Positions 1 through 64,000 of a DNA stretch of 64,000 bases are shown here, one piece after another. Position 1 is the first letter of the stretch. Each line of letters starts with the position of its first letter. The notes under the pieces were generated by a model. That model was not told where the DNA came from, ran no database searches, and saw only the letters and a program-made list of their open reading frames with translations. The translations under genes were made by a program, and so were the position numbers. Source of the DNA: a bacterium (lineage in GTDB: Bacteria > Armatimonadota > Fimbriimonadia > Fimbriimonadales > Fimbriimonadaceae); NCBI GenBank assembly GCA_027483535.1, contig JAIXUN010000001.1:1-64000 (forward strand), in the 5' to 3' direction.

Positions 1-37
1 CCATCACGCCCATTCCAACAAAGCCGATTTTCGCCAT
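1..37 (-). CDS. NAD-binding dehydrogenase, N-terminal tip only
   Basis: Only the first 12 codons are inside the window; the gene runs off the left edge. They read MAKIGFVGMGVM, the beta-1 strand and GxGxMG nucleotide loop that open the 6-phosphogluconate / 3-hydroxyisobutyrate dehydrogenase family (GarR, MmsB type). The ATG at 37 is preceded by GGGGAAG about 7 bases upstream, a good Shine-Dalgarno. Substrate cannot be told from this fragment. Confidence 0.7.
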   Translation of the reverse strand, partial: MAKIGFVGMGVM

Positions 38-244
38 TGATACTTCCCCGTTCTGGACCAAGATTGGCTTTCCTTGCCCCTCTCGGCGAGCTTTTTGCTC
101 GGGGGAGACGGGGCGGGGGCCGGCGCAATTTTGGTCTACTGGAGAGTACCGCCCCGGTGTGTTTGCGTGCCGGTTGGTTTAGTTGCAACTCTAAGCAGAT
201 GCCTCGGTCGACATCGTCCAGTCTTCGAAAGAGACTACTGCCGT
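38..244. other. intergenic region upstream of the dehydrogenase
   Basis: About 200 bases between the dehydrogenase start and the end of the first orphan gene. Overlapping short frames here have no recognisable protein features. Apart from the ribosome binding site of the dehydrogenase I see nothing in it. Confidence 0.4.
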
Positions 245-742
245 TCACAAAACAATCAGGAATCCTTGAAGTGCATGTTCCGGGTCCACGAACAGTTGAA
301 CACCTGCAAGATTGATCGTCTTCAGAGTAAGCAAGTTGGCACTGGGATCGATGCAGTGAATGCGATAAACGTCGCCCACTTTGGCGATCGTCACGCTGAG
401 AGCCGCCTCGTCATCTACGATGACATCTCCGAGGCTGAATGGGGCTAGCCCTTCGTCTTTAGGGACTTCAATAGCTCTCAATCTTTTCGAACTCAGCCAG
501 CCAAATATTTTCACCTTGGGATACGGTACGACCACTTCGATACCGATGAGCCGTTGCGCGGTATCGACATCTAGCACAACTGTCGCCGAAGCATTTTCAA
601 AAGAAATACATTTCAGTGGTTCATATTGTTCACGGGTGGCTAATCGTGCATAACAACACAACACCCCTGAAGCCTCTTCAATCGAGACAACGGGGACTCC
701 TTGAAGATGTTCCATACTCAACCTGTGTTTCATAAACTGCAC
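245..742 (-). CDS. orphan protein with DUF2283-like stretch
   Basis: About 165 residues, no signal peptide or membrane segment. A central stretch reading LDVDTAQRLIGIEVV resembles the strand-turn-strand of the small DUF2283 family (a D-x-D then GIEV), but the match is weak and the rest is not recognised. The open frame extends further upstream to 1033, but that would run through the next gene. I chose GTG at 742 because AGGA lies 8 bases before it; the ATG at 733 is the alternative. It sits last in a same-strand run of small orphan genes. Function unknown. Confidence 0.5.
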   Translation of the reverse strand: MQFMKHRLSMEHLQGVPVVSIEEASGVLCCYARLATREQYEPLKCISFENASATVVLDVDTAQRLIGIEVVVPYPKVKIFGWLSSKRLRAIEVPKDEGLAPFSLGDVIVDDEAALSVTIAKVGDVYRIHCIDPSANLLTLKTINLAGVQLFVDPEHALQGFLIVL

Positions 743-765
743 TTTGTCTTTCCTCGCACGCACGA

Positions 766-1140
766 TCAAAGAATCATCCAATAACCTGCATAGCCCACTC
801 CGTAGAGGAGCAATAAGTTGACTACGAAGAAAATGCATCCGGTCCAAGCCTTTTGCGATCGGGAGAGTTGCTTGGGGGTGACGCCGAGGTTGTTGATGAG
901 GAACACAACCAAAACGACGCCGAATATCCCTGGAACATAGAGAACCATCGCGGGCAGAAGGGTCGAGGCTACGCCAATTTGTGTAAGGATGGGCAAAAAG
1001 ATGTTTACCGGCCGCATGCGTGATCGTTCCCAAAAGAACATCGCGAACACTACCGAGACTGAGCTCACCACAATCACCGACAGCCAGTCTGGAATCCCCG
1101 CCAGATGGGGAAAAGATAGCGGAAAGTAGCCCATCACCAT
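766..1140 (-). CDS. small integral membrane protein
   Basis: 124 residues, mostly hydrophobic, with about four predicted transmembrane helices (roughly residues 17-35, 45-62, 64-83, 100-122) and a short basic loop near residues 90-97. The ATG at 1140 has GGAG 7 bases upstream. It is followed after 23 bases by the DUF2283-like gene, so the two are probably co-transcribed. No family recognised; an immunity or transporter-like role would be speculation. Confidence 0.6.
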   Translation of the reverse strand: MVMGYFPLSFPHLAGIPDWLSVIVVSSVSVVFAMFFWERSRMRPVNIFLPILTQIGVASTLLPAMVLYVPGIFGVVLVVFLINNLGVTPKQLSRSQKAWTGCIFFVVNLLLLYGVGYAGYWMIL

Positions 1141-1209
1141 CTATAGACTCCTATTCTTCTGCATTCATGAGACGAGCTCGATCAACACGATGCTCCTCTT
1201 CCGTTAACA

Positions 1210-1647
1210 CTAAACAACTGACCAATCCCCATCGAGCCAAAAGCCGACAAATTCGCTGATGACGGCATTGTTCAGTTCCAAGTAAAGCTTGCACTTATTG
1301 ACTTTATTTCGATAGACAAGTTTTCTGATGCTCGCGAGCGCATTTGTATTAATCTGACTCCTTGGGTCTTCGATAAACTGCTGCAAATTGTAGGAGTCTC
1401 GATCCTCGCGGTAGAGATTGGTTTGCCAGGACTCCGCCACTTCGCCATGCGCTCTCGTTGATCCACATATCCAGACAGTGCAATCGTGTTCGAAGGCTAT
1501 CGTGACATCTCGCTGTTCCCTTACAATCCTCAGAGTTGTCTCATACGGGTTCTCGAATACTTGGCTGAATTCAGCCAAGTGGGCCCATTGTTGAACGTAC
1601 TCTTTCAAGTACAGCACCAGAGGGCTTGGTATGGCTGTATCATTCAT
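1210..1647 (-). CDS. orphan soluble protein
   Basis: 145 residues, no signal peptide, rich in acidic and aromatic residues. It has alternating strand and helix character and ends in a Trp-rich stretch (FWLDGDWSVV). The start ATG at 1647 has GCAGAG close upstream. I recognise no family. Size, composition and setting resemble single-domain immunity proteins of polymorphic toxin loci, but no toxin gene is visible here, so this is only a possibility. Confidence 0.5.
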   Translation of the reverse strand: MNDTAIPSPLVLYLKEYVQQWAHLAEFSQVFENPYETTLRIVREQRDVTIAFEHDCTVWICGSTRAHGEVAESWQTNLYREDRDSYNLQQFIEDPRSQINTNALASIRKLVYRNKVNKCKLYLELNNAVISEFVGFWLDGDWSVV

Positions 1648-1772
1648 CTCTGCGCCTATCTTTAGTTTAAGTATAAGACATTCCTAGCTTTATTGAATAT
1701 GGCGGTGGTCTAAACAGTCCTAGCCGCTTGCTCATCGGCGAACCAATACTGCGACGAGCCACTCTCATGTTT

Positions 1773-2099
1773 TCAGACCTCTTCGACGATATCGACAAGC
1801 AGATTCTCGATCCCGAATTCGGCAATCGCCGCACCGATGTCGCGGCAAGCGATGAGCGCATTGTACGGATCTGCTTCTTCACGACGGTTGGAGTAATCCG
1901 GCCCGATGTGGAAGTCGACTTTCCGGCCTCGCTGGGTAAGCGGTGGGTCCCAATCTAGGCCTAGAATGAGCACCTTGTTCTCATGACACCAGAGCACTCG
2001 CTGCAGAGCGGCGATGGGATCGAGTAGGTTGAGGCGCGGTAGACGAAGCATCGGTGTCATGAACTCCTGGGCATAAGAAAGATTGAGATACGGACTCAA
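1773..2099 (-). CDS. orphan protein, coupled to upstream gene
   Basis: Up to 108 residues. The frame opens at TTG 2099, which overlaps the stop of the upstream gene as TTGA, suggesting translational coupling. An ATG at 2060 with AGGAG just 3 bases upstream is an alternative start. The segment TPMLRLPRLNLLDPI is repeated in degraded form about 625 bases upstream (2609-2686), showing that the locus has duplicated and decayed. No family recognised. Confidence 0.45.
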   Translation of the reverse strand: MSPYLNLSYAQEFMTPMLRLPRLNLLDPIAALQRVLWCHENKVLILGLDWDPPLTQRGRKVDFHIGPDYSNRREEADPYNALIACRDIGAAIAEFGIENLLVDIVEEV

Positions 2100-2584
2100 A
2101 GAGGAAGCCGACCTAAAACTAGCAACGCCAAAACCTCTTTCAAGTCCATTCCGTACCTAAACGGCAGTGCTAAGTTCAGCTCCGCTCGCCAGTTGGATGA
2201 ATTCCAATTCGTTAGCGTGATGATTACAGCTCCGTCATCTGGCATAGATAGTTGGACACCATTTACCTTAGGGACCTGATGGTCAAAAGAACTGGCATAA
2301 CCAGTCTCACCTAAATCGTTAATATCCAAGTCGATCAAAGCACCATTTTTCACTAAAGCGCTCAGGAGGGCGTCCTTTGAGTTTCGGCTGGTATAAAGGA
2401 CCTTCCTTAATTCCAGATATCGCTCCTGCACTAAAGGATGAACCGACTTTAGATAATAGCTACTGTGGATAACCTTGATATGTTGGTCCTCATAAGCGGC
2501 GTATGCACCACGAATCGTGAGCACACTAACTACCAACAGTGCCAGTTTTATCTGTTTGGTCTTTACACCTTTTGATCTTTTCAC
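2096..2584 (-). CDS. orphan exported or membrane-anchored protein
   Basis: 162 residues starting at GTG 2584, with AAGGAAG 8 bases upstream. Residues 10-30 form a basic then hydrophobic segment ending in AYA, a likely Sec signal peptide, so the body should be periplasmic. The mature part has no recognised motif. It overlaps the following orphan gene by 4 bases. AT-rich relative to hisD next door. Confidence 0.5.
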   Translation of the reverse strand: MKRSKGVKTKQIKLALLVVSVLTIRGAYAAYEDQHIKVIHSSYYLKSVHPLVQERYLELRKVLYTSRNSKDALLSALVKNGALIDLDINDLGETGYASSFDHQVPKVNGVQLSMPDDGAVIITLTNWNSSNWRAELNLALPFRYGMDLKEVLALLVLGRLPL

Positions 2585-2608
2585 GAATCTAGCTTCCTTC
2601 TTTTTTGT

Positions 2609-2686
2609 TCAGAATCTGGCACGGGGACTCTTCGCGTCGATGGGATCGAGCAGGTTGAGGCGAGGTGAACGAAGCATCGGTGTCAA
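2609..2686 (-). pseudogene. decayed partial copy of the 1773-2099 gene
   Basis: Positions 2638-2685 match 2012-2059 over 48 bases with about four differences. Read on the minus strand the copy gives TPMLRSPRLNLLDPI, then unrelated codons and a TGA at 2609. Only about 22 codons remain, so this is a remnant of a second gene copy or of a recombination between repeats. Confidence 0.6.
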
Positions 2687-2724
2687 ATACCCTTGATGTA
2701 AAAAACCGATAGACGTACGAAGGT

Positions 2725-3084
2725 TTAAGGGTACCCAATCGTTTGACTCTCTAGTTCCGAGGCAACCACGCGGTCCTTTTCGTCAATGTTCAACCAAACC
2801 ACCCATCTAGCCCCAACGCCGAGAAGGCTCAGCACGGGCTTGCCGATGATGATTACTTGCTCGGAGTCGTTTGAGACATCTGCAACCGCCAGCCCTTGCC
2901 CCTTAATCCGCTCCAGAATCTGTTTACTGGTTGTTTGCCCTGATCCACTCTCTTTGAGGATTAAAGCGAGCTGTTGGTTTTGTGCTTCGAATTCGCGCTG
3001 GGTGAAAAACAAAGAGATAACAAGGACCATCACGCCAGCTAACAAAACGCCCAAAACGTAAAGGAAAGATTTGAAAAGTTTCAT
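2725..3084 (-). CDS. orphan membrane-anchored protein
   Basis: About 119 residues from ATG 3084 (131 if ATG 3120 is used). From 3084 the protein begins MKLFKSFLYVLGVLLAG, a typical N-terminal membrane anchor, followed by a hydrophilic helix and a small beta-rich end (QVIIIGKPVL, RWVVWLNID). It lies downstream of hisD on the same strand. No family recognised. Neither start has a strong Shine-Dalgarno. Confidence 0.5.
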   Translation of the reverse strand: MKLFKSFLYVLGVLLAGVMVLVISLFFTQREFEAQNQQLALILKESGSGQTTSKQILERIKGQGLAVADVSNDSEQVIIIGKPVLSLLGVGARWVVWLNIDEKDRVVASELESQTIGYP

Positions 3085-3139
3085 TGCTTGCTTCGTGGCA
3101 GGACTCCGGCACTTAGCCATTCAGCCAGGCGTACAAGAC

Positions 3140-4564
3140 TCACCGATCTCGAATCGCATCGAGCCGGACGGTGGCGCCGTTGGCATGAGCCGGGAAGCCC
3201 TCTAACGTTGCCAACGCCTCGATAGCCGGGCCGAGTTCCCGCATGTCCTCTGGCGATGCCTGGACCACGCTTTGCAGCTTCAAAAACTCCGCGACCGAAA
3301 CCGGAGCCTGCCACCGAGCCGCTCCGGCGGTGGGCAGCGTATGAGACGGACCCAGAACGTAATCGCCCGCGCTTTCCGGGGTCCACTCGCCGACCAGGAT
3401 GCACCCGGCATTCGCGATACGCTCCAGCGCCTTTTCGGGATCTTTCACGGCAAGGCTAAGGTGCTCGGGAGCGATTCGGTTGCAGACCTCGCAGCCAGTT
3501 TCAAAGTCGGGTACCACAATGGCGCAACCGACCGTTTCAAGAGCCTCTCGCATAGAAGCCTCTCGGGGCGCACCGGTGAGCTGAAGCTCCAGTTCGGCGA
3601 GCACCGCCTGAAGCGCTTCGGTACCCACGGCGACCAAGAATCCGACGTTGTCTGGCGCGTGCTCGATTTGGGTGAGCAGGTCGGCGGCGGCGAATCGGGC
3701 GTTCTGGGTGCCGTCGAAGAAGACGCAAACCTCGCTGGATCCGGCGTAGCCGTCTAACCCCACCGCCCCCCAAAGCTGCCGCTTCGCCTCGTTTACAAAC
3801 TTGTTACCCGGACCCACGATCTTATCGACCCGTTGCACCGATTCCGTACCCAGTGCAAGGGCGGCAATGGCGGCGGCTCCGCCGACCTTGAACGCCTGGT
3901 CCACGCCCACCTCTCTCAACGCCACCAAAACCGCCGGGGGGAGAGTGCCGTCTTTCCGCGCGGGGGTGGTGACCGCGATTCGGGGCACCATCGCCACGGT
4001 GGCGGGGATGGCGTTCATGAGCACCGAGCTTGGATACGCCGCGTTTCCGCCAGGAACGTACACGCCGCCAGCGTTGATGCTGCGCATGCGCTGACCCACG
4101 CCGAGGTCGCCGCTTCTTGGCATGCGATCGAACTTATTGGACGGCCGTTTGGAGATCGCCCAATGGACCTCGATCGGCTTGCGGGGCTCACGCAGTTCCA
4201 GCACGTCCGCCATTCCGTGTGTGCTGGGCGAGTTGCCGAACTCGTCGAACCAGCCGTCGAGAATCACCTCTAGCTGATGCAGGTGAAAGGTGCGAACACG
4301 GTGAAGCGCAAAGCGCAGCGCCTCGAACTCCTTTCTTTCCAGGGCGGCTTCTTCGAGTTCTTGAGCGGTGACCTGGATGCTGCTCAACCCGGGAGCATCG
4401 AACTTGCGAGCGCTCTCCAGCAGGGCCTCGTCTCCTCGAGTGCGAACGTCTTCAATGATCTCGGCAACGATCCGCTCCAGTTGGGGGTCGCGGCGGATCG
4501 TTCCTCGATCGTCGATGAAAGACAGGTCGTCTTTCCCGGCTTCGACTACTCGCAAGTTCAACAT
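3140..4564 (-). CDS. hisD: histidinol dehydrogenase
   Basis: 474 residues. It catalyses the last two steps of histidine synthesis, NAD-dependent oxidation of L-histidinol to histidine, in the cytoplasm. Expected zinc ligands and catalytic residues are present: Q299 and H302 (LLTQIEH), E367-H368 (APEHLSL), D401 (SAGDY) and H460 (FPAHANG). The NAD-site signature GGVYVPGG is at 167-173. It is about 40 residues longer than usual because of an insertion at roughly 104-150, before GQRMRSINAGG. It follows gltX by 27 bases and is likely co-transcribed; no other his gene is nearby. Confidence 0.95.
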   Translation of the reverse strand: MLNLRVVEAGKDDLSFIDDRGTIRRDPQLERIVAEIIEDVRTRGDEALLESARKFDAPGLSSIQVTAQELEEAALERKEFEALRFALHRVRTFHLHQLEVILDGWFDEFGNSPSTHGMADVLELREPRKPIEVHWAISKRPSNKFDRMPRSGDLGVGQRMRSINAGGVYVPGGNAAYPSSVLMNAIPATVAMVPRIAVTTPARKDGTLPPAVLVALREVGVDQAFKVGGAAAIAALALGTESVQRVDKIVGPGNKFVNEAKRQLWGAVGLDGYAGSSEVCVFFDGTQNARFAAADLLTQIEHAPDNVGFLVAVGTEALQAVLAELELQLTGAPREASMREALETVGCAIVVPDFETGCEVCNRIAPEHLSLAVKDPEKALERIANAGCILVGEWTPESAGDYVLGPSHTLPTAGAARWQAPVSVAEFLKLQSVVQASPEDMRELGPAIEALATLEGFPAHANGATVRLDAIRDR

Positions 4565-4591
4565 TCGCTACGTACTACGAGGCGGTTGCCT

Positions 4592-6166
4592 TTAGGAAAG
4601 CATCGTTCGGGCACGGGCGACTCGGTTTTTGATTCGCTCCGGACCCAAAACCGCCATCAGTTCGAACAAGCCCGGACCCACGGTTTTGCCCGTGAGCGCC
4701 ACCCGCGTGGGGTGAACAATCGGACCCAGTTTGTCTAACCCGCTGGAGGCAAAGTAGTCTTTGATCGCGTTCTCGTACTCTTCCGCCGGGGTATCTGCCC
4801 CAAAGGTGCCGTTTTCGCAGCAGGCGGTGAGGAAGTCGAACAGGGCGGGCACGTGGGCCTGACCCGTGAACCACTTGGCGGTGGCCTTGGGGTCGTAATT
4901 CAGCGAATCATCGGCGACGATGAAGAACTCGCAGGCATCGCCGAAGTCCACCAAACTGCCGACGCGCTCTCGCTCTTCTTTAATCGCTTTCAGCACGTAA
5001 TCGCGATCCTCGTGGGCTCGTTTCACCAAGAACTGAACTTTGCCAAGCACCTCTTTGCCGTCGATCGGCTTTTGGTTCGGCATGGGTTCGTCTACAAAGT
5101 TCTCCCAGTACTGAACGGTGTGCGCTTCGGCAAGGAGCCCTTCAATCTCCGCCAGAATCTCTTCTGGCGACATGAGGCGAATGCGGTGACCGTTCAGCCA
5201 GCGCAGCTTCTCCATATCGAACTGACCGGGTGAGGGTTGCAGTCGCTCGATGCTGAACGCTTGGATGAGCTCTTGCTCGTCTTCGTAAACTTCCCTATCG
5301 TCTCCGGGCGCCCAGCCGATGAGCGCGATAAAGTTTTTGAGCGCGCCCTTCATGTAGCCCTGCGCCATGTAGTCCAGCACTCGGGTGGCGCCGTGTCGCT
5401 TAGAGAGCTTCTTGCCGTCTTTGCCCACAATCACCGGGCAGTGAACAAAGATGGGCGGTTGCCATCCGAACATCTCAAAGAGGGTCCAGTGGTACGGCGA
5501 GGTGCTGATCCACTCTTCTCCGCGCAGCACGTGAGTGATGCCCATGAGGTGATCGTCCACCATGGCGGCAAAGTGGTACGTCGGCATGCCGTCTGCCTTG
5601 ATGAGAACGGGGTCTGGCAGAGTGTTGGAATCGAATTCGATGCGGCCGCGAATGAGGTCTTGCACCACGATCTTCTTATCGCGGGGCATTTTTTGTCGAA
5701 TCACGTACGGCTTCCCTTCCGCAATGGCGGCTTCCACTTTTTCGGGCGAGGCGTCTCGCCAGTCGCCACCAAAGTAGCCCAAGGGCTGCTTGTTGATCTG
5801 CTGGAATTCGCGCATCTCTTCCAGCTCTTGGCTGGTCTCGAACGCCTTGTAAGCATGACCCTTCGCCTCTAGCTCGGCGATCCACTTGGCGTAGATGCCC
5901 TCGGCGGCGCGCTCGGATTGTCGGTATGGGGCGTGCGGACCGCCGACGTGGGGTCCTTCGTCGAACTGGATGCCCACCCATCGCAGGGTGTCGACGAACT
6001 CTTGCTCGCTCTCGGGGTTGTATCGGGTGCGGTCGGTGTCTTCAATCCGCAAGATCAGTTGTCCGCCCTTGTTGCGGGCGAATAGGTAGTCGAACAGGAC
6101 CGTTCGAAGAGCCCCTACGTGAAGCAGACCTGTAGGGCTAGGAGCGAAGCGTACGCGAACCGACAT
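4592..6166 (-). CDS. gltX: glutamyl-tRNA synthetase
   Basis: 524 residues. Class I synthetase that charges tRNA-Glu, and possibly tRNA-Gln if Gln is made by amidation. The HIGH box appears as HVGA at 16-19 after PSPTG, and the KMSKS box as KLSKR at 253-257. The C-terminal anticodon-binding region is helical and complete. The ATG at 6166 has AAAGGA 5 bases upstream; a -10-like TACCCT at 6178-6183 suggests a very short leader. First gene of a likely gltX-hisD transcript. Confidence 0.95.
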   Translation of the reverse strand: MSVRVRFAPSPTGLLHVGALRTVLFDYLFARNKGGQLILRIEDTDRTRYNPESEQEFVDTLRWVGIQFDEGPHVGGPHAPYRQSERAAEGIYAKWIAELEAKGHAYKAFETSQELEEMREFQQINKQPLGYFGGDWRDASPEKVEAAIAEGKPYVIRQKMPRDKKIVVQDLIRGRIEFDSNTLPDPVLIKADGMPTYHFAAMVDDHLMGITHVLRGEEWISTSPYHWTLFEMFGWQPPIFVHCPVIVGKDGKKLSKRHGATRVLDYMAQGYMKGALKNFIALIGWAPGDDREVYEDEQELIQAFSIERLQPSPGQFDMEKLRWLNGHRIRLMSPEEILAEIEGLLAEAHTVQYWENFVDEPMPNQKPIDGKEVLGKVQFLVKRAHEDRDYVLKAIKEERERVGSLVDFGDACEFFIVADDSLNYDPKATAKWFTGQAHVPALFDFLTACCENGTFGADTPAEEYENAIKDYFASSGLDKLGPIVHPTRVALTGKTVGPGLFELMAVLGPERIKNRVARARTMLS

Positions 6167-6409
6167 CGGTGTCCTTTAGGGTACCCGTGAGTCTGGTTGG
6201 GGGTGGGTTGTCGTACGTTGATCAAACTTCCAGCATCTAGGAGAACTGCGCGACACTCGAACGCAATCTTTCATAAAAACCTTTCAGTCTGCCAAAAAGC
6301 TTCCGGACCATTCCACGATTTGCAAATTACATTCAATTCACGATCCTTGAATAGATGAGCACAGTACTCCCCTATACAGTAACATAGGGCGGATTGAGGA
6401 TCACAGTAC
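6167..6409. other. divergent promoter region, gltX / NACHT gene
   Basis: About 240 bases, AT-rich, between divergently read gltX and the large NTPase gene. It holds the gltX -10 candidate near its left end and a perfect inverted repeat (6370-6389) close to the NTPase start. No small gene is supported. Confidence 0.5.
6370..6389 (+). promoter_or_regulatory. inverted repeat CCCTAT-N8-ATAGGG, candidate operator
   Basis: Perfect 6-base arms at 6370-6375 and 6384-6389 around ACAGTAAC, ending 20 bases before the ATG of the NTPase gene. The repeat contains the -10-like TATACA, so a bound protein would block transcription. The gene's Shine-Dalgarno (GAGGA, 9 bases before ATG 6410) lies just downstream. 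Confidence 0.4.
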
Positions 6410-9400
6410 ATGGCACTACCTGGTGGAGAATCTGAAAAGCTTGGGAACCATTATGAAAACACCTGGATCTCGCTGTGCCTCGCCAAGGTACTCCAAGGGA
6501 CGTTGACATCAGTTCATATCGAGCCACTTGGAGATACGTACAGTGTAGCGGAGTTGCGACTAACCACAAATGAAGGGGGGATCGAATATCATCAGGTAAA
6601 GCGCCAGCACTCAAAAGGCCCTTGGAATCTCTCGCGCCTTCTCGAGAAGGGCGTTATTCAAGGCTTCGCAGCGATCTTTACAAGGGAATCTCACGCAAAG
6701 TTCAAATTCATAAGCCAGGGGGAGTCCGAAGAACTTAGAAATCTGACAGAGGAATCTCGCAGCGTTCCCACTTATAAAGATTTTAGATCATTCCATCTGC
6801 AGGCAAAACGCAGAAGAGAACAGTTTGAAAACCTTGCTGACAAGACACAATTTTCACCCGACCAAACTTTTGAACTTCTAAGGTCAATTTATGTCGAAGG
6901 AGCACCTGACACCGTTCTACGTGAAATGCTCGGTGATAAATGTCGAATCCTAACGGACAACAACCCCGTTGAAGGTTCACTCGAATTAAAGCTGCGAGAG
7001 CTTTCACAAACGAACATGCATCACGATTGGGATCTCATCTCCTTGCACGATTACCTACAAAAAGCAGGAATAGAACTCTCTACAACGAACTTCCCAAAGT
7101 CTACGATAGCAGCCGTTTCTGATCAAACGTTACGATACTTGGACTCCATCCATCATTTTCTAATTGGAGGCGAGTCCATACAGCGCGATGATGCTTTCCT
7201 CGTCCTACAGAAACTGCAAGCAGATACAACCAGGCCGATCATCGTAATAACTGGTGGCGCAGGCACGGGAAAAACCAACGTATGTGGACAAATACTCGAA
7301 GCTGCCAAAGAGCTAGATTGGCTAACACTTGGTATCAGGTTGGACCGCCTCAGTTCTCCTCCAAATACGCCGAAACAGCTAGGTGAAGCCTTTGGACTTC
7401 CCGATTCTCCCTTAAGAGTCCTAGACGGTTTGGCAGCCAATCGTAAGAAGCTGCTCGTGATTGACCAACTGGATAACGTAAGTACTACCTCAGGACGATT
7501 AACTCAAGCCTTTGAAAGTGTCCGAGAGATGCTAGCAGAGGTTAAAGGAAGGGAGAACTGTTTCATCGTTCTGGCATGTCGAGAATATGATTTAACGACA
7601 GACGACCGGCTTCGGAAACTGATAGACAACGAAAGAGGTTTAGCAACTCAATATAAGCTTGGAAAACTCACTGAACAACAGGTTGTCGCAGCTCTTGAAC
7701 GGATTAGGAGGCATCCGACCCATCTCTCAACCTCCCAATTAAAAATCTTGCAAACCCCACTTTTCTTAAAGATATATGAGAATCTCAACGAAACAACCAA
7801 GTTTCAAACTGAGCACGACTTGTTTGGTGCATTCTGGTCTTCAAAGAGAAGAGAATTCTCTGTCAAATATCCAACAGCTAACATCAACGCCTCAATTACT
7901 TATCTTCTCAACCGTCTTCGAGCACAGAAGACTCTTTCAATAAGCGAACACTCCTTCCGGGTTCTCTTCCCAATTGAAGCAGACTATCTTCTTTCTGAGA
8001 GAATACTAAGTCATGATGAAGGACTGATCGGATTCTTTCATGAATCGTTCTTTGACTATTTGTTCGCCATGCACTTTGTCACTTCGGACGAAGATGTAAT
8101 CGAATATCTTCAACAACAAGACCAGATGTTGCACTGTCGAGGTGTAGTTCGCCAAGTTTTGACGTTCTTGAGAGCCGAAGACTTCACAACCTATAGAAAA
8201 ACACTTCAAACGTTACTTACTTCACAAAATGTCCGCTTTCATCTTAAAAGAAGCATCTTTGATTGGCTACGAACCCTGCAAGATCCCGAAGTCGAGGAAC
8301 TCAACCTTCTAATCGAATGCCGACAGAGCACAGATCACTCTTTGGGATTGTGGAGTGAGATAACGATGCGATCATCTGCGTGGTTTGATTTAATCTACAA
8401 GACAGGTTGGTTAAAAACCTGGCTCGATCAAACTAACACGAAAGACAGTGATTTAGCAGTGAATCTGGTGTGGACAGTGGCTCGCGAACGCGCGAACCTT
8501 GTAGTCGAGATACTGCATTCCTGGTTAGACCTTGCGGGTTCATTTCCAGCTCATGCTACCAAAATAATCCATTTCATGGAATTTGATGACGCCGAAGGTC
8601 TCCCGGAGCTCTACTTAAAAATGATCGACCGGGGACTCATTAGCGTTGATGAAATGCCCTTCGGCACGCAAACGAGGATGATGACATTTGAGTTAGCGAA
8701 CCGCTCGCCTACAGTAGCAATGCAAGTGCTAGAGGGCTGGTTCAGTCGAGTGCTGGAAGATGCGCGAGTCAGAGGTGTATCGAACCCGTTCAGGAGTTAT
8801 CGCGAAGATCATGCTTTGCATCGTTTTCATAGCTGCAGCGATGTCCTAAAGATCGCGGCGTCATGTGCAACCAGCTTTGTTGACTTTTTTCTTCCCGTGG
8901 TAATTTCGCTCGCACGCGAGAATCTTCAAGAACGACGCAGGAACGAGTTAGTGACTGACTCGATTTGGTGTTTCAAATCGTTTGGCTCAAGCTTGGATTT
9001 ATCAGATGACATTCTTGAGGGGCTTATCATCGCCTTGAAAGCCCTTGGCGCAAAGTCACCACAACAATGCGATCCACATATCAGATTCCTCCAAGGAAAC
9101 TTAGACCTTGATGTAGCCTGTTGGCTTCTCGTGAGAATGTTGCAAAGCAATGGGCAGGCTTTCAGGGATTTAGCACTAGATTTACTTGTTTCCCTGCCTG
9201 CTGCGAGGTCACAATCGTGGTCGGATTGCCATAACTGGGAATCAAAAAATCTGATTGCAGTAATCACTCCGTTCCTGAGCAGAGATCAACTGAACAGTTT
9301 ATTTGACGCACTCTTGGATCACTTCGAATCATGGGAGTATTTGCAAAAAGATGATCTTCGGGGTCGGATGAGACATTTGCAGGGCTCTTCACTGGGATTT

Positions 9401-10930
9401 TCCCAGTATCAACTCCTCGCGACGATTGACAGATCACTTTATCCTCCGCACTTAGTGAAACGATGGCAAGAGCTGGAGCGTAAATTTGGAAAGCCAGAAA
9501 CGATCGGGCCAAAAGGGGTTTCAGAAGTGCAGTTCTTAAACTCACCGATACAGGCCCCAGTTGGTGTTCTCACGGATGATCATTGGCTTAGAGCGATCGA
9601 ACGATGTTCACAGCCAGGGCGCGCTGAAAGATGGTGGGAACGTGGAGGAGAGCGAGAGCTTGCGCGCCGAATGGCTAAAGAGCTCATCGACGAACCCAGT
9701 AGATTAATTTCTTTACTGTCTAAACTTCCTGATGATTCAAGTAATACGTATGCTGCTGAAGCACTCTATCAGTTAGGTTCGGTCAAAGATTTTCCTGAGG
9801 AAGTATTTTGGGCACTCGTGCGAAATGCGATGCGATATACCGATCAGGAGACGGTTCGCGCGATTTGTCGCTGCTTTGATTCGGTGCACTTTTATGGTGT
9901 TCCAAGTGATGTTTTGCGTTTCCTGATTAATATAGAACGAAACTCAGCTGTTGACCGGATAACAGCGCCTTGTTCTAAAGTGAAGGAGTTTGAGCATTTG
10001 GGTCTCAATTCTGATCGGGGTGCTATCGCACATGCAGTGGAGCAGATATTGTGGAAAGTTCCGGATGCTTTCGAAAGTCTCAGGCGGACTATCGAGGCAC
10101 TTGTGATTGATCCTTCAGATATCATACGCAATCAAGTGGTCTCCGTTCTTATGCCTTTGCTTGGTATTGATCGAGAGGAGTCCATTCGTCTCTTTTTGAA
10201 GTTAATGACTATTGATTCTCCAGCGCTATTGGGTTCGCGCCGCGTGCACCTTTTCATGAGCTATGCAATTCGAACACACTTTGTTAACTTGAAAGAGATC
10301 GTACAGCGGATGTTGGAGTCCTCTGATGACTCGGCTAGAAATGCTGGTGGTCAGTTTCTTACCTTTGCTTACCTCTCTGGCATGGAGTGTCAAACCATGT
10401 TTAATTCTGTGCTAGCGTCTGATTCTTTCGTGAGGGCAGGTGTTGCTAAAGTGGCCGCTGACCTTCTAGCAGACGAACAACTCAGAACAGAGTCCTCGGA
10501 GATTCTTCAGAGAGCGTTTAATGATGAAGAAGTTTCTGTTCGGAGTGCAGCTGCGGGTTGCTTCCGTAAAATGGATCCTGGAACATTCGAAAAGACCACC
10601 GATCTAACGCTTAAGTTCATTGAGAGCGAAGGATTTAAAGACGAGGCTTTCGGATTTTTTGAGCTGCTTAAGACAACGTCTGCAAGGCTTCCAGACGTTG
10701 TTCTTCTTGCATTTGAAAAGTCTAGTCAGTTAATTGCAAATTCAGACCCTGTTGAAAACCTTCGCACGGGAAGGTTTATGGAACGGAACAGTGAGACCAT
10801 TGTTAGACTTTACGAACAGACGCGTGATGAAACGGTTAGAAAGCGTTGTTTGGACATTATTGACGGTCTCTGCCGATCTACCACGATAACGAACCTGGAC
10901 GATCTGTTGGCATCTCAGTTTCTGAGCTAG
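6410..10930 (+). CDS. predicted nuclease-NACHT/STAND NTPase-HEAT repeat defence protein
   Basis: 1506 residues. Residues 1-100 look like a Cap4/DUF4297-type PD-(D/E)xK nuclease: GNHYE near 12-16, acidic E48 (AEL), then Q62-V-K64. Residues 270-560 form a STAND/NACHT NTPase: Walker A GGAGTGKT at 282-289, Walker B LLVIDQLD at 348-355, Arg finger or sensor region CREYDL at 390-395, and the NACHT winged-helix signature FFHESFFDYLFA around 542-553. The remaining 900 or so residues are helical repeats of HEAT/ARM type, a likely ligand sensor. The design (N-terminal effector, central NTPase, C-terminal sensor) matches Avs-like anti-phage proteins, which recognise phage proteins and oligomerise. Codon use is visibly more AT-rich than neighbours, suggesting transfer. 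It stands alone. Function is inferred. Confidence 0.75.
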   Translation: MALPGGESEKLGNHYENTWISLCLAKVLQGTLTSVHIEPLGDTYSVAELRLTTNEGGIEYHQVKRQHSKGPWNLSRLLEKGVIQGFAAIFTRESHAKFKFISQGESEELRNLTEESRSVPTYKDFRSFHLQAKRRREQFENLADKTQFSPDQTFELLRSIYVEGAPDTVLREMLGDKCRILTDNNPVEGSLELKLRELSQTNMHHDWDLISLHDYLQKAGIELSTTNFPKSTIAAVSDQTLRYLDSIHHFLIGGESIQRDDAFLVLQKLQADTTRPIIVITGGAGTGKTNVCGQILEAAKELDWLTLGIRLDRLSSPPNTPKQLGEAFGLPDSPLRVLDGLAANRKKLLVIDQLDNVSTTSGRLTQAFESVREMLAEVKGRENCFIVLACREYDLTTDDRLRKLIDNERGLATQYKLGKLTEQQVVAALERIRRHPTHLSTSQLKILQTPLFLKIYENLNETTKFQTEHDLFGAFWSSKRREFSVKYPTANINASITYLLNRLRAQKTLSISEHSFRVLFPIEADYLLSERILSHDEGLIGFFHESFFDYLFAMHFVTSDEDVIEYLQQQDQMLHCRGVVRQVLTFLRAEDFTTYRKTLQTLLTSQNVRFHLKRSIFDWLRTLQDPEVEELNLLIECRQSTDHSLGLWSEITMRSSAWFDLIYKTGWLKTWLDQTNTKDSDLAVNLVWTVARERANLVVEILHSWLDLAGSFPAHATKIIHFMEFDDAEGLPELYLKMIDRGLISVDEMPFGTQTRMMTFELANRSPTVAMQVLEGWFSRVLEDARVRGVSNPFRSYREDHALHRFHSCSDVLKIAASCATSFVDFFLPVVISLARENLQERRRNELVTDSIWCFKSFGSSLDLSDDILEGLIIALKALGAKSPQQCDPHIRFLQGNLDLDVACWLLVRMLQSNGQAFRDLALDLLVSLPAARSQSWSDCHNWESKNLIAVITPFLSRDQLNSLFDALLDHFESWEYLQKDDLRGRMRHLQGSSLGFSQYQLLATIDRSLYPPHLVKRWQELERKFGKPETIGPKGVSEVQFLNSPIQAPVGVLTDDHWLRAIERCSQPGRAERWWERGGERELARRMAKELIDEPSRLISLLSKLPDDSSNTYAAEALYQLGSVKDFPEEVFWALVRNAMRYTDQETVRAICRCFDSVHFYGVPSDVLRFLINIERNSAVDRITAPCSKVKEFEHLGLNSDRGAIAHAVEQILWKVPDAFESLRRTIEALVIDPSDIIRNQVVSVLMPLLGIDREESIRLFLKLMTIDSPALLGSRRVHLFMSYAIRTHFVNLKEIVQRMLESSDDSARNAGGQFLTFAYLSGMECQTMFNSVLASDSFVRAGVAKVAADLLADEQLRTESSEILQRAFNDEEVSVRSAAAGCFRKMDPGTFEKTTDLTLKFIESEGFKDEAFGFFELLKTTSARLPDVVLLAFEKSSQLIANSDPVENLRTGRFMERNSETIVRLYEQTRDETVRKRCLDIIDGLCRSTTITNLDDLLASQFLS

Positions 10931-11012
10931 TAACAGTGCCTCGTTCTTTTCTACAGATCGTGAGCATCTCGGCTTTCGATAAGGATGTACTTATAAAGTC
11001 ATTTTTTGTCTG

Positions 11013-13730
11013 TTATCTTCCTGGCAGCACCACATCCTTCCGACGCCGCTCGGGCGTGACCTTCAGACTCTCGACCTTTCCGCCCCGATACACACACTCG
11101 ACCACGGTTTTGCCGGGGGCGTGGAGCTTGAACGAGACGTCCCAATCTTTTGGCCATGCGGGAAGAAGCAGGATGCGCCCGCCGAGTTCCATCGGCTCAC
11201 ACTGAAGCAGCATCAGTTGAGTTTGGTTAAGAATGTTTCCGCCGTGGTTTTGGTCGGGGAGCCAGTCGAAGTTAGGACCCCACGTGGCGGGCCATCGGTA
11301 TGCGGGGTGGCTGTTGCGCACTTTGCCAGCCAGAATTCGACCCGCTTCTTCGCTCATGCCCAGCGTGGCGGCGACGTTGCCATCGTAACCCCATCCGTTA
11401 TCCAGCCGATTCTTGCGGTTCTTGTACGCCACCTTTGCTTCGCTGATCAGTTGCGGCTTGAGCAACGAAACCGCTCCGAACGGCCACACCGGATAAAGTT
11501 CTCCGTTTTCTACATTGAAGGTTTTGGGCGAGTACTTCTCTGCCGGGGAGAGCTGCTTTTCGCCGTCTCTCACCTCCAGCGGAATCGGCGGGAGGGCTTT
11601 GGTGAGGCGAGCGACAATCGCTTTGAGGTCGGCATCTAGGTAAGCGTCCAGCGCGGTGAGTCGCTCGAGGATTCGGTGCAGTCCCGCCACCACGGGCGAA
11701 TCGTTCACCACACCTTCCCAGTAGGTTTCCACCACCTGAGTAGGGTCTACCAGCAGCTTGCCGTTGGCGTCTCGCTTAAATCGGGTGTCGAAATAGAGCA
11801 GCATCTCTTTCGCCATCGGCAGGGTTCGGCTCTTTAGGAAGGAGAGATCCTGCGCGTAATCCCACCGATCCAGCATGAGGTTCACCAGTTCCGGACCCTG
11901 ATTCCAGGCGTCGTCCCACCAAGGACACTGAACTTGGTTCGGCTTAAGCCCGGTGCGATCCCAGCCGTAATCGCCGCCTGCGTAGGTGCCGAAGGGGGTC
12001 ATGGTCTCTGGGAAGTAAGCACCCTTCACACCGTGATAGCTGGCGGCGCGCGCCTTTGCTAGCGGGAGGGCCTTTTCGTACAGCCTAAAGAACGCCTCGG
12101 TCATCTCGATATCCCCGGAGGCGAGCATGGGGTGATACATGTGCCGCACGTTTTGGAACCAGTGGGCGTCTCCCCACCGACGGAAATCGGGGTTGGAGTC
12201 GATGCCCATGGCGGTGGGTTCCACGCAGTAGTAGCCTCCGTTGAACTTCACCGGGTACTCGCCGCGACTCTGGCAGGCTTGCACGTATCGTTGCAGAACG
12301 TACCCGCGAGTGATCGCCGACCCCTTGGGCGATTCAAAACCGGCGACCTTCTCGCCGTTTTTGTAGATGGTAGCGGTTCCGTTTTCAACGTCGAACACCG
12401 CCACCACATGCGCCCTCTCGCCGGCTTTTAAGACGTTCGGGGCCGAGATTTCTAGGTTCCCAACAATGAATCTCAGCGCGTTGCCGGGGTGCGTATCGAA
12501 GAGGAATCCGTTGTTTTGCCCGGCGGTGAGTTTGTCGAAAATGCGCCCCGGCTCCAATCGACCCTGGTCGTTTGCCTCGGGGGTGATCACGGCGCTGAGA
12601 GTGAACGACTTGGCGGTGAAAAGGCAGTTTGCGGATTGCTCGGGAAGGTTGGCGAGAGCGTTGATGTCGTTGGGTTTGACGGCTCGATCTAGGGCGAGCC
12701 AGTTCTGGATCGTTCCTCTGAACCGGTTTCCGCCGCCGCTATCCACCCCTTTGCGAAGCGGAAAGTCGTTTGCGGGCGCCGCAATTCCGGTCGCCTTCTC
12801 CCGCACAAAGACGTGAGATCGATTCCAGTACTTCTCCCACCATTGAGCGGTTCGAGAAAAGGCGGCTCGCACAGGCGATTGGTGGAGTTCGTTTTCCACC
12901 AAGGCTTCCCACTTATCGGGCTGTTTAGTAGTGGCAGTTGCTACCGAGATGGAGAACGTCTTCATCGGCTTTGGCGTGATAAGCCGGTTGGTGCCCACTC
13001 GATCGAACCCAGGGGCGGAGACAAGAGCACCGAAGGTTCGGTCTAAGAGCGGATCGAAGGTGCCTGAAAGGTTCTGGAGCGACTGCAGCTTGAGAAGGGT
13101 CGGTACCACCGAAGTTGGATTTCGGTGGTACCAGCCGAGTTGATCTTTTGCGGCGGGTTCAAAGAACTTATCCGCCGATTCCACTAGTGGGAAGGGCGCA
13201 TCCTTCATGCTCCACGCGGAGACGTTTTCCCAAGGTTCCAGGACTCTGGGTTTGGTGCGCCAGTTTTCGGCGGTGACCACAATCGGGGTTCCGAGCTTAG
13301 AAGTTCCGGTGAGGTGGAAGACGTCGCGATCTGCATGGACGATCAGTTCCAGCGAGTGGTCTTTGCCTTTGAACTCGATCTTCCCATGCTTCAGGTTCAG
13401 CCTTTGTCGAAATTCTTGTTTGGCCCAGATTCCATCGCCGATATGGACCCTCAGTCGACCGATTTTAAGGATTCGCGAGATTTCAGAGAGGGTGTCGGTT
13501 CTGCCGAAGAGGATCATGAGATCGCCCGAGGCGTCCTCCACCCAGGCGTTCAGAACCAGTTCACCGTTGCCAATAGGCATCGAGCCGGCGGCGTCTTTGG
13601 ATGGGGAATCCCAGACAACGTCGTAATCGGAGAGCGTGCCTAGCCCCATCCCCTGATTTGACCAGGCTATTGAAGACACCCCTGCGATGAGGGCAAAGAG
13701 GGCAAGCGGGCGACTCCGGTGTCGGCTCAT
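11013..13730 (-). CDS. secreted DUF5703 / GH95-like glycosidase with LamG insert
   Basis: 905 residues with a signal peptide (1-24). Residues 32-290 resemble the N-terminal DUF5703 beta-sandwich (DYDVVWDSPSKDAAGSMPIG). Residues about 318-472 look like an inserted LamG/concanavalin-like sandwich (FTLSAVITPE, GFLFDTHPGNALRF). Residues about 475-790 look like an (alpha/alpha)6 barrel of GH95/GH65 clan type with acidic WDDAWNQGPE, followed by a C-terminal beta domain. Probably removes terminal sugars such as L-fucose or galactose from polysaccharides outside the cytoplasm; the specificity is not known. TACAAT lies 8 bases before the ATG. Downstream of the GH30 gene. Confidence 0.7.
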   Translation of the reverse strand: MSRHRSRPLALFALIAGVSSIAWSNQGMGLGTLSDYDVVWDSPSKDAAGSMPIGNGELVLNAWVEDASGDLMILFGRTDTLSEISRILKIGRLRVHIGDGIWAKQEFRQRLNLKHGKIEFKGKDHSLELIVHADRDVFHLTGTSKLGTPIVVTAENWRTKPRVLEPWENVSAWSMKDAPFPLVESADKFFEPAAKDQLGWYHRNPTSVVPTLLKLQSLQNLSGTFDPLLDRTFGALVSAPGFDRVGTNRLITPKPMKTFSISVATATTKQPDKWEALVENELHQSPVRAAFSRTAQWWEKYWNRSHVFVREKATGIAAPANDFPLRKGVDSGGGNRFRGTIQNWLALDRAVKPNDINALANLPEQSANCLFTAKSFTLSAVITPEANDQGRLEPGRIFDKLTAGQNNGFLFDTHPGNALRFIVGNLEISAPNVLKAGERAHVVAVFDVENGTATIYKNGEKVAGFESPKGSAITRGYVLQRYVQACQSRGEYPVKFNGGYYCVEPTAMGIDSNPDFRRWGDAHWFQNVRHMYHPMLASGDIEMTEAFFRLYEKALPLAKARAASYHGVKGAYFPETMTPFGTYAGGDYGWDRTGLKPNQVQCPWWDDAWNQGPELVNLMLDRWDYAQDLSFLKSRTLPMAKEMLLYFDTRFKRDANGKLLVDPTQVVETYWEGVVNDSPVVAGLHRILERLTALDAYLDADLKAIVARLTKALPPIPLEVRDGEKQLSPAEKYSPKTFNVENGELYPVWPFGAVSLLKPQLISEAKVAYKNRKNRLDNGWGYDGNVAATLGMSEEAGRILAGKVRNSHPAYRWPATWGPNFDWLPDQNHGGNILNQTQLMLLQCEPMELGGRILLLPAWPKDWDVSFKLHAPGKTVVECVYRGGKVESLKVTPERRRKDVVLPGR

Positions 13731-13738
13731 GTCCCAAT

Positions 13739-13744
13739 ATTGTA
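13739..13744 (-). promoter_or_regulatory. leaderless-type -10 (TACAAT) of the GH95-like gene
   Basis: TACAAT on the minus strand, 8 bases before ATG 13730; no Shine-Dalgarno. Implies transcription starting at or next to the start codon, independent of the upstream GH30 gene. Confidence 0.5.
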
Positions 13745-13755
13745 AGTGTTTCGAA

Positions 13756-15252
13756 CTACCGTTTGGTGTAAACCAGGGTGGTTACCGATCGCGGTGGCGC
13801 GGAATAAGACGCCCCGTTCGACACTTTGAACGACCTCACGTTTTCAGCCGGATCGTCGGATGTTCGGAAACCCTCGACCGAGTAGTTGCCGTCGAGAGCA
13901 AGATTGGTAAGTTTCGAATCCCCGTCGGTATTCACGAGAACTACTACCACCTTGTTGCCATCGGGCGACTTGTAGGCGCTCACCATCGGAGACTGAATGG
14001 GATCTTTGCTTGGCGCAGTGACCTCGATTCGACGATATCCAGGTCGCACGTATCGCGAAAACTGGGCGAGCGCCCACAGAGTTTTGGAAGCATGGATGTT
14101 GCCCTTGGACGCCTTTAGGTCGTCTACGTACACCAACCCGTCTTTGTAGTCACCGTCGCTCACCCCCAGCCACCATTGCCATGCCGAGGCTTCTACGATG
14201 GTGAGATCGAGGTGGATGAGCCTGGCCGTGTTGAGTGCGAGGGTCATCCCTAGGTCTCTTCCCCAGCCGCCTTCGTCTCGCGGACCCTGCATTTGGCAGT
14301 ACTCGGTTTGCCAAATGGGCATCTCGGGAATAGCTTTCAGGGCTTCCTTCAGTCGAACCCGGTTGTTCACCATCCGGTCGAACTTATCCGCCCAGTAGGA
14401 GTGGTATCCGTAGGTGAGTCCCACCGACTTCACCCAATCTTTTTTGTCGGCAAAGTAAGGCGCATAAGCTCCGTACGGCTCCTTGTACTTCTTCGACATT
14501 CCGTCGTTTTTCTCGTAACCCACTTGCGGCGAGTTCGCCTCTGGTCCCAATAGCTTAACGGATAGCTTTCTCTTCTGGATATCGCTATGAATGGCGGTAA
14601 AAATGTTGACGATATCGTCGTTGGAAGCACGGTTCCCTTCCTGCGATCCCGTTTGAGGTCGACCGTTCCATTCGAAGTCGGGTTCGTTGACCGGGCTTAA
14701 GTGGGTGACCGGGTGTCCATGTTGCTTTAGGTGCGAAACAATATCTAGGAGGTAAGCAGAATACTCGGCTTCGGCTCCCTCTTTAAGGTTGGTCGACCCC
14801 AGACCGTCGGTCCCGTTGGTGAATCCGTTTCGTGTGAGCCGCCGAGGGGGTGTTACCGAATACGCAACAATGGAAGGAACGCCGTATCGCTTGGCGGCAT
14901 TCAGCATCCACATCTGGCCCGGACAACGGTTCCAGTCGTACTTTCCGGGAGCAACTTCAAAGGTCTCTACGGTGCGCAGAGGGTTGTTGATCGACTCGTT
15001 GTTGAGTCCACCACCAATGTTGAATCGCCAAGAGGAGAGTCCCGCTCCCTTCTTAGGATCAAAAAGAAGCTGCGCTACTTTCTCTCTTTCTTCGGCGGGC
15101 CAGTGGATCAGAGGCTCGACGGTCCAAGAGTCGGAAGCGCCAAAGTTTTCAATCAATTGCCTAGGGCGGTCGACGAGGATTTTGAAAGATTGAGACGACT
15201 CCTGCATGATTGCAGATCCAAGGGCACCGGTGATGAGTAGAGATAGAATCAT
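13756..15252 (-). CDS. GH30 family glycoside hydrolase
   Basis: 498 residues with a short N-terminal hydrophobic segment (1-15) that may be a signal peptide. A (beta/alpha)8 barrel plus C-terminal beta-sandwich as in GH30. The acid/base is probably E190 in LSPVNEPDFEW and the nucleophile E317 in IWQTEYCQ, both in the expected order and spacing. ENFGASDSW near the N terminus is typical of the family. Related enzymes cleave beta-1,6-galactan or beta-xylan; which one here is not clear. No Shine-Dalgarno is seen; a terminator lies just upstream, so expression may depend on read-through from the regulator-pilin transcript. Confidence 0.85.
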   Translation of the reverse strand: MILSLLITGALGSAIMQESSQSFKILVDRPRQLIENFGASDSWTVEPLIHWPAEEREKVAQLLFDPKKGAGLSSWRFNIGGGLNNESINNPLRTVETFEVAPGKYDWNRCPGQMWMLNAAKRYGVPSIVAYSVTPPRRLTRNGFTNGTDGLGSTNLKEGAEAEYSAYLLDIVSHLKQHGHPVTHLSPVNEPDFEWNGRPQTGSQEGNRASNDDIVNIFTAIHSDIQKRKLSVKLLGPEANSPQVGYEKNDGMSKKYKEPYGAYAPYFADKKDWVKSVGLTYGYHSYWADKFDRMVNNRVRLKEALKAIPEMPIWQTEYCQMQGPRDEGGWGRDLGMTLALNTARLIHLDLTIVEASAWQWWLGVSDGDYKDGLVYVDDLKASKGNIHASKTLWALAQFSRYVRPGYRRIEVTAPSKDPIQSPMVSAYKSPDGNKVVVVLVNTDGDSKLTNLALDGNYSVEGFRTSDDPAENVRSFKVSNGASYSAPPRSVTTLVYTKR

Positions 15253-15254
15253 TG

Positions 15255-15291
15255 AAAAAGGAAAAGGGCTTTCAGATACCTGAAAGCCCTT
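15255..15291 (-). terminator. Rho-independent terminator
   Basis: Perfect 12-bp stem (15264-15275 with 15280-15291) and a 4-base loop. On the minus strand it is followed by TTTTCCTTTTTC. It separates the LacI-pseudopilin-small protein genes from the GH30 gene and probably sets a lower level of the enzymes. Confidence 0.85.
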
Positions 15292-15302
15292 GGGCAGTTT
15301 GC

Positions 15303-15506
15303 CTACTTTTGCCCGCGAGTGCGTTCCATTTCCATGGACTTCTCGCGTTCTTGGGCGATTTGGTCAGGACTCATTTTGCTATAGTCCGGCAGATTGGTAA
15401 CGGTGGGTTCTGGCGTTGCCGAACCCTTCCAAACCATCACTAATACGATGACCGCGAGGATGATCGCGCCGACAGCACCGGCAATTTTCAGTCCTTGTTT
15501 CTCCAT
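15303..15506 (-). CDS. small single-pass membrane protein of the pilin locus
   Basis: 67 residues: short N-terminal cytoplasmic tip, one transmembrane helix (about 7-26), then a polar tail containing YSKMSPDQIAQEREKSMEMER. The ATG has AAGGA 11 bases upstream, inside the end of the pseudopilin gene, so the pair is coupled. No known family. Its fixed place after a pseudopilin suggests an assembly or anchoring partner, an inference. Confidence 0.7.
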   Translation of the reverse strand: MEKQGLKIAGAVGAIILAVIVLVMVWKGSATPEPTVTNLPDYSKMSPDQIAQEREKSMEMERTRGQK

Positions 15507-15520
15507 TCGTTTAACTGTCC

Positions 15521-16354
15521 TTAGTAGCTAGCCTGCCAAGCTCTACCCCAGTATCGGGATACCTCGTTATCCAAGTCGTCCGCGGTGCCTCGGTTTCCGT
15601 CCGGACCCCAGTTGCGCGGTCGGCATTGGCTCCAGATTTGACCCTCAGACGTGTTGTCTTGGATGTAGCGTTGGCGAGGGACCTTCTTCGCGTGGCCATC
15701 TCCAAATGCGGTGATCACGCCGTCTGCGTGGTACTTGAATGCAGCCTTCGCGATCGAGTTGAATCGTTGCGACCACCACCAGTCGGTGCGAGTGTCGGAG
15801 AGGAATGAACAAGATGCTTCATCTGCCCAGAACCAGTGTTGCGAGTTCTGCCCCGCTCCGTTTTGGACCTCACCAAAGGTGAACGCGATTCGAGAAGCGA
15901 GGTGCTCCATGGAAGTCATGGATCGGTTCTGATTCCAGTTGTAGAGATCGTTTGCGAAGCACTCGCGGTTGATCGTCATTTGGGTTTGCCAACCCCACCA
16001 ACCGGTGCCCGTCGTGTTCCAAGGCTGTGCCGGGAACGGAGTGGGCTTCAGGCTTTGACCCGGATCGTAGTACATATCCACCGACTTCACGTACGGGTGA
16101 ATCAAGATGGACCAGGCTGTCCAAGGATTCTGGGTGGTCTCGTGAGGAACGATGATGTCGTCATTGTCTGTCGAGTACATGACGATGGCGGTGGCAACGT
16201 TCTTCACGTTAGACAGCGCGGCCGTGTCTTTCGCGGCTCGCTTTGCCTGAGCAAAAACGGGGAAAAGAATAGCTGCAAGAATTGCGATGATCGCAATAAC
16301 GACGAGAAGTTCAATAAGCGTAAAGGCTTTGCGGTTTGTTACGGGATGAAACAT
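15521..16354 (-). CDS. type II pseudopilin-like protein (prepilin cleavage site)
   Basis: 277 residues. Residues 7-30 carry a class III leader: basic NRK, then A/FTLIELL with the conserved Glu at +5 and a hydrophobic helix ending AAILFPVFAQAK. Processing by a PilD-type peptidase is expected. The C-terminal globular part is rich in Trp and Asn and has the DGHAKKV stretch typical of the DUF1559-like proteins common in Armatimonadota and Planctomycetes. Sits between the LacI regulator (27 bases upstream) and the small membrane protein. GGGAG lies 7 bases before the ATG. Likely a sugar-regulated surface filament or secretion subunit; no secretion ATPase is nearby. Confidence 0.85.
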   Translation of the reverse strand: MFHPVTNRKAFTLIELLVVIAIIAILAAILFPVFAQAKRAAKDTAALSNVKNVATAIVMYSTDNDDIIVPHETTQNPWTAWSILIHPYVKSVDMYYDPGQSLKPTPFPAQPWNTTGTGWWGWQTQMTINRECFANDLYNWNQNRSMTSMEHLASRIAFTFGEVQNGAGQNSQHWFWADEASCSFLSDTRTDWWWSQRFNSIAKAAFKYHADGVITAFGDGHAKKVPRQRYIQDNTSEGQIWSQCRPRNWGPDGNRGTADDLDNEVSRYWGRAWQASY

Positions 16355-16381
16355 CGTTGTGCTCCCAAATGAGTGAATGAA

Positions 16382-17437
16382 TCAGGGTTTCGGCGCTGCA
16401 CCAATGGGAGCAGGGCCAAGGGTCGTTCCAGATACGAGTTTCGCCTCGATCACCTTTTGGGTTCGAGGTCGACCGGCGTTCTGGACAAGGTCGTCGAGGG
16501 TTGCCACGGTTGTCGCGGCAAGTTGAGATAAGTCGATACGGACGGATGCGGCTTGGTGAGCGGTTGAGCTTGGCCAATGAATGCCGTCAAATCCGACAAC
16601 GGAGAGCTGACCGGGGACGTCGATTCTCAGCTTCTGAGCCGCTTCCAGCAACTGGTAAGCCAGGTAGTCGCGCCAGCAGAAGATGGCGGTGGCTCCGGTT
16701 CGTTTCAAGATGTCCGGCAACTGATTTTCGATGAATCGCGCATTGGGATCCACCACTTCGGAAGGGAGTAGGTCGATGCCGAATTCCGCCAGTGAGTCGC
16801 TCAAACAATTCACACGCGCTTCCGCATCGTGAACCTGCGACCCTTCTTCAACAAAGGAAAGGATTCGCCTGTGGCCGTTTGCGTAAAGAGCCTCGGCGAC
16901 GGCTCGCATGCCCCCAGCGGTGTCTTCGCGAACCGACCCAAGGATGCCCTGGGGATCCGTGGAGTTGATGAGCACTACGGGCATTCGGCTGGTTCGCAGA
17001 TAAGGCAGAAGCGGGTCGTCTTCAAACGGGGCAAAGACGATCACCCCATCCGCTCGACCACCGTTCAGGAAGCGATAGGTCTCTTGGGCGGACTTGTGGA
17101 ACGCGCAGTGGACGAGCATATCAAAGCCCCGATCCCGCGCGGCGATCTCCAAAGAGGCCATCAAACGATCCATGTAGAGGTCGCCAATGGTGCGACTCCG
17201 GAAGGCGTTGAAGAACGAAAGAACGTTCGTTCGGCCGCTCTGCATGCCTTTCACCAAGAGATTCGGCGTGTAGTCCAGCTCAGCGGCGGCGGCGATAACT
17301 CGGTCTCGAGTCAGTTCGGAAATGCGGAGGGTGGTGCCCTTGCCGTTCAACACAAATGACGCCGTGGAGAGGGATACTCCCGCTCTGTTCGCCACCTCTG
17401 CCAGCGTGATCCGTTTGGTTCCGTTCTTGGTAATCAC
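16382..17437 (-). CDS. LacI family transcriptional regulator
   Basis: About 351 residues. Residues 8-60 form the LacI helix-turn-helix and hinge (ITLAEVANRAGVSLSTASFV), followed by a periplasmic-binding-like sugar sensor to the C terminus. I chose GTG 17437 because AGCAGG precedes it by 6 bases; the frame could also open at TTG 17452, which would overlap the promoter. First gene of the carbohydrate locus, so it probably controls the pseudopilin and enzymes and itself. Inducer sugar unknown. Confidence 0.85.
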   Translation of the reverse strand: MITKNGTKRITLAEVANRAGVSLSTASFVLNGKGTTLRISELTRDRVIAAAAELDYTPNLLVKGMQSGRTNVLSFFNAFRSRTIGDLYMDRLMASLEIAARDRGFDMLVHCAFHKSAQETYRFLNGGRADGVIVFAPFEDDPLLPYLRTSRMPVVLINSTDPQGILGSVREDTAGGMRAVAEALYANGHRRILSFVEEGSQVHDAEARVNCLSDSLAEFGIDLLPSEVVDPNARFIENQLPDILKRTGATAIFCWRDYLAYQLLEAAQKLRIDVPGQLSVVGFDGIHWPSSTAHQAASVRIDLSQLAATTVATLDDLVQNAGRPRTQKVIEAKLVSGTTLGPAPIGAAPKP

Positions 17438-17445
17438 TTGAGACC

Positions 17446-17508
17446 TGCTCAAATACTATAGCGGCATTTTCAGATGCGCAAGGGATTTCCTAAAATATTT
17501 GAGCAAAT
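17446..17508 (-). promoter_or_regulatory. lacI-type promoter with two ATTTGAGCA operator-like sites
   Basis: On the minus strand TATAGT (17455-17460) is the likely -10, with a CTTGC-like -35 near 17479-17484. The string TATTTGAGCA occurs on the minus strand at 17446-17455, over the start region, and on the plus strand at 17498-17507. The upstream copy is a near palindrome, ATTTG-AG-CAAAT (17497-17508). LacI proteins bind such even palindromes, so autoregulation, perhaps by looping, is likely. Confidence 0.5.
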
Positions 17509-17545
17509 CCTGTACAGCCTTGCTGGGTTCCCTTTAAGGGTGTTC

Positions 17546-18613
17546 TTAGGCTCGCGCTTTTTTGACGGTTCGATAGACGTACGCCAGCACTTCCGCAACG
17601 CCTTGGAACAGGTCACGAGGTACGTAATCGCCGATCTCGCACTGCGCGTAGAGGGCACGAGCGAGGGGTCGGTTCTCGATAATCGGAACCTTCGCTTCGT
17701 TCGCCAGTTTTCGAATGTGGAGCGCCATTTGGTCCACACCTTTGGCCACAACAACCGGGGCCACGTTCTTACTGGAATCGTAAGTGATGGCGACGGCGTA
17801 GTGAGTCGGGTTGGTGATGATGACATCGGCCGTCTTCACGGCTTGCGCGGTTCGCTTTTTGCTCATCTCGCGTCTTCGGCGATCCTGCGCCATCTTGAGC
17901 TCGGGTGAGGTCTCGGCGTCTTTCATCTCCTGCTTCACCTCCTCCTTGGTCATTTTCAGCTGCGAATCCACCTGCTTGCGCTGGAAGAAGTAGTCGATGG
18001 CGGCGATGACCAGCCAGGCGACACCGATTCTGAGCAGGATCGTCTTGGCGATCTCCCCAATCAGGGCAAGTGAACCGAGAGGAGTAAGGCTCCAAAGCAT
18101 CCCCAACTCCACCCATCTAGCCGAGATGACCGAGTAGGCGATGTAGGCAAAAATCGAGCTCTTGAAGAGTGCCTTCGCGGCGTTGAAAATCGAAACTCGG
18201 CTGAAAATCTGCTTCAGGCCGCTCGCCGGGTTCATTTTCGAGAACTTCGGCTGGATGGCTTCGGTCGCGAAGAGAAAGCCCGTCTGACCAACGGTTGCTA
18301 CGATCGAGGTGACCATGACCGCGCCCATCAGCATGGCGAGGGGCATGAGCATCGGCGAGATCGCCGCTTGGATGTTTCGACCGATCGAACCTAAGGATGC
18401 GTCGGTCGGCAGAGACGACATCGAGCCGCGAACGGTATCCAGCAAGCCATTTCCGGCGGAAGAGAAAACGGATGGCAACGTGGCGACGATGACCAGAAAA
18501 ACGGCCGCACCGGTGAGGTCTACCGATTTCGCAACCTGACCCTTTTTGCGCGCTTCTTTTTTGCGCCTCTCTGTTGGCTGCTCGGTTCTTTCCTGTCCAG
18601 ATTCGCCTGCCAT
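17546..18613 (-). CDS. flhB: flagellar export gate protein FlhB
   Basis: 355 residues: basic N terminus, four transmembrane helices (about 34-50, 88-108, 145-165, 185-210), then the cytoplasmic domain. The autocleavage motif NPTH is at 268-271, so the substrate-specificity switch should work. Part of the type III export gate with FliP, FliQ and FliR. Starts 17 bases after fliR. It is the last flagellar gene here; flhA, which often follows, is absent. Confidence 0.95.
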   Translation of the reverse strand: MAGESGQERTEQPTERRKKEARKKGQVAKSVDLTGAAVFLVIVATLPSVFSSAGNGLLDTVRGSMSSLPTDASLGSIGRNIQAAISPMLMPLAMLMGAVMVTSIVATVGQTGFLFATEAIQPKFSKMNPASGLKQIFSRVSIFNAAKALFKSSIFAYIAYSVISARWVELGMLWSLTPLGSLALIGEIAKTILLRIGVAWLVIAAIDYFFQRKQVDSQLKMTKEEVKQEMKDAETSPELKMAQDRRRREMSKKRTAQAVKTADVIITNPTHYAVAITYDSSKNVAPVVVAKGVDQMALHIRKLANEAKVPIIENRPLARALYAQCEIGDYVPRDLFQGVAEVLAYVYRTVKKARA

Positions 18614-18630
18614 AGACCTTCAGCGTCGGG

Positions 18631-19401
18631 TTATCGAATCCCGAAAACCCCTCCGATCATAAAGGCGGCGCGCTCGGTGCCGGAGTGCACAGCGGCTACC
18701 AGCGCAGGAAGTGTCAGCCCAACGGCTGCAAGACCCAGACCTAACTTGGCGGGCATACCCACTTGAATCGGCTGAAGCTGCGGAACTGCCTTGTTAATGA
18801 CACCAAGAGCAGCGTCGACGATCATCGACACGCCCATCACCGGAGCAGCGATCTGCATCGCGACCATCATGCCTTGGGCAAGGAGGGCAAGCACCCCCGC
18901 ATAGATCGCATCCATCGATCCGGCGCCAAAGGTTCCGGTCGCCTCGTAGCTCTTCACCAACGCCTGAACCACGTAGTGATGACCATCCATCGAGAGGAAG
19001 ACGATCAGCGAGAGCATGTACTTGAACTGACCGATGATGGTGACCTGCACGCCGGTCACCGGGTTCAAGGTTTGGCTGATGCTGAGGCCAATCTGCATGT
19101 CTAAGAAGGTGCCCGCTACCTGAACCATCTGAAGGGTGAATCCAAGCAGGGTGCCGATGAGCACTCCGGCCATGGCCTCCATAAAGGCGGCGGTGAGAAG
19201 TCCACCCATATCGGCCGGGACGGCTCCAATGGTGGGCTTCACCACCAAAGAAATGGCTCCCGCGATCGCCAATCCGGAGAAGATGCGCACCTGCACGGGC
19301 ATGTTCTGCGCGCCAAAGAAGGGCGAAGACATCAGCGCGGCTCCACAGCGAATGAACACCATGAAGAAGGCGTGCAGGGCGGCGAGGTCGTTCGGAATCA
19401 T
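18631..19401 (-). CDS. fliR: flagellar export gate protein FliR
   Basis: About 256 residues, six predicted transmembrane helices, typical FliR pattern with PVTGVQVTIIGQF and the SKSINDAL-like C-terminal half. The frame opens earlier, at 19470, but that would overlap fliQ; MIPNDLAALHAFFMVFIR from ATG 19401 is the natural N terminus. Export-gate component in the flagellar basal body, 13 bases after fliQ. Confidence 0.93.
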   Translation of the reverse strand: MIPNDLAALHAFFMVFIRCGAALMSSPFFGAQNMPVQVRIFSGLAIAGAISLVVKPTIGAVPADMGGLLTAAFMEAMAGVLIGTLLGFTLQMVQVAGTFLDMQIGLSISQTLNPVTGVQVTIIGQFKYMLSLIVFLSMDGHHYVVQALVKSYEATGTFGAGSMDAIYAGVLALLAQGMMVAMQIAAPVMGVSMIVDAALGVINKAVPQLQPIQVGMPAKLGLGLAAVGLTLPALVAAVHSGTERAAFMIGGVFGIR

Positions 19402-19414
19402 ATCGGTCCCAACC

Positions 19415-19687
19415 TTATTGAAGGCCCAGATTTCCGGCTCGCGTAAAGCAGAACTGGCAGAACTGGACAAGCGTCAGAAGCATCCAGTTGCCCAGCAGAA
19501 CGATCACGGCGGCGAGCGCAATCACCTTCGGAACAAAGGTCAGCGTCGCTTCTTGAATTTGAGTGATCGCCTGCAAAACGCTGATGATGAGGCCAATGAA
19601 CAGCGCCGTGGCAAGGATCGGGAGGCTCACCAAGAGTCCAACCTGAATCGCCTGACGGGCAGTATCGAGTGCAAGTGCCTGTTCCAT
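19415..19687 (-). CDS. fliQ: flagellar export gate protein FliQ
   Basis: 90 residues, two transmembrane helices joined by a short loop (LQAITQIQEATLTFVPK), the full length and signature of FliQ. GGAGGAAGACG immediately before ATG 19687 is a strong ribosome site. Lies between fliP and fliR. Confidence 0.95.
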   Translation of the reverse strand: MEQALALDTARQAIQVGLLVSLPILATALFIGLIISVLQAITQIQEATLTFVPKVIALAAVIVLLGNWMLLTLVQFCQFCFTRAGNLGLQ

Positions 19688-19706
19688 CGTCTTCCTCCGT
19701 CAGGTG

Positions 19707-20441
19707 CTACCTGTAGCCCGCCAAGATGGCGGTCACCAGAGTTCCCCAGCCATCGGCTAACACAAAGACCAACAATTTCGCGGGCATCGAAACAATGGAT
19801 GGTGGAAGCATCATCATGCCCATGGACATGAGTCCGCTTGCGACCACAAGGTCGATGACAAGGAACGGGATGAATATGTAGAACCCGACGATGAAGGCCG
19901 TTTTCAGCTCGCTGATGATGAAGGCCGGGATCAGCGAAGTGAGGTTGACCTCTTTCGGCGACGCGGGCTTTTCGTTGCGCAGATCCAAGAACAGCTTCAG
20001 GTCCTTCTCGTAGGTGTTCTTCAGCATGAAGTCTCGAATGGGACCGCTTGCTCGCTCTAGAGCCTCGTTTTGATTGATCTTCTTGGCAAAAAAGGGCTGA
20101 AGGGCGGTGTCGTTGACCTTGGTGTAGGTCGGACCCATCACGTACATCGTGAGGAACAACGAGAGTCCGATCACCACTTGGTTCGGCGGAATGGTGGGCG
20201 TGCCCAGTGCGCTTCGCACAAAGCTAAAGATGATCACGATCCGCGTGAACGAGGTCGTGAGGATGAGAATGGCGGGGGCGATGCTGAGAACGGTTAGCAG
20301 AGCAAGAATCTGCAAACTTGTCGCAACATCTCCCTGAGACTGAGCATTCTCTACGCCGAAACTGATTTTGGGAAGCTGCGTTTGCGCAAAAGCACACGCT
20401 CCAAGAGCAAAGAGTGTCGCGGTGGAAAGGAGCCGTTTCAT
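19707..20441 (-). CDS. fliP: flagellar export gate protein FliP
   Basis: 244 residues with a cleavable signal peptide (1-19) and four transmembrane helices. Conserved blocks are present: TSFTRIVIIFSFVRSALGT, PPNQVVIGLSLFLT and SELKTAFIVGFYIFIPFL. Forms the core of the export channel with FliQ and FliR. Begins two bases after the fliO stop. Confidence 0.95.
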   Translation of the reverse strand: MKRLLSTATLFALGACAFAQTQLPKISFGVENAQSQGDVATSLQILALLTVLSIAPAILILTTSFTRIVIIFSFVRSALGTPTIPPNQVVIGLSLFLTMYVMGPTYTKVNDTALQPFFAKKINQNEALERASGPIRDFMLKNTYEKDLKLFLDLRNEKPASPKEVNLTSLIPAFIISELKTAFIVGFYIFIPFLVIDLVVASGLMSMGMMMLPPSIVSMPAKLLVFVLADGWGTLVTAILAGYR

Positions 20442-20443
20442 GG

Positions 20444-21019
20444 TTAACCCATCAACCTCGCAAGTCGCTCTAGAGCCTCTCGAGGATCACTTTCCTTCTC
20501 TTCTGCAACCGCGACCGGTGCATCAACCGCGATCACTGCCCGGGTCGGGATTGCCTCAGCGGCGGGGGTCACCTTGCTCGTATCGGCGTTGTCGAGATAC
20601 TCTATGAACGCGGGACCAGGGTTCGGCTTGTTCACGGGACCAAGATCGGCAAGTGTTGAAATGCTTTGAGGGGTCGCGCCGAGCAACAGCTTGCGATCGC
20701 TCACCGTGACGACGTATAGGTTGCCGCCGGGAAAGGTCGCCGACTCTTCAATTCGGATGCCGCCGTTGAGGGTGGTGGTCAGTTTGCCGCCCATCTTGGA
20801 AACGATCTTGGGCAAGACCACTTTCATCAGGCCAACCACGATCGCAACCGCAATGATCATCTGGATGATCGAGAAGATGCTTGGTCCTCCGGTGCTCATG
20901 GCAGCGGTGGTTCCGGCTCCTCCGGCAGACTTTGTCCCGAAAGCCCCCTTAACGGTTTCTTCGGCAGCGCTTGCCAGAGTTGCTCCGGCAAGAAAAGCCA
21001 GGGCAAGAAAACTTCGCAT
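20444..21019 (-). CDS. fliO: flagellar biosynthesis protein FliO
   Basis: About 191 residues: N-terminal signal-like segment, one transmembrane helix (about 50-70), then a cytoplasmic beta-rich domain (IRIEESATFPGGNLYVVTV, KLLLGATPQSI) as in FliO/FliZ. The open frame extends upstream into fliN, but ATG 21019, one base after the fliN stop, starts the signal sequence. FliO helps assemble the FliP ring. Confidence 0.85.
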   Translation of the reverse strand: MRSFLALAFLAGATLASAAEETVKGAFGTKSAGGAGTTAAMSTGGPSIFSIIQMIIAVAIVVGLMKVVLPKIVSKMGGKLTTTLNGGIRIEESATFPGGNLYVVTVSDRKLLLGATPQSISTLADLGPVNKPNPGPAFIEYLDNADTSKVTPAAEAIPTRAVIAVDAPVAVAEEKESDPREALERLARLMG

Positions 21020-21020
21020 G

Positions 21021-21980
21021 TTAAGCAGCTCCGTCAAGTCGGAATCTTTCGTTCGGGTTGAGGATTTCCGTGATTCGCACGCCGAAGTTGTCTTCAATGA
21101 CAACCACTTCGCCGCGAGCCACCAGTCGACCGTTGACCATGACGTCGACAGGCTCGCCTGCCGCTTTGTCCACTTCGACGATCGAACCGGTGCCAAGGTC
21201 GAGTACCTCTCGAACCATCATCTTCACGCGGCCGAGTTCCACGCTGATTTCCAGCGGAACGTCGAGCAACACCTCGAGACTGCCTGCATCCACCTCTGGC
21301 AGGTGCGGAGCGTTACTAGCGGGAGCGCCTCCCGGTTGGGGAGGATTGAAACCACCCGTTGCCTGACCGGTCGGGGGTGCGCTTGCAAAAATAGGTGCTC
21401 CGGCGTCGTTGCCCATTTCCATGTCGGTCGAAAGGCGCAGAAGTGCGTTCGCAGTTTCTCCATCGACCAACCAGGTGATGGATCCGCTCAGGCCCTCGCC
21501 CTCGACAGTCGCCTGGGTTCGCACGATATCAAGAGAGCGCGCGAAGTTCGGGGGGAGCTGGAAGCTCTGGTAACGAATGCTCAGTCCGGTGGCAACGATG
21601 GTTTCAATCATCACGTTGCCCAGGGCGATGCAGAGTCCTTGAACAATCGACTCGGCAATCGGGCGAACGTCGGAGATGACGTTCTCATCGATTTCCTCAA
21701 GTTCAACGCCTGTCGCCAGCTTGGCAAGCTGCAGAACCGTATCGTTTGAAATCAACACCGACTGGAAGCTATCGGGGTGGCTCGCCATCGCAAACTGAAT
21801 GATCAGTTGTTGCGCGCTGAACTCGGTTTGGATGTCGTTGACTCGTGCCGAAACCGTCAGGGGGTTGCCAAACGTAACGGCCTGACCGATGTTTTCCGAG
21901 GTCGTGACGCTAACCGTATCCCAGATGGAAGTCTGGAAATTTGATAGACCGTCAATGATTTCTTCCGTGATTTGAGCCAT
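21021..21980 (-). CDS. fliN: flagellar switch protein FliN (FliY-like)
   Basis: 319 residues, much longer than classical FliN (about 130). The C-terminal 80 residues are the SpoA/SURF domain (LDVPLEISVELGRVKMMVRE ... NERFRLDG). The N-terminal 190 residues resemble the CheC-like domain of FliY (ENVISDVRPIAES, LGNVMIETI), linked by a Pro/Gly-rich stretch. It is therefore a FliY-type C-ring protein that may also have CheY-P phosphatase activity; whether the active residues are intact is uncertain. 14 bases after fliM. Confidence 0.88.
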   Translation of the reverse strand: MAQITEEIIDGLSNFQTSIWDTVSVTTSENIGQAVTFGNPLTVSARVNDIQTEFSAQQLIIQFAMASHPDSFQSVLISNDTVLQLAKLATGVELEEIDENVISDVRPIAESIVQGLCIALGNVMIETIVATGLSIRYQSFQLPPNFARSLDIVRTQATVEGEGLSGSITWLVDGETANALLRLSTDMEMGNDAGAPIFASAPPTGQATGGFNPPQPGGAPASNAPHLPEVDAGSLEVLLDVPLEISVELGRVKMMVREVLDLGTGSIVEVDKAAGEPVDVMVNGRLVARGEVVVIEDNFGVRITEILNPNERFRLDGAA

Positions 21981-21994
21981 AGGATCTGCCTGCG

Positions 21995-23035
21995 TTACTT
22001 CTTAAAGGGTTGAGAAATGGAAAACACGAGTCGCTTGCCGTGCAGCAAGGGGCGACCGTGAAACTTAGGAACGTTGCCGACGAGGAAGGTGAGGTCGTGT
22101 TCGGTTCGCTGATCGAGCCGAATAATGTCTCCCTTCTTGATGTTGATGAAATCGCCAAACTCCATTCGAGCTTTGCCGAGGCGGATGGTGCAGTCCACTC
22201 CGGAGTTTCCGATCTGGGTCGCCAGGAGCTTTCTTGTCGCCGGGCTGTGCTTTCGACCCGAAGAAGCGAACCACTTTTGAGCGCTCAGCTTGGTTGTGAT
22301 CGGCTTGAGGACCAAGTAAGGGATACAGAGCGACATCGCGGTGCGCTGTTCGCCCAACTTGACTTCAAACAAAAGGGTGAGAACGATGTCGTTCGGCGGC
22401 GCGATGGTGACGAATTGCGCCGAGGTCTCCATGGTGTCGATCGTTGGGTTCACAACAACAACCGATTCCCACGCTTGCTTCAGAGCGCCGAACATCCGTT
22501 CGATCAACTGCTTCACCAGCGGACGCTCAATATCGGTGAGGACACCTCGGTTGAGCGGCTTACCTGGACCACCGAGCATTCGGTCGACCATCGCAAAAAC
22601 TTGGCTGAACTCAATCTCAAGAACCGCCTGCCCGGTCAGGGGAGGCAGAGACATGACCGCAAAGACCGATTGGTTGATCGATCGCAGGTACTCGTCGTAC
22701 GGGACCTGCTCCAGAGAGATCATCTCGATCGAGACGGGAGTTCGGAGGGCTGCCGAGAGCGCTGAGCCTGCTTGTCGTGCAAAGGTCTCGTGCAGCATCT
22801 GCAAGGTTCGAAGTTGATCCTTGCTGAGTTTGTCGGGGCGTCGAAAGTCGTAAATTTCGAAGGCGACCGACGTTTTCTTGCCCGGCCCAGGCTTGTTCAC
22901 TGGGGCGGAACTTGCCATGGACCTTGCTTGGGCAACGGAAGGAGTTGCGACGGGCATTGCGGGCGCTCCTGCGTTCCCTCCCCCAAGGGAGTTCAGCAGC
23001 GCTTCGATTTCTGCCTGTGAAAGAATGTCTGACAA
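21995..23035 (-). CDS. fliM: flagellar motor switch protein FliM
   Basis: 346 residues. N-terminal CheY-binding peptide LSQAEIEALLNSL, a linker, the CheC-like middle domain (ENFARQAGS-type stretch) and a C-terminal SpoA domain with the LxxGDxIxL-like GDIIRLDQ. Starts at TTG 23035 with GGAG 8 bases upstream. Forms the C-ring that sets rotation direction. Confidence 0.93.
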   Translation of the reverse strand: MSDILSQAEIEALLNSLGGGNAGAPAMPVATPSVAQARSMASSAPVNKPGPGKKTSVAFEIYDFRRPDKLSKDQLRTLQMLHETFARQAGSALSAALRTPVSIEMISLEQVPYDEYLRSINQSVFAVMSLPPLTGQAVLEIEFSQVFAMVDRMLGGPGKPLNRGVLTDIERPLVKQLIERMFGALKQAWESVVVVNPTIDTMETSAQFVTIAPPNDIVLTLLFEVKLGEQRTAMSLCIPYLVLKPITTKLSAQKWFASSGRKHSPATRKLLATQIGNSGVDCTIRLGKARMEFGDFINIKKGDIIRLDQRTEHDLTFLVGNVPKFHGRPLLHGKRLVFSISQPFKK

Positions 23036-23116
23036 GTCGCTTGCTCCACCTGGCCCTATTGCTTGGGCCTTCCTTAAATTGAATCGGTGGAAAGCGAAGT
23101 TTCTTGAGGGGGGATC

Positions 23117-23151
23117 CGAAAAAACCTAAAGTGATTTCCTAAGTTTTTTCG
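23117..23151 (-). terminator. hairpin between fliL and fliM
   Basis: A 9-bp A/T stem (23117-23125 with 23143-23151), extendable with G-U pairs, whose descending arm contains TTTTTT on the minus strand. It may partially terminate after fliL and lower expression of the downstream flagellar genes. Confidence 0.35.
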
Positions 23152-23171
23152 AACCCACCCAATCGGGAGCG

Positions 23172-23768
23172 TTATTGGGTGGCAAAGGCTACGAACAGAA
23201 CTTTTAGGACCGGGCCGTGAAGGGAGTCCCAATCTGGGGGCATCTCTTCTTCGCTTCCGTGATCCGAGTGTTCGTCCTTTTTCTTATCCTTTAGCTTGAC
23301 GGATGTGGTCGGACCGGACTTCTTCTCGTCGTGAGAATCACCGCCACCTTCGTCGCCATGAGCGGGCATGATCGCGTTGATGGCAGCGGCAATGCGTCGC
23401 TTCAGTTTTTTCATGCCCTCGGCTGTGTCGCAATCCTTAGGATCGGTTCCCTTGAGAGTCATATTGATGGCGTCGCTGACTTCAGCAGTGTGCGCCTCGA
23501 TATCTGCCGGCGGGAATCCTTCTTTCACCTTAAGCGCAACTTTGCATCGAACGTAAGATCGACCGTCTGCCATATTGACGAGATACTCTTCCGCCAAGAT
23601 CACTTCGGCTTTTGCCATCTTGATCTCAGACTCCTTCTTATCGTCCTTTCCGCCTTTCGACTTCATCATGAAAAAGCCGCCGCCTGCCAACACTGCGACA
23701 AGCGCAATGATGACGGGCATTTTGCCGCCTTTTTTCTTCTTTGGTGCTGCATCCGGTGCATCAGACAT
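23172..23768 (-). CDS. fliL: flagellar basal body-associated protein FliL
   Basis: About 198 residues: cytoplasmic Lys-rich tip, one transmembrane helix (about 18-36), then a periplasmic stomatin-like domain beginning AEEYLVNMADGRSYVRCKVAL. A 40-residue Asp/His/Glu/Lys-rich low-complexity loop interrupts the C-terminal part (near HGDEGGGDSHDEKK), which is unusual. ATG 23768 has AGAGGAGAGGG upstream; the frame extends further but lacks a better start. Stabilises stator units around the motor. Confidence 0.85.
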   Translation of the reverse strand: MSDAPDAAPKKKKGGKMPVIIALVAVLAGGGFFMMKSKGGKDDKKESEIKMAKAEVILAEEYLVNMADGRSYVRCKVALKVKEGFPPADIEAHTAEVSDAINMTLKGTDPKDCDTAEGMKKLKRRIAAAINAIMPAHGDEGGGDSHDEKKSGPTTSVKLKDKKKDEHSDHGSEEEMPPDWDSLHGPVLKVLFVAFATQ

Positions 23769-23921
23769 TGTCGCTACCCTCTCCTCTGGAATCTGTGACT
23801 TTCTCCAATTTAGGAAAAAGACACGGATTCGGTATGACAATCTTCGGGAGATAGGTTTGGCAACCTGTAGAATTGCGCGCTATTTCCCGGTGAATCTACG
23901 GGCCAAATCTTGCAGATTCTA

Positions 23922-23956
23922 AGCGGAAGGGTAGGCACACAGCGGCGACTTCCGCT
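23922..23956 (+). promoter_or_regulatory. inverted repeat abutting the -10 of the first DUF481 gene
   Basis: AGCGGAAG (23922-23929) and CTTCCGCT (23949-23956), perfect 8-base arms. The right arm ends on the first base of TAGAAT (23956-23961), a likely -10. Candidate operator. The oppositely oriented TAGAAT at 23916-23921 could serve fliL. Confidence 0.35.
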
Positions 23957-23971
23957 AGAATGCCGAGCGAG

Positions 23972-24754
23972 ATGCGTCGGAACTCCCTTGCCCTTGTTGC
24001 TTCCATCACCGCCATTTCCTGCTCTTCATTCTCGGCGGCTCAAACCTCCGGATGGACAGGAAACGTGAACTTCAACGCGTTTTACGTTTTTAACCAGAAC
24101 GATCAAGTTCAATGGTTTCTTGATGGTCGCGCGGAGCAAAAGCTGCTCGCAGGAAGCTTGTTCGAATACAACCTTCTTTACGCCCTTGCCAGACAGCGCA
24201 ACAACAGCACGGGCGATTGGCAACCCACCGAAGATCGCTGGCGCTTGAACTCTCGCTACGACGCTCCCACCGACGGCTTCCGATTCGGCACCGTGTCTGT
24301 CCTTGTCGAAAGAAACCGAATGATCGACCTCTCCTATCGATCCATCACGTCGGCAGGTTTGGGATACTTCGCACTTCGATCGCAAGGCGTGCGAGACTCG
24401 GGGCGAGTCGCCAATCCGGGCGATTTTCAGCTCCGAGCCAACGTTGGTCTTTCCTTCTTGGACGAGGAGTACGACGTCGCCAACACCCGCAAGAGCGAGT
24501 GGGGTACGCAGATCAACACCTATTACCAGTCGCTGCTAAAGAACGGCTGGGAGATCAACCACGTTCTTTCTTTCACCCCGGCTCTGAACAACTTCAGCGA
24601 CTACGTCTTGTTCTCGAACCTCAATCTCTTGGTTCCGCTTAACATCCGGACACGGTTGGCGTTCAACTTCATTTACGACCGAACGAGCGTGGTGCCTGCG
24701 GGGCGTCGCAGTGACAACTACCGCTACGGCATCAACCTGAACTACCGTTTCTAA
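23972..24754 (+). CDS. outer-membrane DUF481-type beta-barrel, copy 1
   Basis: About 260 residues from ATG 23972 (an ATG at 23960 overlaps the -10). Signal peptide to about residue 23, then alternating amphipathic strands ending in a C-terminal aromatic (LNYRF), the outer-membrane sorting signal. Pattern and ending fit DUF481/YdiY barrels. About half identical to the next gene, so a tandem duplication. Probably an outer-membrane protein of unknown cargo. Confidence 0.7.
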   Translation: MRRNSLALVASITAISCSSFSAAQTSGWTGNVNFNAFYVFNQNDQVQWFLDGRAEQKLLAGSLFEYNLLYALARQRNNSTGDWQPTEDRWRLNSRYDAPTDGFRFGTVSVLVERNRMIDLSYRSITSAGLGYFALRSQGVRDSGRVANPGDFQLRANVGLSFLDEEYDVANTRKSEWGTQINTYYQSLLKNGWEINHVLSFTPALNNFSDYVLFSNLNLLVPLNIRTRLAFNFIYDRTSVVPAGRRSDNYRYGINLNYRF

Positions 24755-24816
24755 GACATCGAGACGGACCGTCCCATAGTTACGGGACAGAGGAAAACCG
24801 ACACTCTTAAACGGGG

Positions 24817-24857
24817 CGCGATCCACAGAATGAATCTGTGGGTCGCGTTCTTTGTCT
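24817..24857 (+). terminator. terminator hairpin containing the next gene's start codon
   Basis: 13-bp stem (24817-24829 with 24835-24847, one G-U pair), loop ATGAA, then TTCTTTGTCT. It ends the first DUF481 transcript. The GTG start of the second DUF481 gene (24838) lies inside the 3' arm, and an ATG opening a 9-codon frame (24830-24859) sits in the loop. Confidence 0.7.
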
Positions 24858-25647
24858 AGGTTTCGCCTTTTTTGCCTCTCTGGCTTTTAGCAGCGGAGAG
24901 CCGGCACCAGGTCCAGGAACGACTCAAGGAGCGGAGGCTTCGGGCTGGACGGGATTAGTTAACTTCAACGCGATGTATATGGTCAACTTCAAAGACCAGT
25001 TGACCCTGTTTGCGGACGCTCGCGCCGAACAACGACTCCTGGCCGGGTCCGTGTTGGACTACGGAGTCCTTTACGCCGTCACTCGACAAGCCAAGTTCCC
25101 GGCGCACAAATGGGAACCCACCGAAGATCGATGGCGACTCTCGTTTCGTTATGACGGCCCAACCCGAGAGGGCCTTTATCTGACTCTCGGTGGAATCGGC
25201 GAGCGCAACCGAATGTCGGGGCTGGGTTCGAGATTGGTGCCGAGCGCGTCGGCAGGACAACTGTTGGCGGTTTCGCCTTCGGTTCAAAAGACGGGGCGAC
25301 TCAGTCACCCCGGCGAGCAACGATGGCGAGGCTCTCTCGGGCTCGCCTACTTGGCCGAGGAGTATCTCAACCAGGCGGGCTCCAACCACAAACTGGGTTA
25401 TCAGGTCGGGACGATCTACGAGTACATCCTGCCCAATCACATGGAGATCAACTATCTGCTCACCTATAACATTGCTTTTCACAATGTTAGCGACACGTTG
25501 ATCTTCTCCAACTTCAACCTGCTCATCCCCGTTACTCCCCGAGCAAGGATCGCCTTGAACCTCATCTACGATCACGACTCCGTAAAGCCACCCACGGGCA
25601 GAACCGACAACTTCCGATACGGACTGAATTTGAATTATCGGTTCTGA
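24838..25647 (+). CDS. outer-membrane DUF481-type beta-barrel, copy 2
   Basis: 269 residues. Signal peptide (VLCLGFAFFASLAFSS), then the same strand pattern as copy 1, including WEPTEDRWRLSFRYD, ERNRM and the closing LNYRF. The frame is closed by TAA at 24808 and the only start in it is GTG 24838, buried in the terminator hairpin, with a weak ribosome site. Translation should therefore depend on RNA folding, or the true start involves the overlapping 9-codon frame. Function unknown. Confidence 0.65.
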   Translation: MGRVLCLGFAFFASLAFSSGEPAPGPGTTQGAEASGWTGLVNFNAMYMVNFKDQLTLFADARAEQRLLAGSVLDYGVLYAVTRQAKFPAHKWEPTEDRWRLSFRYDGPTREGLYLTLGGIGERNRMSGLGSRLVPSASAGQLLAVSPSVQKTGRLSHPGEQRWRGSLGLAYLAEEYLNQAGSNHKLGYQVGTIYEYILPNHMEINYLLTYNIAFHNVSDTLIFSNFNLLIPVTPRARIALNLIYDHDSVKPPTGRTDNFRYGLNLNYRF

Positions 25648-25696
25648 CCGAGCCCCGTTCTCGACGCGATCGCCCGATTCCGGGGCGCGAAAAGGC

Positions 25697-25702
25697 TACA
25701 AT
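25697..25702 (+). promoter_or_regulatory. leaderless-type -10 (TACAAT) of carB
   Basis: TACAAT ends 6 bases before TTG 25709 and 9 bases before ATG 25712; no Shine-Dalgarno. Confidence 0.5.
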
Positions 25703-25708
25703 CTATCT

Positions 25709-27418
25709 TTGATGGATCGAACCGTACTTGTCCTTGGCTCTGGCCCTATTCGAATCGGACAAGGCATAGAGTTCGACTACAGTTGTGTTCACTGCGTTTG
25801 GTCCCTGCGAGAACAGGGTTATCGCGCGATCATCGTGAACAACAACCCCGAAACGGTCTCCACCGACTTCGATACGGGCGACGGTCTCTACTTTGAACCC
25901 GTGACTCTGGAGGACGTTCTCGACGTGATTGCCCACGAGAACCCGATCGGAGTGGTGTGTCAGTTTGGCGGTCAAACGGCCATTAACCTAGCGGAAGGGC
26001 TCAGCAAGGCGGGTGTACAGGTCCTTGGCACGGGTCCAGAGGCGATCTCGATGGCGGAAGATCGCGGACAGTTTGATGAACTCCTCGAGAGTCTCGCGAT
26101 TCCTCGTCCCCGAGGAAAGGCGGTTCGCAGCCTAGAAGAGGCGGTTACGGTAGCGGCCGAAGTTGGCTATCCGGTGCTTGTTCGACCTAGTTTTGTCCTT
26201 GGCGGCCGGGCGATGGAGATCGTCTTCAGCGAGAATCACCTGCGCTCTTTCTACAGCGAGGCGGAGGACGCAAACCCCGGACAGCCGGTTCTTGTTGACA
26301 AGTATCTGCTGGGTAAAGAAGCCGAGGTCGATGTGATCTCGGACGGAGAGGACACTCTGGTTCCGGGCATCATGGAGCACGTCGAGCGCGCGGGCGTTCA
26401 CTCGGGCGACTCTATGGCGGTCTACCCGCCCGTTAGCCTCACCCAAGACGAGCAAACCCAAATGGTGGTTTACGCCTGCCAGATTGCAAAGGCGCTGGGC
26501 GTGAAGGGACTCATGAACATTCAGTTCGTCATTCAAGACGGAATCGCTTATGTTCTTGAGGTCAATCCCCGCGCCAGCCGGACCGTTCCCTACCTTTCGA
26601 AGGTCACGGGAATCCCCATGGTCGACTTGGCGACTCGGTGCATGATGGGTCAGAAGCTGACCGATCTTGGATACACCAGCGGACTTTGGGTTCTTGGTGA
26701 AGGGGTCGGAAACAATTATTCCGGTCCGCGACCCTCTAACCACGCGCCTTACTACAAGGGGCGTGTCTTCCCCCGAACAAGCCTTCCGGTGGATTACCGA
26801 TCCAAGCCCTCGGAGGACTCACTCCTGCCCGTTTTCAAGCCTCCCATGTACGCGGTGAAGGCGCCCGTTTTCTCGTTCCAAAAACTTCGAAAGGTCGAGC
26901 CGAGCCTTGGTCCGGAAATGAAGAGCACGGGCGAAATCTTGGGGATCGACTACTCCTATGAGGCTGCTTTGTACAAGGCGCTGATCGCAAGCCATATCCA
27001 GTTCAAAGGCGAAGGTGCGGTTGTTCTCTCGGTGAAAGACGAGGACAAACAAGCCGCCATCGCCCTTGGTCGAACGTTGGTCGCGAGCGGAAAGTCGGTT
27101 GTAGCGACTCCAGGCACCGCGAAGATTCTGCGAGAGAACGGAATCGAGTGCGAGGAAGTCAACAAGATTCAGCAAGGCTCGCCGAACCTGCTGGACAAGA
27201 TCATGGAAGGCGGCGTGAGCCTAATGATCAACACCCCATCGCTTAATGAAACAAGTGAAAGCGAAGCGGCGCGGATTCGCCGGTCTTGTATCGAAACGGG
27301 TGTGGCCTGTGTGACCAGCATCGATACCGCTGGGGCGCTAGTGCGAGCCTTGGAATACTTCGCCAATCCAGAAGAGTCTTCTTGTAGACGGTTGGACGAA
27401 TACTTCCAACCCGCCTAA
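25709..27418 (+). CDS. carB: carbamoyl-phosphate synthase large subunit, C-terminal half
   Basis: 569 residues (567 from ATG 25712), about half the usual 1070. It begins with the second preATP-grasp unit (VLVLGSGPIRIGQGIEFDYS), continues through the carbamoyl-phosphate ATP-grasp domain (VLVRPSFVLGGRAMEIV, YVLEVNPRASRTVPYLSKVT) and ends in an MGS-like allosteric domain (SGKSVVATPGTAKIL). The N-terminal carboxy-phosphate half is missing and not in the flanks. Split CarB enzymes are known in Aquifex and some methanogens, so the other half is probably encoded elsewhere. Makes carbamoyl phosphate for pyrimidines and arginine. Confidence 0.9.
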   Translation: MMDRTVLVLGSGPIRIGQGIEFDYSCVHCVWSLREQGYRAIIVNNNPETVSTDFDTGDGLYFEPVTLEDVLDVIAHENPIGVVCQFGGQTAINLAEGLSKAGVQVLGTGPEAISMAEDRGQFDELLESLAIPRPRGKAVRSLEEAVTVAAEVGYPVLVRPSFVLGGRAMEIVFSENHLRSFYSEAEDANPGQPVLVDKYLLGKEAEVDVISDGEDTLVPGIMEHVERAGVHSGDSMAVYPPVSLTQDEQTQMVVYACQIAKALGVKGLMNIQFVIQDGIAYVLEVNPRASRTVPYLSKVTGIPMVDLATRCMMGQKLTDLGYTSGLWVLGEGVGNNYSGPRPSNHAPYYKGRVFPRTSLPVDYRSKPSEDSLLPVFKPPMYAVKAPVFSFQKLRKVEPSLGPEMKSTGEILGIDYSYEAALYKALIASHIQFKGEGAVVLSVKDEDKQAAIALGRTLVASGKSVVATPGTAKILRENGIECEEVNKIQQGSPNLLDKIMEGGVSLMINTPSLNETSESEAARIRRSCIETGVACVTSIDTAGALVRALEYFANPEESSCRRLDEYFQPA

Positions 27419-27436
27419 GGGCATTGGTTCAAACAC

Positions 27437-27472
27437 AAAAAAGCCCGGAACGAAACGCTCCGGGCTTTTTTG
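27437..27472. terminator. bidirectional terminator carB / YHS gene
   Basis: AGCCCGGA and TCCGGGCT arms (27442-27449 and 27459-27466) flanked by A-run on the left and T-run on the right, so it works for both convergent genes. Confidence 0.92.
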
Positions 27473-27485
27473 GTTTCAGTGGAGG

Positions 27486-27749
27486 TTAAGCCTTTTTCTT
27501 AGGGGTGGGGATGCTGGGCATCTTGGCGTACTTGGCCGGATCCTTCTTGAATGCCGGTGCGCAACCGCCACAGCAGAAGAAGTATCGTCGACCCTTGTAG
27601 TCGGCGAACATTCCGTCTTTGGTAGCCTTGACGATGTTGACCTTGTGGTCGGCCATGATCGGGCAGGCGATTTCCTTCGGAGTCTTGTTTTGGGCAACTG
27701 CCGATCCGCAAATGGCGAGTGCTGCTGCAATAATTGCAATCTTCTTCAT
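27486..27749 (-). CDS. exported YHS-domain metal-binding protein
   Basis: 87 residues: signal peptide 1-19, then a YHS/TRASH-like domain with IACPIM, RRYFFCCGGC and DPAKYAKM. The paired cysteines probably bind copper or another soft metal in the periplasm. ATG 27749 is preceded by AAGGAAAGCT. A TATAAT -10 and a palindrome lie upstream, between it and the divergent phosphoesterase gene. Confidence 0.85.
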   Translation of the reverse strand: MKKIAIIAAALAICGSAVAQNKTPKEIACPIMADHKVNIVKATKDGMFADYKGRRYFFCCGGCAPAFKKDPAKYAKMPSIPTPKKKA

Positions 27750-27802
27750 AGCTTTCCTTAAACTTACCGAAGTTTCGCAAGAAACCCGATTTGCTTAATC
27801 CC

Positions 27803-27828
27803 ATTATACGAAATGTACGGTTGTACAT
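27803..27828 (-). promoter_or_regulatory. YHS promoter with ATGTAC-N4-GTACAT palindrome
   Basis: TATAAT on the minus strand at 27803-27808. A perfect palindrome ATGTAC-GGTT-GTACAT spans 27813-27828, and TGAACA at 27828-27833 would be a -35 with a 19-base spacer. A long spacer filled with a palindrome is the layout of MerR-family metal-responsive promoters. Confidence 0.45.
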
Positions 27829-27855
27829 GTTCAGTTCCCAAGATTGCCCCGCGAA

Positions 27856-28569
27856 ATGAGAATCCTCCACACGAACGACCTCCACGGAAAGCTCACCGAA
27901 GCTCGGTTCCCGGCTCTTCTTGTTGCCCGGGAGACGGCTGACCTCTACTTTGATTCCGGCGATGCCATCAAAGCGGGCAATCTTGCCATTCCCCTAGGAG
28001 TCGATCCGGTTTGGGAGCGATTCCGCGAGGCGCGAATCACGGCGAGCACGATGGGGAATCGTGAATCGCACCCACTGAAATCGGCATTTGAGGCAAAGCT
28101 CAAAGGTTGTTCTCACCCCATGCTGGTCGCGAACATGTTTGACAAGTCGGGGAAAGAGGCCCTCCCCCCGTTCCTTGTGACCCAGGTCAACGGTCGGCGA
28201 GTCGGTGTGTTTGGAGTGATGGTTGCAATGGTGACCTCAAAAATGAAGACCCAAGTTGCCAGCGCGTATCTATGGACAAACCCCATCGATCGGGCGATCG
28301 AAATCGCTAAGCAACTTCGACCCGAGGTCGACGATCTTTTCGCCTTGACCCATATCGGGTTCAACCAAGACCAAAAGCTCGCGGAAGCCTGTCCTGAGAT
28401 CGATGTGATTTTTGGGGGGCACAGTCACACCGTTTTAGAGGAGCCCGTCAAGGTGAATCGGACCTGGATCGCACAGGGTGGAAGTCACGGCAGATACCTG
28501 GGGCTGTATGACTGGAACGGCGAAACTCTTGCGGGTGGACTCAAACCTTGGCCGGAATCGACGCTTTGA
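27856..28569 (+). CDS. calcineurin-like metallophosphoesterase (5'-nucleotidase type)
   Basis: 237 residues from ATG 27856 (the frame could open at TTG 27844). Opens with the metal motif MRILHTNDLHG, then FDSGDA, MGNRESH and GGHSH, all ligands of the two-metal centre of the UshA/CpdB family, with the usual Asn-His replaced around NRESH. No signal peptide and no C-terminal nucleotide-binding domain, so a short cytoplasmic version. Substrate unknown, probably a nucleotide or sugar phosphate. Confidence 0.8.
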   Translation: MRILHTNDLHGKLTEARFPALLVARETADLYFDSGDAIKAGNLAIPLGVDPVWERFREARITASTMGNRESHPLKSAFEAKLKGCSHPMLVANMFDKSGKEALPPFLVTQVNGRRVGVFGVMVAMVTSKMKTQVASAYLWTNPIDRAIEIAKQLRPEVDDLFALTHIGFNQDQKLAEACPEIDVIFGGHSHTVLEEPVKVNRTWIAQGGSHGRYLGLYDWNGETLAGGLKPWPESTL

Positions 28570-28604
28570 TTCGACGGAATCTCCCACTCGGCGCAAGATT
28601 CTAG

Positions 28605-28610
28605 TAAGGT
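28605..28610 (+). promoter_or_regulatory. leaderless-type -10 (TAAGGT) of the DUF1080 gene
   Basis: Ends 6 bases before GTG 28617; no Shine-Dalgarno between. Confidence 0.45.
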
Positions 28611-28616
28611 ATCCAC

Positions 28617-29438
28617 GTGCGACGACGTGCTTTGCCTCTCACCACCGCAGCCGTATGCGGTCTCGCTCTTGCCGGGGCTAGTCTGGCATGGAAAGGTCAA
28701 CAATCCGGATTTACAGACACTCCCTTGCTGCCCGGATCGAAGTGGCGCGTTCATGATGCCAACCGACCCATTCCCGAAGTAGTCACTCCCGGAGCCCTGC
28801 CGACTAACGATCCAGTCTCCGCGCCAAGCGATGCGATCGTGCTTTTCGACGGCAAAGATCTCTCGAAGTGGAAGTCGGGTGAGGGCCCTGCCAAGTGGAC
28901 GGTGAAGGATGGCTACTTTGAAGTGGCACCGGGAACCGGTCAGTTGTTCACCAAAGACAGTTTTGGCGATTGCCAAGTTCACTTTGAGTTTGCAAGCCCG
29001 CTGCCCGTGCAATCTGCCGATCAAGGTCGAGGCAACAGCGGCCTGTTCTTTGGCGGCGATCGGTACGAGGTGCAGGTTCTAGATACTTACAAGAACCGAA
29101 CCTATGCCGACGGACACGCGGGTGCCATCTATGGTCAGTCGCCTCCTATGGTCAACGCTTCTCGAGCCCCTGGCGAATGGCAACAGTACGATGTTGTCTA
29201 CCGCGCCCCGCGATTCGATGCCGCGGGCAAAGTGGTTAAGGAAGGATCGTTCACCGTGTTTCACAACGGAGTTCTCGTTCAAGACCACCACGTGATCATC
29301 GGATCCACTCTTTACCGATCGGTGCCAAAGTTCTTCCCGCATCCGCCAGAGATGCCACTTAGCCTTCAGGACCACGGGAACAAGGTTCGATTCCGAAACA
29401 TCTGGGTTCGACCGCTTCCGCCAAAGGTAGCGGAGTAG
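28617..29438 (+). CDS. exported DUF1080 (3-keto-disaccharide hydrolase-like) protein
   Basis: 273 residues starting at GTG. N-terminal signal peptide (1-25), then a concanavalin-like sandwich with the family blocks AIVLFDGKDLSKW, WTVKDGYFEV, RGNSGLFFGGDRYEVQVLDT and the closing IWVRPL. DUF1080 proteins act on glycosides outside the cytoplasm; some hydrolyse 3-keto-sugars. Common in Armatimonadota and Planctomycetes. It follows the phosphoesterase by 47 bases but has its own promoter. Confidence 0.85.
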   Translation: MRRRALPLTTAAVCGLALAGASLAWKGQQSGFTDTPLLPGSKWRVHDANRPIPEVVTPGALPTNDPVSAPSDAIVLFDGKDLSKWKSGEGPAKWTVKDGYFEVAPGTGQLFTKDSFGDCQVHFEFASPLPVQSADQGRGNSGLFFGGDRYEVQVLDTYKNRTYADGHAGAIYGQSPPMVNASRAPGEWQQYDVVYRAPRFDAAGKVVKEGSFTVFHNGVLVQDHHVIIGSTLYRSVPKFFPHPPEMPLSLQDHGNKVRFRNIWVRPLPPKVAE

Positions 29439-29483
29439 GTTGCTGACCCAGGGGTACAAAGCCCCAATCGTTCGAGAAACGTG

Positions 29484-29533
29484 ATCGGTCTGCGGGAGAG
29501 ACTGCAACGAACTCCCCCGCAGACCGATACAAT
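29484..29533 (+). promoter_or_regulatory. strong inverted repeat joined to a TACAAT -10
   Basis: Perfect 13-base arms (29484-29496, 29516-29528) whose right arm ends on the first base of TACAAT (29528-29533), a likely -10 for the GYF-TM2 gene, giving a leader of about 35 bases. No T-run follows, so it is not a classical terminator. Could be an operator or the end of the DUF1080 transcript. Confidence 0.45.
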
Positions 29534-29575
29534 GCGCATAGGGTTTTCGATTGAACCTGCTACTGGAATTATCTG

Positions 29576-30190
29576 ATGAGTGACGCGATTTGGTATTACG
29601 TGGGGTCGTTCGGTCAGCTTGGCCCTCTCACGAAAGAACAGATTGAGGAGCTCATCGAGAGCCGCGTGATCGAGCGCGAAACCTACGTTTGGAAGGCCGG
29701 ATTCCCGGATTGGATGCCTGCCAGTAGCGTGATCGAACTGGATCCGGCGTTTAAGTTGGTGGAGCCGTTCCTTGCTCCGCCTCCGCCCCCAACCCAAGGC
29801 GTGGGACCTTCGACCCAAACCTATTCGCCCCCCAACCCAACTTTTCGACAACCCGATCCGGTGTTTCCGTCGGGTCCGTCATCGACCACTGGTCCGACCT
29901 CCGCGCCGTTTGGCCAGAACTACGTGCCGATGATGCCTGGAACCGTTCAGCGCGACTTAGCTTTCGGCGGGGTTAAGAGTCCCTATAATCGAACGCTGGG
30001 AGGCGTCCTTCAGTTCATTTTCCCGGGCGTGGGTCGCATTTACATGGGTTACGCCGCTCTTGGCGTCTTACAAATGCTGTTTAGCATCGTGACCTGCGGG
30101 ACGCTCTACCTTTGGTCCGTCATCGACGGGATTCTCATTCTGAGCGGCAAAGTTCACTACGATGGCTACGGTCGGCGATTGGACGAGTAA
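29576..30190 (+). CDS. GYF_2-TM2 domain membrane protein
   Basis: 204 residues. Residues 5-50 form a GYF_2 domain (IWYYVGSFGQLGPLTKEQIEELI ... TYVWKAGFPDWMPASSV). A Pro/Gln/Thr-rich linker (about 60-120) follows, then a TM2 domain with two helices (VLQFIFPGVGRIYMGY, VTCGTLYLWSVIDGILIL). GYF_2 domains are thought to bind proline-rich partners. Cellular role unknown. Confidence 0.8.
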   Translation: MSDAIWYYVGSFGQLGPLTKEQIEELIESRVIERETYVWKAGFPDWMPASSVIELDPAFKLVEPFLAPPPPPTQGVGPSTQTYSPPNPTFRQPDPVFPSGPSSTTGPTSAPFGQNYVPMMPGTVQRDLAFGGVKSPYNRTLGGVLQFIFPGVGRIYMGYAALGVLQMLFSIVTCGTLYLWSVIDGILILSGKVHYDGYGRRLDE

Positions 30191-30247
30191 CGCCAACTGT
30201 CTATCAATGCCTACAGATCGGTAACGTCGGCAGGGCAAAAACGTCAA

Positions 30248-30253
30248 TAATTT
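30248..30253 (+). promoter_or_regulatory. leaderless-type -10 (TAATTT) of the cyclophilin gene
   Basis: Ends 8 bases before ATG 30262. The intervening AGAAGAGC could weakly serve as a ribosome site, so this is one of the less certain cases. Confidence 0.35.
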
Positions 30254-30261
30254 AGAAGAGC

Positions 30262-30804
30262 ATGAAGTCGTTGTCTCGTTTAGTCTTTCTGGTTTTAGCC
30301 ATTTTCGTGGCCGCAATTTCCTCGGCAGCCGACACTTTCATGGTGCTCGACATCCAAGGTCGCGGAGAAGTTCGGATCAAGTTGGAGACGGCGAAAGCTC
30401 CAAAAACAACCGGCCATATCATCAAGCTGGTTGAGGCGGGGTTCTACAACGGACTTCGGTTCCACCGCGCGGAGCGCATTCCGCGCCCGTTCTTGGTCCA
30501 GGTAGGCGACCCGAATTCTAAAGATGGTGACCTGAGTTCTCGTGGGATGGGTCAGGGCGGCACCGGCGCGACCATTCCGTTTGAAGAGACCGGACTGAGC
30601 CATGTTGAAGGTGCGGTTGGCTTGGCGCGAGACCCAAGCGACAAAAACTCGGGCGATAGTCAGTTCTACTTCATGCTGAGCGACAACAAGTTTCTGGACG
30701 GAAAGTACACCGTTTTCGGGCAGATTGTTGGCAACGGTCTCACCGTTCTGAAGTCGATTGATAAGGGCGATAGGATCACGACCGCCCGGATTGAGCGCAA
30801 GTAG
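30262..30804 (+). CDS. exported cyclophilin-type peptidylprolyl isomerase
   Basis: 180 residues with a signal peptide (1-23). Cyclophilin core: FYNGLRFHR with the catalytic Arg, VQVGDP, QFYFML and KYTVFGQIVGNG. Speeds cis-trans proline isomerisation in the periplasm. Slightly shortened at the C terminus compared with E. coli PpiA. It has its own promoter and ends 45 bases before the permease gene. Confidence 0.9.
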   Translation: MKSLSRLVFLVLAIFVAAISSAADTFMVLDIQGRGEVRIKLETAKAPKTTGHIIKLVEAGFYNGLRFHRAERIPRPFLVQVGDPNSKDGDLSSRGMGQGGTGATIPFEETGLSHVEGAVGLARDPSDKNSGDSQFYFMLSDNKFLDGKYTVFGQIVGNGLTVLKSIDKGDRITTARIERK

Positions 30805-30837
30805 CCAAATAAGGGGCACGATGCTCCTTAATTCGGT

Positions 30838-30843
30838 TAAAAT
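30838..30843 (+). promoter_or_regulatory. leaderless-type -10 (TAAAAT) of the Dpp permease operon
   Basis: Ends 6 bases before GTG 30850. The same frame could open at TTG 30844, directly abutting the -10, which is less likely. This spacing decides the start. Confidence 0.5.
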
Positions 30844-30849
30844 TTGCGC

Positions 30850-31800
30850 GTGCGATTAGCGAAGGCCCTCTCACTCCGACTTCTGTTCGGCCTTCTTAGT
30901 CTCATCTTCATTTCCATCATCACGTTCTTCGCTTCGAGCCTTGCTCCGGGCGATCCCGCTCGACTGATTGCAGGCGAAAAAGCGAACGAAGAAACGTATC
31001 AACGGATTCGTCAGAACCTGGGATTGGACAAGCCCTGGCCCGAACGCTACGTGCTTTACGTAGGCAAAGCGGTTCAAGGAGACTTCGGGAAAAGCTATTA
31101 CGGCACACGCGAGGAGGTGAAGACCATCCTTGCAGATAGGTTGCCCGTGACTTACAAAATTGCCACCTCGGCGATGCTGCTGGCGATCATCATAGGCGTG
31201 TCCTTGGGCACGGTCGCGGCGATCAAAGAAACCCGCGTGGTGGACCGAGGGATATTGACGCTCTCGACTTTAGGCGTCACGATTCCAAATTTCGTGCTCG
31301 CCCCGATCTTGGTTTACTTCTTCGCGCTGAAGATGGACCTGCTCCCGGTGACGTGGGAAGCCAAGCTGCGCGCCCCCGAGCTCTTCTATCTCATTCTGCC
31401 CGTCTTAACCTTGAGCCTCCGCCCAACGGCTTTGCTCACCCGTTTGACAAGGGCGAGCATGGTGGAGACTCTGAAGCAAGAGTTCATCCGGACGGCTGTC
31501 GCCAAGGGCGTTCCTCCAGGGCGAATGTATCTTCGGCACGGGCTTCGAAATGCGATCCTGCCCGTGATCACCGCCGTTGGAACCTCTTACGGATTCCTCC
31601 TCACAGGCTCGTTTGTTGTGGAAACCGCTTTTCTATTGCCGGGCATCGGTAGCAAGACAATCGATGCGATTCGAACCAACGATATTCCGGTCATCCAGGC
31701 GTGCGTGCTGGTGACGGGTACGACCTTCGTTTTGATCAACCTTCTTGTGGACATGATCCTTCCGATCCTTGATCCGCGCATTCGGGAGTCGCAGGTATGA
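30850..31800 (+). CDS. peptide/nickel-type ABC transporter permease (DppB-like)
   Basis: About 316 residues, six transmembrane helices. N-terminal TMD_DppB segment (FASSLAPGDPARLIAGE), and the EAA coupling loop FIRTAVAKGVPPGRMYLRHGLRNA that contacts the ATPase. Starts at GTG 30850. Overlaps the second permease by 4 bases (ATGA), so the two form a heterodimeric channel for oligopeptides or related solutes. No binding protein or ATPase gene is nearby. Confidence 0.9.
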   Translation: MRLAKALSLRLLFGLLSLIFISIITFFASSLAPGDPARLIAGEKANEETYQRIRQNLGLDKPWPERYVLYVGKAVQGDFGKSYYGTREEVKTILADRLPVTYKIATSAMLLAIIIGVSLGTVAAIKETRVVDRGILTLSTLGVTIPNFVLAPILVYFFALKMDLLPVTWEAKLRAPELFYLILPVLTLSLRPTALLTRLTRASMVETLKQEFIRTAVAKGVPPGRMYLRHGLRNAILPVITAVGTSYGFLLTGSFVVETAFLLPGIGSKTIDAIRTNDIPVIQACVLVTGTTFVLINLLVDMILPILDPRIRESQV

Positions 31801-32669
31801 AGAAGAAGCGAAAAGACATTTTCCTTTGGATCGGTATTGGGTACCTGGTCGCCCTGGTGGTATTTGCCATCGTCGGTCCGAGCATTTTCAAGGGCACCTT
31901 CGATGTCGTAGGCGCTCCGCACCAAGGCGCAGGTGCACCGGACGCCTTGATCGGTACGGACAACATCGGTCGTAGCTTCTTGCCGCGTTTGGCTTACGGA
32001 GCGCGAATCTCGCTCGGTGTTGGACTCGCCGTTCAGTTCTTGAGTCTGCTCGTTGGGATCACCGTGGGTGTTCTCGGAGAGTTCGCTCCGAAGTGGATTT
32101 CGGTTCCGCTGATGCGACTCACCGACGGCATGTTCGCTTTCCCCGATATTCTCCTCGCGATTCTCCTTATCGGTGTGACCCGGCAGAGTTGGGTCGCGGA
32201 TGGTGGTTCTTCGGGCGGGGGTGGGTTGCTCGCAGTGCTCCCGGACGGACTCCTGCCGGTCATCGTCGCGCTCTCCATTACGGCCTGGCCCACGATTGCC
32301 CGACTGACTAAAACTCAAATTGCTTCGTTGAAAGATCGCGAGTTCGTTGTGGCGGCAAGAGCCAGCGGCGCAAGCGTGCCGTACATCGTTATCAAGCACC
32401 TCCTGCCGCAGATGACGGGCGTTCTTCTCGCGGTCTCCATGATCGACCTCGCGGGAACGATCCTGGCTGAATCCACGCTCTCGTTCCTTGGTATTGGCGT
32501 TCAGCCACCGAGCCCAAGTTGGGGATCGATGATCAACGACGCTCGGAGCAACATGAACTCGTATCCCATCGAGTTGCTCTGGCCGTGCTTGATCCTTTCG
32601 CTCACGATCTTCGCTTTGAACTTTGTGGGAGACGGTCTTCGCAATCTCGCCGATCCGAAGAGCAAGTAG
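31797..32669 (+). CDS. peptide/nickel-type ABC transporter permease (DppC-like)
   Basis: 290 residues, N-terminal helix then HPLGTDNIGR-like AP DALIGTDNIGRSFL, five further helices and an EAA loop (FVVAARASGASVPYIVIKHLLPQ). Typical second permease of Dpp/Opp systems, translationally coupled to the first. A Ser/Gly-rich loop (GGSSGGGGL) lies in the middle. Needs an ATPase encoded elsewhere. Confidence 0.9.
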   Translation: MKKKRKDIFLWIGIGYLVALVVFAIVGPSIFKGTFDVVGAPHQGAGAPDALIGTDNIGRSFLPRLAYGARISLGVGLAVQFLSLLVGITVGVLGEFAPKWISVPLMRLTDGMFAFPDILLAILLIGVTRQSWVADGGSSGGGGLLAVLPDGLLPVIVALSITAWPTIARLTKTQIASLKDREFVVAARASGASVPYIVIKHLLPQMTGVLLAVSMIDLAGTILAESTLSFLGIGVQPPSPSWGSMINDARSNMNSYPIELLWPCLILSLTIFALNFVGDGLRNLADPKSK

Positions 32670-32767
32670 TTTCTCTCGGTCTCCGGTTTCACGGGCTTTC
32701 GTTGAGTTTTCGCGAAATTCTTGTTAGGATGGGGACCGAGCCGACCCCGGGGCGTTAGGCATAGGGC

Positions 32768-33790
32768 ATGAGCGGAACAATCCACGAGGCGGAAGGATGG
32801 CGTCGAATGACGCTACGGGATCGCCCGCGTCCGCTTTGGCTCTCGGACAAGGGTCCGGATTTAGACGTCGTTCTTAGCTCACGAGTGCGACTAGCCCGAA
32901 ATCTTCGAGGTTTCAAATTTTCTGAAAAGTGCTCTTCGATGGAAATCAACCAGATCGCGGAAAAATTGATTTCGGCGGGTCAAGCCACGGGCGATTACGA
33001 GAGCTTTCGAAGTTTGACCACCGCCGAGAGGGACTATTTGGTGGGAGCGCGACTGCTCTCTCCGGACTTCCCTTGGACCCTTCCCGGTCGAGCCCTGCTC
33101 ATTGATGATCGCCAGTCCATTGGGCTGATGATTCACGAAGAGGATCACCTGCGGGCGCAGGCGATCACGCCCGGATGGTCTATTCGCGAGGCCGACAAAG
33201 CCGTTTACGGCGTGACGGATGCCATCTCCAAACATTGCCCGTTCGCTTGGTCGCCAAAGTTTGGGTTCCTCACCGCATCGGTCGCCAACTGCGGAGAGGG
33301 ATCGCGCCACTCGGCGATGCTCCACCTGATCGGGCTTGCGACGACGGGCCAGATGAACGATGTGATCCGTGCTCTGCTCGCCACGAGGCTGACGATTCGC
33401 GGCCTGTTTGGCGAATCTAGTCGAGCCCTGGGTGCCTTTGCCCAAGTGAGCCTGGTCAACGGCACCTTGGAGGCTTTTGAGGGGGCGGTGCAGTATTTGG
33501 TCGACCAGGAGCGCGCCGCTCGCCGAGCCGTGACCGATCAAGCAATCGCGGTTCGAGTCGATCAGGCCCTCACTTTCTTGGGGTCTTCCCGCGTCATTTC
33601 GGTTTCAGATGCTCTGCGAGCAATGGGCTGGATTCGATGGGGCACTGAAAGAGTGGGCGCTTCCCTTTCCATCAAGGGTCGAGATGTGGATGCGGCTCTC
33701 GCGGGATTGGACATGCGCGTGAGTCTGGACGGAGATGATGCAGCGGTACGCCGGGCCGACTATCTACGGAAGCGATTCCTTGCCCGCTGA
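32768..33790 (+). CDS. McsB-like guanidino kinase with altered catalytic loop
   Basis: 340 residues in the ATP:guanido phosphotransferase fold of protein arginine kinase McsB: SSRVRLARNLRGFKF at 37-51 (ATP phosphate contacts), HEEDH at 123-127 (substrate Arg pocket Glu) and RAVTDQAIAVRV. In the catalytic loop the usual CPTNxGTGxR is replaced by SVANCGEGSR (171-180): the Cys is Ser and a Cys appears four residues later. Activity is therefore doubtful or altered. The usual McsA, ClpC and CtsR partners are absent here. Confidence 0.8.
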   Translation: MSGTIHEAEGWRRMTLRDRPRPLWLSDKGPDLDVVLSSRVRLARNLRGFKFSEKCSSMEINQIAEKLISAGQATGDYESFRSLTTAERDYLVGARLLSPDFPWTLPGRALLIDDRQSIGLMIHEEDHLRAQAITPGWSIREADKAVYGVTDAISKHCPFAWSPKFGFLTASVANCGEGSRHSAMLHLIGLATTGQMNDVIRALLATRLTIRGLFGESSRALGAFAQVSLVNGTLEAFEGAVQYLVDQERAARRAVTDQAIAVRVDQALTFLGSSRVISVSDALRAMGWIRWGTERVGASLSIKGRDVDAALAGLDMRVSLDGDDAAVRRADYLRKRFLAR

Positions 33791-33801
33791 CGGTGGCAGA
33801 C

Positions 33802-33836
33802 ATGCGTTTGCGCTAGAAACGCATCACTGATACGAT
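33802..33836 (+). promoter_or_regulatory. leaderless-type promoter of the DUF1801 gene with inverted repeat
   Basis: TTGCGC (33808-33813), 17-base spacer, TACGAT (33831-33836), then 6 bases to ATG 33843. ATGCGTTT and AAACGCAT (33802-33809, 33817-33824) form a perfect 8-base inverted repeat over the -35, a candidate operator. Confidence 0.5.
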
Positions 33837-33842
33837 TACGCC

Positions 33843-34295
33843 ATGACCACCGACGACTACATTGCCGCCATTGAAGACCCGGTGCGCCGGGAGATGGTGA
33901 CCCAACTTCGCGAGGTCATTCGGGCCAACATCGACCCACGGTTTGAAGAGGGCATCCAGTACAGGTGCATCGGTTGGTACGTCCCGCATGCCATTTATCC
34001 CGCCGGGTACCACTGCGATCCCAAAGAACCCGTGCCGTTTATGGGCATTGCAAACTCAAAGGGCCACGTTTCACTGCACGCATTCTGCCTGTATGTGGAT
34101 GATGCCGTCACGAGTTGGTTTGAGACCGAGCACAAGGCGCGAACCGGCAAACTGGACATGGGCAAGAGCTGCGTGCGCTACAAGAAGCCCGAGCAAATGT
34201 CGCTTGAACTCATCGGCGAGTTAATGAAAAAGATCTCGCTCGACGAGTTTCTCGCTCACTACACCGCCTCCATTCCTCCATCGAAGAAGAAATAG
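33843..34295 (+). CDS. DUF1801 (YdhG-like) protein
   Basis: 150 residues. Small alpha/beta domain with GIQYRCIGWYVP, KEPVPFMGIANSKGHVSLHAF and GKSCVRYKKPEQMSLELI, the usual pattern of DUF1801. Cytoplasmic, function unknown. Ends 2 bases before the stop of the convergent add gene. Confidence 0.8.
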   Translation: MTTDDYIAAIEDPVRREMVTQLREVIRANIDPRFEEGIQYRCIGWYVPHAIYPAGYHCDPKEPVPFMGIANSKGHVSLHAFCLYVDDAVTSWFETEHKARTGKLDMGKSCVRYKKPEQMSLELIGELMKKISLDEFLAHYTASIPPSKKK

Positions 34296-34297
34296 GG

Positions 34298-35302
34298 TTA
34301 CCAGGACTCGGCGATTTCTCTTTGGAGGGCGCGACGCTCGTCGTCGGGCAAGAAGGCAGCGCGGGCGGCGTTCATCGTCAGCGTGTAAAGGATATCGGCA
34401 TCGAAGCCGAACGCTTCGCAAGCCTTGAACATCTCCTCGCTCAGGTCGGCGCCGAAAATCGCGGGGTCGTCTGAGTTGATCGAGACGTTCAACCCTTCGT
34501 TAAGCAGTTCGGGGAGAGGATGCTCGCCGTACTCGCCAACAACCTTTAGGCAAACGTTGCTGGTCGGGTTGACCTCAATCGGTACGCCTGCGTCCCGGAG
34601 TCGCTGCACCAGGAAGGGCTTTTCCAGACAACGAATACCGTGCCCGATTCGATCGGCGAAGGCGTCTTTCAGCACTTCTTCAATCGACTCGGCACCCTTC
34701 GTTTCGCCCGCATGAGCCGTGACCGGCAGACCCGCTTTCTTCGCAGCTTCGAAGGTGGCGCGGTGCCTAGAAACCGGGCTCTCGCCTTCAATTCCGCTCA
34801 GGCCAAATCCGACTACGCCCGCCTCTTTCGCGCCGAGGGCGAACTCAAGAGACCACTCGCCTTCTTCTACGGAGGTCTCGCGGACGACGTCGATGATCCA
34901 TCGAAGGTCCACTTCAAAGTCCTTCAGGGCACGCTCTCTTCCTCTTTTCAGGGCATCGCGCTGTTCATCGGCTGGGATGCCACTTTGCCTGAAGAGGGTG
35001 TTCGCAGTGTAGGTCGCCTCGGTGTAGAGGATGTTGTTGTCCGCTCTGGATTCACCGAACTCGTAGACCAAAAGCTCGAGGTCTTCGGCATTGCGGATCG
35101 CGGAGGAAGCCTGGGTGTAAACCTCCACAAAGTGCGGAAAGTCTCGGAACTGGTACCACTCCTTCAGCCCTTGAAGGTCGCTCGCCGGGAGGGCAATGCC
35201 ATTGCGCTCCGCAAGTTTGAGAAGAGTTTCGGGGCGGGTCGATCCCTCTAAGTGCACATGGAGTTCAACCTTCGGCAAATCTCGAATCTCTTCTCGAGTC
35301 AT
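34298..35302 (-). CDS. add: adenosine deaminase
   Basis: 334 residues of the metallo-dependent hydrolase fold. Zinc ligands HVHLEGS (16-18), HAGET (catalytic Glu), IGHG and NSDDP are all present. Deaminates adenosine to inosine for purine salvage; the family also includes adenine and aminodeoxyfutalosine deaminases, which cannot be fully excluded. 29 bases after thrB but with its own leaderless-type promoter. deoB nearby fits nucleoside salvage. Confidence 0.88.
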   Translation of the reverse strand: MTREEIRDLPKVELHVHLEGSTRPETLLKLAERNGIALPASDLQGLKEWYQFRDFPHFVEVYTQASSAIRNAEDLELLVYEFGESRADNNILYTEATYTANTLFRQSGIPADEQRDALKRGRERALKDFEVDLRWIIDVVRETSVEEGEWSLEFALGAKEAGVVGFGLSGIEGESPVSRHRATFEAAKKAGLPVTAHAGETKGAESIEEVLKDAFADRIGHGIRCLEKPFLVQRLRDAGVPIEVNPTSNVCLKVVGEYGEHPLPELLNEGLNVSINSDDPAIFGADLSEEMFKACEAFGFDADILYTLTMNAARAAFLPDDERRALQREIAESW

Positions 35303-35309
35303 AGCCGAG

Positions 35310-35315
35310 AGTGTA
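35310..35315 (-). promoter_or_regulatory. leaderless-type -10 (TACACT) of add
   Basis: Ends 7 bases before ATG 35302 on the minus strand; no Shine-Dalgarno. Lies in the 29-base gap after thrB. Confidence 0.5.
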
Positions 35316-35331
35316 CTTTCCCGCCGATCTC

Positions 35332-36264
35332 TTAAACCGGAAGGCGACCGATTCGCGTTCCGTTAGGCTCTGCGTCTAGGATCCAGTATCGAGAGGTGAG
35401 GCCAGCATCGGCGAAAGCGGCGTTCATCTCCCGCCCAATCCGGTCAAAACCATCGCGAGCAAAAGCGATCACACCGGGTCCGGCTCCGCTGAGACAAACC
35501 GATACCGCTCCGGCATCTAAAGCCCTTTCCTTTGCCTGCTGAGCGCCAGGAATCGAGTTCAGTCGATAAGGTTCGTGAATCCGGTCGGTCATGGCTCGAC
35601 GAAGAAGTTCGTCGTCACCCGCTCGAAGCGCTTCGGCAACCAACATCGCTCGACCAATGTTGTAAATAGCATCGGCTTTGCTGTATTCAGCGGGCAGGGC
35701 GGCTCGAGCTTGAGAGGTGAGATAGTTGTAAGCCGGAACGCAAACCACGGTCTTCACCGGAATGGTGGGGACACGCTGCGTGATCACCCCGGTGGCATTG
35801 GGAACCACAATCACGAATCCGCCTAACAGGGCCGGGGCAACGTTGTCGCCGTGACCCTCGATGGCGACGGCGCTCTCCAAGACAGCCGATCGGTCGAGAT
35901 CGGCTGGATCTTCCCCTCGGCGAGCCTTAGCCACGGCATGAGCGAAAAGCACGCCCGCAAGAGTGGCCGTTGAGCTAGAACCCATGCCGCTGGCGCAGGG
36001 AATGGTGTTGTGGGTGACGATATGAATGCCTTTTGGCTTTTCCTCACCCAGCCGAGCCAGTTCCTCCAGAAAGACACTAACGGTAAGGTTTTTTTCGCCC
36101 GTTGGGAGGATTCCTGCCCCTTCGCCGATGGTCGTGACCCGAATCCCTTCCGAGTCATCGGTGAGGTAGAGCTCAAAGGTGTTCCAGAGATCCAGGGCGA
36201 GACCCATGCAGTCGAACCCAGGACCCAGGTTCGCTGACGTTGCCGGGATTCGGACGCGAATCAT
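35332..36264 (-). CDS. thrB: homoserine kinase
   Basis: 310 residues, GHMP kinase. ATP site PCASGMGSSSTATLAG, N-terminal PATSANLGPGFDCMG and C-terminal CLSGAGPG. Phosphorylates homoserine for threonine synthesis. Its start overlaps the thrC stop by 4 bases and GGAG lies 8 bases upstream, so the two enzymes of the last steps are coupled. Confidence 0.95.
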   Translation of the reverse strand: MIRVRIPATSANLGPGFDCMGLALDLWNTFELYLTDDSEGIRVTTIGEGAGILPTGEKNLTVSVFLEELARLGEEKPKGIHIVTHNTIPCASGMGSSSTATLAGVLFAHAVAKARRGEDPADLDRSAVLESAVAIEGHGDNVAPALLGGFVIVVPNATGVITQRVPTIPVKTVVCVPAYNYLTSQARAALPAEYSKADAIYNIGRAMLVAEALRAGDDELLRRAMTDRIHEPYRLNSIPGAQQAKERALDAGAVSVCLSGAGPGVIAFARDGFDRIGREMNAAFADAGLTSRYWILDAEPNGTRIGRLPV

Positions 36265-37391
36265 CGCTCGATCTCCTTGAGGACCGACGCCATGTCTGCC
36301 GCAGCTTTATGAATTTGGGCGCCGGAGGATAAGACCGAGTCTGGGTCTTTCATTCCGTGTCCGGTGAGCACGCAGACGAATGTTTTCCCTTTCGGGTCGA
36401 TCTTGCCTTCTTTCACAGCTTGTCTCAAGCCTGCGATCCCAGCCGCAGACGAGGGTTCGCAAAAGACGCCTTCGGCTTTGGCAACTTTGCCGTACGCCTG
36501 GAAAATCTCCTCATCGGTGACGGCGCACAGGTGTCCGTTCGATTCGGCAATGGCCCGCAGCGCCTGATCGCCCCGAGCGGGGTTCCCAATGCGAATCGCG
36601 GTGGCTTTAGTTTCAGGCTTGGCGACCGGGTGGCCGAGCACCAGGGGGGCCGCACCTGCCGCCTGTGCTCCGAGCAACCGTGGGAGCCCTCTTTCTGGAG
36701 CCCGAACTCGTCCGCAGGCTTGACAGTCGAGCCCGCCGCACTTCCCGGCTTGGCACTCTTGAAAACCCATCCAGTAGGCCGAGATGTTGCCTGCGTTTCC
36801 GACGGGAAGACAGAGCCAGTCGGGAAAATCACCGAGTTGATCGCAAACTTCCCAGGCAGCGGTCTTTTGACCTTGGAGTCGAGCCGGGTTCACGCTGTTC
36901 ACCACGGCGAGTCCACTGACCCCTTCCAGTTCGCGAACGATTCGCAGTCCATCGTCGAACGATCCGTCGATGGCGATCACTTTGGCGCCATAAGCAAGTG
37001 CGCCTGCGAGCTTTCCGAGGGCGACGTTTCCGTTGGGGATGAGTACCGCACAGGTGATGCCCGCCCTTGCCGCGTAAGCAGCAGCCGAGGCAGCGGTGTT
37101 GCCCGTACTCGCACAGATAACCGCCTTCGCGCCCTCATGCACCGCCTGAGTCATTGCCGTGGTCATGCCCCGATCTTTGAACGACCCGGTTGGATTGAGC
37201 CCTTCGTACTTCACAAAAAGTCGGCCACCGGGCACGATTCGGTCTGCCAATCGCGGCGTCTCGATCAACGGAGTATTGCCCTCGTGGAGAGTGATCGGCG
37301 ACTCTTTCCCCTCAATATCGAGGCGGAAGCCGTACCGATGGATCAGCCCGCGATAAGGCTCGCTTGGAGTGCAAGATTGAGGGTTCATCAT
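36261..37391 (-). CDS. thrC: threonine synthase with Cys-rich loop
   Basis: About 376 residues from ATG 37391 (GTG 37415 and ATG 37388 are alternatives). PLP enzyme of fold type II: SFKDRGM with the Schiff-base Lys (about residue 72), STGNTAASAAAYA phosphate loop, PVGNAGNISAYW. Converts O-phosphohomoserine to threonine. Between QECQ and GLPRLLGAQAAGAAP there is an unusual stretch with four cysteines (CQAGKCGGLDCQACG, about residues 213-226), where relatives have a short loop. It could bind a metal. Confidence 0.93.
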   Translation of the reverse strand: MMNPQSCTPSEPYRGLIHRYGFRLDIEGKESPITLHEGNTPLIETPRLADRIVPGGRLFVKYEGLNPTGSFKDRGMTTAMTQAVHEGAKAVICASTGNTAASAAAYAARAGITCAVLIPNGNVALGKLAGALAYGAKVIAIDGSFDDGLRIVRELEGVSGLAVVNSVNPARLQGQKTAAWEVCDQLGDFPDWLCLPVGNAGNISAYWMGFQECQAGKCGGLDCQACGRVRAPERGLPRLLGAQAAGAAPLVLGHPVAKPETKATAIRIGNPARGDQALRAIAESNGHLCAVTDEEIFQAYGKVAKAEGVFCEPSSAAGIAGLRQAVKEGKIDPKGKTFVCVLTGHGMKDPDSVLSSGAQIHKAAADMASVLKEIER

Positions 37392-37454
37392 GGCAATGAA
37401 TGCCGTAAGAACCACATTGTTCCGGGCGACCCTTCTATTATCGGCGTTTGCCTG

Positions 37455-38597
37455 CTATTCGTGACGCGGAAAGTTGAACGGAAGTCCTAAATGCCCGGCG
37501 ACGGCACTCCCGACCTGCCACAACCCTTCCTGATCCCCGATTGCCGTTGCTGAAGTCGATCCCTTTTGAATACTGACAAACGGGACGTACTCCCGCGAAT
37601 GGTCGGTGGACTTGGAGGTCGGGTCGTTCCCGTGATCGGCGGTGAGAATCAAGAGATCTTCCCCGTTCAGAGATTCAAGCACGGTTTTCAGGATGCCATC
37701 GAAAGACTCTAAGCACTTGGCAAACCCTTGGGGATCGTTGCGATGCCCGAACAGCATATCGAAGTCTTCAAAGTTGCAGAAAATGAACTGAGCATCGCTT
37801 GCCAGGGCTTCTTCCAGCATGATCGCGTGCTCTGGATTGCTCTGAGTGCGGCGCACGGGACGGAAGTTGCGACCATCGAACAGTTCGGGGATCACGCCGA
37901 TTCCGAACACGTTTTTTGCTTCGTCGACAAAGTTGGCGGGAGCGGGGAGCGGAAAGTCTTTTCGACGCTCCGTTCGTTGAAAGCCTTGATCGGGATTGCC
38001 AACAAACGGCCTTGCAATGACTCGCTGGACGTTGTTCGGCTCCGTACAGAGTTCACGAGCGATCCTGCACATTTCGTAGAGCCGCTCGATGGGCACGACC
38101 TCTTCGTGGCAAGCAACTTGAAAGACCGAATCGGCACTTGTATAGAGAATAGGGTTCCCGGTTGAGAGGTGTTCCGCCCCAAGTTCAGTGAGGATGGCGG
38201 TGCCACTCGCGGGCTTGTTTCCGAGCACTTTTGCCCCAATCCGCCGTTCGAATTCTTGGACGAGTTCGGCCGGGAATCCGTCGGGATAGGTTGGAAACGG
38301 CACGCTCGTGTGAACGCCCATCATCTCCCAGTGGCCCGTCACCGAGTCTTTGCCCATCGACATTTCTCGAAGCCTGCCGAAGGTGGAAGAAAAGCCCTCT
38401 AGACCAAGGTCGGCATCGGCGATGCCACAAGCCGCGAAGAAGCCGAGCTTCGAGAGGGTGGGTGCGTTGATGCCACCCACCGCCTTCCAAACGTTATGAA
38501 TCGTGGAAGGTTGGTCGAAATCGTTGAACAATTCCGCATCCGGGGCGGGCCCGGCTCCGCACCCGTCAAGGACCAGGACGATGGCTCGCTTAGGCAT
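37455..38597 (-). CDS. deoB: phosphopentomutase
   Basis: 380 residues, alkaline-phosphatase-like fold with two-metal motifs VLDGCGAGPAPD, GKDSVTGHWEM (phospho-acceptor Thr) and LTADHGNDPTSKSTDHSREYVP. Interconverts ribose-1-phosphate and ribose-5-phosphate, linking nucleoside salvage to sugar metabolism. Overlaps purK by 8 bases and has GGAGG before its ATG. Confidence 0.95.
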   Translation of the reverse strand: MPKRAIVLVLDGCGAGPAPDAELFNDFDQPSTIHNVWKAVGGINAPTLSKLGFFAACGIADADLGLEGFSSTFGRLREMSMGKDSVTGHWEMMGVHTSVPFPTYPDGFPAELVQEFERRIGAKVLGNKPASGTAILTELGAEHLSTGNPILYTSADSVFQVACHEEVVPIERLYEMCRIARELCTEPNNVQRVIARPFVGNPDQGFQRTERRKDFPLPAPANFVDEAKNVFGIGVIPELFDGRNFRPVRRTQSNPEHAIMLEEALASDAQFIFCNFEDFDMLFGHRNDPQGFAKCLESFDGILKTVLESLNGEDLLILTADHGNDPTSKSTDHSREYVPFVSIQKGSTSATAIGDQEGLWQVGSAVAGHLGLPFNFPRHE

Positions 38598-39807
38598 TGT
38601 TTTCCTCCTTCACCACGGTTGCCCAAGTGTCGTAAAAGGTGTCTCTCAGTTTTGCCGCGATCGCTCTCAAAAGCTCGACTTCGGGAAGGGTCTTGCCCCG
38701 ACCCGAAACGTTGATATGTCCCATTTTTCGTCCCTTTCTTGACGATTTCTTGCCGTACCAGTGAATGTGAGCGGCGGGTGAAACGCCCGTAACAGATTCA
38801 GAAGCCGACCGAAGAGCCTTGTCGAGTAGCGCAGCATCGTCGGTTGCTCCCTCGGGTGGACCTACCAAGTTGACCATGCAGACCGGGACTCCCTTCGGAT
38901 CGGTATCGATGTGGCGCCCGGTAGCTACGCGCACATGCTGCTCAAATTGCGACGTTCCGCTCCAATCCAGCGTGTAGTGCCCGGTGTTGTGCGGTCTCGG
39001 CGCGATCTCGTTGACGAGAATCTCGCCATCTTCGGTTTCAAAGAGTTCCACGCCAAAAAGCCCGTGACCTCCGACCGCTTCCACCGCCTTGAGAGCCACT
39101 TGATTGGCCCGCTGATCGACCGAGTCGTCGGCAGGATAAACGAGGTCACAAATGTGATCGGTTTGTTCCGTCACCATGGTTGGGAAGAGCCCGATCTTGC
39201 CGTCCCGCGTGCGCGTGACCATTACCGCCAGTTCGCGTTTGAAAGGGACCATTTCCTCCGCCAACCAGCCCTGCCGGGGCAATGCCAAAGCCTCTTGACC
39301 CTCCCATCGGGACTTGGCGGCTCGATACTCTTCAATCGTTCGAGCGTAAAGGGTCCCCTTTCCGTCGTAGCCACCGAATCTGGCCTTGAGAACGCACGGG
39401 AATCCGAGAAGACCGGCGTCGCTTGCTTCCACCGCTTTCGGACTCGGAACACCATTCGCCGCGTAGGCTTGTCGTTGAAGGAGTTTGTCTTGAATGACCT
39501 GCAACGATTCGGTCGAGGGGGTGACTCGGGCGGGGTCGAAATCGGCCAACCGGCACGCCTCGCGCAGAGTTTCGGCGGGGATGAACTCGTTCTCGAAAGT
39601 GATGTAGTCGCAGCGCCGCATGACCTCCGCAATCGCATGAGCGTCGGTGATTGCGCCTTGGACAGCAGGTCCAACTTGGGCGGCGGGAGACTGGGCGTCT
39701 GTATCCAGTGTGAGCGTTGAAATGCCGAGCCTTTGGGCGGCCATCACGGACATACGCGCAAGTTGTCCGCCGCCAAGAATGCCGAGTTCGTATCGAGTTT
39801 CGCCCAC
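38590..39807 (-). CDS. purK: 5-(carboxyamino)imidazole ribonucleotide synthase
   Basis: 405 residues, ATP-grasp enzyme: GILGGGQLARM, KARFGGYDGKGT and FETEDGEILVNEIAPRPHNTGHYT. Carboxylates AIR with bicarbonate in purine synthesis. Starts at GTG 39807 with GGAGA 6 bases upstream. First gene of a probable purK-deoB unit. Confidence 0.93.
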   Translation of the reverse strand: MGETRYELGILGGGQLARMSVMAAQRLGISTLTLDTDAQSPAAQVGPAVQGAITDAHAIAEVMRRCDYITFENEFIPAETLREACRLADFDPARVTPSTESLQVIQDKLLQRQAYAANGVPSPKAVEASDAGLLGFPCVLKARFGGYDGKGTLYARTIEEYRAAKSRWEGQEALALPRQGWLAEEMVPFKRELAVMVTRTRDGKIGLFPTMVTEQTDHICDLVYPADDSVDQRANQVALKAVEAVGGHGLFGVELFETEDGEILVNEIAPRPHNTGHYTLDWSGTSQFEQHVRVATGRHIDTDPKGVPVCMVNLVGPPEGATDDAALLDKALRSASESVTGVSPAAHIHWYGKKSSRKGRKMGHINVSGRGKTLPEVELLRAIAAKLRDTFYDTWATVVKEENNA

Positions 39808-39894
39808 CAGTGTTCTCCGCAGGTTCGCGACCGAGATTGCAAACCCCTTAAAGTATGGCTTGCGAGCTATCGGATGAATCGGACTCCATGCGGA

Positions 39895-40809
39895 CTAATC
39901 GAGATCAACGATTTGGTCGTCTTCAATCTCTAATAGCCGGCTCCTTTCTAGATCAGCGCGCCGGATCACCCCAATTAGTTCGGTGCCGGAGATGTCCCGA
40001 ATTGCCTGAGTAACCTTCTCGTGGACATACAAATAGATTTGATCGAACGAGGTGACATTCGGTTCTGTAATGTTCAGGCTGACCTGCGTCAGTCCTCGAT
40101 TTGGCAATTCGAATCCCAGCGCCCGCACCCCTTTAAAGTCTGAGTCCTCAGAAAACTCACGTTTATGCCTTATTGACCGAGAAATCTGCCTGCAAAGAGT
40201 GGGATCGTCGGTATCCAGGTTGATGTTTGCCGCAATCAGAAAATCGCGAACACCAAAAATGGAAAGACCATTCTTCAGGTTCGATTCCCGCCCAACAAAA
40301 ACCTCTCCGAAGTCTGGCGGAGGGAGGGCGGATTTTGGAGAGCGCAAAACTGGAAGAGCATGGGGGCGCCCTTGCTCGGCAGCGTACTCGTACAGCCGGG
40401 TAGGAATGCGAAAGTGAGCCGAGAATTCCGCGGCAAGCCCCCTAGACAGCGCGACTAGGCGCTGAATCTCAGCAAGCTTTTCTTGCTCCTCCGCTTCTGT
40501 GGGGACGAGGGAAACGAACGGACAAACGTCGAGAATCCCAACCCGGGGGTGCACTCCTTCGTGCAGGTTTAGGTCAACACCAGGGAAAAGTCGATCTGCG
40601 ATCGCGAAAATCGTCGCTTCCATTTGTCCCGCAACCCCCGAGAACGCAGTGACTGCCCGAGCATGGTCGGGATCGTACTTCCAGTAGTGGATGCGGACCC
40701 CGAGACCCGTCGCGGCGAGCCGTGCTTCGTTCAGCAACTCCTCGGCGGTTTTGCCCGAAATGGAACCTGTAGCAGGGATCGACCAATTCGGTACGGCAAG
40801 AAAGCGCAC
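39895..40809 (-). CDS. ftcD: glutamate formiminotransferase
   Basis: 304 residues with both formiminotransferase subdomains (MRFLAVPNWS, HEGVHPRVGILDVCPFVSL with the catalytic His, GVRALGFELPNRGLTQVSLN). Transfers the formimino group of N-formimino-Glu to tetrahydrofolate in histidine breakdown. No fused cyclodeaminase. Starts at GTG 40809, 20 bases after fabI, with GGGAGA upstream, so co-transcribed. Confidence 0.9.
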   Translation of the reverse strand: MRFLAVPNWSIPATGSISGKTAEELLNEARLAATGLGVRIHYWKYDPDHARAVTAFSGVAGQMEATIFAIADRLFPGVDLNLHEGVHPRVGILDVCPFVSLVPTEAEEQEKLAEIQRLVALSRGLAAEFSAHFRIPTRLYEYAAEQGRPHALPVLRSPKSALPPPDFGEVFVGRESNLKNGLSIFGVRDFLIAANINLDTDDPTLCRQISRSIRHKREFSEDSDFKGVRALGFELPNRGLTQVSLNITEPNVTSFDQIYLYVHEKVTQAIRDISGTELIGVIRRADLERSRLLEIEDDQIVDLD

Positions 40810-40829
40810 AGAAAGTCTCCCGGTACTTC

Positions 40830-41594
40830 TTAGACAGCCATGACGTTGTAGCCGCTATCCACGAAGATGATCTGAGCGCTCACGCCCTTGGAGAAGTCGG
40901 AGAGCAGATACATGGTCGCGCCGGCAGCCTCGTCTTGACCGTAGGGTCGCTTAAGAGGGGCGGTTTCTTGAACGCGATTGATGAAGCTGGTGATGCCCTG
41001 CACTCCCCGACCGGAGATCGTGTTGACAGGTCCGGGCGATACGGTGTTGACTCGAATGCCCCTCTCGCCAACTTCGTAAGCGACGTACCGCACCGCTGCC
41101 TCAAGAGCAGCCTTCGCCATGCCCATGACCTTGTAGCTGTGCATCACGCGAGTGCTTCCGATGTAAGAAAGGGTGACAATGCTTCCGTCGTCATTCATCA
41201 ACGGCTCAAGTTCGCGAACAAGTCGAACAAACGAGTACGCGCTGGCCTGCATGGCCACCTGAAAATCTTCCACTTTCGTGTCTAGGAATCGACCGTTGAG
41301 CGCCTCTTTGGGTGCGTAGCCGACGCTGTGAACCAAGAAGTCGATTTTTCCAAACTGATCGGCCACCTGCTGTTTCAGAAGTGCGAACTGTTCCTCATAC
41401 ATGAAGTCGATGGTGAGGGGGATAAACCCTTCTCGCCCTTCAATCAGTTCTAACACTCCGCCCATTAGGCGATCGTTTTGGCCGCCGATACCGACCGTTG
41501 CTCCCTCTTTGTTGGCCAAATCGGCGATTGCCCAGCCGATTGAATTTTTATTGGTAACGTTAAGGACCAGGCCTTTCTTGCCTTCGAGCAACAT
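40830..41594 (-). CDS. fabI: enoyl-[acyl-carrier-protein] reductase
   Basis: 254 residues, SDR fold. N-terminal NAD site GLVLNVTNKNSIGWAIA and the Y-x6-K pair at Y154/K161 in HSYKVMGMAK, preceded by Y144, as in FabI. Reduces trans-2-enoyl-ACP in fatty acid elongation; expected target of triclosan-type inhibitors. TATAAT lies just 6 bases before the ATG, with no ribosome site. Confidence 0.93.
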   Translation of the reverse strand: MLLEGKKGLVLNVTNKNSIGWAIADLANKEGATVGIGGQNDRLMGGVLELIEGREGFIPLTIDFMYEEQFALLKQQVADQFGKIDFLVHSVGYAPKEALNGRFLDTKVEDFQVAMQASAYSFVRLVRELEPLMNDDGSIVTLSYIGSTRVMHSYKVMGMAKAALEAAVRYVAYEVGERGIRVNTVSPGPVNTISGRGVQGITSFINRVQETAPLKRPYGQDEAAGATMYLLSDFSKGVSAQIIFVDSGYNVMAV

Positions 41595-41600
41595 GAGGCG

Positions 41601-41606
41601 ATTATA
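41601..41606 (-). promoter_or_regulatory. leaderless-type -10 (TATAAT) of fabI
   Basis: Consensus TATAAT on the minus strand ending 6 bases before ATG 41594. The clearest example of the leaderless pattern in this window. Confidence 0.65.
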
Positions 41607-41644
41607 GCCAGAAATTCAACCGGGGTGTGAGTCTTAGGTTCAGA

Positions 41645-41683
41645 AAGCACAAAGGTCCCTTGGACATTTTGCCCAAGAGACCT
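41645..41683 (-). terminator. probable terminator after the Fe-S carrier gene
   Basis: AGGTC-TTGG and CCAA-GACCT arms with a 2-base internal mismatch (41653-41663 with 41673-41683), followed on the minus strand by TTTGTGCTTT. Confidence 0.5.
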
Positions 41684-41705
41684 ATTGATCGGTTAGTTGT
41701 CCCGC

Positions 41706-42089
41706 TTATCGCGAGCAGCCGCAGCCGCTTCCGCAACCGCCGCCGGATGCTCCCTCAGAACCTTCGGTTTTGAAGGAAGAACCGCAACCGCAGGAAGAAG
41801 TGGCGTTCGGATTTTCAATCTTGAAGCCTCCGCCCAGCACGTCGTCGATGTAGTCGACAACGCTGCCGCTCATGAATCCAAGGCTGGTGGCATCAACAAC
41901 CAACTTAACGCCATCTTGCTCGAAGACCTGATCGTCGGATTCCGGCTCGTTGTCGTCCAGGGCCATGCCATACGAAAGACCAGAACATCCGCCACCGGCA
42001 ACCCAAACTCGGAGTGCAGAAGCGGCTTTGTTTTGGCTGACCATGAGGTCTTTCAGTTCGCAGGCGGCTCTTTCGGTTAGTGTGATCAT
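41706..42089 (-). CDS. A-type iron-sulfur carrier (ErpA/IscA) with Cys-rich tail
   Basis: 127 residues from ATG 42089. Start chosen because MITLTERAACELKDLM is the canonical N terminus; the frame also opens at ATG 42143. Canonical cluster ligands C35 (GGGCSGLSY), C100 and C102 (SSCGCG) are present. An extra tail after residue 105 ends GGGCGSGCGCSR with three more cysteines, longer than normal. Delivers Fe-S clusters to apoproteins; the ferredoxin gene nearby may be one client. Confidence 0.88.
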   Translation of the reverse strand: MITLTERAACELKDLMVSQNKAASALRVWVAGGGCSGLSYGMALDDNEPESDDQVFEQDGVKLVVDATSLGFMSGSVVDYIDDVLGGGFKIENPNATSSCGCGSSFKTEGSEGASGGGCGSGCGCSR

Positions 42090-42170
42090 GATAGTTCTTG
42101 AATATTCTACGCCGTCGATTTCGAAATCAACCGCGACGTGCATCGTTTTGGATAAACGTAGATAACTTTA

Positions 42171-42198
42171 TCAGGGCGACCGGAAATGGTCGCCCTGA
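42171..42198 (-). terminator. hairpin after the TraF-like gene
   Basis: Perfect 11-bp stem TCAGGGCGACC / GGTCGCCCTGA with a 6-base loop, 23 bases after the stop of the minus-strand outer-membrane gene. The tail is only weakly T-rich. Confidence 0.55.
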
Positions 42199-42221
42199 AT
42201 ATGGTTTCCCGTTCGCTCGCT

Positions 42222-43319
42222 TTAGAAGCGAATCGCGCTGTTGAGGCTGAGCGGGGTGTTTCCGGCGAAGTGCACGTTTACACCGAACAGACTGAATCCC
42301 CAGCCGAAAGCGGTTCGAGAGTTGTATCCTGCTCGAATAGCGAAGGAAGAGCCTAGCCCAAGCTCGGCGCCCACTCGCGCTTCTTTGCGACTTGCCGCAT
42401 TGCCGATGTCTACGAGGTCACCCGCAAGCAGAAGTCCTTTGCCGACTTGGGCTCCGATACCAACGCTGATGACTCGCGGGAATGGGTTCAGAGCGTCAAA
42501 TCCTGCTCCACCCGGGCGCTGCACATCAAAGTTTAGGTCGGGTTGAATGAAGTTCTCGACTACGAGACCGAAGTACAAGTTGTCCAAGTTCTTCGGGGAA
42601 TAGAGCAGACCAAGATCAACGGCCACCCCTTGCTCCTCAACCGTATCCTGCCCGGCCGGGATTCCGGAACCGTTTTGGACCGTTCCGTTTTGGATGCCGT
42701 TGGCATCAACAAACTTGTGTGCGTAGTTCGAAGTGATGAATCGCGCGTTGGCACCGATCGCCAGTCTGCCTGCGGGGACTCGAACCGCGTTGCCATAGCC
42801 CACGTCGATGGAGCGATAGGCGTAGCCGTAAGCGTCTAACCGCTCGTTGCCGGTGAGGGTGGAGTTGTTGCCATCCCAGTTCCGAAGCGCTGCGTTCGGT
42901 GTGGAATTGAGTCCCACTTCGCCTCGTGCAGCAACCGCAAATCCCAGTCCCGAAACGCCAAGGTTGGCTCCGAAAGCGGCCTTGATATCGTTTTGGCCAA
43001 AGCTTCGTGCGAGTGTAAGGACTCCGTCTTGGCTCACGCCCTCGCTGAAGTTGCCGATGACGTCAGAGAGATCGCCAAAGCCAATTCCATCAATTCGGTA
43101 GCCGATCTGGGGGAACTGGAGCGCCGGGTTCTTGCTTCCGAAAGCGAGAAAGGCCGGGTTCAGAATGTAGTTGTTTCGAACGTCGATAGGCAGGGCCAAG
43201 CCTGCTCCACCCATGCCCTGAGCTCGGGCGCCACCGATGGTAAAGTCCGCGGCAGCGTAAGCCGAGAAGAGCACTCCAACCGATAGCCCTAACAAACGAT
43301 TTAGTCGATTCGCAATCAT
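42222..43319 (-). CDS. outer-membrane beta-barrel, TraF_2/FadL-like
   Basis: About 365 residues from ATG 43319 (the frame opens at 43385, but the signal peptide starts at MIANRLNRLLGLSVG). After cleavage the mature protein begins near ADFTIGGARAQGMGGAGLA, the plug-like N terminus shared by TraF-type and FadL-related barrels. Repeated GIGA and GYN strands and a C-terminal AIRF fit an outer-membrane barrel. Substrate unknown. Confidence 0.75.
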   Translation of the reverse strand: MIANRLNRLLGLSVGVLFSAYAAADFTIGGARAQGMGGAGLALPIDVRNNYILNPAFLAFGSKNPALQFPQIGYRIDGIGFGDLSDVIGNFSEGVSQDGVLTLARSFGQNDIKAAFGANLGVSGLGFAVAARGEVGLNSTPNAALRNWDGNNSTLTGNERLDAYGYAYRSIDVGYGNAVRVPAGRLAIGANARFITSNYAHKFVDANGIQNGTVQNGSGIPAGQDTVEEQGVAVDLGLLYSPKNLDNLYFGLVVENFIQPDLNFDVQRPGGAGFDALNPFPRVISVGIGAQVGKGLLLAGDLVDIGNAASRKEARVGAELGLGSSFAIRAGYNSRTAFGWGFSLFGVNVHFAGNTPLSLNSAIRF

Positions 43320-43548
43320 GATTCGCCTGAAAAACCCCAGTATTCTTGCGGGTGTAGTGTAATTGTAGGTTGATCTACGAAGCACCGCAGTGGTTTTTTC
43401 AGCGAACCTGCATCAAAGTCTCTCGCTGCGATTCTCTGCACCTCGAATTTAATCGCGCAGATTTCTCGAAAATGTGTCGATTCCACTTGGAAGGCGCGAA
43501 CCTCCTCTGGACTTGGTTAAAATGAGCTTCTGGAGGATTTGCTGAAAG

Positions 43549-43797
43549 TTGCCCTACGTAGTTGCTGAACCGTGTATTGGAGTGATGGATAAATCGTGCA
43601 TGACCGTATGCCCGGTAGATTGCATTTATGAGGTTGATGACCAGGTTGTGATCAACCCGGACGAGTGTATTGATTGTGGGCTTTGCGAAGCCGAATGCCC
43701 GGTGAGCGCGATTTTTGTCGATACCGACGTGCCCGCCAACTGGAAATCGTTCATCGAGAAGAACGCGACCCTCGGCCGTACGGCAAGCGGCGGTTAG
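43549..43797 (+). CDS. ferredoxin, 7Fe/8Fe type
   Basis: 82 residues starting at TTG 43549. A first cluster site with C9, C17, C21-P, C25 and a second CIDCGLCEAECP motif, as in FdxA-type ferredoxins. A promoter-like TAAAAT lies near 43518 and GGAGG about 12 bases before the start. Cytoplasmic electron carrier. The acidic C terminus is shorter than in the Azotobacter protein. Confidence 0.88.
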   Translation: MPYVVAEPCIGVMDKSCMTVCPVDCIYEVDDQVVINPDECIDCGLCEAECPVSAIFVDTDVPANWKSFIEKNATLGRTASGG

Positions 43798-43807
43798 TTT
43801 CACATAG

Positions 43808-43831
43808 GGCTTCCCGCTTTAACGGGAAGCC
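43808..43831. terminator. hairpin between convergent ferredoxin and PilZ genes
   Basis: Perfect 9-bp stem GGCTTCCCG / CGGGAAGCC with a CTTTAA loop, placed exactly between the two stops. T-tails are short. Confidence 0.6.
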
Positions 43832-44425
43832 TTAAGCGACGTGGTCCATACCGATCATCCGGTGCCAACGAGCGCTTTCAATTCGACCGATTTCGCTCAC
43901 CTGCACGCCAATTCGGTAACGGGTGATGTCCTTAGGATCAGGTCGGCAGTAGCGGATTTCTCCCGACCCGCGAATCTGCCCGAAGGAACTGTCGATGTTG
44001 AAATCGCACTTTGCGCCTCTTTCAACTTGGTTGTAGGAATATCCTCCGATTCCAGACTTCGAGACATCTCCAACCACGAACTCAACTTCCATCCCGTCGA
44101 TATAGAGGACTCCAACAACGCCCTCCACGCAATACCGAACTTCTTCGGTCGGTGGGCTGAAGTGCATGGGACCAGCAATATGGAAAACGTGCTCCTCTCC
44201 GTGGACACCGAATAAGGTCGCTGTGAATCCGGCCGCGCAGTCGGGCCCGTTCACGGTGAAATGGAAGGACGTGCCGGGTTCCAACTTGGTGTCTTCCACC
44301 AATCTCAAGAGCACTTCTCGCTCGTGGAAGCTGGTTACCCAGCCAGAAAAGAATTTCATGTCCCCAAGGCGCTGCATTCTGCAGCGGACGTTGTGGAACA
44401 TATCGGGGCGGAATTGGGAGATCAT
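43832..44425 (-). CDS. PilZ-domain protein 1 (RxxxE variant)
   Basis: 197 residues: an N-terminal YcgR-like or unknown beta domain (to about 90) and a C-terminal PilZ domain. The DxSxxG motif DVSKSG begins at D120. The Arg motif, 18 residues before it, reads R97-YCV-E101, so the second Arg of RxxxR is Glu. Binding of c-di-GMP is therefore doubtful. GAGGA lies 8 bases before the ATG. 69 bases after PilZ-2, probably the same transcript. Confidence 0.8.
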   Translation of the reverse strand: MISQFRPDMFHNVRCRMQRLGDMKFFSGWVTSFHEREVLLRLVEDTKLEPGTSFHFTVNGPDCAAGFTATLFGVHGEEHVFHIAGPMHFSPPTEEVRYCVEGVVGVLYIDGMEVEFVVGDVSKSGIGGYSYNQVERGAKCDFNIDSSFGQIRGSGEIRYCRPDPKDITRYRIGVQVSEIGRIESARWHRMIGMDHVA

Positions 44426-44494
44426 GGGGGGATTCCTCGCTTATGTTTAATTCGGCAGATTAGAAGATCATTCGTAATGCCTTTTGTGATGCCG

Positions 44495-45085
44495 CTAGGC
44501 AACGGAGCGGATGTATTGATTCCAAAGGGCCGTTGCCACACGTCCCATCGGGCCAATTTCGCATCCAATTCGAAACATCGAAGGGTCGGGTTCGTACCGT
44601 CGGCACGTCTTCACCTCAAGATCCAGTTGCACCAAGCCGGTGTTCACCGAAGCTTCGAAGGCGGTTTTTGACCCTCGCTCCATTTCGAAGGGAGCGATGA
44701 ACGCCACTCCAGACTTCGATACGTCGACGATGTTAACGATCGTGGAGCCGCCGCCATCTTTCACGCATCCGGTGAGGGTTTCGGTAAGGATTCGGCAAGA
44801 AGCATCCGATTGTCGGGTCGTTATCTCGCTCGAGACAACCAGTTCGAACTCGTTTTCCTGAATGGCGTTCGAGAACCCGATGAAACTGGCGATGTACCCG
44901 TCGCCTTCCACCTCGCAGTGGAAGAACTGCCCCTGCTTGAGCACCCGGTGGCCCACAAGCTTGCCGTGAAGCACGTTGATATGGGCGTCTTGAATCCAAG
45001 CCGAGAACAGCGCGGCATCGTTCAGGTCCTGCATCCTCATTCGCTTGTGAGAAAGGATGAACAGATCGGTAATCAACTCCGCCAT
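44495..45085 (-). CDS. PilZ-domain protein 2 (RxxxE variant)
   Basis: 196 residues, same layout as its neighbours. DxSxxG is DVSKSG from D121; the Arg motif is R98-ILT-E102 at the same 18-residue spacing, again lacking the second Arg. It is preceded by a folded leader of about 180 bases and a sigma-28-like promoter. Ribosome site GAAGAG close to the ATG. Likely a motility or surface-behaviour effector. Confidence 0.8.
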   Translation of the reverse strand: MAELITDLFILSHKRMRMQDLNDAALFSAWIQDAHINVLHGKLVGHRVLKQGQFFHCEVEGDGYIASFIGFSNAIQENEFELVVSSEITTRQSDASCRILTETLTGCVKDGGGSTIVNIVDVSKSGVAFIAPFEMERGSKTAFEASVNTGLVQLDLEVKTCRRYEPDPSMFRIGCEIGPMGRVATALWNQYIRSVA

Positions 45086-45143
45086 TGCTCTTCACTAGAT
45101 TCTTGCCAGGATCAGGCCAATTGGGGCACAGCACAAATACTGG

Positions 45144-45257
45144 GAGTCTTTGCAAGCGGCTTGCGAAGTGGTGCGCGGCAGACTCTTGGTTGAAGCTGAA
45201 AGCTTCCCGGGGAGCCTCCCTCGGAAGTTGGCGCTCCGAGTTTGTGGAGGACTCCCC
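45144..45257 (-). ncRNA. highly structured 5' leader of PilZ-2, candidate RNA regulator
   Basis: Three consecutive stems within the leader. P1 (45209-45257): 17 paired bases in three blocks (GGGGAG/CTCCCC, CCTCC/GGAGG, CTCGGA/TCCGAG) with two small bulges. P2 (45192-45206): GAAGCT/AGCTTC, 3-base loop. P3 (45144-45185): GAGTCT/AGACTC enclosing GCAAG-CGG-CTTGC. I do not recognise a known riboswitch core, in particular no clear GEMM c-di-GMP motif. Confidence 0.5.
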
Positions 45258-45269
45258 TCCCCACTATAT

Positions 45270-45342
45270 TTATCGGGCAGCCAAGCTCGGCTCTTTAGGG
45301 CTAGATAAACAAAAGGCAGATTGGAGTTGAAAAATGATAAAC
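45270..45342 (-). promoter_or_regulatory. PilZ-2 promoter module: paired GTTTATC boxes plus sigma-28-like promoter
   Basis: On the minus strand: GTTTATC at 45336-45342, a second at 45304-45310 (32 bp apart), then CTAAAG (45293-45298), 15 bases, CCCGATAA (45270-45277). The last two fit SigD/FliA promoters (TAAA-N14-16-GCCGATAA). Confidence 0.6.
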
Positions 45343-45344
45343 AC

Positions 45345-45950
45345 TCAGCGTTCCATCAGGAGAACACGTTTCCATCTTGCTTGGCTGATTCGATCCATGC
45401 CCACGATCTGGATCCCAATTCGATGGGTGTCCTCATCAAAACGGACCCTTCGACAGTTCATCACTTTGCCTAAAATGTCCACCGATCCAAAAGAGGTATC
45501 GAGGGATATCTGAACCGTACTTCCCTTTTCGAGCGGGCAGAAGAAGTTGAACCCCAAGCCGAATTCAGACCCGTCGCAGATGTCAATCGCGTGTTGACCG
45601 GAGTCGTTGATCACCTTTCCAACGACATCACGAAGAAGCATTCTCCCCGTCGACCGACTCTCGCGAACGGTGACCCCAGAGGTCAGGGTGATCCGCGCTA
45701 GAGGATGCTGCAAGTCGGCCACAAGACCGATGAAACTCTGAATCTCTGAACCGATTTCACCTTCGACATACAGGAACTCCCCCGGCTTGAGCATTCGCTT
45801 CGTAGTCAGCTCAATGTGGAGTTCTCGTTCAAAGGAATCTTCGCAAACTCCGTGAAAGAAGGCCGCGTTCGATAGGCTCTGCATCGAAACTCGGCGACCG
45901 CGAAAGGCAATCACGGAATCTAATGTTGCGAGGATGGATTGGGTAGGCAT
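45345..45950 (-). CDS. PilZ-domain protein 3 (complete RxxxR)
   Basis: 201 residues. The PilZ motif is intact here: R103-MLL-R107 followed after 18 residues by D126-GSEFG (DxSxxG). It is the copy most likely to bind c-di-GMP. The N-terminal domain matches the other two. Divergent from the GbsR-like regulator and driven by its own copy of the GTTTATC/sigma-28-like module. Confidence 0.85.
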   Translation of the reverse strand: MPTQSILATLDSVIAFRGRRVSMQSLSNAAFFHGVCEDSFERELHIELTTKRMLKPGEFLYVEGEIGSEIQSFIGLVADLQHPLARITLTSGVTVRESRSTGRMLLRDVVGKVINDSGQHAIDICDGSEFGLGFNFFCPLEKGSTVQISLDTSFGSVDILGKVMNCRRVRFDEDTHRIGIQIVGMDRISQARWKRVLLMER

Positions 45951-45994
45951 AAGTTGGCGAGCCCCGTCCGGACGGATGAGGGCTGCCTAAAGAG

Positions 45995-46067
45995 ATATCG
46001 GCACGGTCTGGAGAATCCCCTAGTCCCAGATAAACATTACGTTCTTTCAAGTTCAAAATTGATAAAC
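45995..46067 (-). promoter_or_regulatory. PilZ-3 promoter module: paired GTTTATC boxes plus sigma-28-like promoter
   Basis: On the minus strand: GTTTATC at 46061-46067 and 46029-46035 (32 bp apart), CTAGGG (46018-46023), 15 bases, GCCGATAT (45995-46002), which matches the SigD -10 exactly. The layout is base-for-base the same as upstream of PilZ-2. Confidence 0.65.
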
Positions 46068-46169
46068 ACAGAGATCTGCCCCGGGCGGGAGCCTCAGCCT
46101 GTTGCGTCTACTGGGCTAACTTTCAAAAAATTCGATCATTTCAAAAGTTGCGAGAGGTTAAATGGAGAT

Positions 46170-46718
46170 ATGAATCCAGCAACCGACCCTAGGACTCATC
46201 TTGAGAAGGCGCAAGATTTGTTTGTTCTCGAGTGGGGTCGGATGAGCAGTTCCTGGGGCATCAACCGAACCATGGCCCAGATTCACGCGCTTCTCTTTGT
46301 CACGGGTCGCCCGCTTGAAGTGAATGAGATCATGGATCGCCTCCAGATAAGCCGGGGGAACGCCAGCATGAACCTGCGCGAACTCATGGACTGGGGAATC
46401 GTCCGTCGCTTCCGCCAACCGGGTGATCGAAAAGACACCTACGTGAGCGAAACGGACCCGTATCAAATGTTCCTCCGGGTTGTCCGAGAAAGGAAGCGCC
46501 GTGAAATTGACCCCACATCCGATGCGATTCGGGAAGTGATCGGGAAACTGCCAGAGAGCGACCCGAATCCGGACACCCAAAACCTCCGGCGACGACTCAT
46601 TGCCTTGCTAGAAATCTTCGATCTCATCGACGCGGCGTACGGACAAGTTTTTGGAGCCGAAGTGTCGCTTGAGGAGTTGAAAGAACTGGTCAACTCAACC
46701 ACGACCATCCAGTTGTAA
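46170..46718 (+). CDS. GbsR/MarR-type transcriptional regulator
   Basis: 182 residues from ATG 46170; the open frame begins far upstream but that part covers the PilZ-3 promoter. Winged helix (about 30-95) with MAQIHALLFVTGRPLEVNEIM, RLQISRGNASMNLRELMDWGIV and FRQPGDRKDTY, as in the GbsR branch of MarR proteins. The C-terminal helices form the dimer. Divergent from PilZ-3, so it may control that promoter. Confidence 0.85.
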   Translation: MNPATDPRTHLEKAQDLFVLEWGRMSSSWGINRTMAQIHALLFVTGRPLEVNEIMDRLQISRGNASMNLRELMDWGIVRRFRQPGDRKDTYVSETDPYQMFLRVVRERKRREIDPTSDAIREVIGKLPESDPNPDTQNLRRRLIALLEIFDLIDAAYGQVFGAEVSLEELKELVNSTTTIQL

Positions 46719-46726
46719 AGGCGATA

Positions 46727-46767
46727 AAGTCCAGTTACCGGCTTTGCCCCGTAAGGGTAACGGACTT
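46727..46767 (+). repeat. inverted repeat upstream of lon
   Basis: AAGTCC-A-GTTACC and GGTAACGGACTT, 12 paired bases with one bulge and a 16-base loop, between the regulator stop and lon. No T-run follows. Terminator, operator or leader structure of lon. Confidence 0.4.
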
Positions 46768-46820
46768 CGTCTGAGACCCTTCCGGTCGGAGTAGACAGGT
46801 GGTAGCTTCAAGGAGTCTTC

Positions 46821-49190
46821 ATGCCGCGACGGTCTTCCTCCCCTGCACCTTCCATGCCAAACCGTATTGCGGTTTTGCCTTTAAGGGACCAAGTTTTATT
46901 CCCTCATGCCACGGGGATCATTCATGTCGCTCGGAAGGTCTCTCGCCACGCCATTGAGTCGGCGATAGATGCGGATCGACTTGTCTTGGCGGTCGCTCAA
47001 CGAGACATGGGCACAGAGGCTCCGGAACTTGCCGATCTGCACCCTGTAGGAACGATCTGCGAGATCCTGCATGAGAACACCCTGCCAGATGGGACGATGC
47101 GCGTTGCTCTGCGCGGCATCTCTCGGGCAGGTTTTGACTCGGCCGCCATCGAAAACGAAACGATTCTGGCAAGGCCCACCGCTTTTCAAACAACAACGGA
47201 GAGCGACAAAGGAATTTCAGCGGCCGCACGATCGGTGAGGGACCTCTTTGCGAGCGTCGCCCGCAAGCACTCAATGATCCCGCCGGAATCGATTGCAACG
47301 ATCATGCATTTGACCGCTCCGGATGCGCTTGCCGATCAGATTGCCTATTTGCTCCCGGTTCCTCCGAGCGACAAACAGGTTCTTCTCGAAACGCCTTCCG
47401 CCAAAGCAAGACTCGAAAGCATTCTGGCGCACCTGGCTCGAGAGGCGGAAATCCTTCGACTGGAGCAAGAACTTCGTTCGAAAGTCGAACAAGACATCAG
47501 CCAGTCCCAACGGGACTATCTCTTGCGAGAGCAGCTGCGGCATATCCAAAGAGAGCTCGATAGCCGCGACAGCAGGCGGTCGATTCTTGAGATTTATCGG
47601 GAACAGATCGAGGGGCTCGTCATCGAGGAGTCGACTCGGCGGACTCTTCGCTCTAGCCTGGAACAACTCGAATACTCGTCTCCGGGGAATCCTGAACACG
47701 TCGTCGCTCGGACTTACTTGGACATCGCTCTCTCGGTGCCTTGGGGACAGTATCTCGATCAGATACTGGATCCGGACCGGGTCATGGAGGAATTGAACAA
47801 TGCTCATTTTGGGCTTCACCGGGTGAAGCAGCGAATCGCCGAGCACATTCAGATTCAAAGGCGCCTCGCGAGCAAAACGGGCAACCTCCGAAAGGGCTTC
47901 GCTCTCCTTTTTGTCGGACCGCCCGGAGTTGGAAAAACAAGCGTGGCTCGTTCTTTGGCTGCCGCAACAGGAAGACCTCTCTCGGTCGCCGCCCTGGGTG
48001 GCGTTCGCGATGAGGCCGAGATCAGGGGTCACAGGCGCACTTACGTTGGCGCTACCGCGGGGAGGATCGTCAATGCCCTGCGCGAATCCGGCGCGATGAA
48101 TCCGGTGATCGTCTTAGACGAAATCGACAAGATGTCGGTTGGCAACACGGGCGATCCCTCCGCTGCGCTGTTGGAACTCCTCGATCCCGTCCAACAAAAG
48201 CACTTTGTCGACCACTACTTAGACTTACCGATCGACCTTTCGGCGGTGCAATTCATCGCGACGGCAAACTCCATAGACCGCCTCTCCCCCGCTTTGTTGG
48301 ACCGCTTTGAAGTGATTCCGTTTGACGGTTACACCGAAGGCGAGAAGGTCGATATCGCAAAGGGTTACCTCTGGCCGAGCTTGCTGAAAGAAACCGGCTT
48401 TGAGCCCACCGACTTGCCGCTAGATTCCGACCTGCTGCGAGAGATCATCCGCCATTACGTTCGAGAGTCTGGAGTTCGCGCCCTTGCAAGGGAGTTGGCC
48501 ACACTAGCGCGTCGTGCAGCGATGGTGGACGAGCAGGAGTACCCGCTGAGCATCGATCGGACTCGACTTGAACAATGGCTAGGAAAGCCGATTTACCTCC
48601 CTAACAACACTGTCAGTTCCCCCGGGCTTGCCACAGGCTTGGTGGTGGCTCCTTACGGCGGAGATACGGTGCGGATTGAGGTGGCCATCACCAGCGTTGC
48701 GGGAGATCGCCCGACACTCACTCTCACGGGCTCGATGGGTGCGATCATGCAAGAATCTGCGTTTGCGGCGCTTACATGGACCCGCATGCAACTCGATCGC
48801 GAAGCGGTGGATTGGAAGAAGGATGTGCACGTTCACATCTCTAACGCGGGGACGCCTAAAGACGGTCCAAGCGCAGGAATCGCCATTGCGGCGGCCCTAC
48901 TCTCTGCCTTCCGAGGCATCGCGCTTCCGGATGACGTTGCCCTCACGGGTGAGATTGGGCTTACGGGTCGGATTGACCCTGTCGGTGGGATTCGCGAAAA
49001 GTGCCTTGCAGCCCTTCGTGCTGGGATATCGACCGTGATTTGCCCGGCCGGGAATCGCCGAGAGGTCGACGAGCTTGAGTCCGAAATCACGAACGGTGTG
49101 CGAATTGTGCTCGTCGAGTCGATGACCGAGGTTCTTGAAGAATTAGAAAGGCCGTCCGCTTCTCATGCGCAGACGGTCAGCATTCTCTGA
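46821..49190 (+). CDS. lon: ATP-dependent protease Lon
   Basis: 789 residues. N-terminal LON substrate domain (MPNRIAVLPLRDQVLFP from about 12), coiled coil, AAA+ module with Walker A GPPGVGKT (about 366-373) and Walker B VIVLDEIDKM, and the protease domain with catalytic Ser near 684 (KDGPSAG) and Lys near 727 (GGIREK). AAGGAG precedes ATG 46821. Degrades misfolded and regulatory proteins. Its end overlaps nadA on the other strand by 28 bases. Confidence 0.95.
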   Translation: MPRRSSSPAPSMPNRIAVLPLRDQVLFPHATGIIHVARKVSRHAIESAIDADRLVLAVAQRDMGTEAPELADLHPVGTICEILHENTLPDGTMRVALRGISRAGFDSAAIENETILARPTAFQTTTESDKGISAAARSVRDLFASVARKHSMIPPESIATIMHLTAPDALADQIAYLLPVPPSDKQVLLETPSAKARLESILAHLAREAEILRLEQELRSKVEQDISQSQRDYLLREQLRHIQRELDSRDSRRSILEIYREQIEGLVIEESTRRTLRSSLEQLEYSSPGNPEHVVARTYLDIALSVPWGQYLDQILDPDRVMEELNNAHFGLHRVKQRIAEHIQIQRRLASKTGNLRKGFALLFVGPPGVGKTSVARSLAAATGRPLSVAALGGVRDEAEIRGHRRTYVGATAGRIVNALRESGAMNPVIVLDEIDKMSVGNTGDPSAALLELLDPVQQKHFVDHYLDLPIDLSAVQFIATANSIDRLSPALLDRFEVIPFDGYTEGEKVDIAKGYLWPSLLKETGFEPTDLPLDSDLLREIIRHYVRESGVRALARELATLARRAAMVDEQEYPLSIDRTRLEQWLGKPIYLPNNTVSSPGLATGLVVAPYGGDTVRIEVAITSVAGDRPTLTLTGSMGAIMQESAFAALTWTRMQLDREAVDWKKDVHVHISNAGTPKDGPSAGIAIAAALLSAFRGIALPDDVALTGEIGLTGRIDPVGGIREKCLAALRAGISTVICPAGNRREVDELESEITNGVRIVLVESMTEVLEELERPSASHAQTVSIL

Positions 49191-50272
49191 AGAGCCTCAA
49201 GGGCGTAGTGCCGAGTTTTTTCGGCAACCACAATCCGGTTCAGCACGGTTCCATTAACCAGATTCTCCAGAATCCACAACAAGAAGGTCGGGTGAATCCG
49301 GTACATGGTTGAGCAGGGACAGATTTGCGGATCGAGGCAGAAGATGGTCTTATCTGGGTTCTCTTTTGCGAGACGGCTTACCAGATTGATCTCGGTTCCA
49401 ATTGCCCAAACCGAACCGGCGGGCGAGTTGGTTACCTGGTTGAGAATGTATTCGGTAGACCCGTTTTCGTCTGCGGCGTTGACCACGGCAAGTTCACATT
49501 CAGGGTGAACGAGCACTCGGACGCCGGGATGAGTCTGGCGAGCCTGCTCGATTTGCTCCACTGAAAAACGACTGTGTACTGAGCAGTGCCCTTTCCAAAG
49601 GATGAACTTCGCCGATCGAATTGCTTCCGGAGTGTTCCCCCCAAGAGGCTTGAAAGGATCCCAAACGATCATCTCTGTGTCTGGGTTGTAGCCCAGGCGA
49701 ACACCCGTGTTTCTACCAAGGTGCTGGTCTGGGAAGAAGAGCACCTTTTCCCCCTGCTCAAGGGCCCATTTCACGGCCGTGGGAGCGTTGGTGGACGTGC
49801 AAACCGTTCCCTCGTGCTCACCCACAAAGCCTTTCAGATTCGCCGCGCTGTTGATGTAGGTCACCGGAGTGACGGGAGTCTTCCCTTCCGGCGGGAGTCC
49901 TAGAGTTTCGTGAATCTGCTTCCAAGCCGATCGGACTTGGAACAGGTTCGCCATATCTGCCATCGAGCAGCCGGCGGCGAGATTGGGCAGGATGACCGCT
50001 TGGTGATCTCCGGTGAGGATATCGGCGCTCTCTGCCATGAAGTGAACGCCGCAAAACACGATGTACTCCGCGTCTGGGAATCGGGCCGCGTCTTTCGCGA
50101 GCTTGTAGCTATCGCCCCGGAAATCGGCGTGTTCGATGATTTCGTCGCGCTGATAGTGGTGGCCAAGAATCACCAGTCGACCCCCTAACGCCTTCTTCGC
50201 CGCTTGAATCCTCGTCCGGACTTCCTCGGCTTCTAAGTTTTGGTATTCGGGTGGAAGGGGCGCTTGATACAT
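49163..50272 (-). CDS. nadA: quinolinate synthase A
   Basis: About 369 residues from ATG 50272. 4Fe-4S enzyme that condenses iminoaspartate and dihydroxyacetone phosphate to quinolinate in NAD synthesis. Motifs ILGHHYQRDEI, FCGVHFMAESA, NLAAGCSMADM and CLDPQICPCSTMYRI include the cluster cysteines. nadB and nadC are not in the window. 38 bases after the NAGPA-type gene. Confidence 0.95.
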   Translation of the reverse strand: MYQAPLPPEYQNLEAEEVRTRIQAAKKALGGRLVILGHHYQRDEIIEHADFRGDSYKLAKDAARFPDAEYIVFCGVHFMAESADILTGDHQAVILPNLAAGCSMADMANLFQVRSAWKQIHETLGLPPEGKTPVTPVTYINSAANLKGFVGEHEGTVCTSTNAPTAVKWALEQGEKVLFFPDQHLGRNTGVRLGYNPDTEMIVWDPFKPLGGNTPEAIRSAKFILWKGHCSVHSRFSVEQIEQARQTHPGVRVLVHPECELAVVNAADENGSTEYILNQVTNSPAGSVWAIGTEINLVSRLAKENPDKTIFCLDPQICPCSTMYRIHPTFLLWILENLVNGTVLNRIVVAEKTRHYALEALQRMLTVCA

Positions 50273-50310
50273 GGCTTGCTTTGTTCTACGTCTGGCTAGA
50301 AAGCGTTGGC

Positions 50311-51711
50311 TTACTTTGCGGCGGTGATGGTTCCTTCTAAGATTGTGCCACGCACAACCGCTTTCACGCGGATGGGGCCGGGAGCGGTTGCCGTTACCTT
50401 TCCGCCTTGATCGATCCAACCTTTGCCCTCGACCGTCCAGATGATCTCTGCATTGGCAACGTCCTTGCCCGCAACGTCCTGTACGGTTAAATCAGCGGAC
50501 TTTCCCACGGTGATCGATTTCGGCAAGTTCCACTTGAGCTTGAGGTCCTCGTCGATGATCTTGGGGCCGGAGATGACGATTGCGTTCGCTACCGCTCGGG
50601 AGGTCCCATCGCTGGGCTTGTTGACCGTAACGCCCAGAACCACCATTTCCGAAGAACCGCCACCATCAAGATTGATGGCATCTCGGCAACCCAGCCGAGA
50701 CATGAGTTCCGCCATTTCGGCCAGGGTCGCACCCACGGAGTGGGCTTGCCGACCGTCTAAAACAACGAACAGAATGTCGCCGTCTTGGGTTCTACCCACG
50801 GCCGAACGAGGGTGTCTTTTACCGTAAAAATCGAAGTTAAAGCCCTGATCGTCGGCGTCGACCGCCATCTTGCCATCTTTCACCAGAGTGGGTCCGCCAC
50901 CGATCGCCTGATCGACCTTTTCCCAATCGAATCCGGTTGTCTGCAACTTAAAGGTCAACTTCTCGCCGTTCTTGATCGCACCGAACGCCTTGACCTTTTC
51001 GCCACGCGCAACGAGCGTCAACTGCCCCGCCTGTACCGGGACGCTCGTTGCATCGGAGGTTCGATACTGGACGGTCGCGCTGAACTGAGTGCTCGGTGTG
51101 AGCGCAGAGACATCCGGCTTGAGAACGAGCGTTGTGCTGGGTGTTTTGGTCAGCGAGAGCCCCGCATCGGCGGAATTGAGCGTGATGCGGTTGTCGGGGC
51201 ATTCCTCGTTGAGCCCATCGATGGTGAGGGTCTCTCCGGCTTCGGTTTGAATGGTCCCGGCGAACTTCGAGAGTCCGAACCAGGCTCCTGACGGTCCCCA
51301 GGCGAAGACGCTCCGTTTTGGATTTGGCAAGCTGATCAGGCGACCATCGCGCACCATCAGCCCGAGGGGATCGCCCGTAAATGGAAAGAAATCGGCATTG
51401 ATCGCGGCAACAGCGTTGGTTTGCTCGGCGATTTGTGGGACGGTCAACCGACCCTTCGCGAGGTTTGCTTTGTAAACCACGCCATCCGCGAGGGTTGACT
51501 GAACCCGCACCGCCACCGACTGGGGATTCCACCGCAGGATATGAGTCGCCCGGTTGGGCTCGCTCTCAATCTCCATTCTATAGACCACGCCGGGGGAGAT
51601 GGTCTTTTCCCAACTGATCGTTGGAGACGGAGCAAATCCGGAAAGAAGGAGTAGCACTGCTGAGCCCGCGGCGAACGAGCTCACTTTGATTCGAGGCACT
51701 AAGATTGACAT
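50311..51711 (-). CDS. exported phosphodiester glycosidase (NAGPA/DUF2233) with Ig-like tail
   Basis: 466 residues: signal peptide (to about 27), NAGPA domain with VAAINADFF, GPTLVKDGKM, HPRSAVGRTQDGDILFVVLDGR and DAINLDGGGSSEMV, then a C-terminal Big/Ig-like domain (LTVQDVAGKDVANAEIIWTVEG). The family cleaves phosphodiester-linked sugars, in bacteria probably of exopolysaccharide or teichoic-type polymers. Overlaps the S66 peptidase gene by 13 bases. Confidence 0.85.
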   Translation of the reverse strand: MSILVPRIKVSSFAAGSAVLLLLSGFAPSPTISWEKTISPGVVYRMEIESEPNRATHILRWNPQSVAVRVQSTLADGVVYKANLAKGRLTVPQIAEQTNAVAAINADFFPFTGDPLGLMVRDGRLISLPNPKRSVFAWGPSGAWFGLSKFAGTIQTEAGETLTIDGLNEECPDNRITLNSADAGLSLTKTPSTTLVLKPDVSALTPSTQFSATVQYRTSDATSVPVQAGQLTLVARGEKVKAFGAIKNGEKLTFKLQTTGFDWEKVDQAIGGGPTLVKDGKMAVDADDQGFNFDFYGKRHPRSAVGRTQDGDILFVVLDGRQAHSVGATLAEMAELMSRLGCRDAINLDGGGSSEMVVLGVTVNKPSDGTSRAVANAIVISGPKIIDEDLKLKWNLPKSITVGKSADLTVQDVAGKDVANAEIIWTVEGKGWIDQGGKVTATAPGPIRVKAVVRGTILEGTITAAK

Positions 51712-52631
51712 GGCGACTCCAGATAAGTGAGTTTGGCCGATTCCGCATCAAGATGTGCACGAACCCCGAGCGGTAAGGTGAGCATGTTTCGAGCGTGACC
51801 GAAGGGGAAATCGATGATCAGCGGGATCCCGAGCGGAGCGAGACGTTCAATGACAATTTCTCGCCAGGGTCGTGACCCGATTCCTGGATCCGCCTTTTCG
51901 GGAAGATCGGTGCGAGTCATCTCTCCAACCACGATCCCTTTGGCCGAAGGGAGAGCTCCTGAATTAATAATATGCGTGAGCATGGCATCCACCCGGTGAG
52001 GTGGATCATCGACCCCTTCGATAACCACGATCTTATCCTTCATGTCGAGCTGATCGGGAGTACCGATGAGATCGGCGAGCAGAATCAGGCAGCCGCCGAC
52101 AACGGTGCCCTCGGCCTCTCCAGGGACGACGCAGGTCGCAGTAGGGGCATCTAAATGCATCGTGTCTTGCCCATAGAGAGAAGATCGGAACGACTCGTAA
52201 ACCCACTCTTCGCGAGGGGTGTTCAGCGTGAGCCCCATCGGTGAGTGAATGCTGGGCATGCCTCGATTGCTCAACATGGCGTGGAGCACGGTGATGTCCG
52301 AAAAGCCGAAGAGCAACTTCCCTGCTTGTGCCATGAGATCCGCGTCTAGGTACGGAAGAAGTCGAGAGCAACCGTAACCGCCCCGCGAGCAGAGAATCGC
52401 GTGCGAATCATCGGTGAATGCGGTCATCAAGTCCGAGGCACGGTCTTGGTCGGAGCCCGCGAGGTAGTCGGTTCGAGTAAACGTGTGCGGATAGGTACGA
52501 ACCTGCAAATCCTCTTTCTCGAGGAGGGCGATCATGAACTCGCAAACCTTGGGGTCCAGCGGAGAGGCGGGAGAAACAAGTGCGATCGTGTCGCCGGGCT
52601 GCAGCGGTCGTGGCTTTCGAATTCCGGGCAT
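51699..52631 (-). CDS. S66 family LD-carboxypeptidase / MccF-like
   Basis: 310 residues from ATG 52631, which has GGAG 5 bases upstream. Serine peptidase fold: GDTIALVSPASP, nucleophile Ser in CSRGGYGCSRLL, GFSDITVLH, and catalytic Glu and His in VIEGVDDPP and FPFGHARN. Trims L,D-peptide bonds of murein tetrapeptides during recycling or confers microcin C resistance. No signal peptide, so cytoplasmic. Confidence 0.88.
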   Translation of the reverse strand: MPGIRKPRPLQPGDTIALVSPASPLDPKVCEFMIALLEKEDLQVRTYPHTFTRTDYLAGSDQDRASDLMTAFTDDSHAILCSRGGYGCSRLLPYLDADLMAQAGKLLFGFSDITVLHAMLSNRGMPSIHSPMGLTLNTPREEWVYESFRSSLYGQDTMHLDAPTATCVVPGEAEGTVVGGCLILLADLIGTPDQLDMKDKIVVIEGVDDPPHRVDAMLTHIINSGALPSAKGIVVGEMTRTDLPEKADPGIGSRPWREIVIERLAPLGIPLIIDFPFGHARNMLTLPLGVRAHLDAESAKLTYLESPCQS

Positions 52632-52671
52632 CAAAACTCCATCCGTGGGTCGAATTGGGAAAGTATTCCCC

Positions 52672-52713
52672 AACAAACAAAAAGCGCCGACGTTTTTCAA
52701 CGTCGGCGCCTTT
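52672..52713 (-). terminator. terminator of the Wza-like gene
   Basis: Stem GGCGCCGACGTT / AACGTCGGCGC followed on the minus strand by TTTTTGTTTG, 20 bases after the Wza-like stop. Confidence 0.92.
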
Positions 52714-52732
52714 CCGAGTTCAGGTGCTCTTC

Positions 52733-53671
52733 TTAGCGGTTGAGTCGGACTCCGAAAAGCGAGCCAAAGGTTTGAAGAATGAACGCGGTGTTGATCAGAG
52801 CGTTCACCTGCGAAAGGTCGGGCGAGTTGGAGGTGGGAATGAAGACCACATCGCCCGGCTGAAGCTTAACGTTCTGGCTGAAATCGTTCTTCGTCATGAA
52901 CGCGACGAAGTCGCAGTTGATGACCTGAACGGTATTTCGTCGAATGTCTCGGCGAAGGATTCGCGTCTTGGAGAAGCGAGTTCGGTAAGGAATTTCGCCG
53001 CCTGCCAATCCGATGGCATCGCTAAGAACCATCGACTCTCGGTAAGGAACCGATCCAGGTCGTTGGATGGCGCCCAAAACCGTTACGAGGTTGTTCTCAA
53101 GCTCGGGGACCTCGATGGTGTCGCCATCTTCGAGAACATAGTTCTGAGAAAGGTCGCCTAGCTCGGTGAGGGAGTAAAGGTCGAGCGGAATCTCTTCGTT
53201 CCAAGACTTTCTCTTGAGGCGGCATCGGCGAGAATCGGCTCGCTCCTTGATGATGCCTCCCGCTTGTGCGATTACGGAAAGAACCGTATCGCCGGGTCGA
53301 ATCTGGAAGGCGCTTGGCTTCTGCACGAAACCGTTGATGAACACGAGGCTAGCGCGGTACCGGACGATCGTGACCGAAACGATCGGATCGCGGAGTTTGA
53401 GGCGCTTGACGTAAACGTCGTAGAGGTCTTTCTCAAGCTCGGGGATCGTTCGACCCTCTGCCTTAAGAATTCCACCAAACGGAACCGTGACGTTGCCGTC
53501 CTCGCCGACTTCAAATTCACCAGAAACTTGTTGCTGGTTAAAAACTTGAATTCGAATAAGGTCCTGCTGTCGAAGTCGATAGACCTTATCCCCTGATTCG
53601 GTTCGCGCTTGAGCAAAAACGCCACAGGCGAGCACGAGTATGGTTAAGATCACCGATACAAACTTTCTCAT
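52733..53671 (-). CDS. polysaccharide export protein (Wza/BexD-like)
   Basis: 312 residues from ATG 53671, with GGAAGGGAA just upstream. Signal peptide, then a Poly_export domain (YRLRQQDLIRIQVFNQ ... VGEDGNVTVPFGG) and two SLBB domains (VFINGFVQKPSAFQIRPGD, VTVLGAIQRPGSVPY). Periplasmic or outer-membrane channel for capsule or EPS. No lipobox, so not a classical Wza lipoprotein. No Wzc or glycosyltransferase gene is near. Confidence 0.88.
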   Translation of the reverse strand: MRKFVSVILTILVLACGVFAQARTESGDKVYRLRQQDLIRIQVFNQQQVSGEFEVGEDGNVTVPFGGILKAEGRTIPELEKDLYDVYVKRLKLRDPIVSVTIVRYRASLVFINGFVQKPSAFQIRPGDTVLSVIAQAGGIIKERADSRRCRLKRKSWNEEIPLDLYSLTELGDLSQNYVLEDGDTIEVPELENNLVTVLGAIQRPGSVPYRESMVLSDAIGLAGGEIPYRTRFSKTRILRRDIRRNTVQVINCDFVAFMTKNDFSQNVKLQPGDVVFIPTSNSPDLSQVNALINTAFILQTFGSLFGVRLNR

Positions 53672-53738
53672 TTCCCTTCCAAACGCACGAGACCTATGCG
53701 CAACCTCCAAGATTCTAGCACGACTCGCGGGTTCCCAC

Positions 53739-54437
53739 TCACTTACGGCGTCCTTCGATCACAATCGTGAACTCACCTTTCGGTAAAACCTGGTGATCAT
53801 CAGGAATTGTCGGCAGGTTTTCTCTAAAAACTTGCTGATGCACTTTAGAAATCTCTCTACAAATTGCGTACCGTCGCGGACCAAGTACCTCATGGGCCGT
53901 CGCTAAGAGATCACGAAACCGGTGCGGCGATTCAAAGAGCACCAGCGTCATGCTGGAATCTGAGAAAGGCTGGAGAACCTTCTTGATGTCGCCGGACTTC
54001 CGACCGAGGAAGCCCAAAAAGGCGAATCGTTGAGCAAAGAAACCGCTGAGCATGAGCGCGGTGATGGGAGCGCTGGGTCCAGGAATGGCGTCGACAAGCA
54101 GACCTCGCTCGTGGCATTCGTCGGCGACCAGCGCACCGGGATCGCTGATTCCAGGCGCGCCACCATCGGTGACCATCGCGGCGCTCTTCCCTCCATCGAT
54201 CTCATCGACAATTTTCTTGATGCCGAACTCGGTGGTGTGATCGTTCGCCACGCGCATCGGCTTTTTCACTTCCAAAAGGAACGCCAACTTGGAGGAAACC
54301 CTGGTGTCTTCGACAATCCAAACGTCGGCGGCCATGAGGGTTTGCTTGGCTCTGGGAGAAAGGTCTCCGAGATTCCCGATGGGGGTCGCCACAAGGTAGA
54401 GACCGGGAGATAGAGAAAGGCTCGGTGACGTTGTCAC
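53739..54437 (-). CDS. rsmI: 16S rRNA 2'-O-ribose C1402 methyltransferase
   Basis: About 232 residues, shorter than E. coli RsmI (286). Signature blocks LVATPIGNLGDLSPRA, VEDTRVSSKL, MVTDGGAPGISDPG and DAIPGPSAPITALMLSGF. I chose GTG 54437: AAGAAGG precedes it by 4 bases, while the longer frame to 54650 would run through the upstream gene. The start codon lies inside a terminator hairpin. Methylates C1402 of the ribosomal P site. Confidence 0.88.
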   Translation of the reverse strand: MTTSPSLSLSPGLYLVATPIGNLGDLSPRAKQTLMAADVWIVEDTRVSSKLAFLLEVKKPMRVANDHTTEFGIKKIVDEIDGGKSAAMVTDGGAPGISDPGALVADECHERGLLVDAIPGPSAPITALMLSGFFAQRFAFLGFLGRKSGDIKKVLQPFSDSSMTLVLFESPHRFRDLLATAHEVLGPRRYAICREISKVHQQVFRENLPTIPDDHQVLPKGEFTIVIEGRRK

Positions 54438-54443
54438 CGAGCC
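54419..54443 (-). terminator. terminator of the PrsA-like gene overlapping the rsmI start
   Basis: Perfect 11-bp stem GGCTCGGTGAC / GTCACCGAGCC, 3-base loop, then TTTCTCT on the minus strand. The rsmI GTG is in the 5' arm, so a formed hairpin both ends the upstream mRNA and hides the start. Confidence 0.75.
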
Positions 54444-54508
54444 TTCTTCTTCGCTTTTTACGGCCGAGAGACTCTCAGCCTCAGGAAGCGCTACCCCTTC
54501 TTGGCTTT

Positions 54509-56230
54509 CTACTCCTTCTTTACGGCGGGCTTCTTCTTTTGAGCTGCCTCGTAGTCCTTTTGCTGCTTCTCCGCGGCTTCTCGAGCTTTCTTCTCTTCCG
54601 CTTCGGCTTTTGCCCGCTCGGCCTCGATCTTTTTGTTCTCTTCTCGCCATCGATTTTGTTCCTTGTCGACCGCCGCTGCGACTTCGTCTGTGATCAGCTT
54701 ATCTTTTTTGAAGTCACCAATTTTCGTGGCGATCGCTTGGAACAACGCTTGACCGGACGGATCGTGCTTGGTGTTGAGGCGAGCCGCAGCCAAGAGTTGC
54801 TCTCCGGCCTCAGTGCCTTTCTTCATCTCGCGATAGATGTCGGCGAGATCCAGGTGAAGCTCTGGCGAGTCCTTCACTTCGGTCATGAGCTTGGTCGACA
54901 GTTCGAGCTCAGGCAGAATGGTTGCCCGAGAGATCTCTGGGTTGTTCGCCTTTTGCTTCGTACCGGCGTAGTAGACCATCGCGCCAACGCCTTGATCGAC
55001 GTTGTTCTTGGACTTCGCAACCTCGAGAGCGCGCTTCAGCACGTCGTCTCGCTTGGTTTGCACAACTTTCGGATCGCTCGAATCGGTTGCGAGCATGGTG
55101 AAATCGTAGAGGGCTTCAAATCCCTTGAGGTTGAAGCGAGGCTTGTTCGATTTCTTGAAAGCTTCGACCTTCTCGCGGATGATCGAGGTGAGGCGTCCTC
55201 GCTCGATTTCAGCCTTGATCTGCTCTTTCTGCTTGTCGAAGTCCTTGGGCGGCTTCGGAGTGCTGGAGATCAGCTTAACAATGCTGTAACCCTCGAACGT
55301 CTTGACGGGCTCGCTCACATCGCCAACTTTGAGCTTGGCGACGGCCTTGTTCTCTGCACTGAAGTCGATCTGTGCTCCCGATACCAATACGGTTCGGTCG
55401 CTCTTCTTCTTGTTCGCTTCAGCAGGCTCGTCTGAGTACTTGTTGATCGCATCGTCGAACGAGAGACCGCCTCGAACTTCTGCGACCACCTTCTTGGCGC
55501 GCTCTTCTGCCTTACCCGGCTCCTTGGAGTCAAGGAAAACGATCCGCTTCGCGGTGAACTCTGTGACGTAGGTGGTCACGTCTTGATCGGTGACCGAAAT
55601 CGACCGGCGAAGTTTGATTTGAAGCAGGGTTGGGGCTAACTTCGCAAGAAGAGAAGCTCGCTTCTCGGTGTCCTTCAACTGATCGGCAAGCGTCTTGCGC
55701 GCCTGGGTGATTTGCTCGTCGAGGTCTTGACCCTGAGAGACTTCCTTGAACGCCTTCTTGAAATCGTCCTCGGTTGCGCCATCCTTCAACTTGCCCATCG
55801 TGACGAGTTGCTCGCGAATTCGCTTCTTCTCGTTGACGATTTCCGTGTCAAAGGACTTCAAAACCGACTCATCGTCCAACGCAACGCCCTCTTGTCGGGC
55901 GATCTCGGTGATGGCGGCCTGATCCAGAAGCTGGCTGAGCGCCTGGCCATCCATCATGATCTGGAATTCAGAAGGAAGCTCGGCGCCGCCGAACTGTTGT
56001 CCGATTTCCTTGGACTTTTCAGCGAGGTCGGCAACGGTTAGCTTCTGTCCGCCGAACTCGGCGATCACGGCTATTTCCTTACCATCCTTTCCGATAACGG
56101 TGCTAGCCACTTGCTGGCGCGAACACGAAGTGAAAACGACGCCGCCAAGTACCACCGCGCCGACAACAATGGCGATGACCTTTCCGCAGCCGGAGTTGAT
56201 AATGTTCTCTCTGAACTTTGAAATCGACAA
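54509..56230 (-). CDS. PrsA/SurA-like foldase lipoprotein
   Basis: About 573 residues from TTG 56230, preceded by GAGAGG 7 bases upstream; ATG 56287 is the alternative. One hydrophobic segment ends in FTSC, a possible lipobox. A SurA-like N-terminal region (about 60-220), a PPIC parvulin domain (VSGAQIDFSAENKAVAKLKVGDVSEPVKTFEGYSIVKL), a helical repeat part, and a Lys/Glu/Ala-rich coiled-coil tail ending PAVKKE. Likely a periplasmic chaperone and proline isomerase. Confidence 0.8.
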   Translation of the reverse strand: MSISKFRENIINSGCGKVIAIVVGAVVLGGVVFTSCSRQQVASTVIGKDGKEIAVIAEFGGQKLTVADLAEKSKEIGQQFGGAELPSEFQIMMDGQALSQLLDQAAITEIARQEGVALDDESVLKSFDTEIVNEKKRIREQLVTMGKLKDGATEDDFKKAFKEVSQGQDLDEQITQARKTLADQLKDTEKRASLLAKLAPTLLQIKLRRSISVTDQDVTTYVTEFTAKRIVFLDSKEPGKAEERAKKVVAEVRGGLSFDDAINKYSDEPAEANKKKSDRTVLVSGAQIDFSAENKAVAKLKVGDVSEPVKTFEGYSIVKLISSTPKPPKDFDKQKEQIKAEIERGRLTSIIREKVEAFKKSNKPRFNLKGFEALYDFTMLATDSSDPKVVQTKRDDVLKRALEVAKSKNNVDQGVGAMVYYAGTKQKANNPEISRATILPELELSTKLMTEVKDSPELHLDLADIYREMKKGTEAGEQLLAAARLNTKHDPSGQALFQAIATKIGDFKKDKLITDEVAAAVDKEQNRWREENKKIEAERAKAEAEEKKAREAAEKQQKDYEAAQKKKPAVKKE

Positions 56231-56357
56231 GGGAAAACCTCTCGTTAGCTTTGGGCACTTGAGCTTCTTTGCCCAAGAACGCCTCATCCTCTAACCTGAT
56301 AAAGTATGGCATGAGTTCCTTCCTCGTCAATTTGCGAGGAACTTGCCCCATCTCCCG

Positions 56358-56434
56358 TTGACACGTAGACAAACTTGTTGTATATTGTGTCTACCTATTT
56401 GGAGCGCCCCAGCAAACCTAATCGGTAGACAAAC
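56358..56434 (+). promoter_or_regulatory. lexA promoter with GTAGACA operator repeats
   Basis: TTGACA (56358-56363), 17-base spacer, TATATT (56381-56386). GTAGACA (56365-56371) and TGTCTAC (56388-56394) form an inverted repeat across spacer and -10, and GTAGACAAAC recurs at 56425-56434, 60 bp after the first. Probable LexA autoregulatory sites. They differ from the Gram-negative CTG-N10-CAG and the Bacillus GAAC-N4-GTTC boxes. Confidence 0.6.
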
Positions 56435-56477
56435 CTTGCGATCCTCTTAACGGGGGGTCGGAGTCGGAAGATCCAGC

Positions 56478-57110
56478 ATGGCAAAAGGACTTACACAACG
56501 CCAACTCGAAATCCTCGGTTTTATCCAGGAGTACGTAGATGCCGAAGGGTATCCGCCTTCCATTCGAGAGATTGGAACGAGGTTTGAAATTGGTTCCCTG
56601 CGTGGAGTAACCGTTCACTTGGACGCGCTTGAGAGAAAAGGCTACATCTCGCGATCGAACACTCCGCGATCCATCAAGGTTGTTCACCCCGAGTACACGC
56701 AGAACAATCGCGTGATCATGCTTCCGCTGCTGGGTGAAATCGCGGCGGGTATTCCTATTGCCGCTCAAGAGTCTGTGCAAGACATGGTTCCTGTTCCTTC
56801 CGAGATGGTGAGAGGGGTCGAGGGCGCCTTCTTGCTTCGTGTGCGGGGCGATTCGATGACGGGCGACGGGATTCTTCCGCGTGACTTGGTCGTTATTCGT
56901 CCGCAGCAAACCGCCGTTCAGAACGAACTGGTCGCGGTCATGATCGAGGACGAGGCCACCGTGAAGCGCATCAACTACGCCCCAGACGGAATCAAGTTGA
57001 TGTCCAGCAATCCGGCGTACATGCCGATCGAGATTCACCCCGAAGAGCGGTCTTTCGTGATCGGTAAGGTAATCGGCCTCATTCGAGACTACTCCGGTCG
57101 AGCGTTCTAG
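56478..57110 (+). CDS. lexA: SOS repressor LexA
   Basis: 210 residues. Winged helix (about 1-70) with YPPSIREIGTRFEIGSLRGVTVHL; cleavage site A90-G91; Ser126 (RGDSM) and Lys163 (EATVKR) form the dyad. RecA filaments trigger self-cleavage after DNA damage. Carries the Arg-Gly in place of the usual SxxAV recognition helix end, so its operator may be unusual, in line with the repeats upstream. Confidence 0.93.
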   Translation: MAKGLTQRQLEILGFIQEYVDAEGYPPSIREIGTRFEIGSLRGVTVHLDALERKGYISRSNTPRSIKVVHPEYTQNNRVIMLPLLGEIAAGIPIAAQESVQDMVPVPSEMVRGVEGAFLLRVRGDSMTGDGILPRDLVVIRPQQTAVQNELVAVMIEDEATVKRINYAPDGIKLMSSNPAYMPIEIHPEERSFVIGKVIGLIRDYSGRAF

Positions 57111-57178
57111 TTCAGTGCGAGGGTTCTAGTCTCCGTTGGGTTGCAGAAACTCAAAGGGACTTTATCCGTCTCAGTGCT

Positions 57179-58780
57179 GTGACTCCATGTAGTTTCATCG
57201 CCATCGCGTCTCTGGGATTAGCGGCTCCTTCTGCGGTCGCAAAACAGGCTGATACGCAAATTTCTATTGCGCAACCCAAGGTGGTTGCCATTTCTATGTT
57301 TAAGAACGGCTACGCGTTTGTGACGCGTGAGATCCCTTTGACCAATGGCGAGGCCAACGTGGTCGAGGTACCGCAAGCATCGCTAGGAACCCTTTGGTTT
57401 TGGTCCGATAAAGGCGCGCTCGATTCGGTGACGAGTGTCGACGAACTCAACGAGAAGAAAGTGATTCTTCCGGTAGGTTCTTTTGCGCAAGCCCTCGAAC
57501 AAAACGTGGGATGCACGGTGTCGGTGGATACGTTCAACGGCGTACTCGAAGGAAAAATCCTCGGCGCCATGGGCGAAGTTTTGATCTTGGAACGCAACGG
57601 CGGCACAACGGCCATCGCGAAGACCTCGATCCGCTCCGTTACTTCCAGCGATTCAAAGTTCAAGTGGACCAGTGAATCGGTCCAAGCCCAACCTCGGCGC
57701 TACTACCGGATCAAGATGAAGGGCAAGCCCGCATCGGTCCAAATGATGTCCCTTGAGCGCGGGGTCACCTGGTCTCCGGGATACGCGATCGATATCTCAG
57801 ACCCCAAGAAACTACAAGTCATTGCCAAGGCAACCTTGCTGAACGATCTCACCGACCTTGAGAACGTTGAGTCGCGCTTGATCACGGGCTTTCCAAACCT
57901 TGAGTTCAAAGATATTCTCGAACCGCTCACCTCAAGAATGCCGCTTGACCAGTGGGTCAACACCATGAGTCCAGCGGGTCCAGGCGGTTTGGGAGGAGGA
58001 GCAAGGAATCGCAGGAGCGAGGCGATGACGCAAAACGCCTACATGCCTGGATCGGCAGCGAGAGACGCCGATTGGTCCGGAGTTCCTCAAGCGGGTGGTT
58101 CGGGACAAGCGATCGGCGACCTTTTCTTCTATGACCTCAAGGGCCTCTCTCTCAAAAAGGGATCGCGCGTGTACCAAACACTCTTCCGATCAGAAAGTGA
58201 GTACGAGCACATCTACTGCTGGGATATCGAAGATCTGATCGCGAACAACGTCGAGTATCGACAAATTCCGCCCGGACAAGAAAAGCTTCCGGAAGAGGTT
58301 TGGCATGCGCTTAAGTTCAAGAACTCCGCCAACCAGCCTCTAACAACCGCTCCGGTTTCCATCCTGTCGAACGGAGAACTGATCGGCCAATCTCAGACCT
58401 CGTACGTACCGACAGGCGCAGATGCCGAGGTGCGGATCAACAAGTCACTCGATATTCGGTGCGAGTGGTTTGAGGAGGAGCTGAGTCGAGAGCGCGGAGC
58501 GATCAAGCGATACGACAACTGGCCTCTTTACGACCTCGTTCGCATCAAGGGCACCCTCGAAATTCACAACATGAAGGCAGACAAGGTGAAGATGGCGGTG
58601 AAGAAAGAGTTCACGGGCGAGATTCAATCCAAATCTGCGGAAGCAACGGTGAAGAAAACGGTCAAGTCTCTTCGAGAGGTCAACCCAGGCGGCACGATCA
58701 ACTGGATCCTGAATGTGGATTCAGGCAAGAAGCAGACGCTCAACTACGAATACACCGTCTACGTTCGGTCGCAAACGTAA
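57179..58780 (+). CDS. exported DUF4139-type protein
   Basis: 533 residues starting at GTG 57179, with a signal peptide (cut near AVAKQ). N-terminal strand-rich part (VVAISMFKNGYAFVTREI) as in the mucoidy inhibitor/DUF4139 group, WSPGYAIDI and KATLLNDLTDLENVESRLITGFP in the middle, a Gly/Pro/Met-rich linker (about 265-315), and a C-terminal beta domain ending in LNYEYTVYVRS. Function unknown. Confidence 0.7.
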   Translation: MTPCSFIAIASLGLAAPSAVAKQADTQISIAQPKVVAISMFKNGYAFVTREIPLTNGEANVVEVPQASLGTLWFWSDKGALDSVTSVDELNEKKVILPVGSFAQALEQNVGCTVSVDTFNGVLEGKILGAMGEVLILERNGGTTAIAKTSIRSVTSSDSKFKWTSESVQAQPRRYYRIKMKGKPASVQMMSLERGVTWSPGYAIDISDPKKLQVIAKATLLNDLTDLENVESRLITGFPNLEFKDILEPLTSRMPLDQWVNTMSPAGPGGLGGGARNRRSEAMTQNAYMPGSAARDADWSGVPQAGGSGQAIGDLFFYDLKGLSLKKGSRVYQTLFRSESEYEHIYCWDIEDLIANNVEYRQIPPGQEKLPEEVWHALKFKNSANQPLTTAPVSILSNGELIGQSQTSYVPTGADAEVRINKSLDIRCEWFEEELSRERGAIKRYDNWPLYDLVRIKGTLEIHNMKADKVKMAVKKEFTGEIQSKSAEATVKKTVKSLREVNPGGTINWILNVDSGKKQTLNYEYTVYVRSQT

Positions 58781-58798
58781 GGGAACGGGCAACAAAAC

Positions 58799-58840
58799 GA
58801 AAGTGGGTCTACGGAGGATTCTCCGTAGACCCACTTTATT
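58799..58840. terminator. bidirectional terminator
   Basis: 17-bp perfect stem AAAGTGGGTCTACGGAG / CTCCGTAGACCCACTTT with a GATT loop, between the convergent DUF4139 and msrB genes. Confidence 0.9.
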
Positions 58841-58852
58841 TCGAGACGAGCT

Positions 58853-59518
58853 TTAGCTGCCTTTCTTGCCGCCCGTCATGACACCGGATTTGCCATCGCC
58901 CGACTTCTTATCGTCGTCGTCATGGGTTTGGTCGTAGGTGTCGGAAAGGTCGGGAGCCACTTTGCCCTGCTTAGACTTGGCAAGGTGGGCCTTGATGTAC
59001 TTCTCACTCACAAAGTTCAAAACCTTGCCATTGATGCAATAGCGAAGCTTGGTGGGGGTGTTGTGAGGAAAAACGTGCCCAAGGTGACCGTCGCAGCGCG
59101 AACAGAGAACTTCGGTTCGAACCATGCCGTAGCTTCGGTCCACTCGGAACCAAACGTTCTTGGCATCGAACGGAGCGGTGAAACTGGGCCAGCCCGTTCC
59201 CGAGTTGAACTTTGAAGCAGCGGAGAAGAGCGGAAGGTCGCAACCCGCGCAGAAGTAGACTCCGGGTCCCTTTTGTGCAAGGTTCACTCCGCAGAAAGCG
59301 GGCTCTGTGCCGTGATTGCGAAGAATGTCGTACTGGTCTGGCTTCAGACGCTTCTTCCACTCTTCGTCTTTCATCACCACCTTGTCTTCCCGCTTAGGGC
59401 TCGTTTCAGCAATGCCAGGGATTCGCACAACCTGCGCGCTCGCTTGGCTCACTACGAATAACAATCCGGTCACCGCAATTGCGAGTCCGGCTCCCATCAC
59501 CAGTGTTGTTCGATCCAT
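58853..59518 (-). CDS. msrB: exported peptide-methionine (R)-S-oxide reductase
   Basis: 221 residues. N-terminal signal or anchor (5-28), MsrB domain with zinc CxxC pairs (YFCAGCD, LCSRCDGH), GTGWPSFTAPF and catalytic Cys in LRYCINGKVL. A hydrophilic Asp/Lys/Gly-rich tail follows (about 190-221). Repairs methionine-R-sulfoxide in envelope proteins. A TATCGT -10 sits 7 bases before the ATG. Confidence 0.92.
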   Translation of the reverse strand: MDRTTLVMGAGLAIAVTGLLFVVSQASAQVVRIPGIAETSPKREDKVVMKDEEWKKRLKPDQYDILRNHGTEPAFCGVNLAQKGPGVYFCAGCDLPLFSAASKFNSGTGWPSFTAPFDAKNVWFRVDRSYGMVRTEVLCSRCDGHLGHVFPHNTPTKLRYCINGKVLNFVSEKYIKAHLAKSKQGKVAPDLSDTYDQTHDDDDKKSGDGKSGVMTGGKKGS

Positions 59519-59525
59519 ATAACTA

Positions 59526-59531
59526 ACGATA
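59526..59531 (-). promoter_or_regulatory. leaderless-type -10 (TATCGT) of msrB
   Basis: Ends 7 bases before ATG 59518 on the minus strand; no Shine-Dalgarno. Confidence 0.45.
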
Positions 59532-59587
59532 TGCTTCCTATCGCAAAAAGGTTCCTAGCGCCGAGATTGTGAGAATAGGTTGGGTTG

Positions 59588-60190
59588 CTACTTGGGCTTT
59601 CCAAAAAACATCGGCAACCCATGAACCTTCAGATCATCCCAAGGGAAAGCTTTGGGGTCGTTCTTTCGACCGTAAGGGGTGGCGATGTATTCATGGCTCA
59701 CCAGTTGCTTGATTGGAAACCGCCGCTTCATGATGGTGATGATCGCGTTCAGCGCATCTAGCTGAGCCTGCGGGTACGGGTCTTTGCCGTCGTTCAGGTT
59801 CACCAACTCGATGCCGATTGAGAAGTGGTTCAGATTCGTGCGCCCTTGGGGATCGACGGATACCCCCGCATGCCATGCCCGCTCGAAGGTGCTGACGTTC
59901 TGTACGATCGAACCGTCTTTGCCGATCGAGTAGTGCGCGCTCACTTGCGATTCGGGTCTCTGGAAAGCCACGGTCGTGCGTTCGAGCGTGGGAATGACGG
60001 TCGAGTGAATGACGATGGTGTCAACTTCCACTCCTGCCGGCCTATCGTTCGAGTTTGGCGACTTGATGTAGAACACCTTCATGTAGCCAGGATCGACCCA
60101 AGGAGCCGGCATCGGTTGCCACCCGTCCGCCGATCCAGCAGCGGTTGTGATCATCGCGACACCAGAAAGAAGTGTTGGTAACACGGGCAT
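59588..60190 (-). CDS. N-acetylmuramoyl-L-alanine amidase (Amidase_2)
   Basis: 200 residues. Signal peptide or anchor, then an AmpD-like zinc amidase: TIVIHST, SAHYSIGKDGSIVQ, RAWHAGVS, NHFSIGIELVN and LVSHEYIATP. Cleaves the glycan-peptide bond of murein or its fragments. Divergent from the RsmB-like gene; the two -10 boxes are about 40 bases apart. Confidence 0.88.
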   Translation of the reverse strand: MPVLPTLLSGVAMITTAAGSADGWQPMPAPWVDPGYMKVFYIKSPNSNDRPAGVEVDTIVIHSTVIPTLERTTVAFQRPESQVSAHYSIGKDGSIVQNVSTFERAWHAGVSVDPQGRTNLNHFSIGIELVNLNDGKDPYPQAQLDALNAIITIMKRRFPIKQLVSHEYIATPYGRKNDPKAFPWDDLKVHGLPMFFGKPK

Positions 60191-60196
60191 ACGCTC

Positions 60197-60202
60197 ATTC
60201 TA
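60197..60202 (-). promoter_or_regulatory. leaderless-type -10 (TAGAAT) of the amidase gene
   Basis: Ends 6 bases before ATG 60190 on the minus strand; no ribosome site. Confidence 0.5.
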
Positions 60203-60238
60203 ATCAACCCAAAAGAAGGCGATTCTTCAGGTTGCTTC

Positions 60239-60244
60239 CATAAT
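60239..60244 (+). promoter_or_regulatory. leaderless-type -10 (CATAAT) of the RsmB-like gene
   Basis: Five of six TATAAT bases, ending 6 bases before GTG 60251; no ribosome site. Confidence 0.45.
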
Positions 60245-60250
60245 GGGAAC

Positions 60251-61528
60251 GTGCGTCAAAGAAAGCCGGGAAAAGTATTCGATAAGATGGACGACGGGTC
60301 CACGGATCAGCCCGGATCCCGTTTGATGATGAAACAGGCTTCTGACCTGTTTCCGGACGAGAACGAGCGCAAAGAATTTGTCGATGCGATTCTGGCGGGG
60401 GAATCGAAAGAGCAGGCGATCATTGTTCTGCACGACAAACCAGAAATCGGGGCCTTCCCGAAGTTGCCCCCATTCGATTGGCAACCCGACTACGTGCTTC
60501 GCATCCAAGATCACTTTCGAGCCGCGAAGCACGCCCTTTACGCGAAAGGCGCGTTCTACAGCCTCGATTTCTCTTCAGTTTTTAGCGCCTCGGCAATGCT
60601 GGCGATAGAGGGCCCGGTGGTGGACATTCTTGACATGTGCGCTTCACCCGGCGGAAAGGCGATCTTCGCGTGGCGCACCTTCCAGCCGGATGTGCTTCTG
60701 TGTAATGAAGTCATTCGGAAGCGGACCGGAGCACTCATTGGCAATCTGGCTCGATGCGGTTGCGAACGCAGTTACGTGTGGAGCGCCGATCCATCGGTAT
60801 ACGCACGCGAATACGGCGAAGCGTTTGACTTGGTACTCGCCGACGCTCCGTGTTCGGGGCAGTCTCTGATTGCCAAAGGCGAGGACGCGGTGGGTTGCTG
60901 GTCGCCCAACATGGTCGATATGAACGTGGGGCGACAGAGGCGAATTGTCGGGAACGGCGTGAAATGCCTCAAGCCGGGCGGATACCTGCTGTACGCGACT
61001 TGCACCTATTCCATCAAGGAAAACGAACGGGTGATCGCTTGGGCGCTCAAGGAGCATCCCGAACTCGAAGCGGTTGTCGTCCCGCATCTGGAGGCGAATC
61101 GAAGCATCTACGCCGAGTTCCCCAGCTACCGACTTTTTCCCCACCAAGGAATGGGAGCAGGCGCGTTTGTTGCGTTGCTCCGCAAGAAGGGCGAACGACC
61201 CGAGCACCGGATCATTAAGCCGGAACAGATAATGTCCCATTGGCGCTACGGCGATATCACGCCCGCGGAACGGAAACAGGCTTATCTAGACGCTAAGGCG
61301 GCGCAAGAAGCGGAGCGCCTTGCCGAGGAATCGGGCGAATCGACAACTCCGAAACCTGCCGTCAAGGCACCCGCAAAGCCAAAGACTCGACGGTCGGTGG
61401 GATCGAAGGGACCTGCAGGTCCTCTTCGAGGAAAGGGCACCGGGGGAGGGTTCACGCCAGGTGGCAAACCTTCTTACAAGAAAGCCAGCAAGGCGGGCGG
61501 TCGTCGCGGAGCGCGTCGGGCGAAGTAG
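60251..61528 (+). CDS. RsmB/NOP2 family RNA m5C methyltransferase
   Basis: 425 residues starting at GTG. SAM domain with ILDMCASPGGKAIFAW, VLADAPCSGQSLI (motif IV Cys) and YLLYATCTYSIKENE (motif VI catalytic Cys). Probable 16S rRNA cytosine-C5 methyltransferase, closest in form to RsmF. The last 65 residues are a Lys/Arg/Gly/Pro-rich disordered tail ending RRGARRAK, likely for RNA binding. Confidence 0.88.
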   Translation: MRQRKPGKVFDKMDDGSTDQPGSRLMMKQASDLFPDENERKEFVDAILAGESKEQAIIVLHDKPEIGAFPKLPPFDWQPDYVLRIQDHFRAAKHALYAKGAFYSLDFSSVFSASAMLAIEGPVVDILDMCASPGGKAIFAWRTFQPDVLLCNEVIRKRTGALIGNLARCGCERSYVWSADPSVYAREYGEAFDLVLADAPCSGQSLIAKGEDAVGCWSPNMVDMNVGRQRRIVGNGVKCLKPGGYLLYATCTYSIKENERVIAWALKEHPELEAVVVPHLEANRSIYAEFPSYRLFPHQGMGAGAFVALLRKKGERPEHRIIKPEQIMSHWRYGDITPAERKQAYLDAKAAQEAERLAEESGESTTPKPAVKAPAKPKTRRSVGSKGPAGPLRGKGTGGGFTPGGKPSYKKASKAGGRRGARRAK

Positions 61529-61566
61529 CCGCAAATTCACTGACGGCGCAGTTATGCGAATAGCTG

Positions 61567-61572
61567 TAATCT
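61567..61572 (+). promoter_or_regulatory. leaderless-type -10 (TAATCT) of MGMT-like copy 1
   Basis: Ends 6 bases before ATG 61579; no ribosome site. Confidence 0.45.
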
Positions 61573-61578
61573 GAGCCT

Positions 61579-61974
61579 ATGGCAAAAACTTGGCGCGAGA
61601 AGTATGACGAGCGCACCACATCGGACCTAAAACGAACGGATCGCCCAATCCCGGGTGTGCCACCCAACGGCACGATTCTCATATCCAACCCAACCGAGAT
61701 TAGCGAGGAGCTTCGAAAGATAGAACCAGGAAAGACTGTTTCGATCCAGGAATTTCGCCAGCGGTTGGCAGAGAGGAACGAAGCGGATATTGCTTGCCCG
61801 CTGAGCACAGGGATTTTTATGCGAATCGCCGCCGAGGTAGCTCTTGAGGATATTGCCTCCGGCAAAGAAGAGGTTGCTCCGTTCTGGCGTGTCGTCGAGC
61901 CTAAGTCAACTCTCGCTAAAAAGCTTAGCTGCGGACCGGATTGGATTTCTCAACGACGTCTGGCTGAAGGGTGA
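61579..61974 (+). CDS. MGMT-like winged-helix protein, copy 1
   Basis: 131 residues. ACPLSTGIFMRIAAEVALE and APFWRVVEPKS, then KLSCGPDWISQRRLAEG, resemble the DNA-binding half of O6-alkylguanine transferase and alkyltransferase-like proteins, with PFWRVV standing where PCHRV carries the acceptor Cys. So it is probably not an alkyltransferase but may bind damaged or ordinary DNA. Tandem paralogue of the next gene. Confidence 0.65.
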   Translation: MAKTWREKYDERTTSDLKRTDRPIPGVPPNGTILISNPTEISEELRKIEPGKTVSIQEFRQRLAERNEADIACPLSTGIFMRIAAEVALEDIASGKEEVAPFWRVVEPKSTLAKKLSCGPDWISQRRLAEG

Positions 61975-62097
61975 AAACGCCCGGCTGTTGAAGCTCTCTA
62001 TTGGTGAGCGTGTCGATTTCTAAGGCGGTCTTGGCTCTTCGTTAAGCGTTCGAAGACAATCGCAAAATCGGTCAACTTTGGATCGCATGTGAGTTCG

Positions 62098-62103
62098 TAA
62101 AAT
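62098..62103 (+). promoter_or_regulatory. leaderless-type -10 (TAAAAT) of MGMT-like copy 2
   Basis: Ends 7 bases before ATG 62111; no ribosome site. Confidence 0.5.
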
Positions 62104-62110
62104 CTGGTCG

Positions 62111-62512
62111 ATGGCGAAAACCTGGCGACAAAAGTTCGATGCTCGTATGGACACCGAGGTGGTGACGCTTGAAAAGCCGATGCCCGGCGTGCCCGCCGGC
62201 AGCAGATTGCTAATCAGCACCCCGACAAAGATCGCAGCGGCGGTTGCGGCGATTCCAAAAGGGTCCAAACAGAGCATTATTGATCTGAGAGAGCAGTTGG
62301 CCAAAGAGGCGGGAGCAGACGCGACCTGCGCGATGACGACCGGGATTTTTTTGAGAATCGCGGCCGAAGTTGCCCTGGAAGATCTCGCGTCGGGCAAGGA
62401 AGAGGTCACTCCCTTCTGGCGAGTGGTAGAACCGAAGTCGCCGCTCGCGAAGAAGCTGAGTTGCGGTCCTGAGTGGATCGCTCAACAGCGCGCGGCCGAG
62501 GGCATCCACTAA
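62111..62512 (+). CDS. MGMT-like winged-helix protein, copy 2
   Basis: 133 residues, clearly homologous to copy 1 over the full length (MAKTWR start, ISTPTKI, TCAMTTGIFLRIAAEVALED, PFWRVVEPKSPLAKKLSCGP). Only the middle third differs strongly. Both lack the PCHR acceptor. Each has its own leaderless-type promoter. Possibly a DNA-damage related pair, an inference. Confidence 0.65.
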   Translation: MAKTWRQKFDARMDTEVVTLEKPMPGVPAGSRLLISTPTKIAAAVAAIPKGSKQSIIDLREQLAKEAGADATCAMTTGIFLRIAAEVALEDLASGKEEVTPFWRVVEPKSPLAKKLSCGPEWIAQQRAAEGIH

Positions 62513-62575
62513 CTCGGGTCGGATAGGGTCCTAGGACTCGGTGAACTTGTTCGCCAAGGGAACGTTTGACCCGCC

Positions 62576-63556
62576 ATGAACACAATTTCGATCCTTGCCG
62601 CATTGGTTTCCTTCCCTATCGCACCTAGTGCGGAGGATGGGTTCTACCACCCCAAAGATGCGGAGCTGCCGATCGCATCCAAGAGCAAGATCGAGATTCC
62701 GCGTGATGGTCAGCGGGCTCTATCTGTGAAGGTCACCTATCCGACAGCCAAAGGCAACTATCCGGTGATCGTTTTCTCGCACGGTATGTACGGGAGCGAG
62801 GACGGTAACACGCCTTTGATTGAGACCTGGGCGAAGGCTGGATACGTGATATTCCAGCCCACTCACGCCGATTCCCTCCGATACGCCAGCGCCGAGGTGC
62901 GCAAAGCCGCTCTGCAAGGCAGCCTGAACAACATGCAGAACTGGCGAGAGCGTCCGGGCGAGATCACGCTGATCCTTGACAAGCTCGACTGGTTCGAAAA
63001 CGAGGTCGCGGATTTGAAGGGCAAGCTCAACAAGAAGATCATCGGAATGGCCGGACACTCGTTCGGTGCCTGGACAACGCAAATGGTCGCGGGGATGACG
63101 CTTGGTCGCGGCGGGATGAGCGTGAACCTGGGCGACAAGCGTCCCAAGGCTTTTATCGCATTTTCGCCGAGCGGACTTGGGGGCGGGATTTCGGAATCCT
63201 CCTTCCAAACCATGCGCAGTCCGTTCCTGTGCATCACCGGAGACAATGACAAAGGCAACTTTCAGAACGACCCTAAAATCCATCGCCGCGAGGCTTTTGA
63301 CCTCGCACCAAAGGGCGATCGAACTCTGGTGTGGATCAAAGACGTGTATCACAACTTCGGCGGCATCAACGGTCGGGAACTTCCTCGAATGGCGGCGAAT
63401 CGGCTTTCCGGACCTTCGAATCCCACTCACGTGAAGATCGCGGTGAATTCTTCGCTTGCCTACTGGGATGCTCAGCTGAAGGGGCTTCCTGAGGCGAAGG
63501 CGTTTTGGAAAAAGCCGCTCGCGGGGGTCGATGGGGTGAAGGTCGAGACCAAGTAG
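62576..63556 (+). CDS. exported alpha/beta hydrolase
   Basis: 326 residues with a signal peptide (to about 19). Alpha/beta hydrolase of the PAF-acetylhydrolase/chlorophyllase type: YPVIVFSHGMYG oxyanion region, nucleophile Ser in GMAGHSFGAWT, acid Asp in CITGDNDKG and catalytic His in VYHNFGG. Substrate unknown, perhaps a lipid or polyester. Starts 63 bases after the MGMT-like gene. Confidence 0.85.
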   Translation: MNTISILAALVSFPIAPSAEDGFYHPKDAELPIASKSKIEIPRDGQRALSVKVTYPTAKGNYPVIVFSHGMYGSEDGNTPLIETWAKAGYVIFQPTHADSLRYASAEVRKAALQGSLNNMQNWRERPGEITLILDKLDWFENEVADLKGKLNKKIIGMAGHSFGAWTTQMVAGMTLGRGGMSVNLGDKRPKAFIAFSPSGLGGGISESSFQTMRSPFLCITGDNDKGNFQNDPKIHRREAFDLAPKGDRTLVWIKDVYHNFGGINGRELPRMAANRLSGPSNPTHVKIAVNSSLAYWDAQLKGLPEAKAFWKKPLAGVDGVKVETK

Positions 63557-63575
63557 GACGCTTTTGGATAGGGAA

Positions 63576-64000
63576 TCAAACGGAGAGGAACTCAAAGCCC
63601 TCCAGCGCTTGCACGATTCCCCAATCACTCGTCTCCAGTGCGAGATATGAATCGAGCGTGATTCGAAGATCGGCGACGGAATCGGATCCCGGACTCCATC
63701 TCAAGAGCACCTCCTCGTCACACCCCAGGTAAAGGGAGGCGAGTCGCAGCAGTTCATCCCAGGAAACGGAAGCAAAGGACTTTGGATGGATGAGGTGACT
63801 TCGATCGAGAGGGATCGTGATTCGGTTTGAATCCAGCGGATCAATGGAATCGGCATCCCAAAGATAGGGCTTGATTACTTCTGGATGCTTCGAAAGCACG
63901 GCTCTAAGAAACATGCAGGGGTCGGTGTCCTCCCGCACATACAACTCAAATTGATAAGGCGAATCCTCGTTGGGTCGGTGGCGGTAGAGCTTGCGGAGCC
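63576..64000 (-). CDS. hypothetical protein, 5' end outside the window
   Basis: The minus-strand frame has no stop up to the right edge (reading ...LRKLYRHRPNEDSPYQFEL before the first start-like codon at 63944), so the gene begins beyond 64000. At least 140 residues; acidic, soluble, with IKPYLWDADSIDPLD and SWDELLRLASLYLG. Family not recognised. It is convergent with the hydrolase, ending 20 bases after it. Confidence 0.65.
   Translation of the reverse strand, partial: LRKLYRHRPNEDSPYQFELYVREDTDPCMFLRAVLSKHPEVIKPYLWDADSIDPLDSNRITIPLDRSHLIHPKSFASVSWDELLRLASLYLGCDEEVLLRWSPGSDSVADLRITLDSYLALETSDWGIVQALEGFEFLSV

Follow-up and report, generated by a model that had tools for sequence, protein, structure and literature searches.

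A McsB-type protein with Ser at the catalytic Cys position, shared by most homologues in Armatimonadota

The first gene of Table 1 encodes a McsB-type protein that carries Ser at the position of the catalytic Cys. It lies in the window, by which we mean the whole 64-kb stretch of DNA analysed here. We favour, with a probability of roughly 0.58, the explanation that this gene encodes the kinase subunit of a thiol-free McsA–McsB–ClpC protein-labelling system. The computational basis of this explanation is the fold, the retained ATP and guanidinium residues, the loss of the Cys in most of the phylum, and the association with McsA-like and clpC genes that is seen in many other families. As judged from the alignments, a Cys-less variant of McsB is found in most homologues of the phylum (Armatimonadota), and the window McsB is probably a working variant, since most of these relatives have Ser there and conserve the remainder of the active site. 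No account of a Cys-less McsB was found in the open-access literature, as covered by titles and abstract openings.

The active-site Cys is regarded as indispensable in McsB and as important for phosphagen kinases. The role of the thiol can be studied in a natural experiment, namely a lineage that lacks this Cys but keeps the surrounding residues, and the same lineage bears on whether ClpC can be served by a McsB that does not phosphorylate. Such proteins would be missed by annotation based on the CPTN motif, the NCBIfam cut-off or operon context.

The McsB-type protein and its active site

The ORF matched the ATP:guanido phosphotransferase family PF00217 (E 2.3e-31; 109.2 bits, above the curated cut-off of 22.4) and was the sole such match in the 3.77-Mb window genome. 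Comparison with McsB 6fh1 (E 2.4e-40), in which residue 23 of the window protein aligns with residue 16 of McsB, placed SCPTNVGTGLR of 6fh1 opposite the window loop without gaps, with Ser171 at the catalytic Cys position and Cys175 opposite a Val. This confirmed the sequence-only reading, which had described a McsB-like protein with the loop SVANCGEGSR for CPTNxGTGxR and Ser for Cys. The predicted model (pLDDT 85.1) gave McsB 6tv6_D as its best PDB match in VIA-align (Z 35.6, rmsd 3.0, 322 residues), and placing model residues 12–340 on 6tv6_D predicted that the phosphotransferase and C-terminal dimerization domains are present and the small-substrate domain is absent. The protein scored below the NCBIfam McsB equivalog cut-offs (172.5 bits vs. 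385, 167.2 vs. 500, and three lower). By sequence, the window protein is not a canonical McsB, because it falls short of the NCBIfam cut-off, has no catalytic Cys and lacks the receptor pair; it is related to McsB, shares the McsB fold in its model and most likely works in the same way. A DUF1801 protein gene adjoins it downstream on the same strand, and no conserved linkage between the two was seen.

Table 1. Features of the McsB-type gene, its neighbour and the McsA-like genes
Feature	Position	Strand	Remarks
Cys-less McsB-type gene	32768..33790	+	340 aa, full-length ORF
SSRVRLARN motif, residues 37–45	32876..32902	+	Arg39, Arg41, Arg44: R in 149/149 phylum homologues and 80/80 outside relatives
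HEEDH, residues 123–127	33134..33148	+	family consensus NEEDH; Glu125 (149/149) taken as putative substrate-binding carboxylate
Catalytic loop SVANCGEGSR, residues 171–180	33278..33307	+	Ser171 for catalytic Cys; Asn174 and Arg180 retained
Cys175, variable position	33290..33292	+	Cys in 29/149 relatives
RGLFGE, residues 211–216	33398..33415	+	Arg211 and Glu216 both 149/149; Glu216 taken as putative second carboxylate
C-terminal AAVRRA, residues 325–330	33740..33757	+	RDxxRA in known McsB; Ala325/Ala326 at the receptor pair
DUF1801 protein gene	33843..34295	+	PF08818, E 1.8e-11
McsA-like gene of the window genome	L292 5983..6231	+	82 aa; ATG 8 bases past the ilvE-like stop codon
McsA-like–McsB fusion genes, family f19			loci L083, L084, L242, L245, L248, L252, L255, L256, L265

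The phylum was searched through 291 genomes, of which 169 had a PF00217 match (170 matches in total); McsB was present as one copy in 168 of these 169 genomes and as two copies in the remaining one. Among the 149 phylum homologues counted, which are the matches listed besides the window's own, the catalytic position was Ser in 134, Cys in 8, His in 5 and Asp in 2, and never Ala or Gly. The comparison sample from outside the phylum, a biased one, consisted of the best 80 of at least 581 relatives from public genomes (36 Bacillota, 22 Planctomycetota, 9 Omnitrophota, 6 from other phyla and 7 unassigned), and 79 of these 80 had Cys. The sole exception was L147, one of the unassigned relatives, whose McsA-like piece is identical to that of L028 in the phylum. 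A survey of the loop across phyla had been proposed by the sequence-only reading, and its outcome overturned the view of the loop change as an oddity of one gene; moreover, a sequencing error is very unlikely, since Ser is common to 134 of the 149 relatives. The His loci were L003, L007, L011, L028 and L228, and the Asp loci L016 and L078; a McsA-like gene was upstream in five of these seven loci and clpC downstream in six. The PF00217 search was silent in all 14 control genomes, B. subtilis included. The B. subtilis control genome was also silent for Clp_N and CtsR although B. subtilis carries a ctsR-mcsA-mcsB-clpC operon; this region may be lacking in the copy searched.

Around the catalytic position, R39, R41, R44, E125, D126, H127, R129, N174, R180, R211, G215 and E216 were invariant in all 149 homologues, and the SSRVRLARN site was indeed kept as first read, its three arginines being present in both samples without exception. 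The ATP-clamp and catalytic roles that we assume for R39, R41, R44, R129, R180, R211, E125 and E216 were assigned from motifs. Simple decay is unlikely, since the catalytic glutamates and ATP-clamp arginines are retained throughout the 149 proteins. The HEEDH pocket, said to be kept as such, proved to be a departure from the family motif: the Asn of NEEDH was found in 144 of 149 phylum relatives and 80 of 80 outside, and His123 is shared with L272 only. Cys175, regarded as a distinctive replacement, sits at a variable position that is otherwise mostly A, V, L, I, T or S, and its low frequency (29/149) led us to reject it as a shifted catalytic Cys. Thr173, beside the catalytic position, was present in all eight Cys proteins and in 11 of the 141 non-Cys proteins, the pattern expected if Thr173 served the thiol.

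In B. subtilis McsB, the receptor for phospho-arginine is the residue pair Arg337/Asp338, according to the accessible part of PMC8370763; the window protein has Ala325/Ala326 at these positions. The RD pair was found in 5 of 8 phylum Cys proteins and 4 of 141 phylum non-Cys proteins, compared with 54 of the 79 outside Cys proteins. Judged by these residues, the allosteric phospho-arginine receptor is lost in the window protein, and self-activation through autophosphorylation is therefore probably gone.

McsA-like, ClpC and phosphatase genes

Outside the window's order, 49 of the 59 non-Cys McsB loci carried a McsA-like zinc protein, which was encoded directly upstream in 39, by an overlapping frame in one, and in fusion with McsB in nine. 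No adjacent McsA-like gene was seen in the other 10 of the 59, some of which have short flanks; eight of these ten belong to family f10, and for six of those eight a match was located elsewhere in the genome. In the fusion family f19, a McsA-like zinc domain and a Ser-type McsB form one frame of 472–495 aa, followed by clpC in nine of nine loci. A longer McsA-like protein was present at 5 of the 6 Cys-type loci of the phylum outside the order, the frames measuring 185–411 aa beside Cys-type McsB vs. 68–220 aa beside non-Cys McsB. In addition, a McsA-like match was found at 76 of the 80 outside loci (the best 80 of at least 581).

A zinc-finger profile was built from the phylum's McsA-like proteins beside McsB, and its top PDB matches were McsA 8wtb_B (E 5e-17) and 8gqd_E (E 2.3e-15). 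Searching the 291 genomes with this profile, with at most 22 candidates scored per genome, gave 155 genomes with both McsB and a McsA-like match, 113 with neither, 14 with McsB only and 9 with the McsA-like match only (23 discordant; Fisher p 7e-53, shared ancestry ignored). Within the window's order, the corresponding numbers among 113 genomes were 90, 7, 9 and 7 (Fisher p 6e-4, shared ancestry again ignored), although no McsB locus examined there is McsA-adjacent: such a gene was adjacent in 0 of 84 loci, 33 of them with short flanks. Two earlier suppositions were thus rejected. McsA is not absent on account of the few UVR domains, as the short McsA-like proteins beside non-Cys McsB had escaped that count, and it is not absent from the window's order for want of adjacency, as 97 of its 113 genomes have a profile match. 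Neither McsB nor a McsA-like gene was found in G132 and G133, two reduced 1.5-Mb genomes of the window's family with a completeness of 97%, and one stop codon lies inside the zinc-finger match or frame in G022, G031, G034, G084 and G173.

The window genome had a single McsA-like match (C1:1753117, E 6.3e-10), and the gene ahead of it encodes an ilvE-like class IV aminotransferase. The McsA-like frame overlapped or directly followed the ilvE-like gene in all 20 loci sampled from the 97 order genomes, and the first zinc finger was recognised by eye in 13 of these 20 frames (a pattern script gave 11, with two misread). The 82-aa protein of the window genome scored 19.9 bits against NCBIfam McsA, the cut-off of which is 210, and we therefore use the name "McsA-like".

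Of the 50 non-Cys loci outside the order with at least 400 bases of flank, 42 had clpC as the next gene downstream and eight did not; the remaining 9 of the 59 were too short to score. Downstream of Cys-type McsB outside the order, clpC was found in one of four loci of the phylum, with two more too short. Within the order, clpC was the next gene in four of four loci of family f2. In families f1 and f3 it was adjacent in none of the 46 loci whose flank sufficed, a further 34 being too short. At the 80 outside loci, the best 80 of at least 581, clpC was downstream in 56, absent in 20 and beyond a short flank in 4. The window genome has a ClpC with the motifs RFTERA and TEHLLLGL; its Clp_N matches are on contig C1 only, and the window lies on C2. 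The 64-kb window contained no McsA-like match. None of 80 genomes, the window's own included, gave a CtsR match; the control for this search was positive in L. lactis and silent in B. subtilis, and is thus not fully reliable. The initial statement that no McsA, CtsR or ClpC is nearby therefore holds for the window, but other parts of the genome contain ClpC and a McsA-like gene. No shared gene neighbourhood was seen in the window's order, the biggest common neighbour cluster comprising 11 of 50 loci; there, the ancestral operon is broken up and its genes are scattered.

Two further candidates for tracing the pathway were set aside. The N-terminal glutamates of ClpC were uninformative, as all 30 genomes inspected had TEH or SEH, including six that lack McsB. 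The only low-molecular-weight (LMW) phosphatase of the window genome carries CLGNICRS. The GNTCRS form, which we take to be the signature of YwlE, was seen in none of 51 LMW-phosphatase loci, which are a part of those listed, and a second LMW phosphatase acting on phospho-arginine was accordingly unsupported in that part. The signatures in these 51 loci were mainly CxGNICRS and VHNAGRS, with four GNSCRS or ANSCRS (L140–L143) and a few others.

History of the cysteine loss

In a FastTree tree of 176 rows, which included the loop columns and 27 of the 80 outside rows, the phylum together with L147 formed one clade (0.973), and five Cys proteins grouped together (0.961) beside all other phylum members. 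The other three, L064, L076 and L234, have Cys and the full CPTN and were placed among the Ser types in this tree. An IQ-TREE run used 95 rows with the loop columns removed and an outgroup off by one row. On that tree the Cys label needs four changes, two of which are forced by well-supported branches, and L234 is on a long branch; the end branch of the window protein was 0.63 vs. a median of 0.33. A single clade of all eight Cys rows was rejected (p-AU 0.0148), but moving L064 alone was not (p-AU 0.25), and a regain of CPTN is for this reason likely and not firmly shown. As read from these trees, the Cys was lost early in the phylum. The Cys-type loci L002, L004, L012, L018 and L024 belong to genomes G007, G004, G003, G002 and G001, respectively; these five genomes had 6–7 UVR matches vs. 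1–4 in the other 75 searched, which places the loss of the UVR part and the loss of the Cys in the same part of the tree.

Proposed mechanism, alternatives and known systems

In the favoured explanation, ATP would be bound by the invariant arginines and a protein arginine would be held by Glu125 and Glu216, counterparts by motif assignment of the two substrate glutamates of arginine kinase. Where canonical enzymes have a thiolate, Ser171 would give the guanidinium no more than a neutral hydrogen bond. The McsA-like zinc finger would bind beside the loop and activate the kinase, and labelled proteins would be handed to ClpC. A hydroxyl in place of the thiolate plausibly keeps the geometry at some cost in rate, since E125 and E216 are both invariant. 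Cys mutants of arginine kinase are reportedly partially active, as the title of a 2004 report by Gattis is said to state. According to the accessible part of PMC11075012, Glu225, Glu314 and Cys271 of arginine kinase together bind the substrate guanidinium, and charge is transferred from each of them. Part of a review (PMC12467219) describes the zinc finger of McsA as setting the orientation of the catalytic Cys in McsB of S. aureus, and part of another attributes the McsB contact to the second zinc domain of McsA (PMC12387690). On these partial accounts, the finger that contacts McsB is the one retained in the McsA-like proteins of the phylum, though the Cys is gone.

Several observations count against this explanation. 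CtsR and a YwlE-type signature were unseen in the genomes and loci covered, the NCBIfam scores are below the cut-offs, clpC is not adjacent in the f1 and f3 loci with sufficient flank, and ten of the 59 non-Cys loci outside the order showed no adjacent McsA-like gene. Furthermore, the window protein has a long end branch and a nearly private HEEDH, and the McsA-like protein encoded in its genome has only 82 aa and scores poorly against NCBIfam McsA. The co-occurrence statistics leave shared ancestry out of account and used a profile drawn from genes next to McsB, and the regain of CPTN is not firm.

The main rival is a kinase-dead adaptor, because the same Cys-to-Ser change inactivates McsB of B. 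subtilis: the C167S protein is described as kinase-inactive in the accessible part of PMC7235348, which counts against a thiol-free kinase, and the same part reports that C167S keeps a kinase-independent adaptor effect on the degradation of MgsR. The window protein would then be a natural C167S, and McsB and the McsA-like protein would bind clients and pass them to ClpC without phosphorylation. The general loss of the receptor pair in non-Cys proteins, the missing YwlE-type signature in the part of the phosphatase loci covered, and the McsA-like and clpC linkage retained in other families would all suit such an adaptor. However, it is hard to see why an adaptor would require that the ATP-clamp arginines and the two catalytic carboxylates stay invariant, or that position 171 be limited to S, C, H and D. 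That McsA–McsB–ClpC works thiol-free in most of the phylum, with McsA–McsB as a phosphorylation-free adaptor for ClpC, is a tentative reading, appreciably less probable than the kinase. In the alternative thiol-free form, a kinase, the role of the thiolate would fall to Ser, His or Asp, and an active enzyme is favoured over the adaptor because the ATP and carboxylate residues are invariant and position 171 is limited to hydrogen-bonding residues. The same invariant residues, together with Ala325/Ala326 at the receptor pair, disfavour the pseudo-kinase binding phospho-arginine that the sequence-only reading had offered.

An active kinase with another acceptor, for instance a different protein residue or a free guanidino compound, appears unlikely. 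Loss of the Cys alters the guanidinium-binding side of the pocket, and the sequence cannot tell the substrate; yet the protein lacks the small-substrate domain that phosphagen kinases carry at the N terminus, its match to arginine kinase chains beginning near residue 110, and proteins are the substrates suggested by the linkage with McsA-like and ClpC genes in other families. A decaying pseudogene or sequencing artefact, to which the long end branch and the nearly private H123 might be ascribed, is highly improbable: the 340-codon frame is intact, the glutamates and arginines are kept in a gene that is single-copy in nearly all genomes that have it, and the recurrence of the same substitution across the phylum contradicts it.

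Compared with known systems, the window protein resembles McsB of Bacillota (6fh1, 6tv6; NF053707) in its full-length fold, its ATP and guanidinium residues and the lack of a small-substrate domain, and its genome likewise has ClpC and a McsA-like gene. In contrast to these enzymes, it has Ser for the catalytic Cys, Ala for the Thr of CPTN and AA for the receptor RD, in a genome where no CtsR was found and the genes are scattered. Natural arginine and creatine kinases have the Cys. These kinases, including arginine kinase C271A (1sd0), share the catalytic domain with the window protein (Z 20.6–23.3 over 208–224 residues among the matches shown) but possess their own N-terminal substrate domain. 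The McsA activator (8wtb_B, 8gqd_E) is comparable in that both chains are the first found by the phylum's zinc-finger profile, whereas the phylum frame beside non-Cys McsB is short and, in f19, fused to McsB. The closest counterpart in the catalytic substitution itself is the laboratory mutant C167S of B. subtilis, as described in the accessible part of PMC7235348; the Ser of the phylum differs in being natural, in occurring in most homologues and in being accompanied by further changes in the loop.

Follow-up and report, generated by a model that had tools for sequence, protein, structure and literature searches.

Known PilZ-sigma factor couplings and the PilZ cluster of the window

In Escherichia coli, the ycgR gene is under the control of FliA (PMC8669469), and in Pseudomonas, transcription of flgZ is at least partly FliA-dependent (PMC6093933, PMC3913639). 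Promoters of the sigma-28 type, which conform to the consensus TAAAGTTT-n11-GCCGATAA, can also be assisted by an activator, as at the E. coli aer promoter, where CRP, centred at -49.5, acts as the activator (PMC2859248). In Streptomyces and Rubrobacter, the RsiG-WhiG system is a single circuit that links a FliA/WhiG-class sigma factor and TAAA/GCCGATAA promoters to c-di-GMP (PMC8325347), and MrkH of Klebsiella is a PilZ-domain protein that functions as a transcription activator of fimbrial genes (PMC5055493). FliA-dependent YcgR and FlgZ and activator-assisted sigma-28 promoters are already known; Armatimonadota would be a new phylum for such wiring.

The window analysed here (64,000 nucleotides) is the start of contig 2 in an Armatimonadota genome that totals 3.77 Mb. 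It contains three PilZ genes arranged in tandem on the minus strand, divergent from the gene for a GbsR-like regulator and lon (Table 1). Comparison with the described systems reveals both likenesses and differences. As with E. coli ycgR, a YcgR-type PilZ gene encoding a protein of the same fold class appears to be placed under a flagellar sigma factor, but here this occurs in a different phylum, in a tandem, multi-copy PilZ cluster with a GTTTATC pair, and the identity to YcgR is about 13% in a structural alignment. The Pseudomonas FlgZ protein PP4397 is likewise a YcgR-like PilZ protein and is among the best fold matches; however, flgZ lies within the flgMN operon, whereas the predicted PilZ promoters of the window stand alone beside the ferredoxin, GbsR-like and lon genes. 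The locus resembles E. coli aer and trg, which combine sigma-28 with CRP, in the predicted type of promoter and in a putative activator bound upstream near -50, although there it is a single CRP dyad at -49.5 and here the boxes form a pair of direct repeats, at about -44 and -76. With the RsiG-WhiG system, the shared features are a FliA/WhiG-class sigma factor, predicted TAAA/GCCGATAA-type promoters and, probably, c-di-GMP, but in that system c-di-GMP works through an anti-sigma factor.

Taken together, we consider it reasonably probable that PilZ-2, probably as a PilZ-2-PilZ-1 unit, and PilZ-3 are late flagellar genes under the control of a FliA/WhiG sigma-28 factor, and that the box pair binds an activator. 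RNA polymerase carrying the FliA/WhiG-type factor would read both promoters, so that the brake would be made only while the flagellar programme runs. The two direct GTTTATC boxes of each promoter would most likely bind a putative regulator, probably an activator that contacts the alpha subunit of RNA polymerase or sigma region 4; such an activator would add a second input and would compensate for the poor -35 element of PilZ-3. The computed evidence comprises the motif, its geometry, the genome-specific sigma-28 regulon, the fold and the joint occurrence with flagella, from which activity of the promoters, dependence on the sigma factor, protein binding at the boxes and a braking role are inferred. 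This arrangement would extend the coupling between a PilZ brake and the flagellar sigma factor, known in E. coli and Pseudomonas, to a phylum that has received little study and in which the gene content (PilZ with flagella) is conserved and the wiring seems to have been rebuilt at the species level. The box pair, in turn, points to a second regulator of sigma-28 promoters.

Table 1. Genes, predicted promoter elements and repeats of the PilZ locus, in positions of the window
Feature	Position	Strand	Description
PilZ-1	43832..44425	-	197 aa; Pfam
PilZ-2	44495..45085	-	196 aa; Pfam
-10-like CCCGATAA, PilZ-2	45270..45277	-	predicted start about 45263; 5' leader about 178 nt
-35-like CTAAAG, PilZ-2	45293..45298	-	
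inner GTTTATC box, PilZ-2 module	45304..45310	-	centre about -44
conserved 20-nt segment, copy 1, GTGTTTATCATTTTTCAACT	45325..45344	-	18/20 identical to copy 2
outer GTTTATC box, PilZ-2 module	45336..45342	-	centre about -76; 2 nt beyond the PilZ-3 stop codon
PilZ-3	45345..45950	-	201 aa; two-domain, YcgR/FlgZ-like; Pfam PilZ 24.9 bits
-10-like GCCGATAT, PilZ-3	45995..46002	-	predicted start about 45988; leader about 38 nt
-35-like CTAGGG, PilZ-3	46018..46023	-	off consensus
inner GTTTATC box, PilZ-3 module	46029..46035	-	centre about -44
conserved 20-nt segment, copy 2, GTGTTTATCAATTTTGAACT	46050..46069	-	18/20 identical to copy 1
outer GTTTATC box, PilZ-3 module	46061..46067	-	centre about -76
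imperfect dyad AACTTT..AAAGTT	46118..46149		at the GbsR-like gene's own promoter, next to the start codon
GbsR-like/MarR-type regulator gene	46170..46718	+	divergent from the PilZ cluster

The Pfam PilZ domain is matched by all 17 PilZ sequences. A Foldseek search with the AlphaFold2 model of PilZ-3 (pLDDT 90.1, pTM 0.68) yielded VCA0042, MrkH, PP4397/FlgZ, MotI/DgrA and YcgR as the best full-length matches, and in the model the protein has the expected architecture, with a YcgR-like N-terminal barrel and a C-terminal PilZ domain. Given that MrkH is the second-best match, a PilZ protein might itself bind the boxes in the manner of MrkH and thus regulate its own synthesis in response to c-di-GMP. 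The fold likeness is equal, however, for YcgR, FlgZ and MotI, all of which act on the motor, and the box through which MrkH regulates transcription is described as palindromic, whereas the GTTTATC boxes are direct repeats; such autoregulation appears highly improbable. As YcgR/FlgZ/MotI-like proteins, the PilZ proteins of the window are likely to brake or tune flagellar rotation.

The preliminary description of the locus treated these proteins as c-di-GMP receptors, a view that is borne out in part. The fold is of the YcgR/FlgZ/MotI kind and the DxSxxG motif is kept in all three proteins of the window, but the full RxxxR motif is found in PilZ-3 only (RSTGR, together with DGSEFG). PilZ-1 and PilZ-2 retain only the second R of RxxxR in addition to DxSxxG; in PilZ-2, the first R is replaced by D and the other motif reads DVSKSG. 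The genome contains 15 GGDEF matches, so c-di-GMP is probably present in the host, and PilZ-3, judging from its motifs, is a likely receptor.

Sigma-28-type sites before the PilZ genes and in the host genome

The -10-like octamers of PilZ-2 and PilZ-3 each match the consensus GCCGATAA in 7 of the 8 positions. The -35 tetramer TAAA is present for PilZ-2 and is replaced by TAGG for PilZ-3, and the spacing to the octamer is n16, with n15 as the reference. A weight matrix whose training set excluded PilZ-2 and PilZ-3 was evaluated against random 250-bp windows and gave p=0.0003 for the whole PilZ-2 site and p=0.011 for that of PilZ-3 taken alone. PilZ-1 follows PilZ-2 in the same direction after a gap of 69 nt; it has no sigma-28-like site of its own upstream by the same matrix (p=0.43) and is therefore probably read from the PilZ-2 promoter.

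The host genome contains what appears to be a distinct sigma-28 regulon. The strict pattern TAAAN{15,17}CCGATA has 12 matches in the genome compared with 3 in the control. Strict CTAAA..CCGATA sites precede flgL-fliW, fliK-flgD, flgE, a PilZ gene at C1:1.458 Mb, PilZ-2 and a zf-HC2 gene, and one further match sits within a gene; one flagellin gene has a variant site, CTAAGG..GCCGATG. The site on contig 1 (C1:1457737-1457764), which precedes the other PilZ gene, is a near-perfect sigma-28-type sequence, CTAAAG-N15-GCCGATAG, and lacks GTTTATC boxes; it also scores p=0.0003, but is part of the training set of the matrix. A FliA/WhiG sigma factor is encoded at C1:2195568 (229.2 bits against a cut-off of 189.6), along with an FlhA match of 802.7 bits and four flagellin-domain proteins. 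The degenerate pattern CTARR..CCGATR, in contrast to the strict one, is not enriched genome-wide (40 matches versus 46 in the control); it was dropped as a genome-wide predictor, and the CTAGGG element of PilZ-3 by itself is accordingly of little weight.

From these comparisons, the assignment of the PilZ-2 promoter to the sigma-28 type is convincing, and that of the PilZ-3 promoter is moderate, deriving mainly from the geometry that copies that of PilZ-2. The earlier sigma-28 reading of both promoters is thus upheld for PilZ-2, given that the strict motif is also found before flgL, fliK, flgE and another PilZ gene, and holds in a weaker form for PilZ-3.

The sigma-28-like elements would be incidental if the PilZ genes were read from a promoter of another type, either a vegetative one or one recognized by the sigma factor-GGDEF fusion discussed below. 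Such a possibility is compatible with the PilZ genes of the congeners, which lack sigma-28 sites and in three cases carry TTACTAGG, and with the co-occurrence of the fusion with flagellin and PilZ. However, no sigma-70-like promoter was found on the minus strand upstream of PilZ-2 or PilZ-3, and the strict motif precedes flagellar genes of the same genome far above chance, so that we consider a different promoter type improbable and retain the sigma-28 assignment.

The long predicted leader of PilZ-2 was also searched for a c-di-GMP riboswitch or another structured RNA, and this candidate was rejected because the best Rfam match had an E value of 2.7 and the folding was not unusual (z -0.59). 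At C3:26045-26071, a strict sigma-28-type site is located before the zf-HC2 gene, which is followed by a weakly FecR_C-like gene; the zf-HC2 gene is an unexpected member of a flagellar-type regulon.

The GTTTATC box pair and its candidate binders

Upstream of both PilZ-2 and PilZ-3, we found the module GTTTATC-N25-GTTTATC-N5-CTARRG-N15-SCCGATAW, 73 bases long and with equal spacing in the two copies (45342-45270 and 46067-45995, respectively, minus strand). All elements named in the preliminary description were recovered in place, including the boxes 32 bp apart (start to start) in both modules and the outer segment with 18 of 20 bases common to the two copies. The distance from the inner box to CTARRG had been given as 7-8 bases, but it is actually 5 nt in both copies, so that the geometry from the outer box to the -10 element is identical. 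Over the two modules, a repeat search identified a best ungapped direct repeat of 49 nt with 71% identity, the copies being 725 bp apart. The positions of the box centres and their separation by 32 bp, that is, three helical turns, are compatible with binding of an activator.

The box pair is far more frequent than expected by chance. The genome-wide scan suggested in the preliminary description, for which we used the pattern GTTTATCN{24,26}GTTTATC, returned 3 matches in 3.77 Mb, two of which are the PilZ-2 and PilZ-3 modules, against an expectation of 0.02-0.05 derived from how often GTTTATC occurs in the rest of the genome; the reversed-pattern control gave no match in the whole genome. Of 4000 Markov-simulated promoter pairs, not one had a 7-mer pair in common with the spacing preserved. 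We also inspected 28 other CTARR..CCGATR sites of the genome, and none is preceded by TTTATC at a distance of up to 90 nt.

The third GTTTATC-N25-GTTTATC pair (C1:2412671-2412709) lies, in opposite orientation, in the gap that separates a gspF/pilC-type gene from a pseudopilin gene. One of its GATAAAC sequences resembles the -10 element of a sigma-28-like site (TAAG..TCCGATAAAC) and the other overlaps a stop codon; we take this pair to be probably a coincidence.

Two other ways of reading the boxes were discarded upon inspection by eye. Promoters of the SigB/SigF type have the elements GTTTAA and GGGTAT; the boxes do not qualify as -35 elements of this type because neither copy has a GGGTAT-like hexamer 12-14 nt downstream. 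Read on the other strand, as GATAAAC, they could resemble the -10 element of a sigma-28 promoter facing the opposite way, but there is no TAAA at the right distance.

Given that PilZ-2 and PilZ-3 are paralogous, the two copies of the module are probably related by descent. The box pair could accordingly be a functionless relic of the tandem duplication, in which case the sigma-28 promoter would be the sole working element, if it works at all. The proteins are tandem paralogues, the pair is missing from the 19 congeners and from the other sigma-28 promoters, and the stretch between the boxes also keeps 13 of 24 identities, all of which would fit such an origin. However, the two proteins have diverged to 29% identity, so that unconstrained promoter DNA should be near random, whereas the box-containing segments of the two modules are identical in 18/20 and 9/9 positions, compared with 16/39 in the downstream and 22/60 in the upstream flanks. 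The conservation of the boxes amid sequence that has drifted suggests that they are under constraint, although a later duplication of the promoter only, or gene conversion, may be behind their likeness. On balance, it seems rather unlikely that the boxes are a relic, and we favour a functional pair that binds an activator.

As for the protein that binds the boxes, the divergently encoded GbsR-like regulator had been put forward initially as the binder and, hence, as a controller of the PilZ genes. Its gene is adjacent to and divergent from the PilZ genes in many PilZ-bearing congeners, and the regulator belongs to the MarR-type winged-helix class. Nevertheless, the regulator is encoded in all 20 genomes of the genus, with 67-83% identity, including the 9 that lack PilZ and flagellin, whereas the boxes are absent from the promoters of the relatives. 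The intergenic regions of the congeners at this gene contain TTGAAAGTT-type elements adjoining the regulator gene and not the GTTTATC pair, and the boxes are direct repeats whereas dyads are usual for MarR-type dimers. In the window, a similar imperfect dyad at the promoter of the regulator gene is likely to be its autoregulatory operator. Thus, the GbsR-like regulator probably does not bind the boxes, and its control of the PilZ genes through them strikes us as very unlikely; the activator proposed here would probably be another protein.

Distribution in the genus and a sigma factor-GGDEF fusion

We compared 20 genomes of the genus, namely, the host genome and 19 congeners. Relatives of PilZ-3 and flagellin are present in the same 11 genomes and both are missing from the other 9; this exact co-occurrence (11/11 flagellin-positive and 0/9 flagellin-negative genomes) bears out the link between the PilZ proteins and the flagellum drawn in the preliminary description. 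The ferredoxin-PilZ-GbsR-like-Lon gene order is also widely kept. The promoter module is a different matter. That description had named lack of conservation of the boxes in relatives as counting against it, and the pair is indeed absent from all 19 congeners. The PilZ proteins of the congeners are only 20-33% identical to PilZ-3, so that promoter turnover is to be expected; no closer relative of PilZ-3 was found in the genome-contig collection searched. The first PilZ genes of the congeners show no sigma-28 site (weight matrix p 0.23-0.57), and in most congeners the counts of the strict sigma-28 motif are not above control. The motif is found there, for instance, before an flgB-like gene and before a small gene that reads like flgM, an assignment that Pfam does not confirm. 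Several congeners that lack flagellin still encode the stand-alone FliA/WhiG factor, which must have a non-flagellar role there, perhaps in type IV pili by analogy with Rubrobacter (PMC8325347).

A further sigma factor of the host is fused to a GGDEF domain. The gene (C1:2076238-2077512, minus strand) encodes a 424 aa protein in which sigma-70 regions 2, 3 and 4 come first and the GGDEF domain occupies 271-418; the sigma part is closest to SigB/SigF/SigG, with a score of 183.8 bits that is below the cut-off of 234. The fusion is found in exactly the 11 of the 20 genomes of the genus that have flagellin and PilZ. The active site of its GGDEF domain is lost (GQTGF in the host genome), whereas every one of the 11 fusions of the genus has an unchanged RRLD where the inhibitory I-site, which binds c-di-GMP, is normally located, and R-x-(L/V)-D is present in nearly all further fusion loci for which the frame was read. 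We identified about 45 near-full-length relatives, 51-72% identical, which come almost entirely from records named Armatimonadetes, Fimbriimonas or Chthonomonas; the few remaining matches are distant or belong to a contig labelled Methanoregulaceae. In the loci read, the gene is directly downstream of a gene of the T2SSF (PilC/GspF) type (by Pfam in three of these). The AlphaFold2 model (pLDDT 75.6, pTM 0.38) bears out the two domains, though not the way in which they are placed relative to each other. In a literature search, which is not proof of absence, we found no description of a sigma-GGDEF fusion.

The phyletic pattern of the fusion and its invariant RxxD motif allow a hypothesis in which the protein senses c-di-GMP and controls motility. 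We tentatively suggest, while regarding it as unlikely, that the fusion sets the motility programme, that is, flagellin and possibly the PilZ genes of the genus, and that the sigma-28/GTTTATC module described above adds a second, species-specific layer; no motif supporting a link between the fusion and the module was found. If the fusion binds c-di-GMP, it would couple the second messenger to the choice of promoter within one protein.

Flagellin genes in the genus mostly lack a sigma-28-like site, indicating that sigma-28 accounts for only part of the flagellar regulon, and many of them have a different, strongly conserved element, TTTTACTAGG. It is probably a binding site for a further flagellar regulator or sigma factor. 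The element TTACTAGG, found before flagellin genes, also occurs before the PilZ genes of three congeners. In the genus as a whole, TTTTACTAGG, often inside the dyad CCnnGTAAnnTTACnnGG, precedes 11 of 29 flagellin genes, with none expected, and is mostly located about 120-170 nt before the flagellin start codons.
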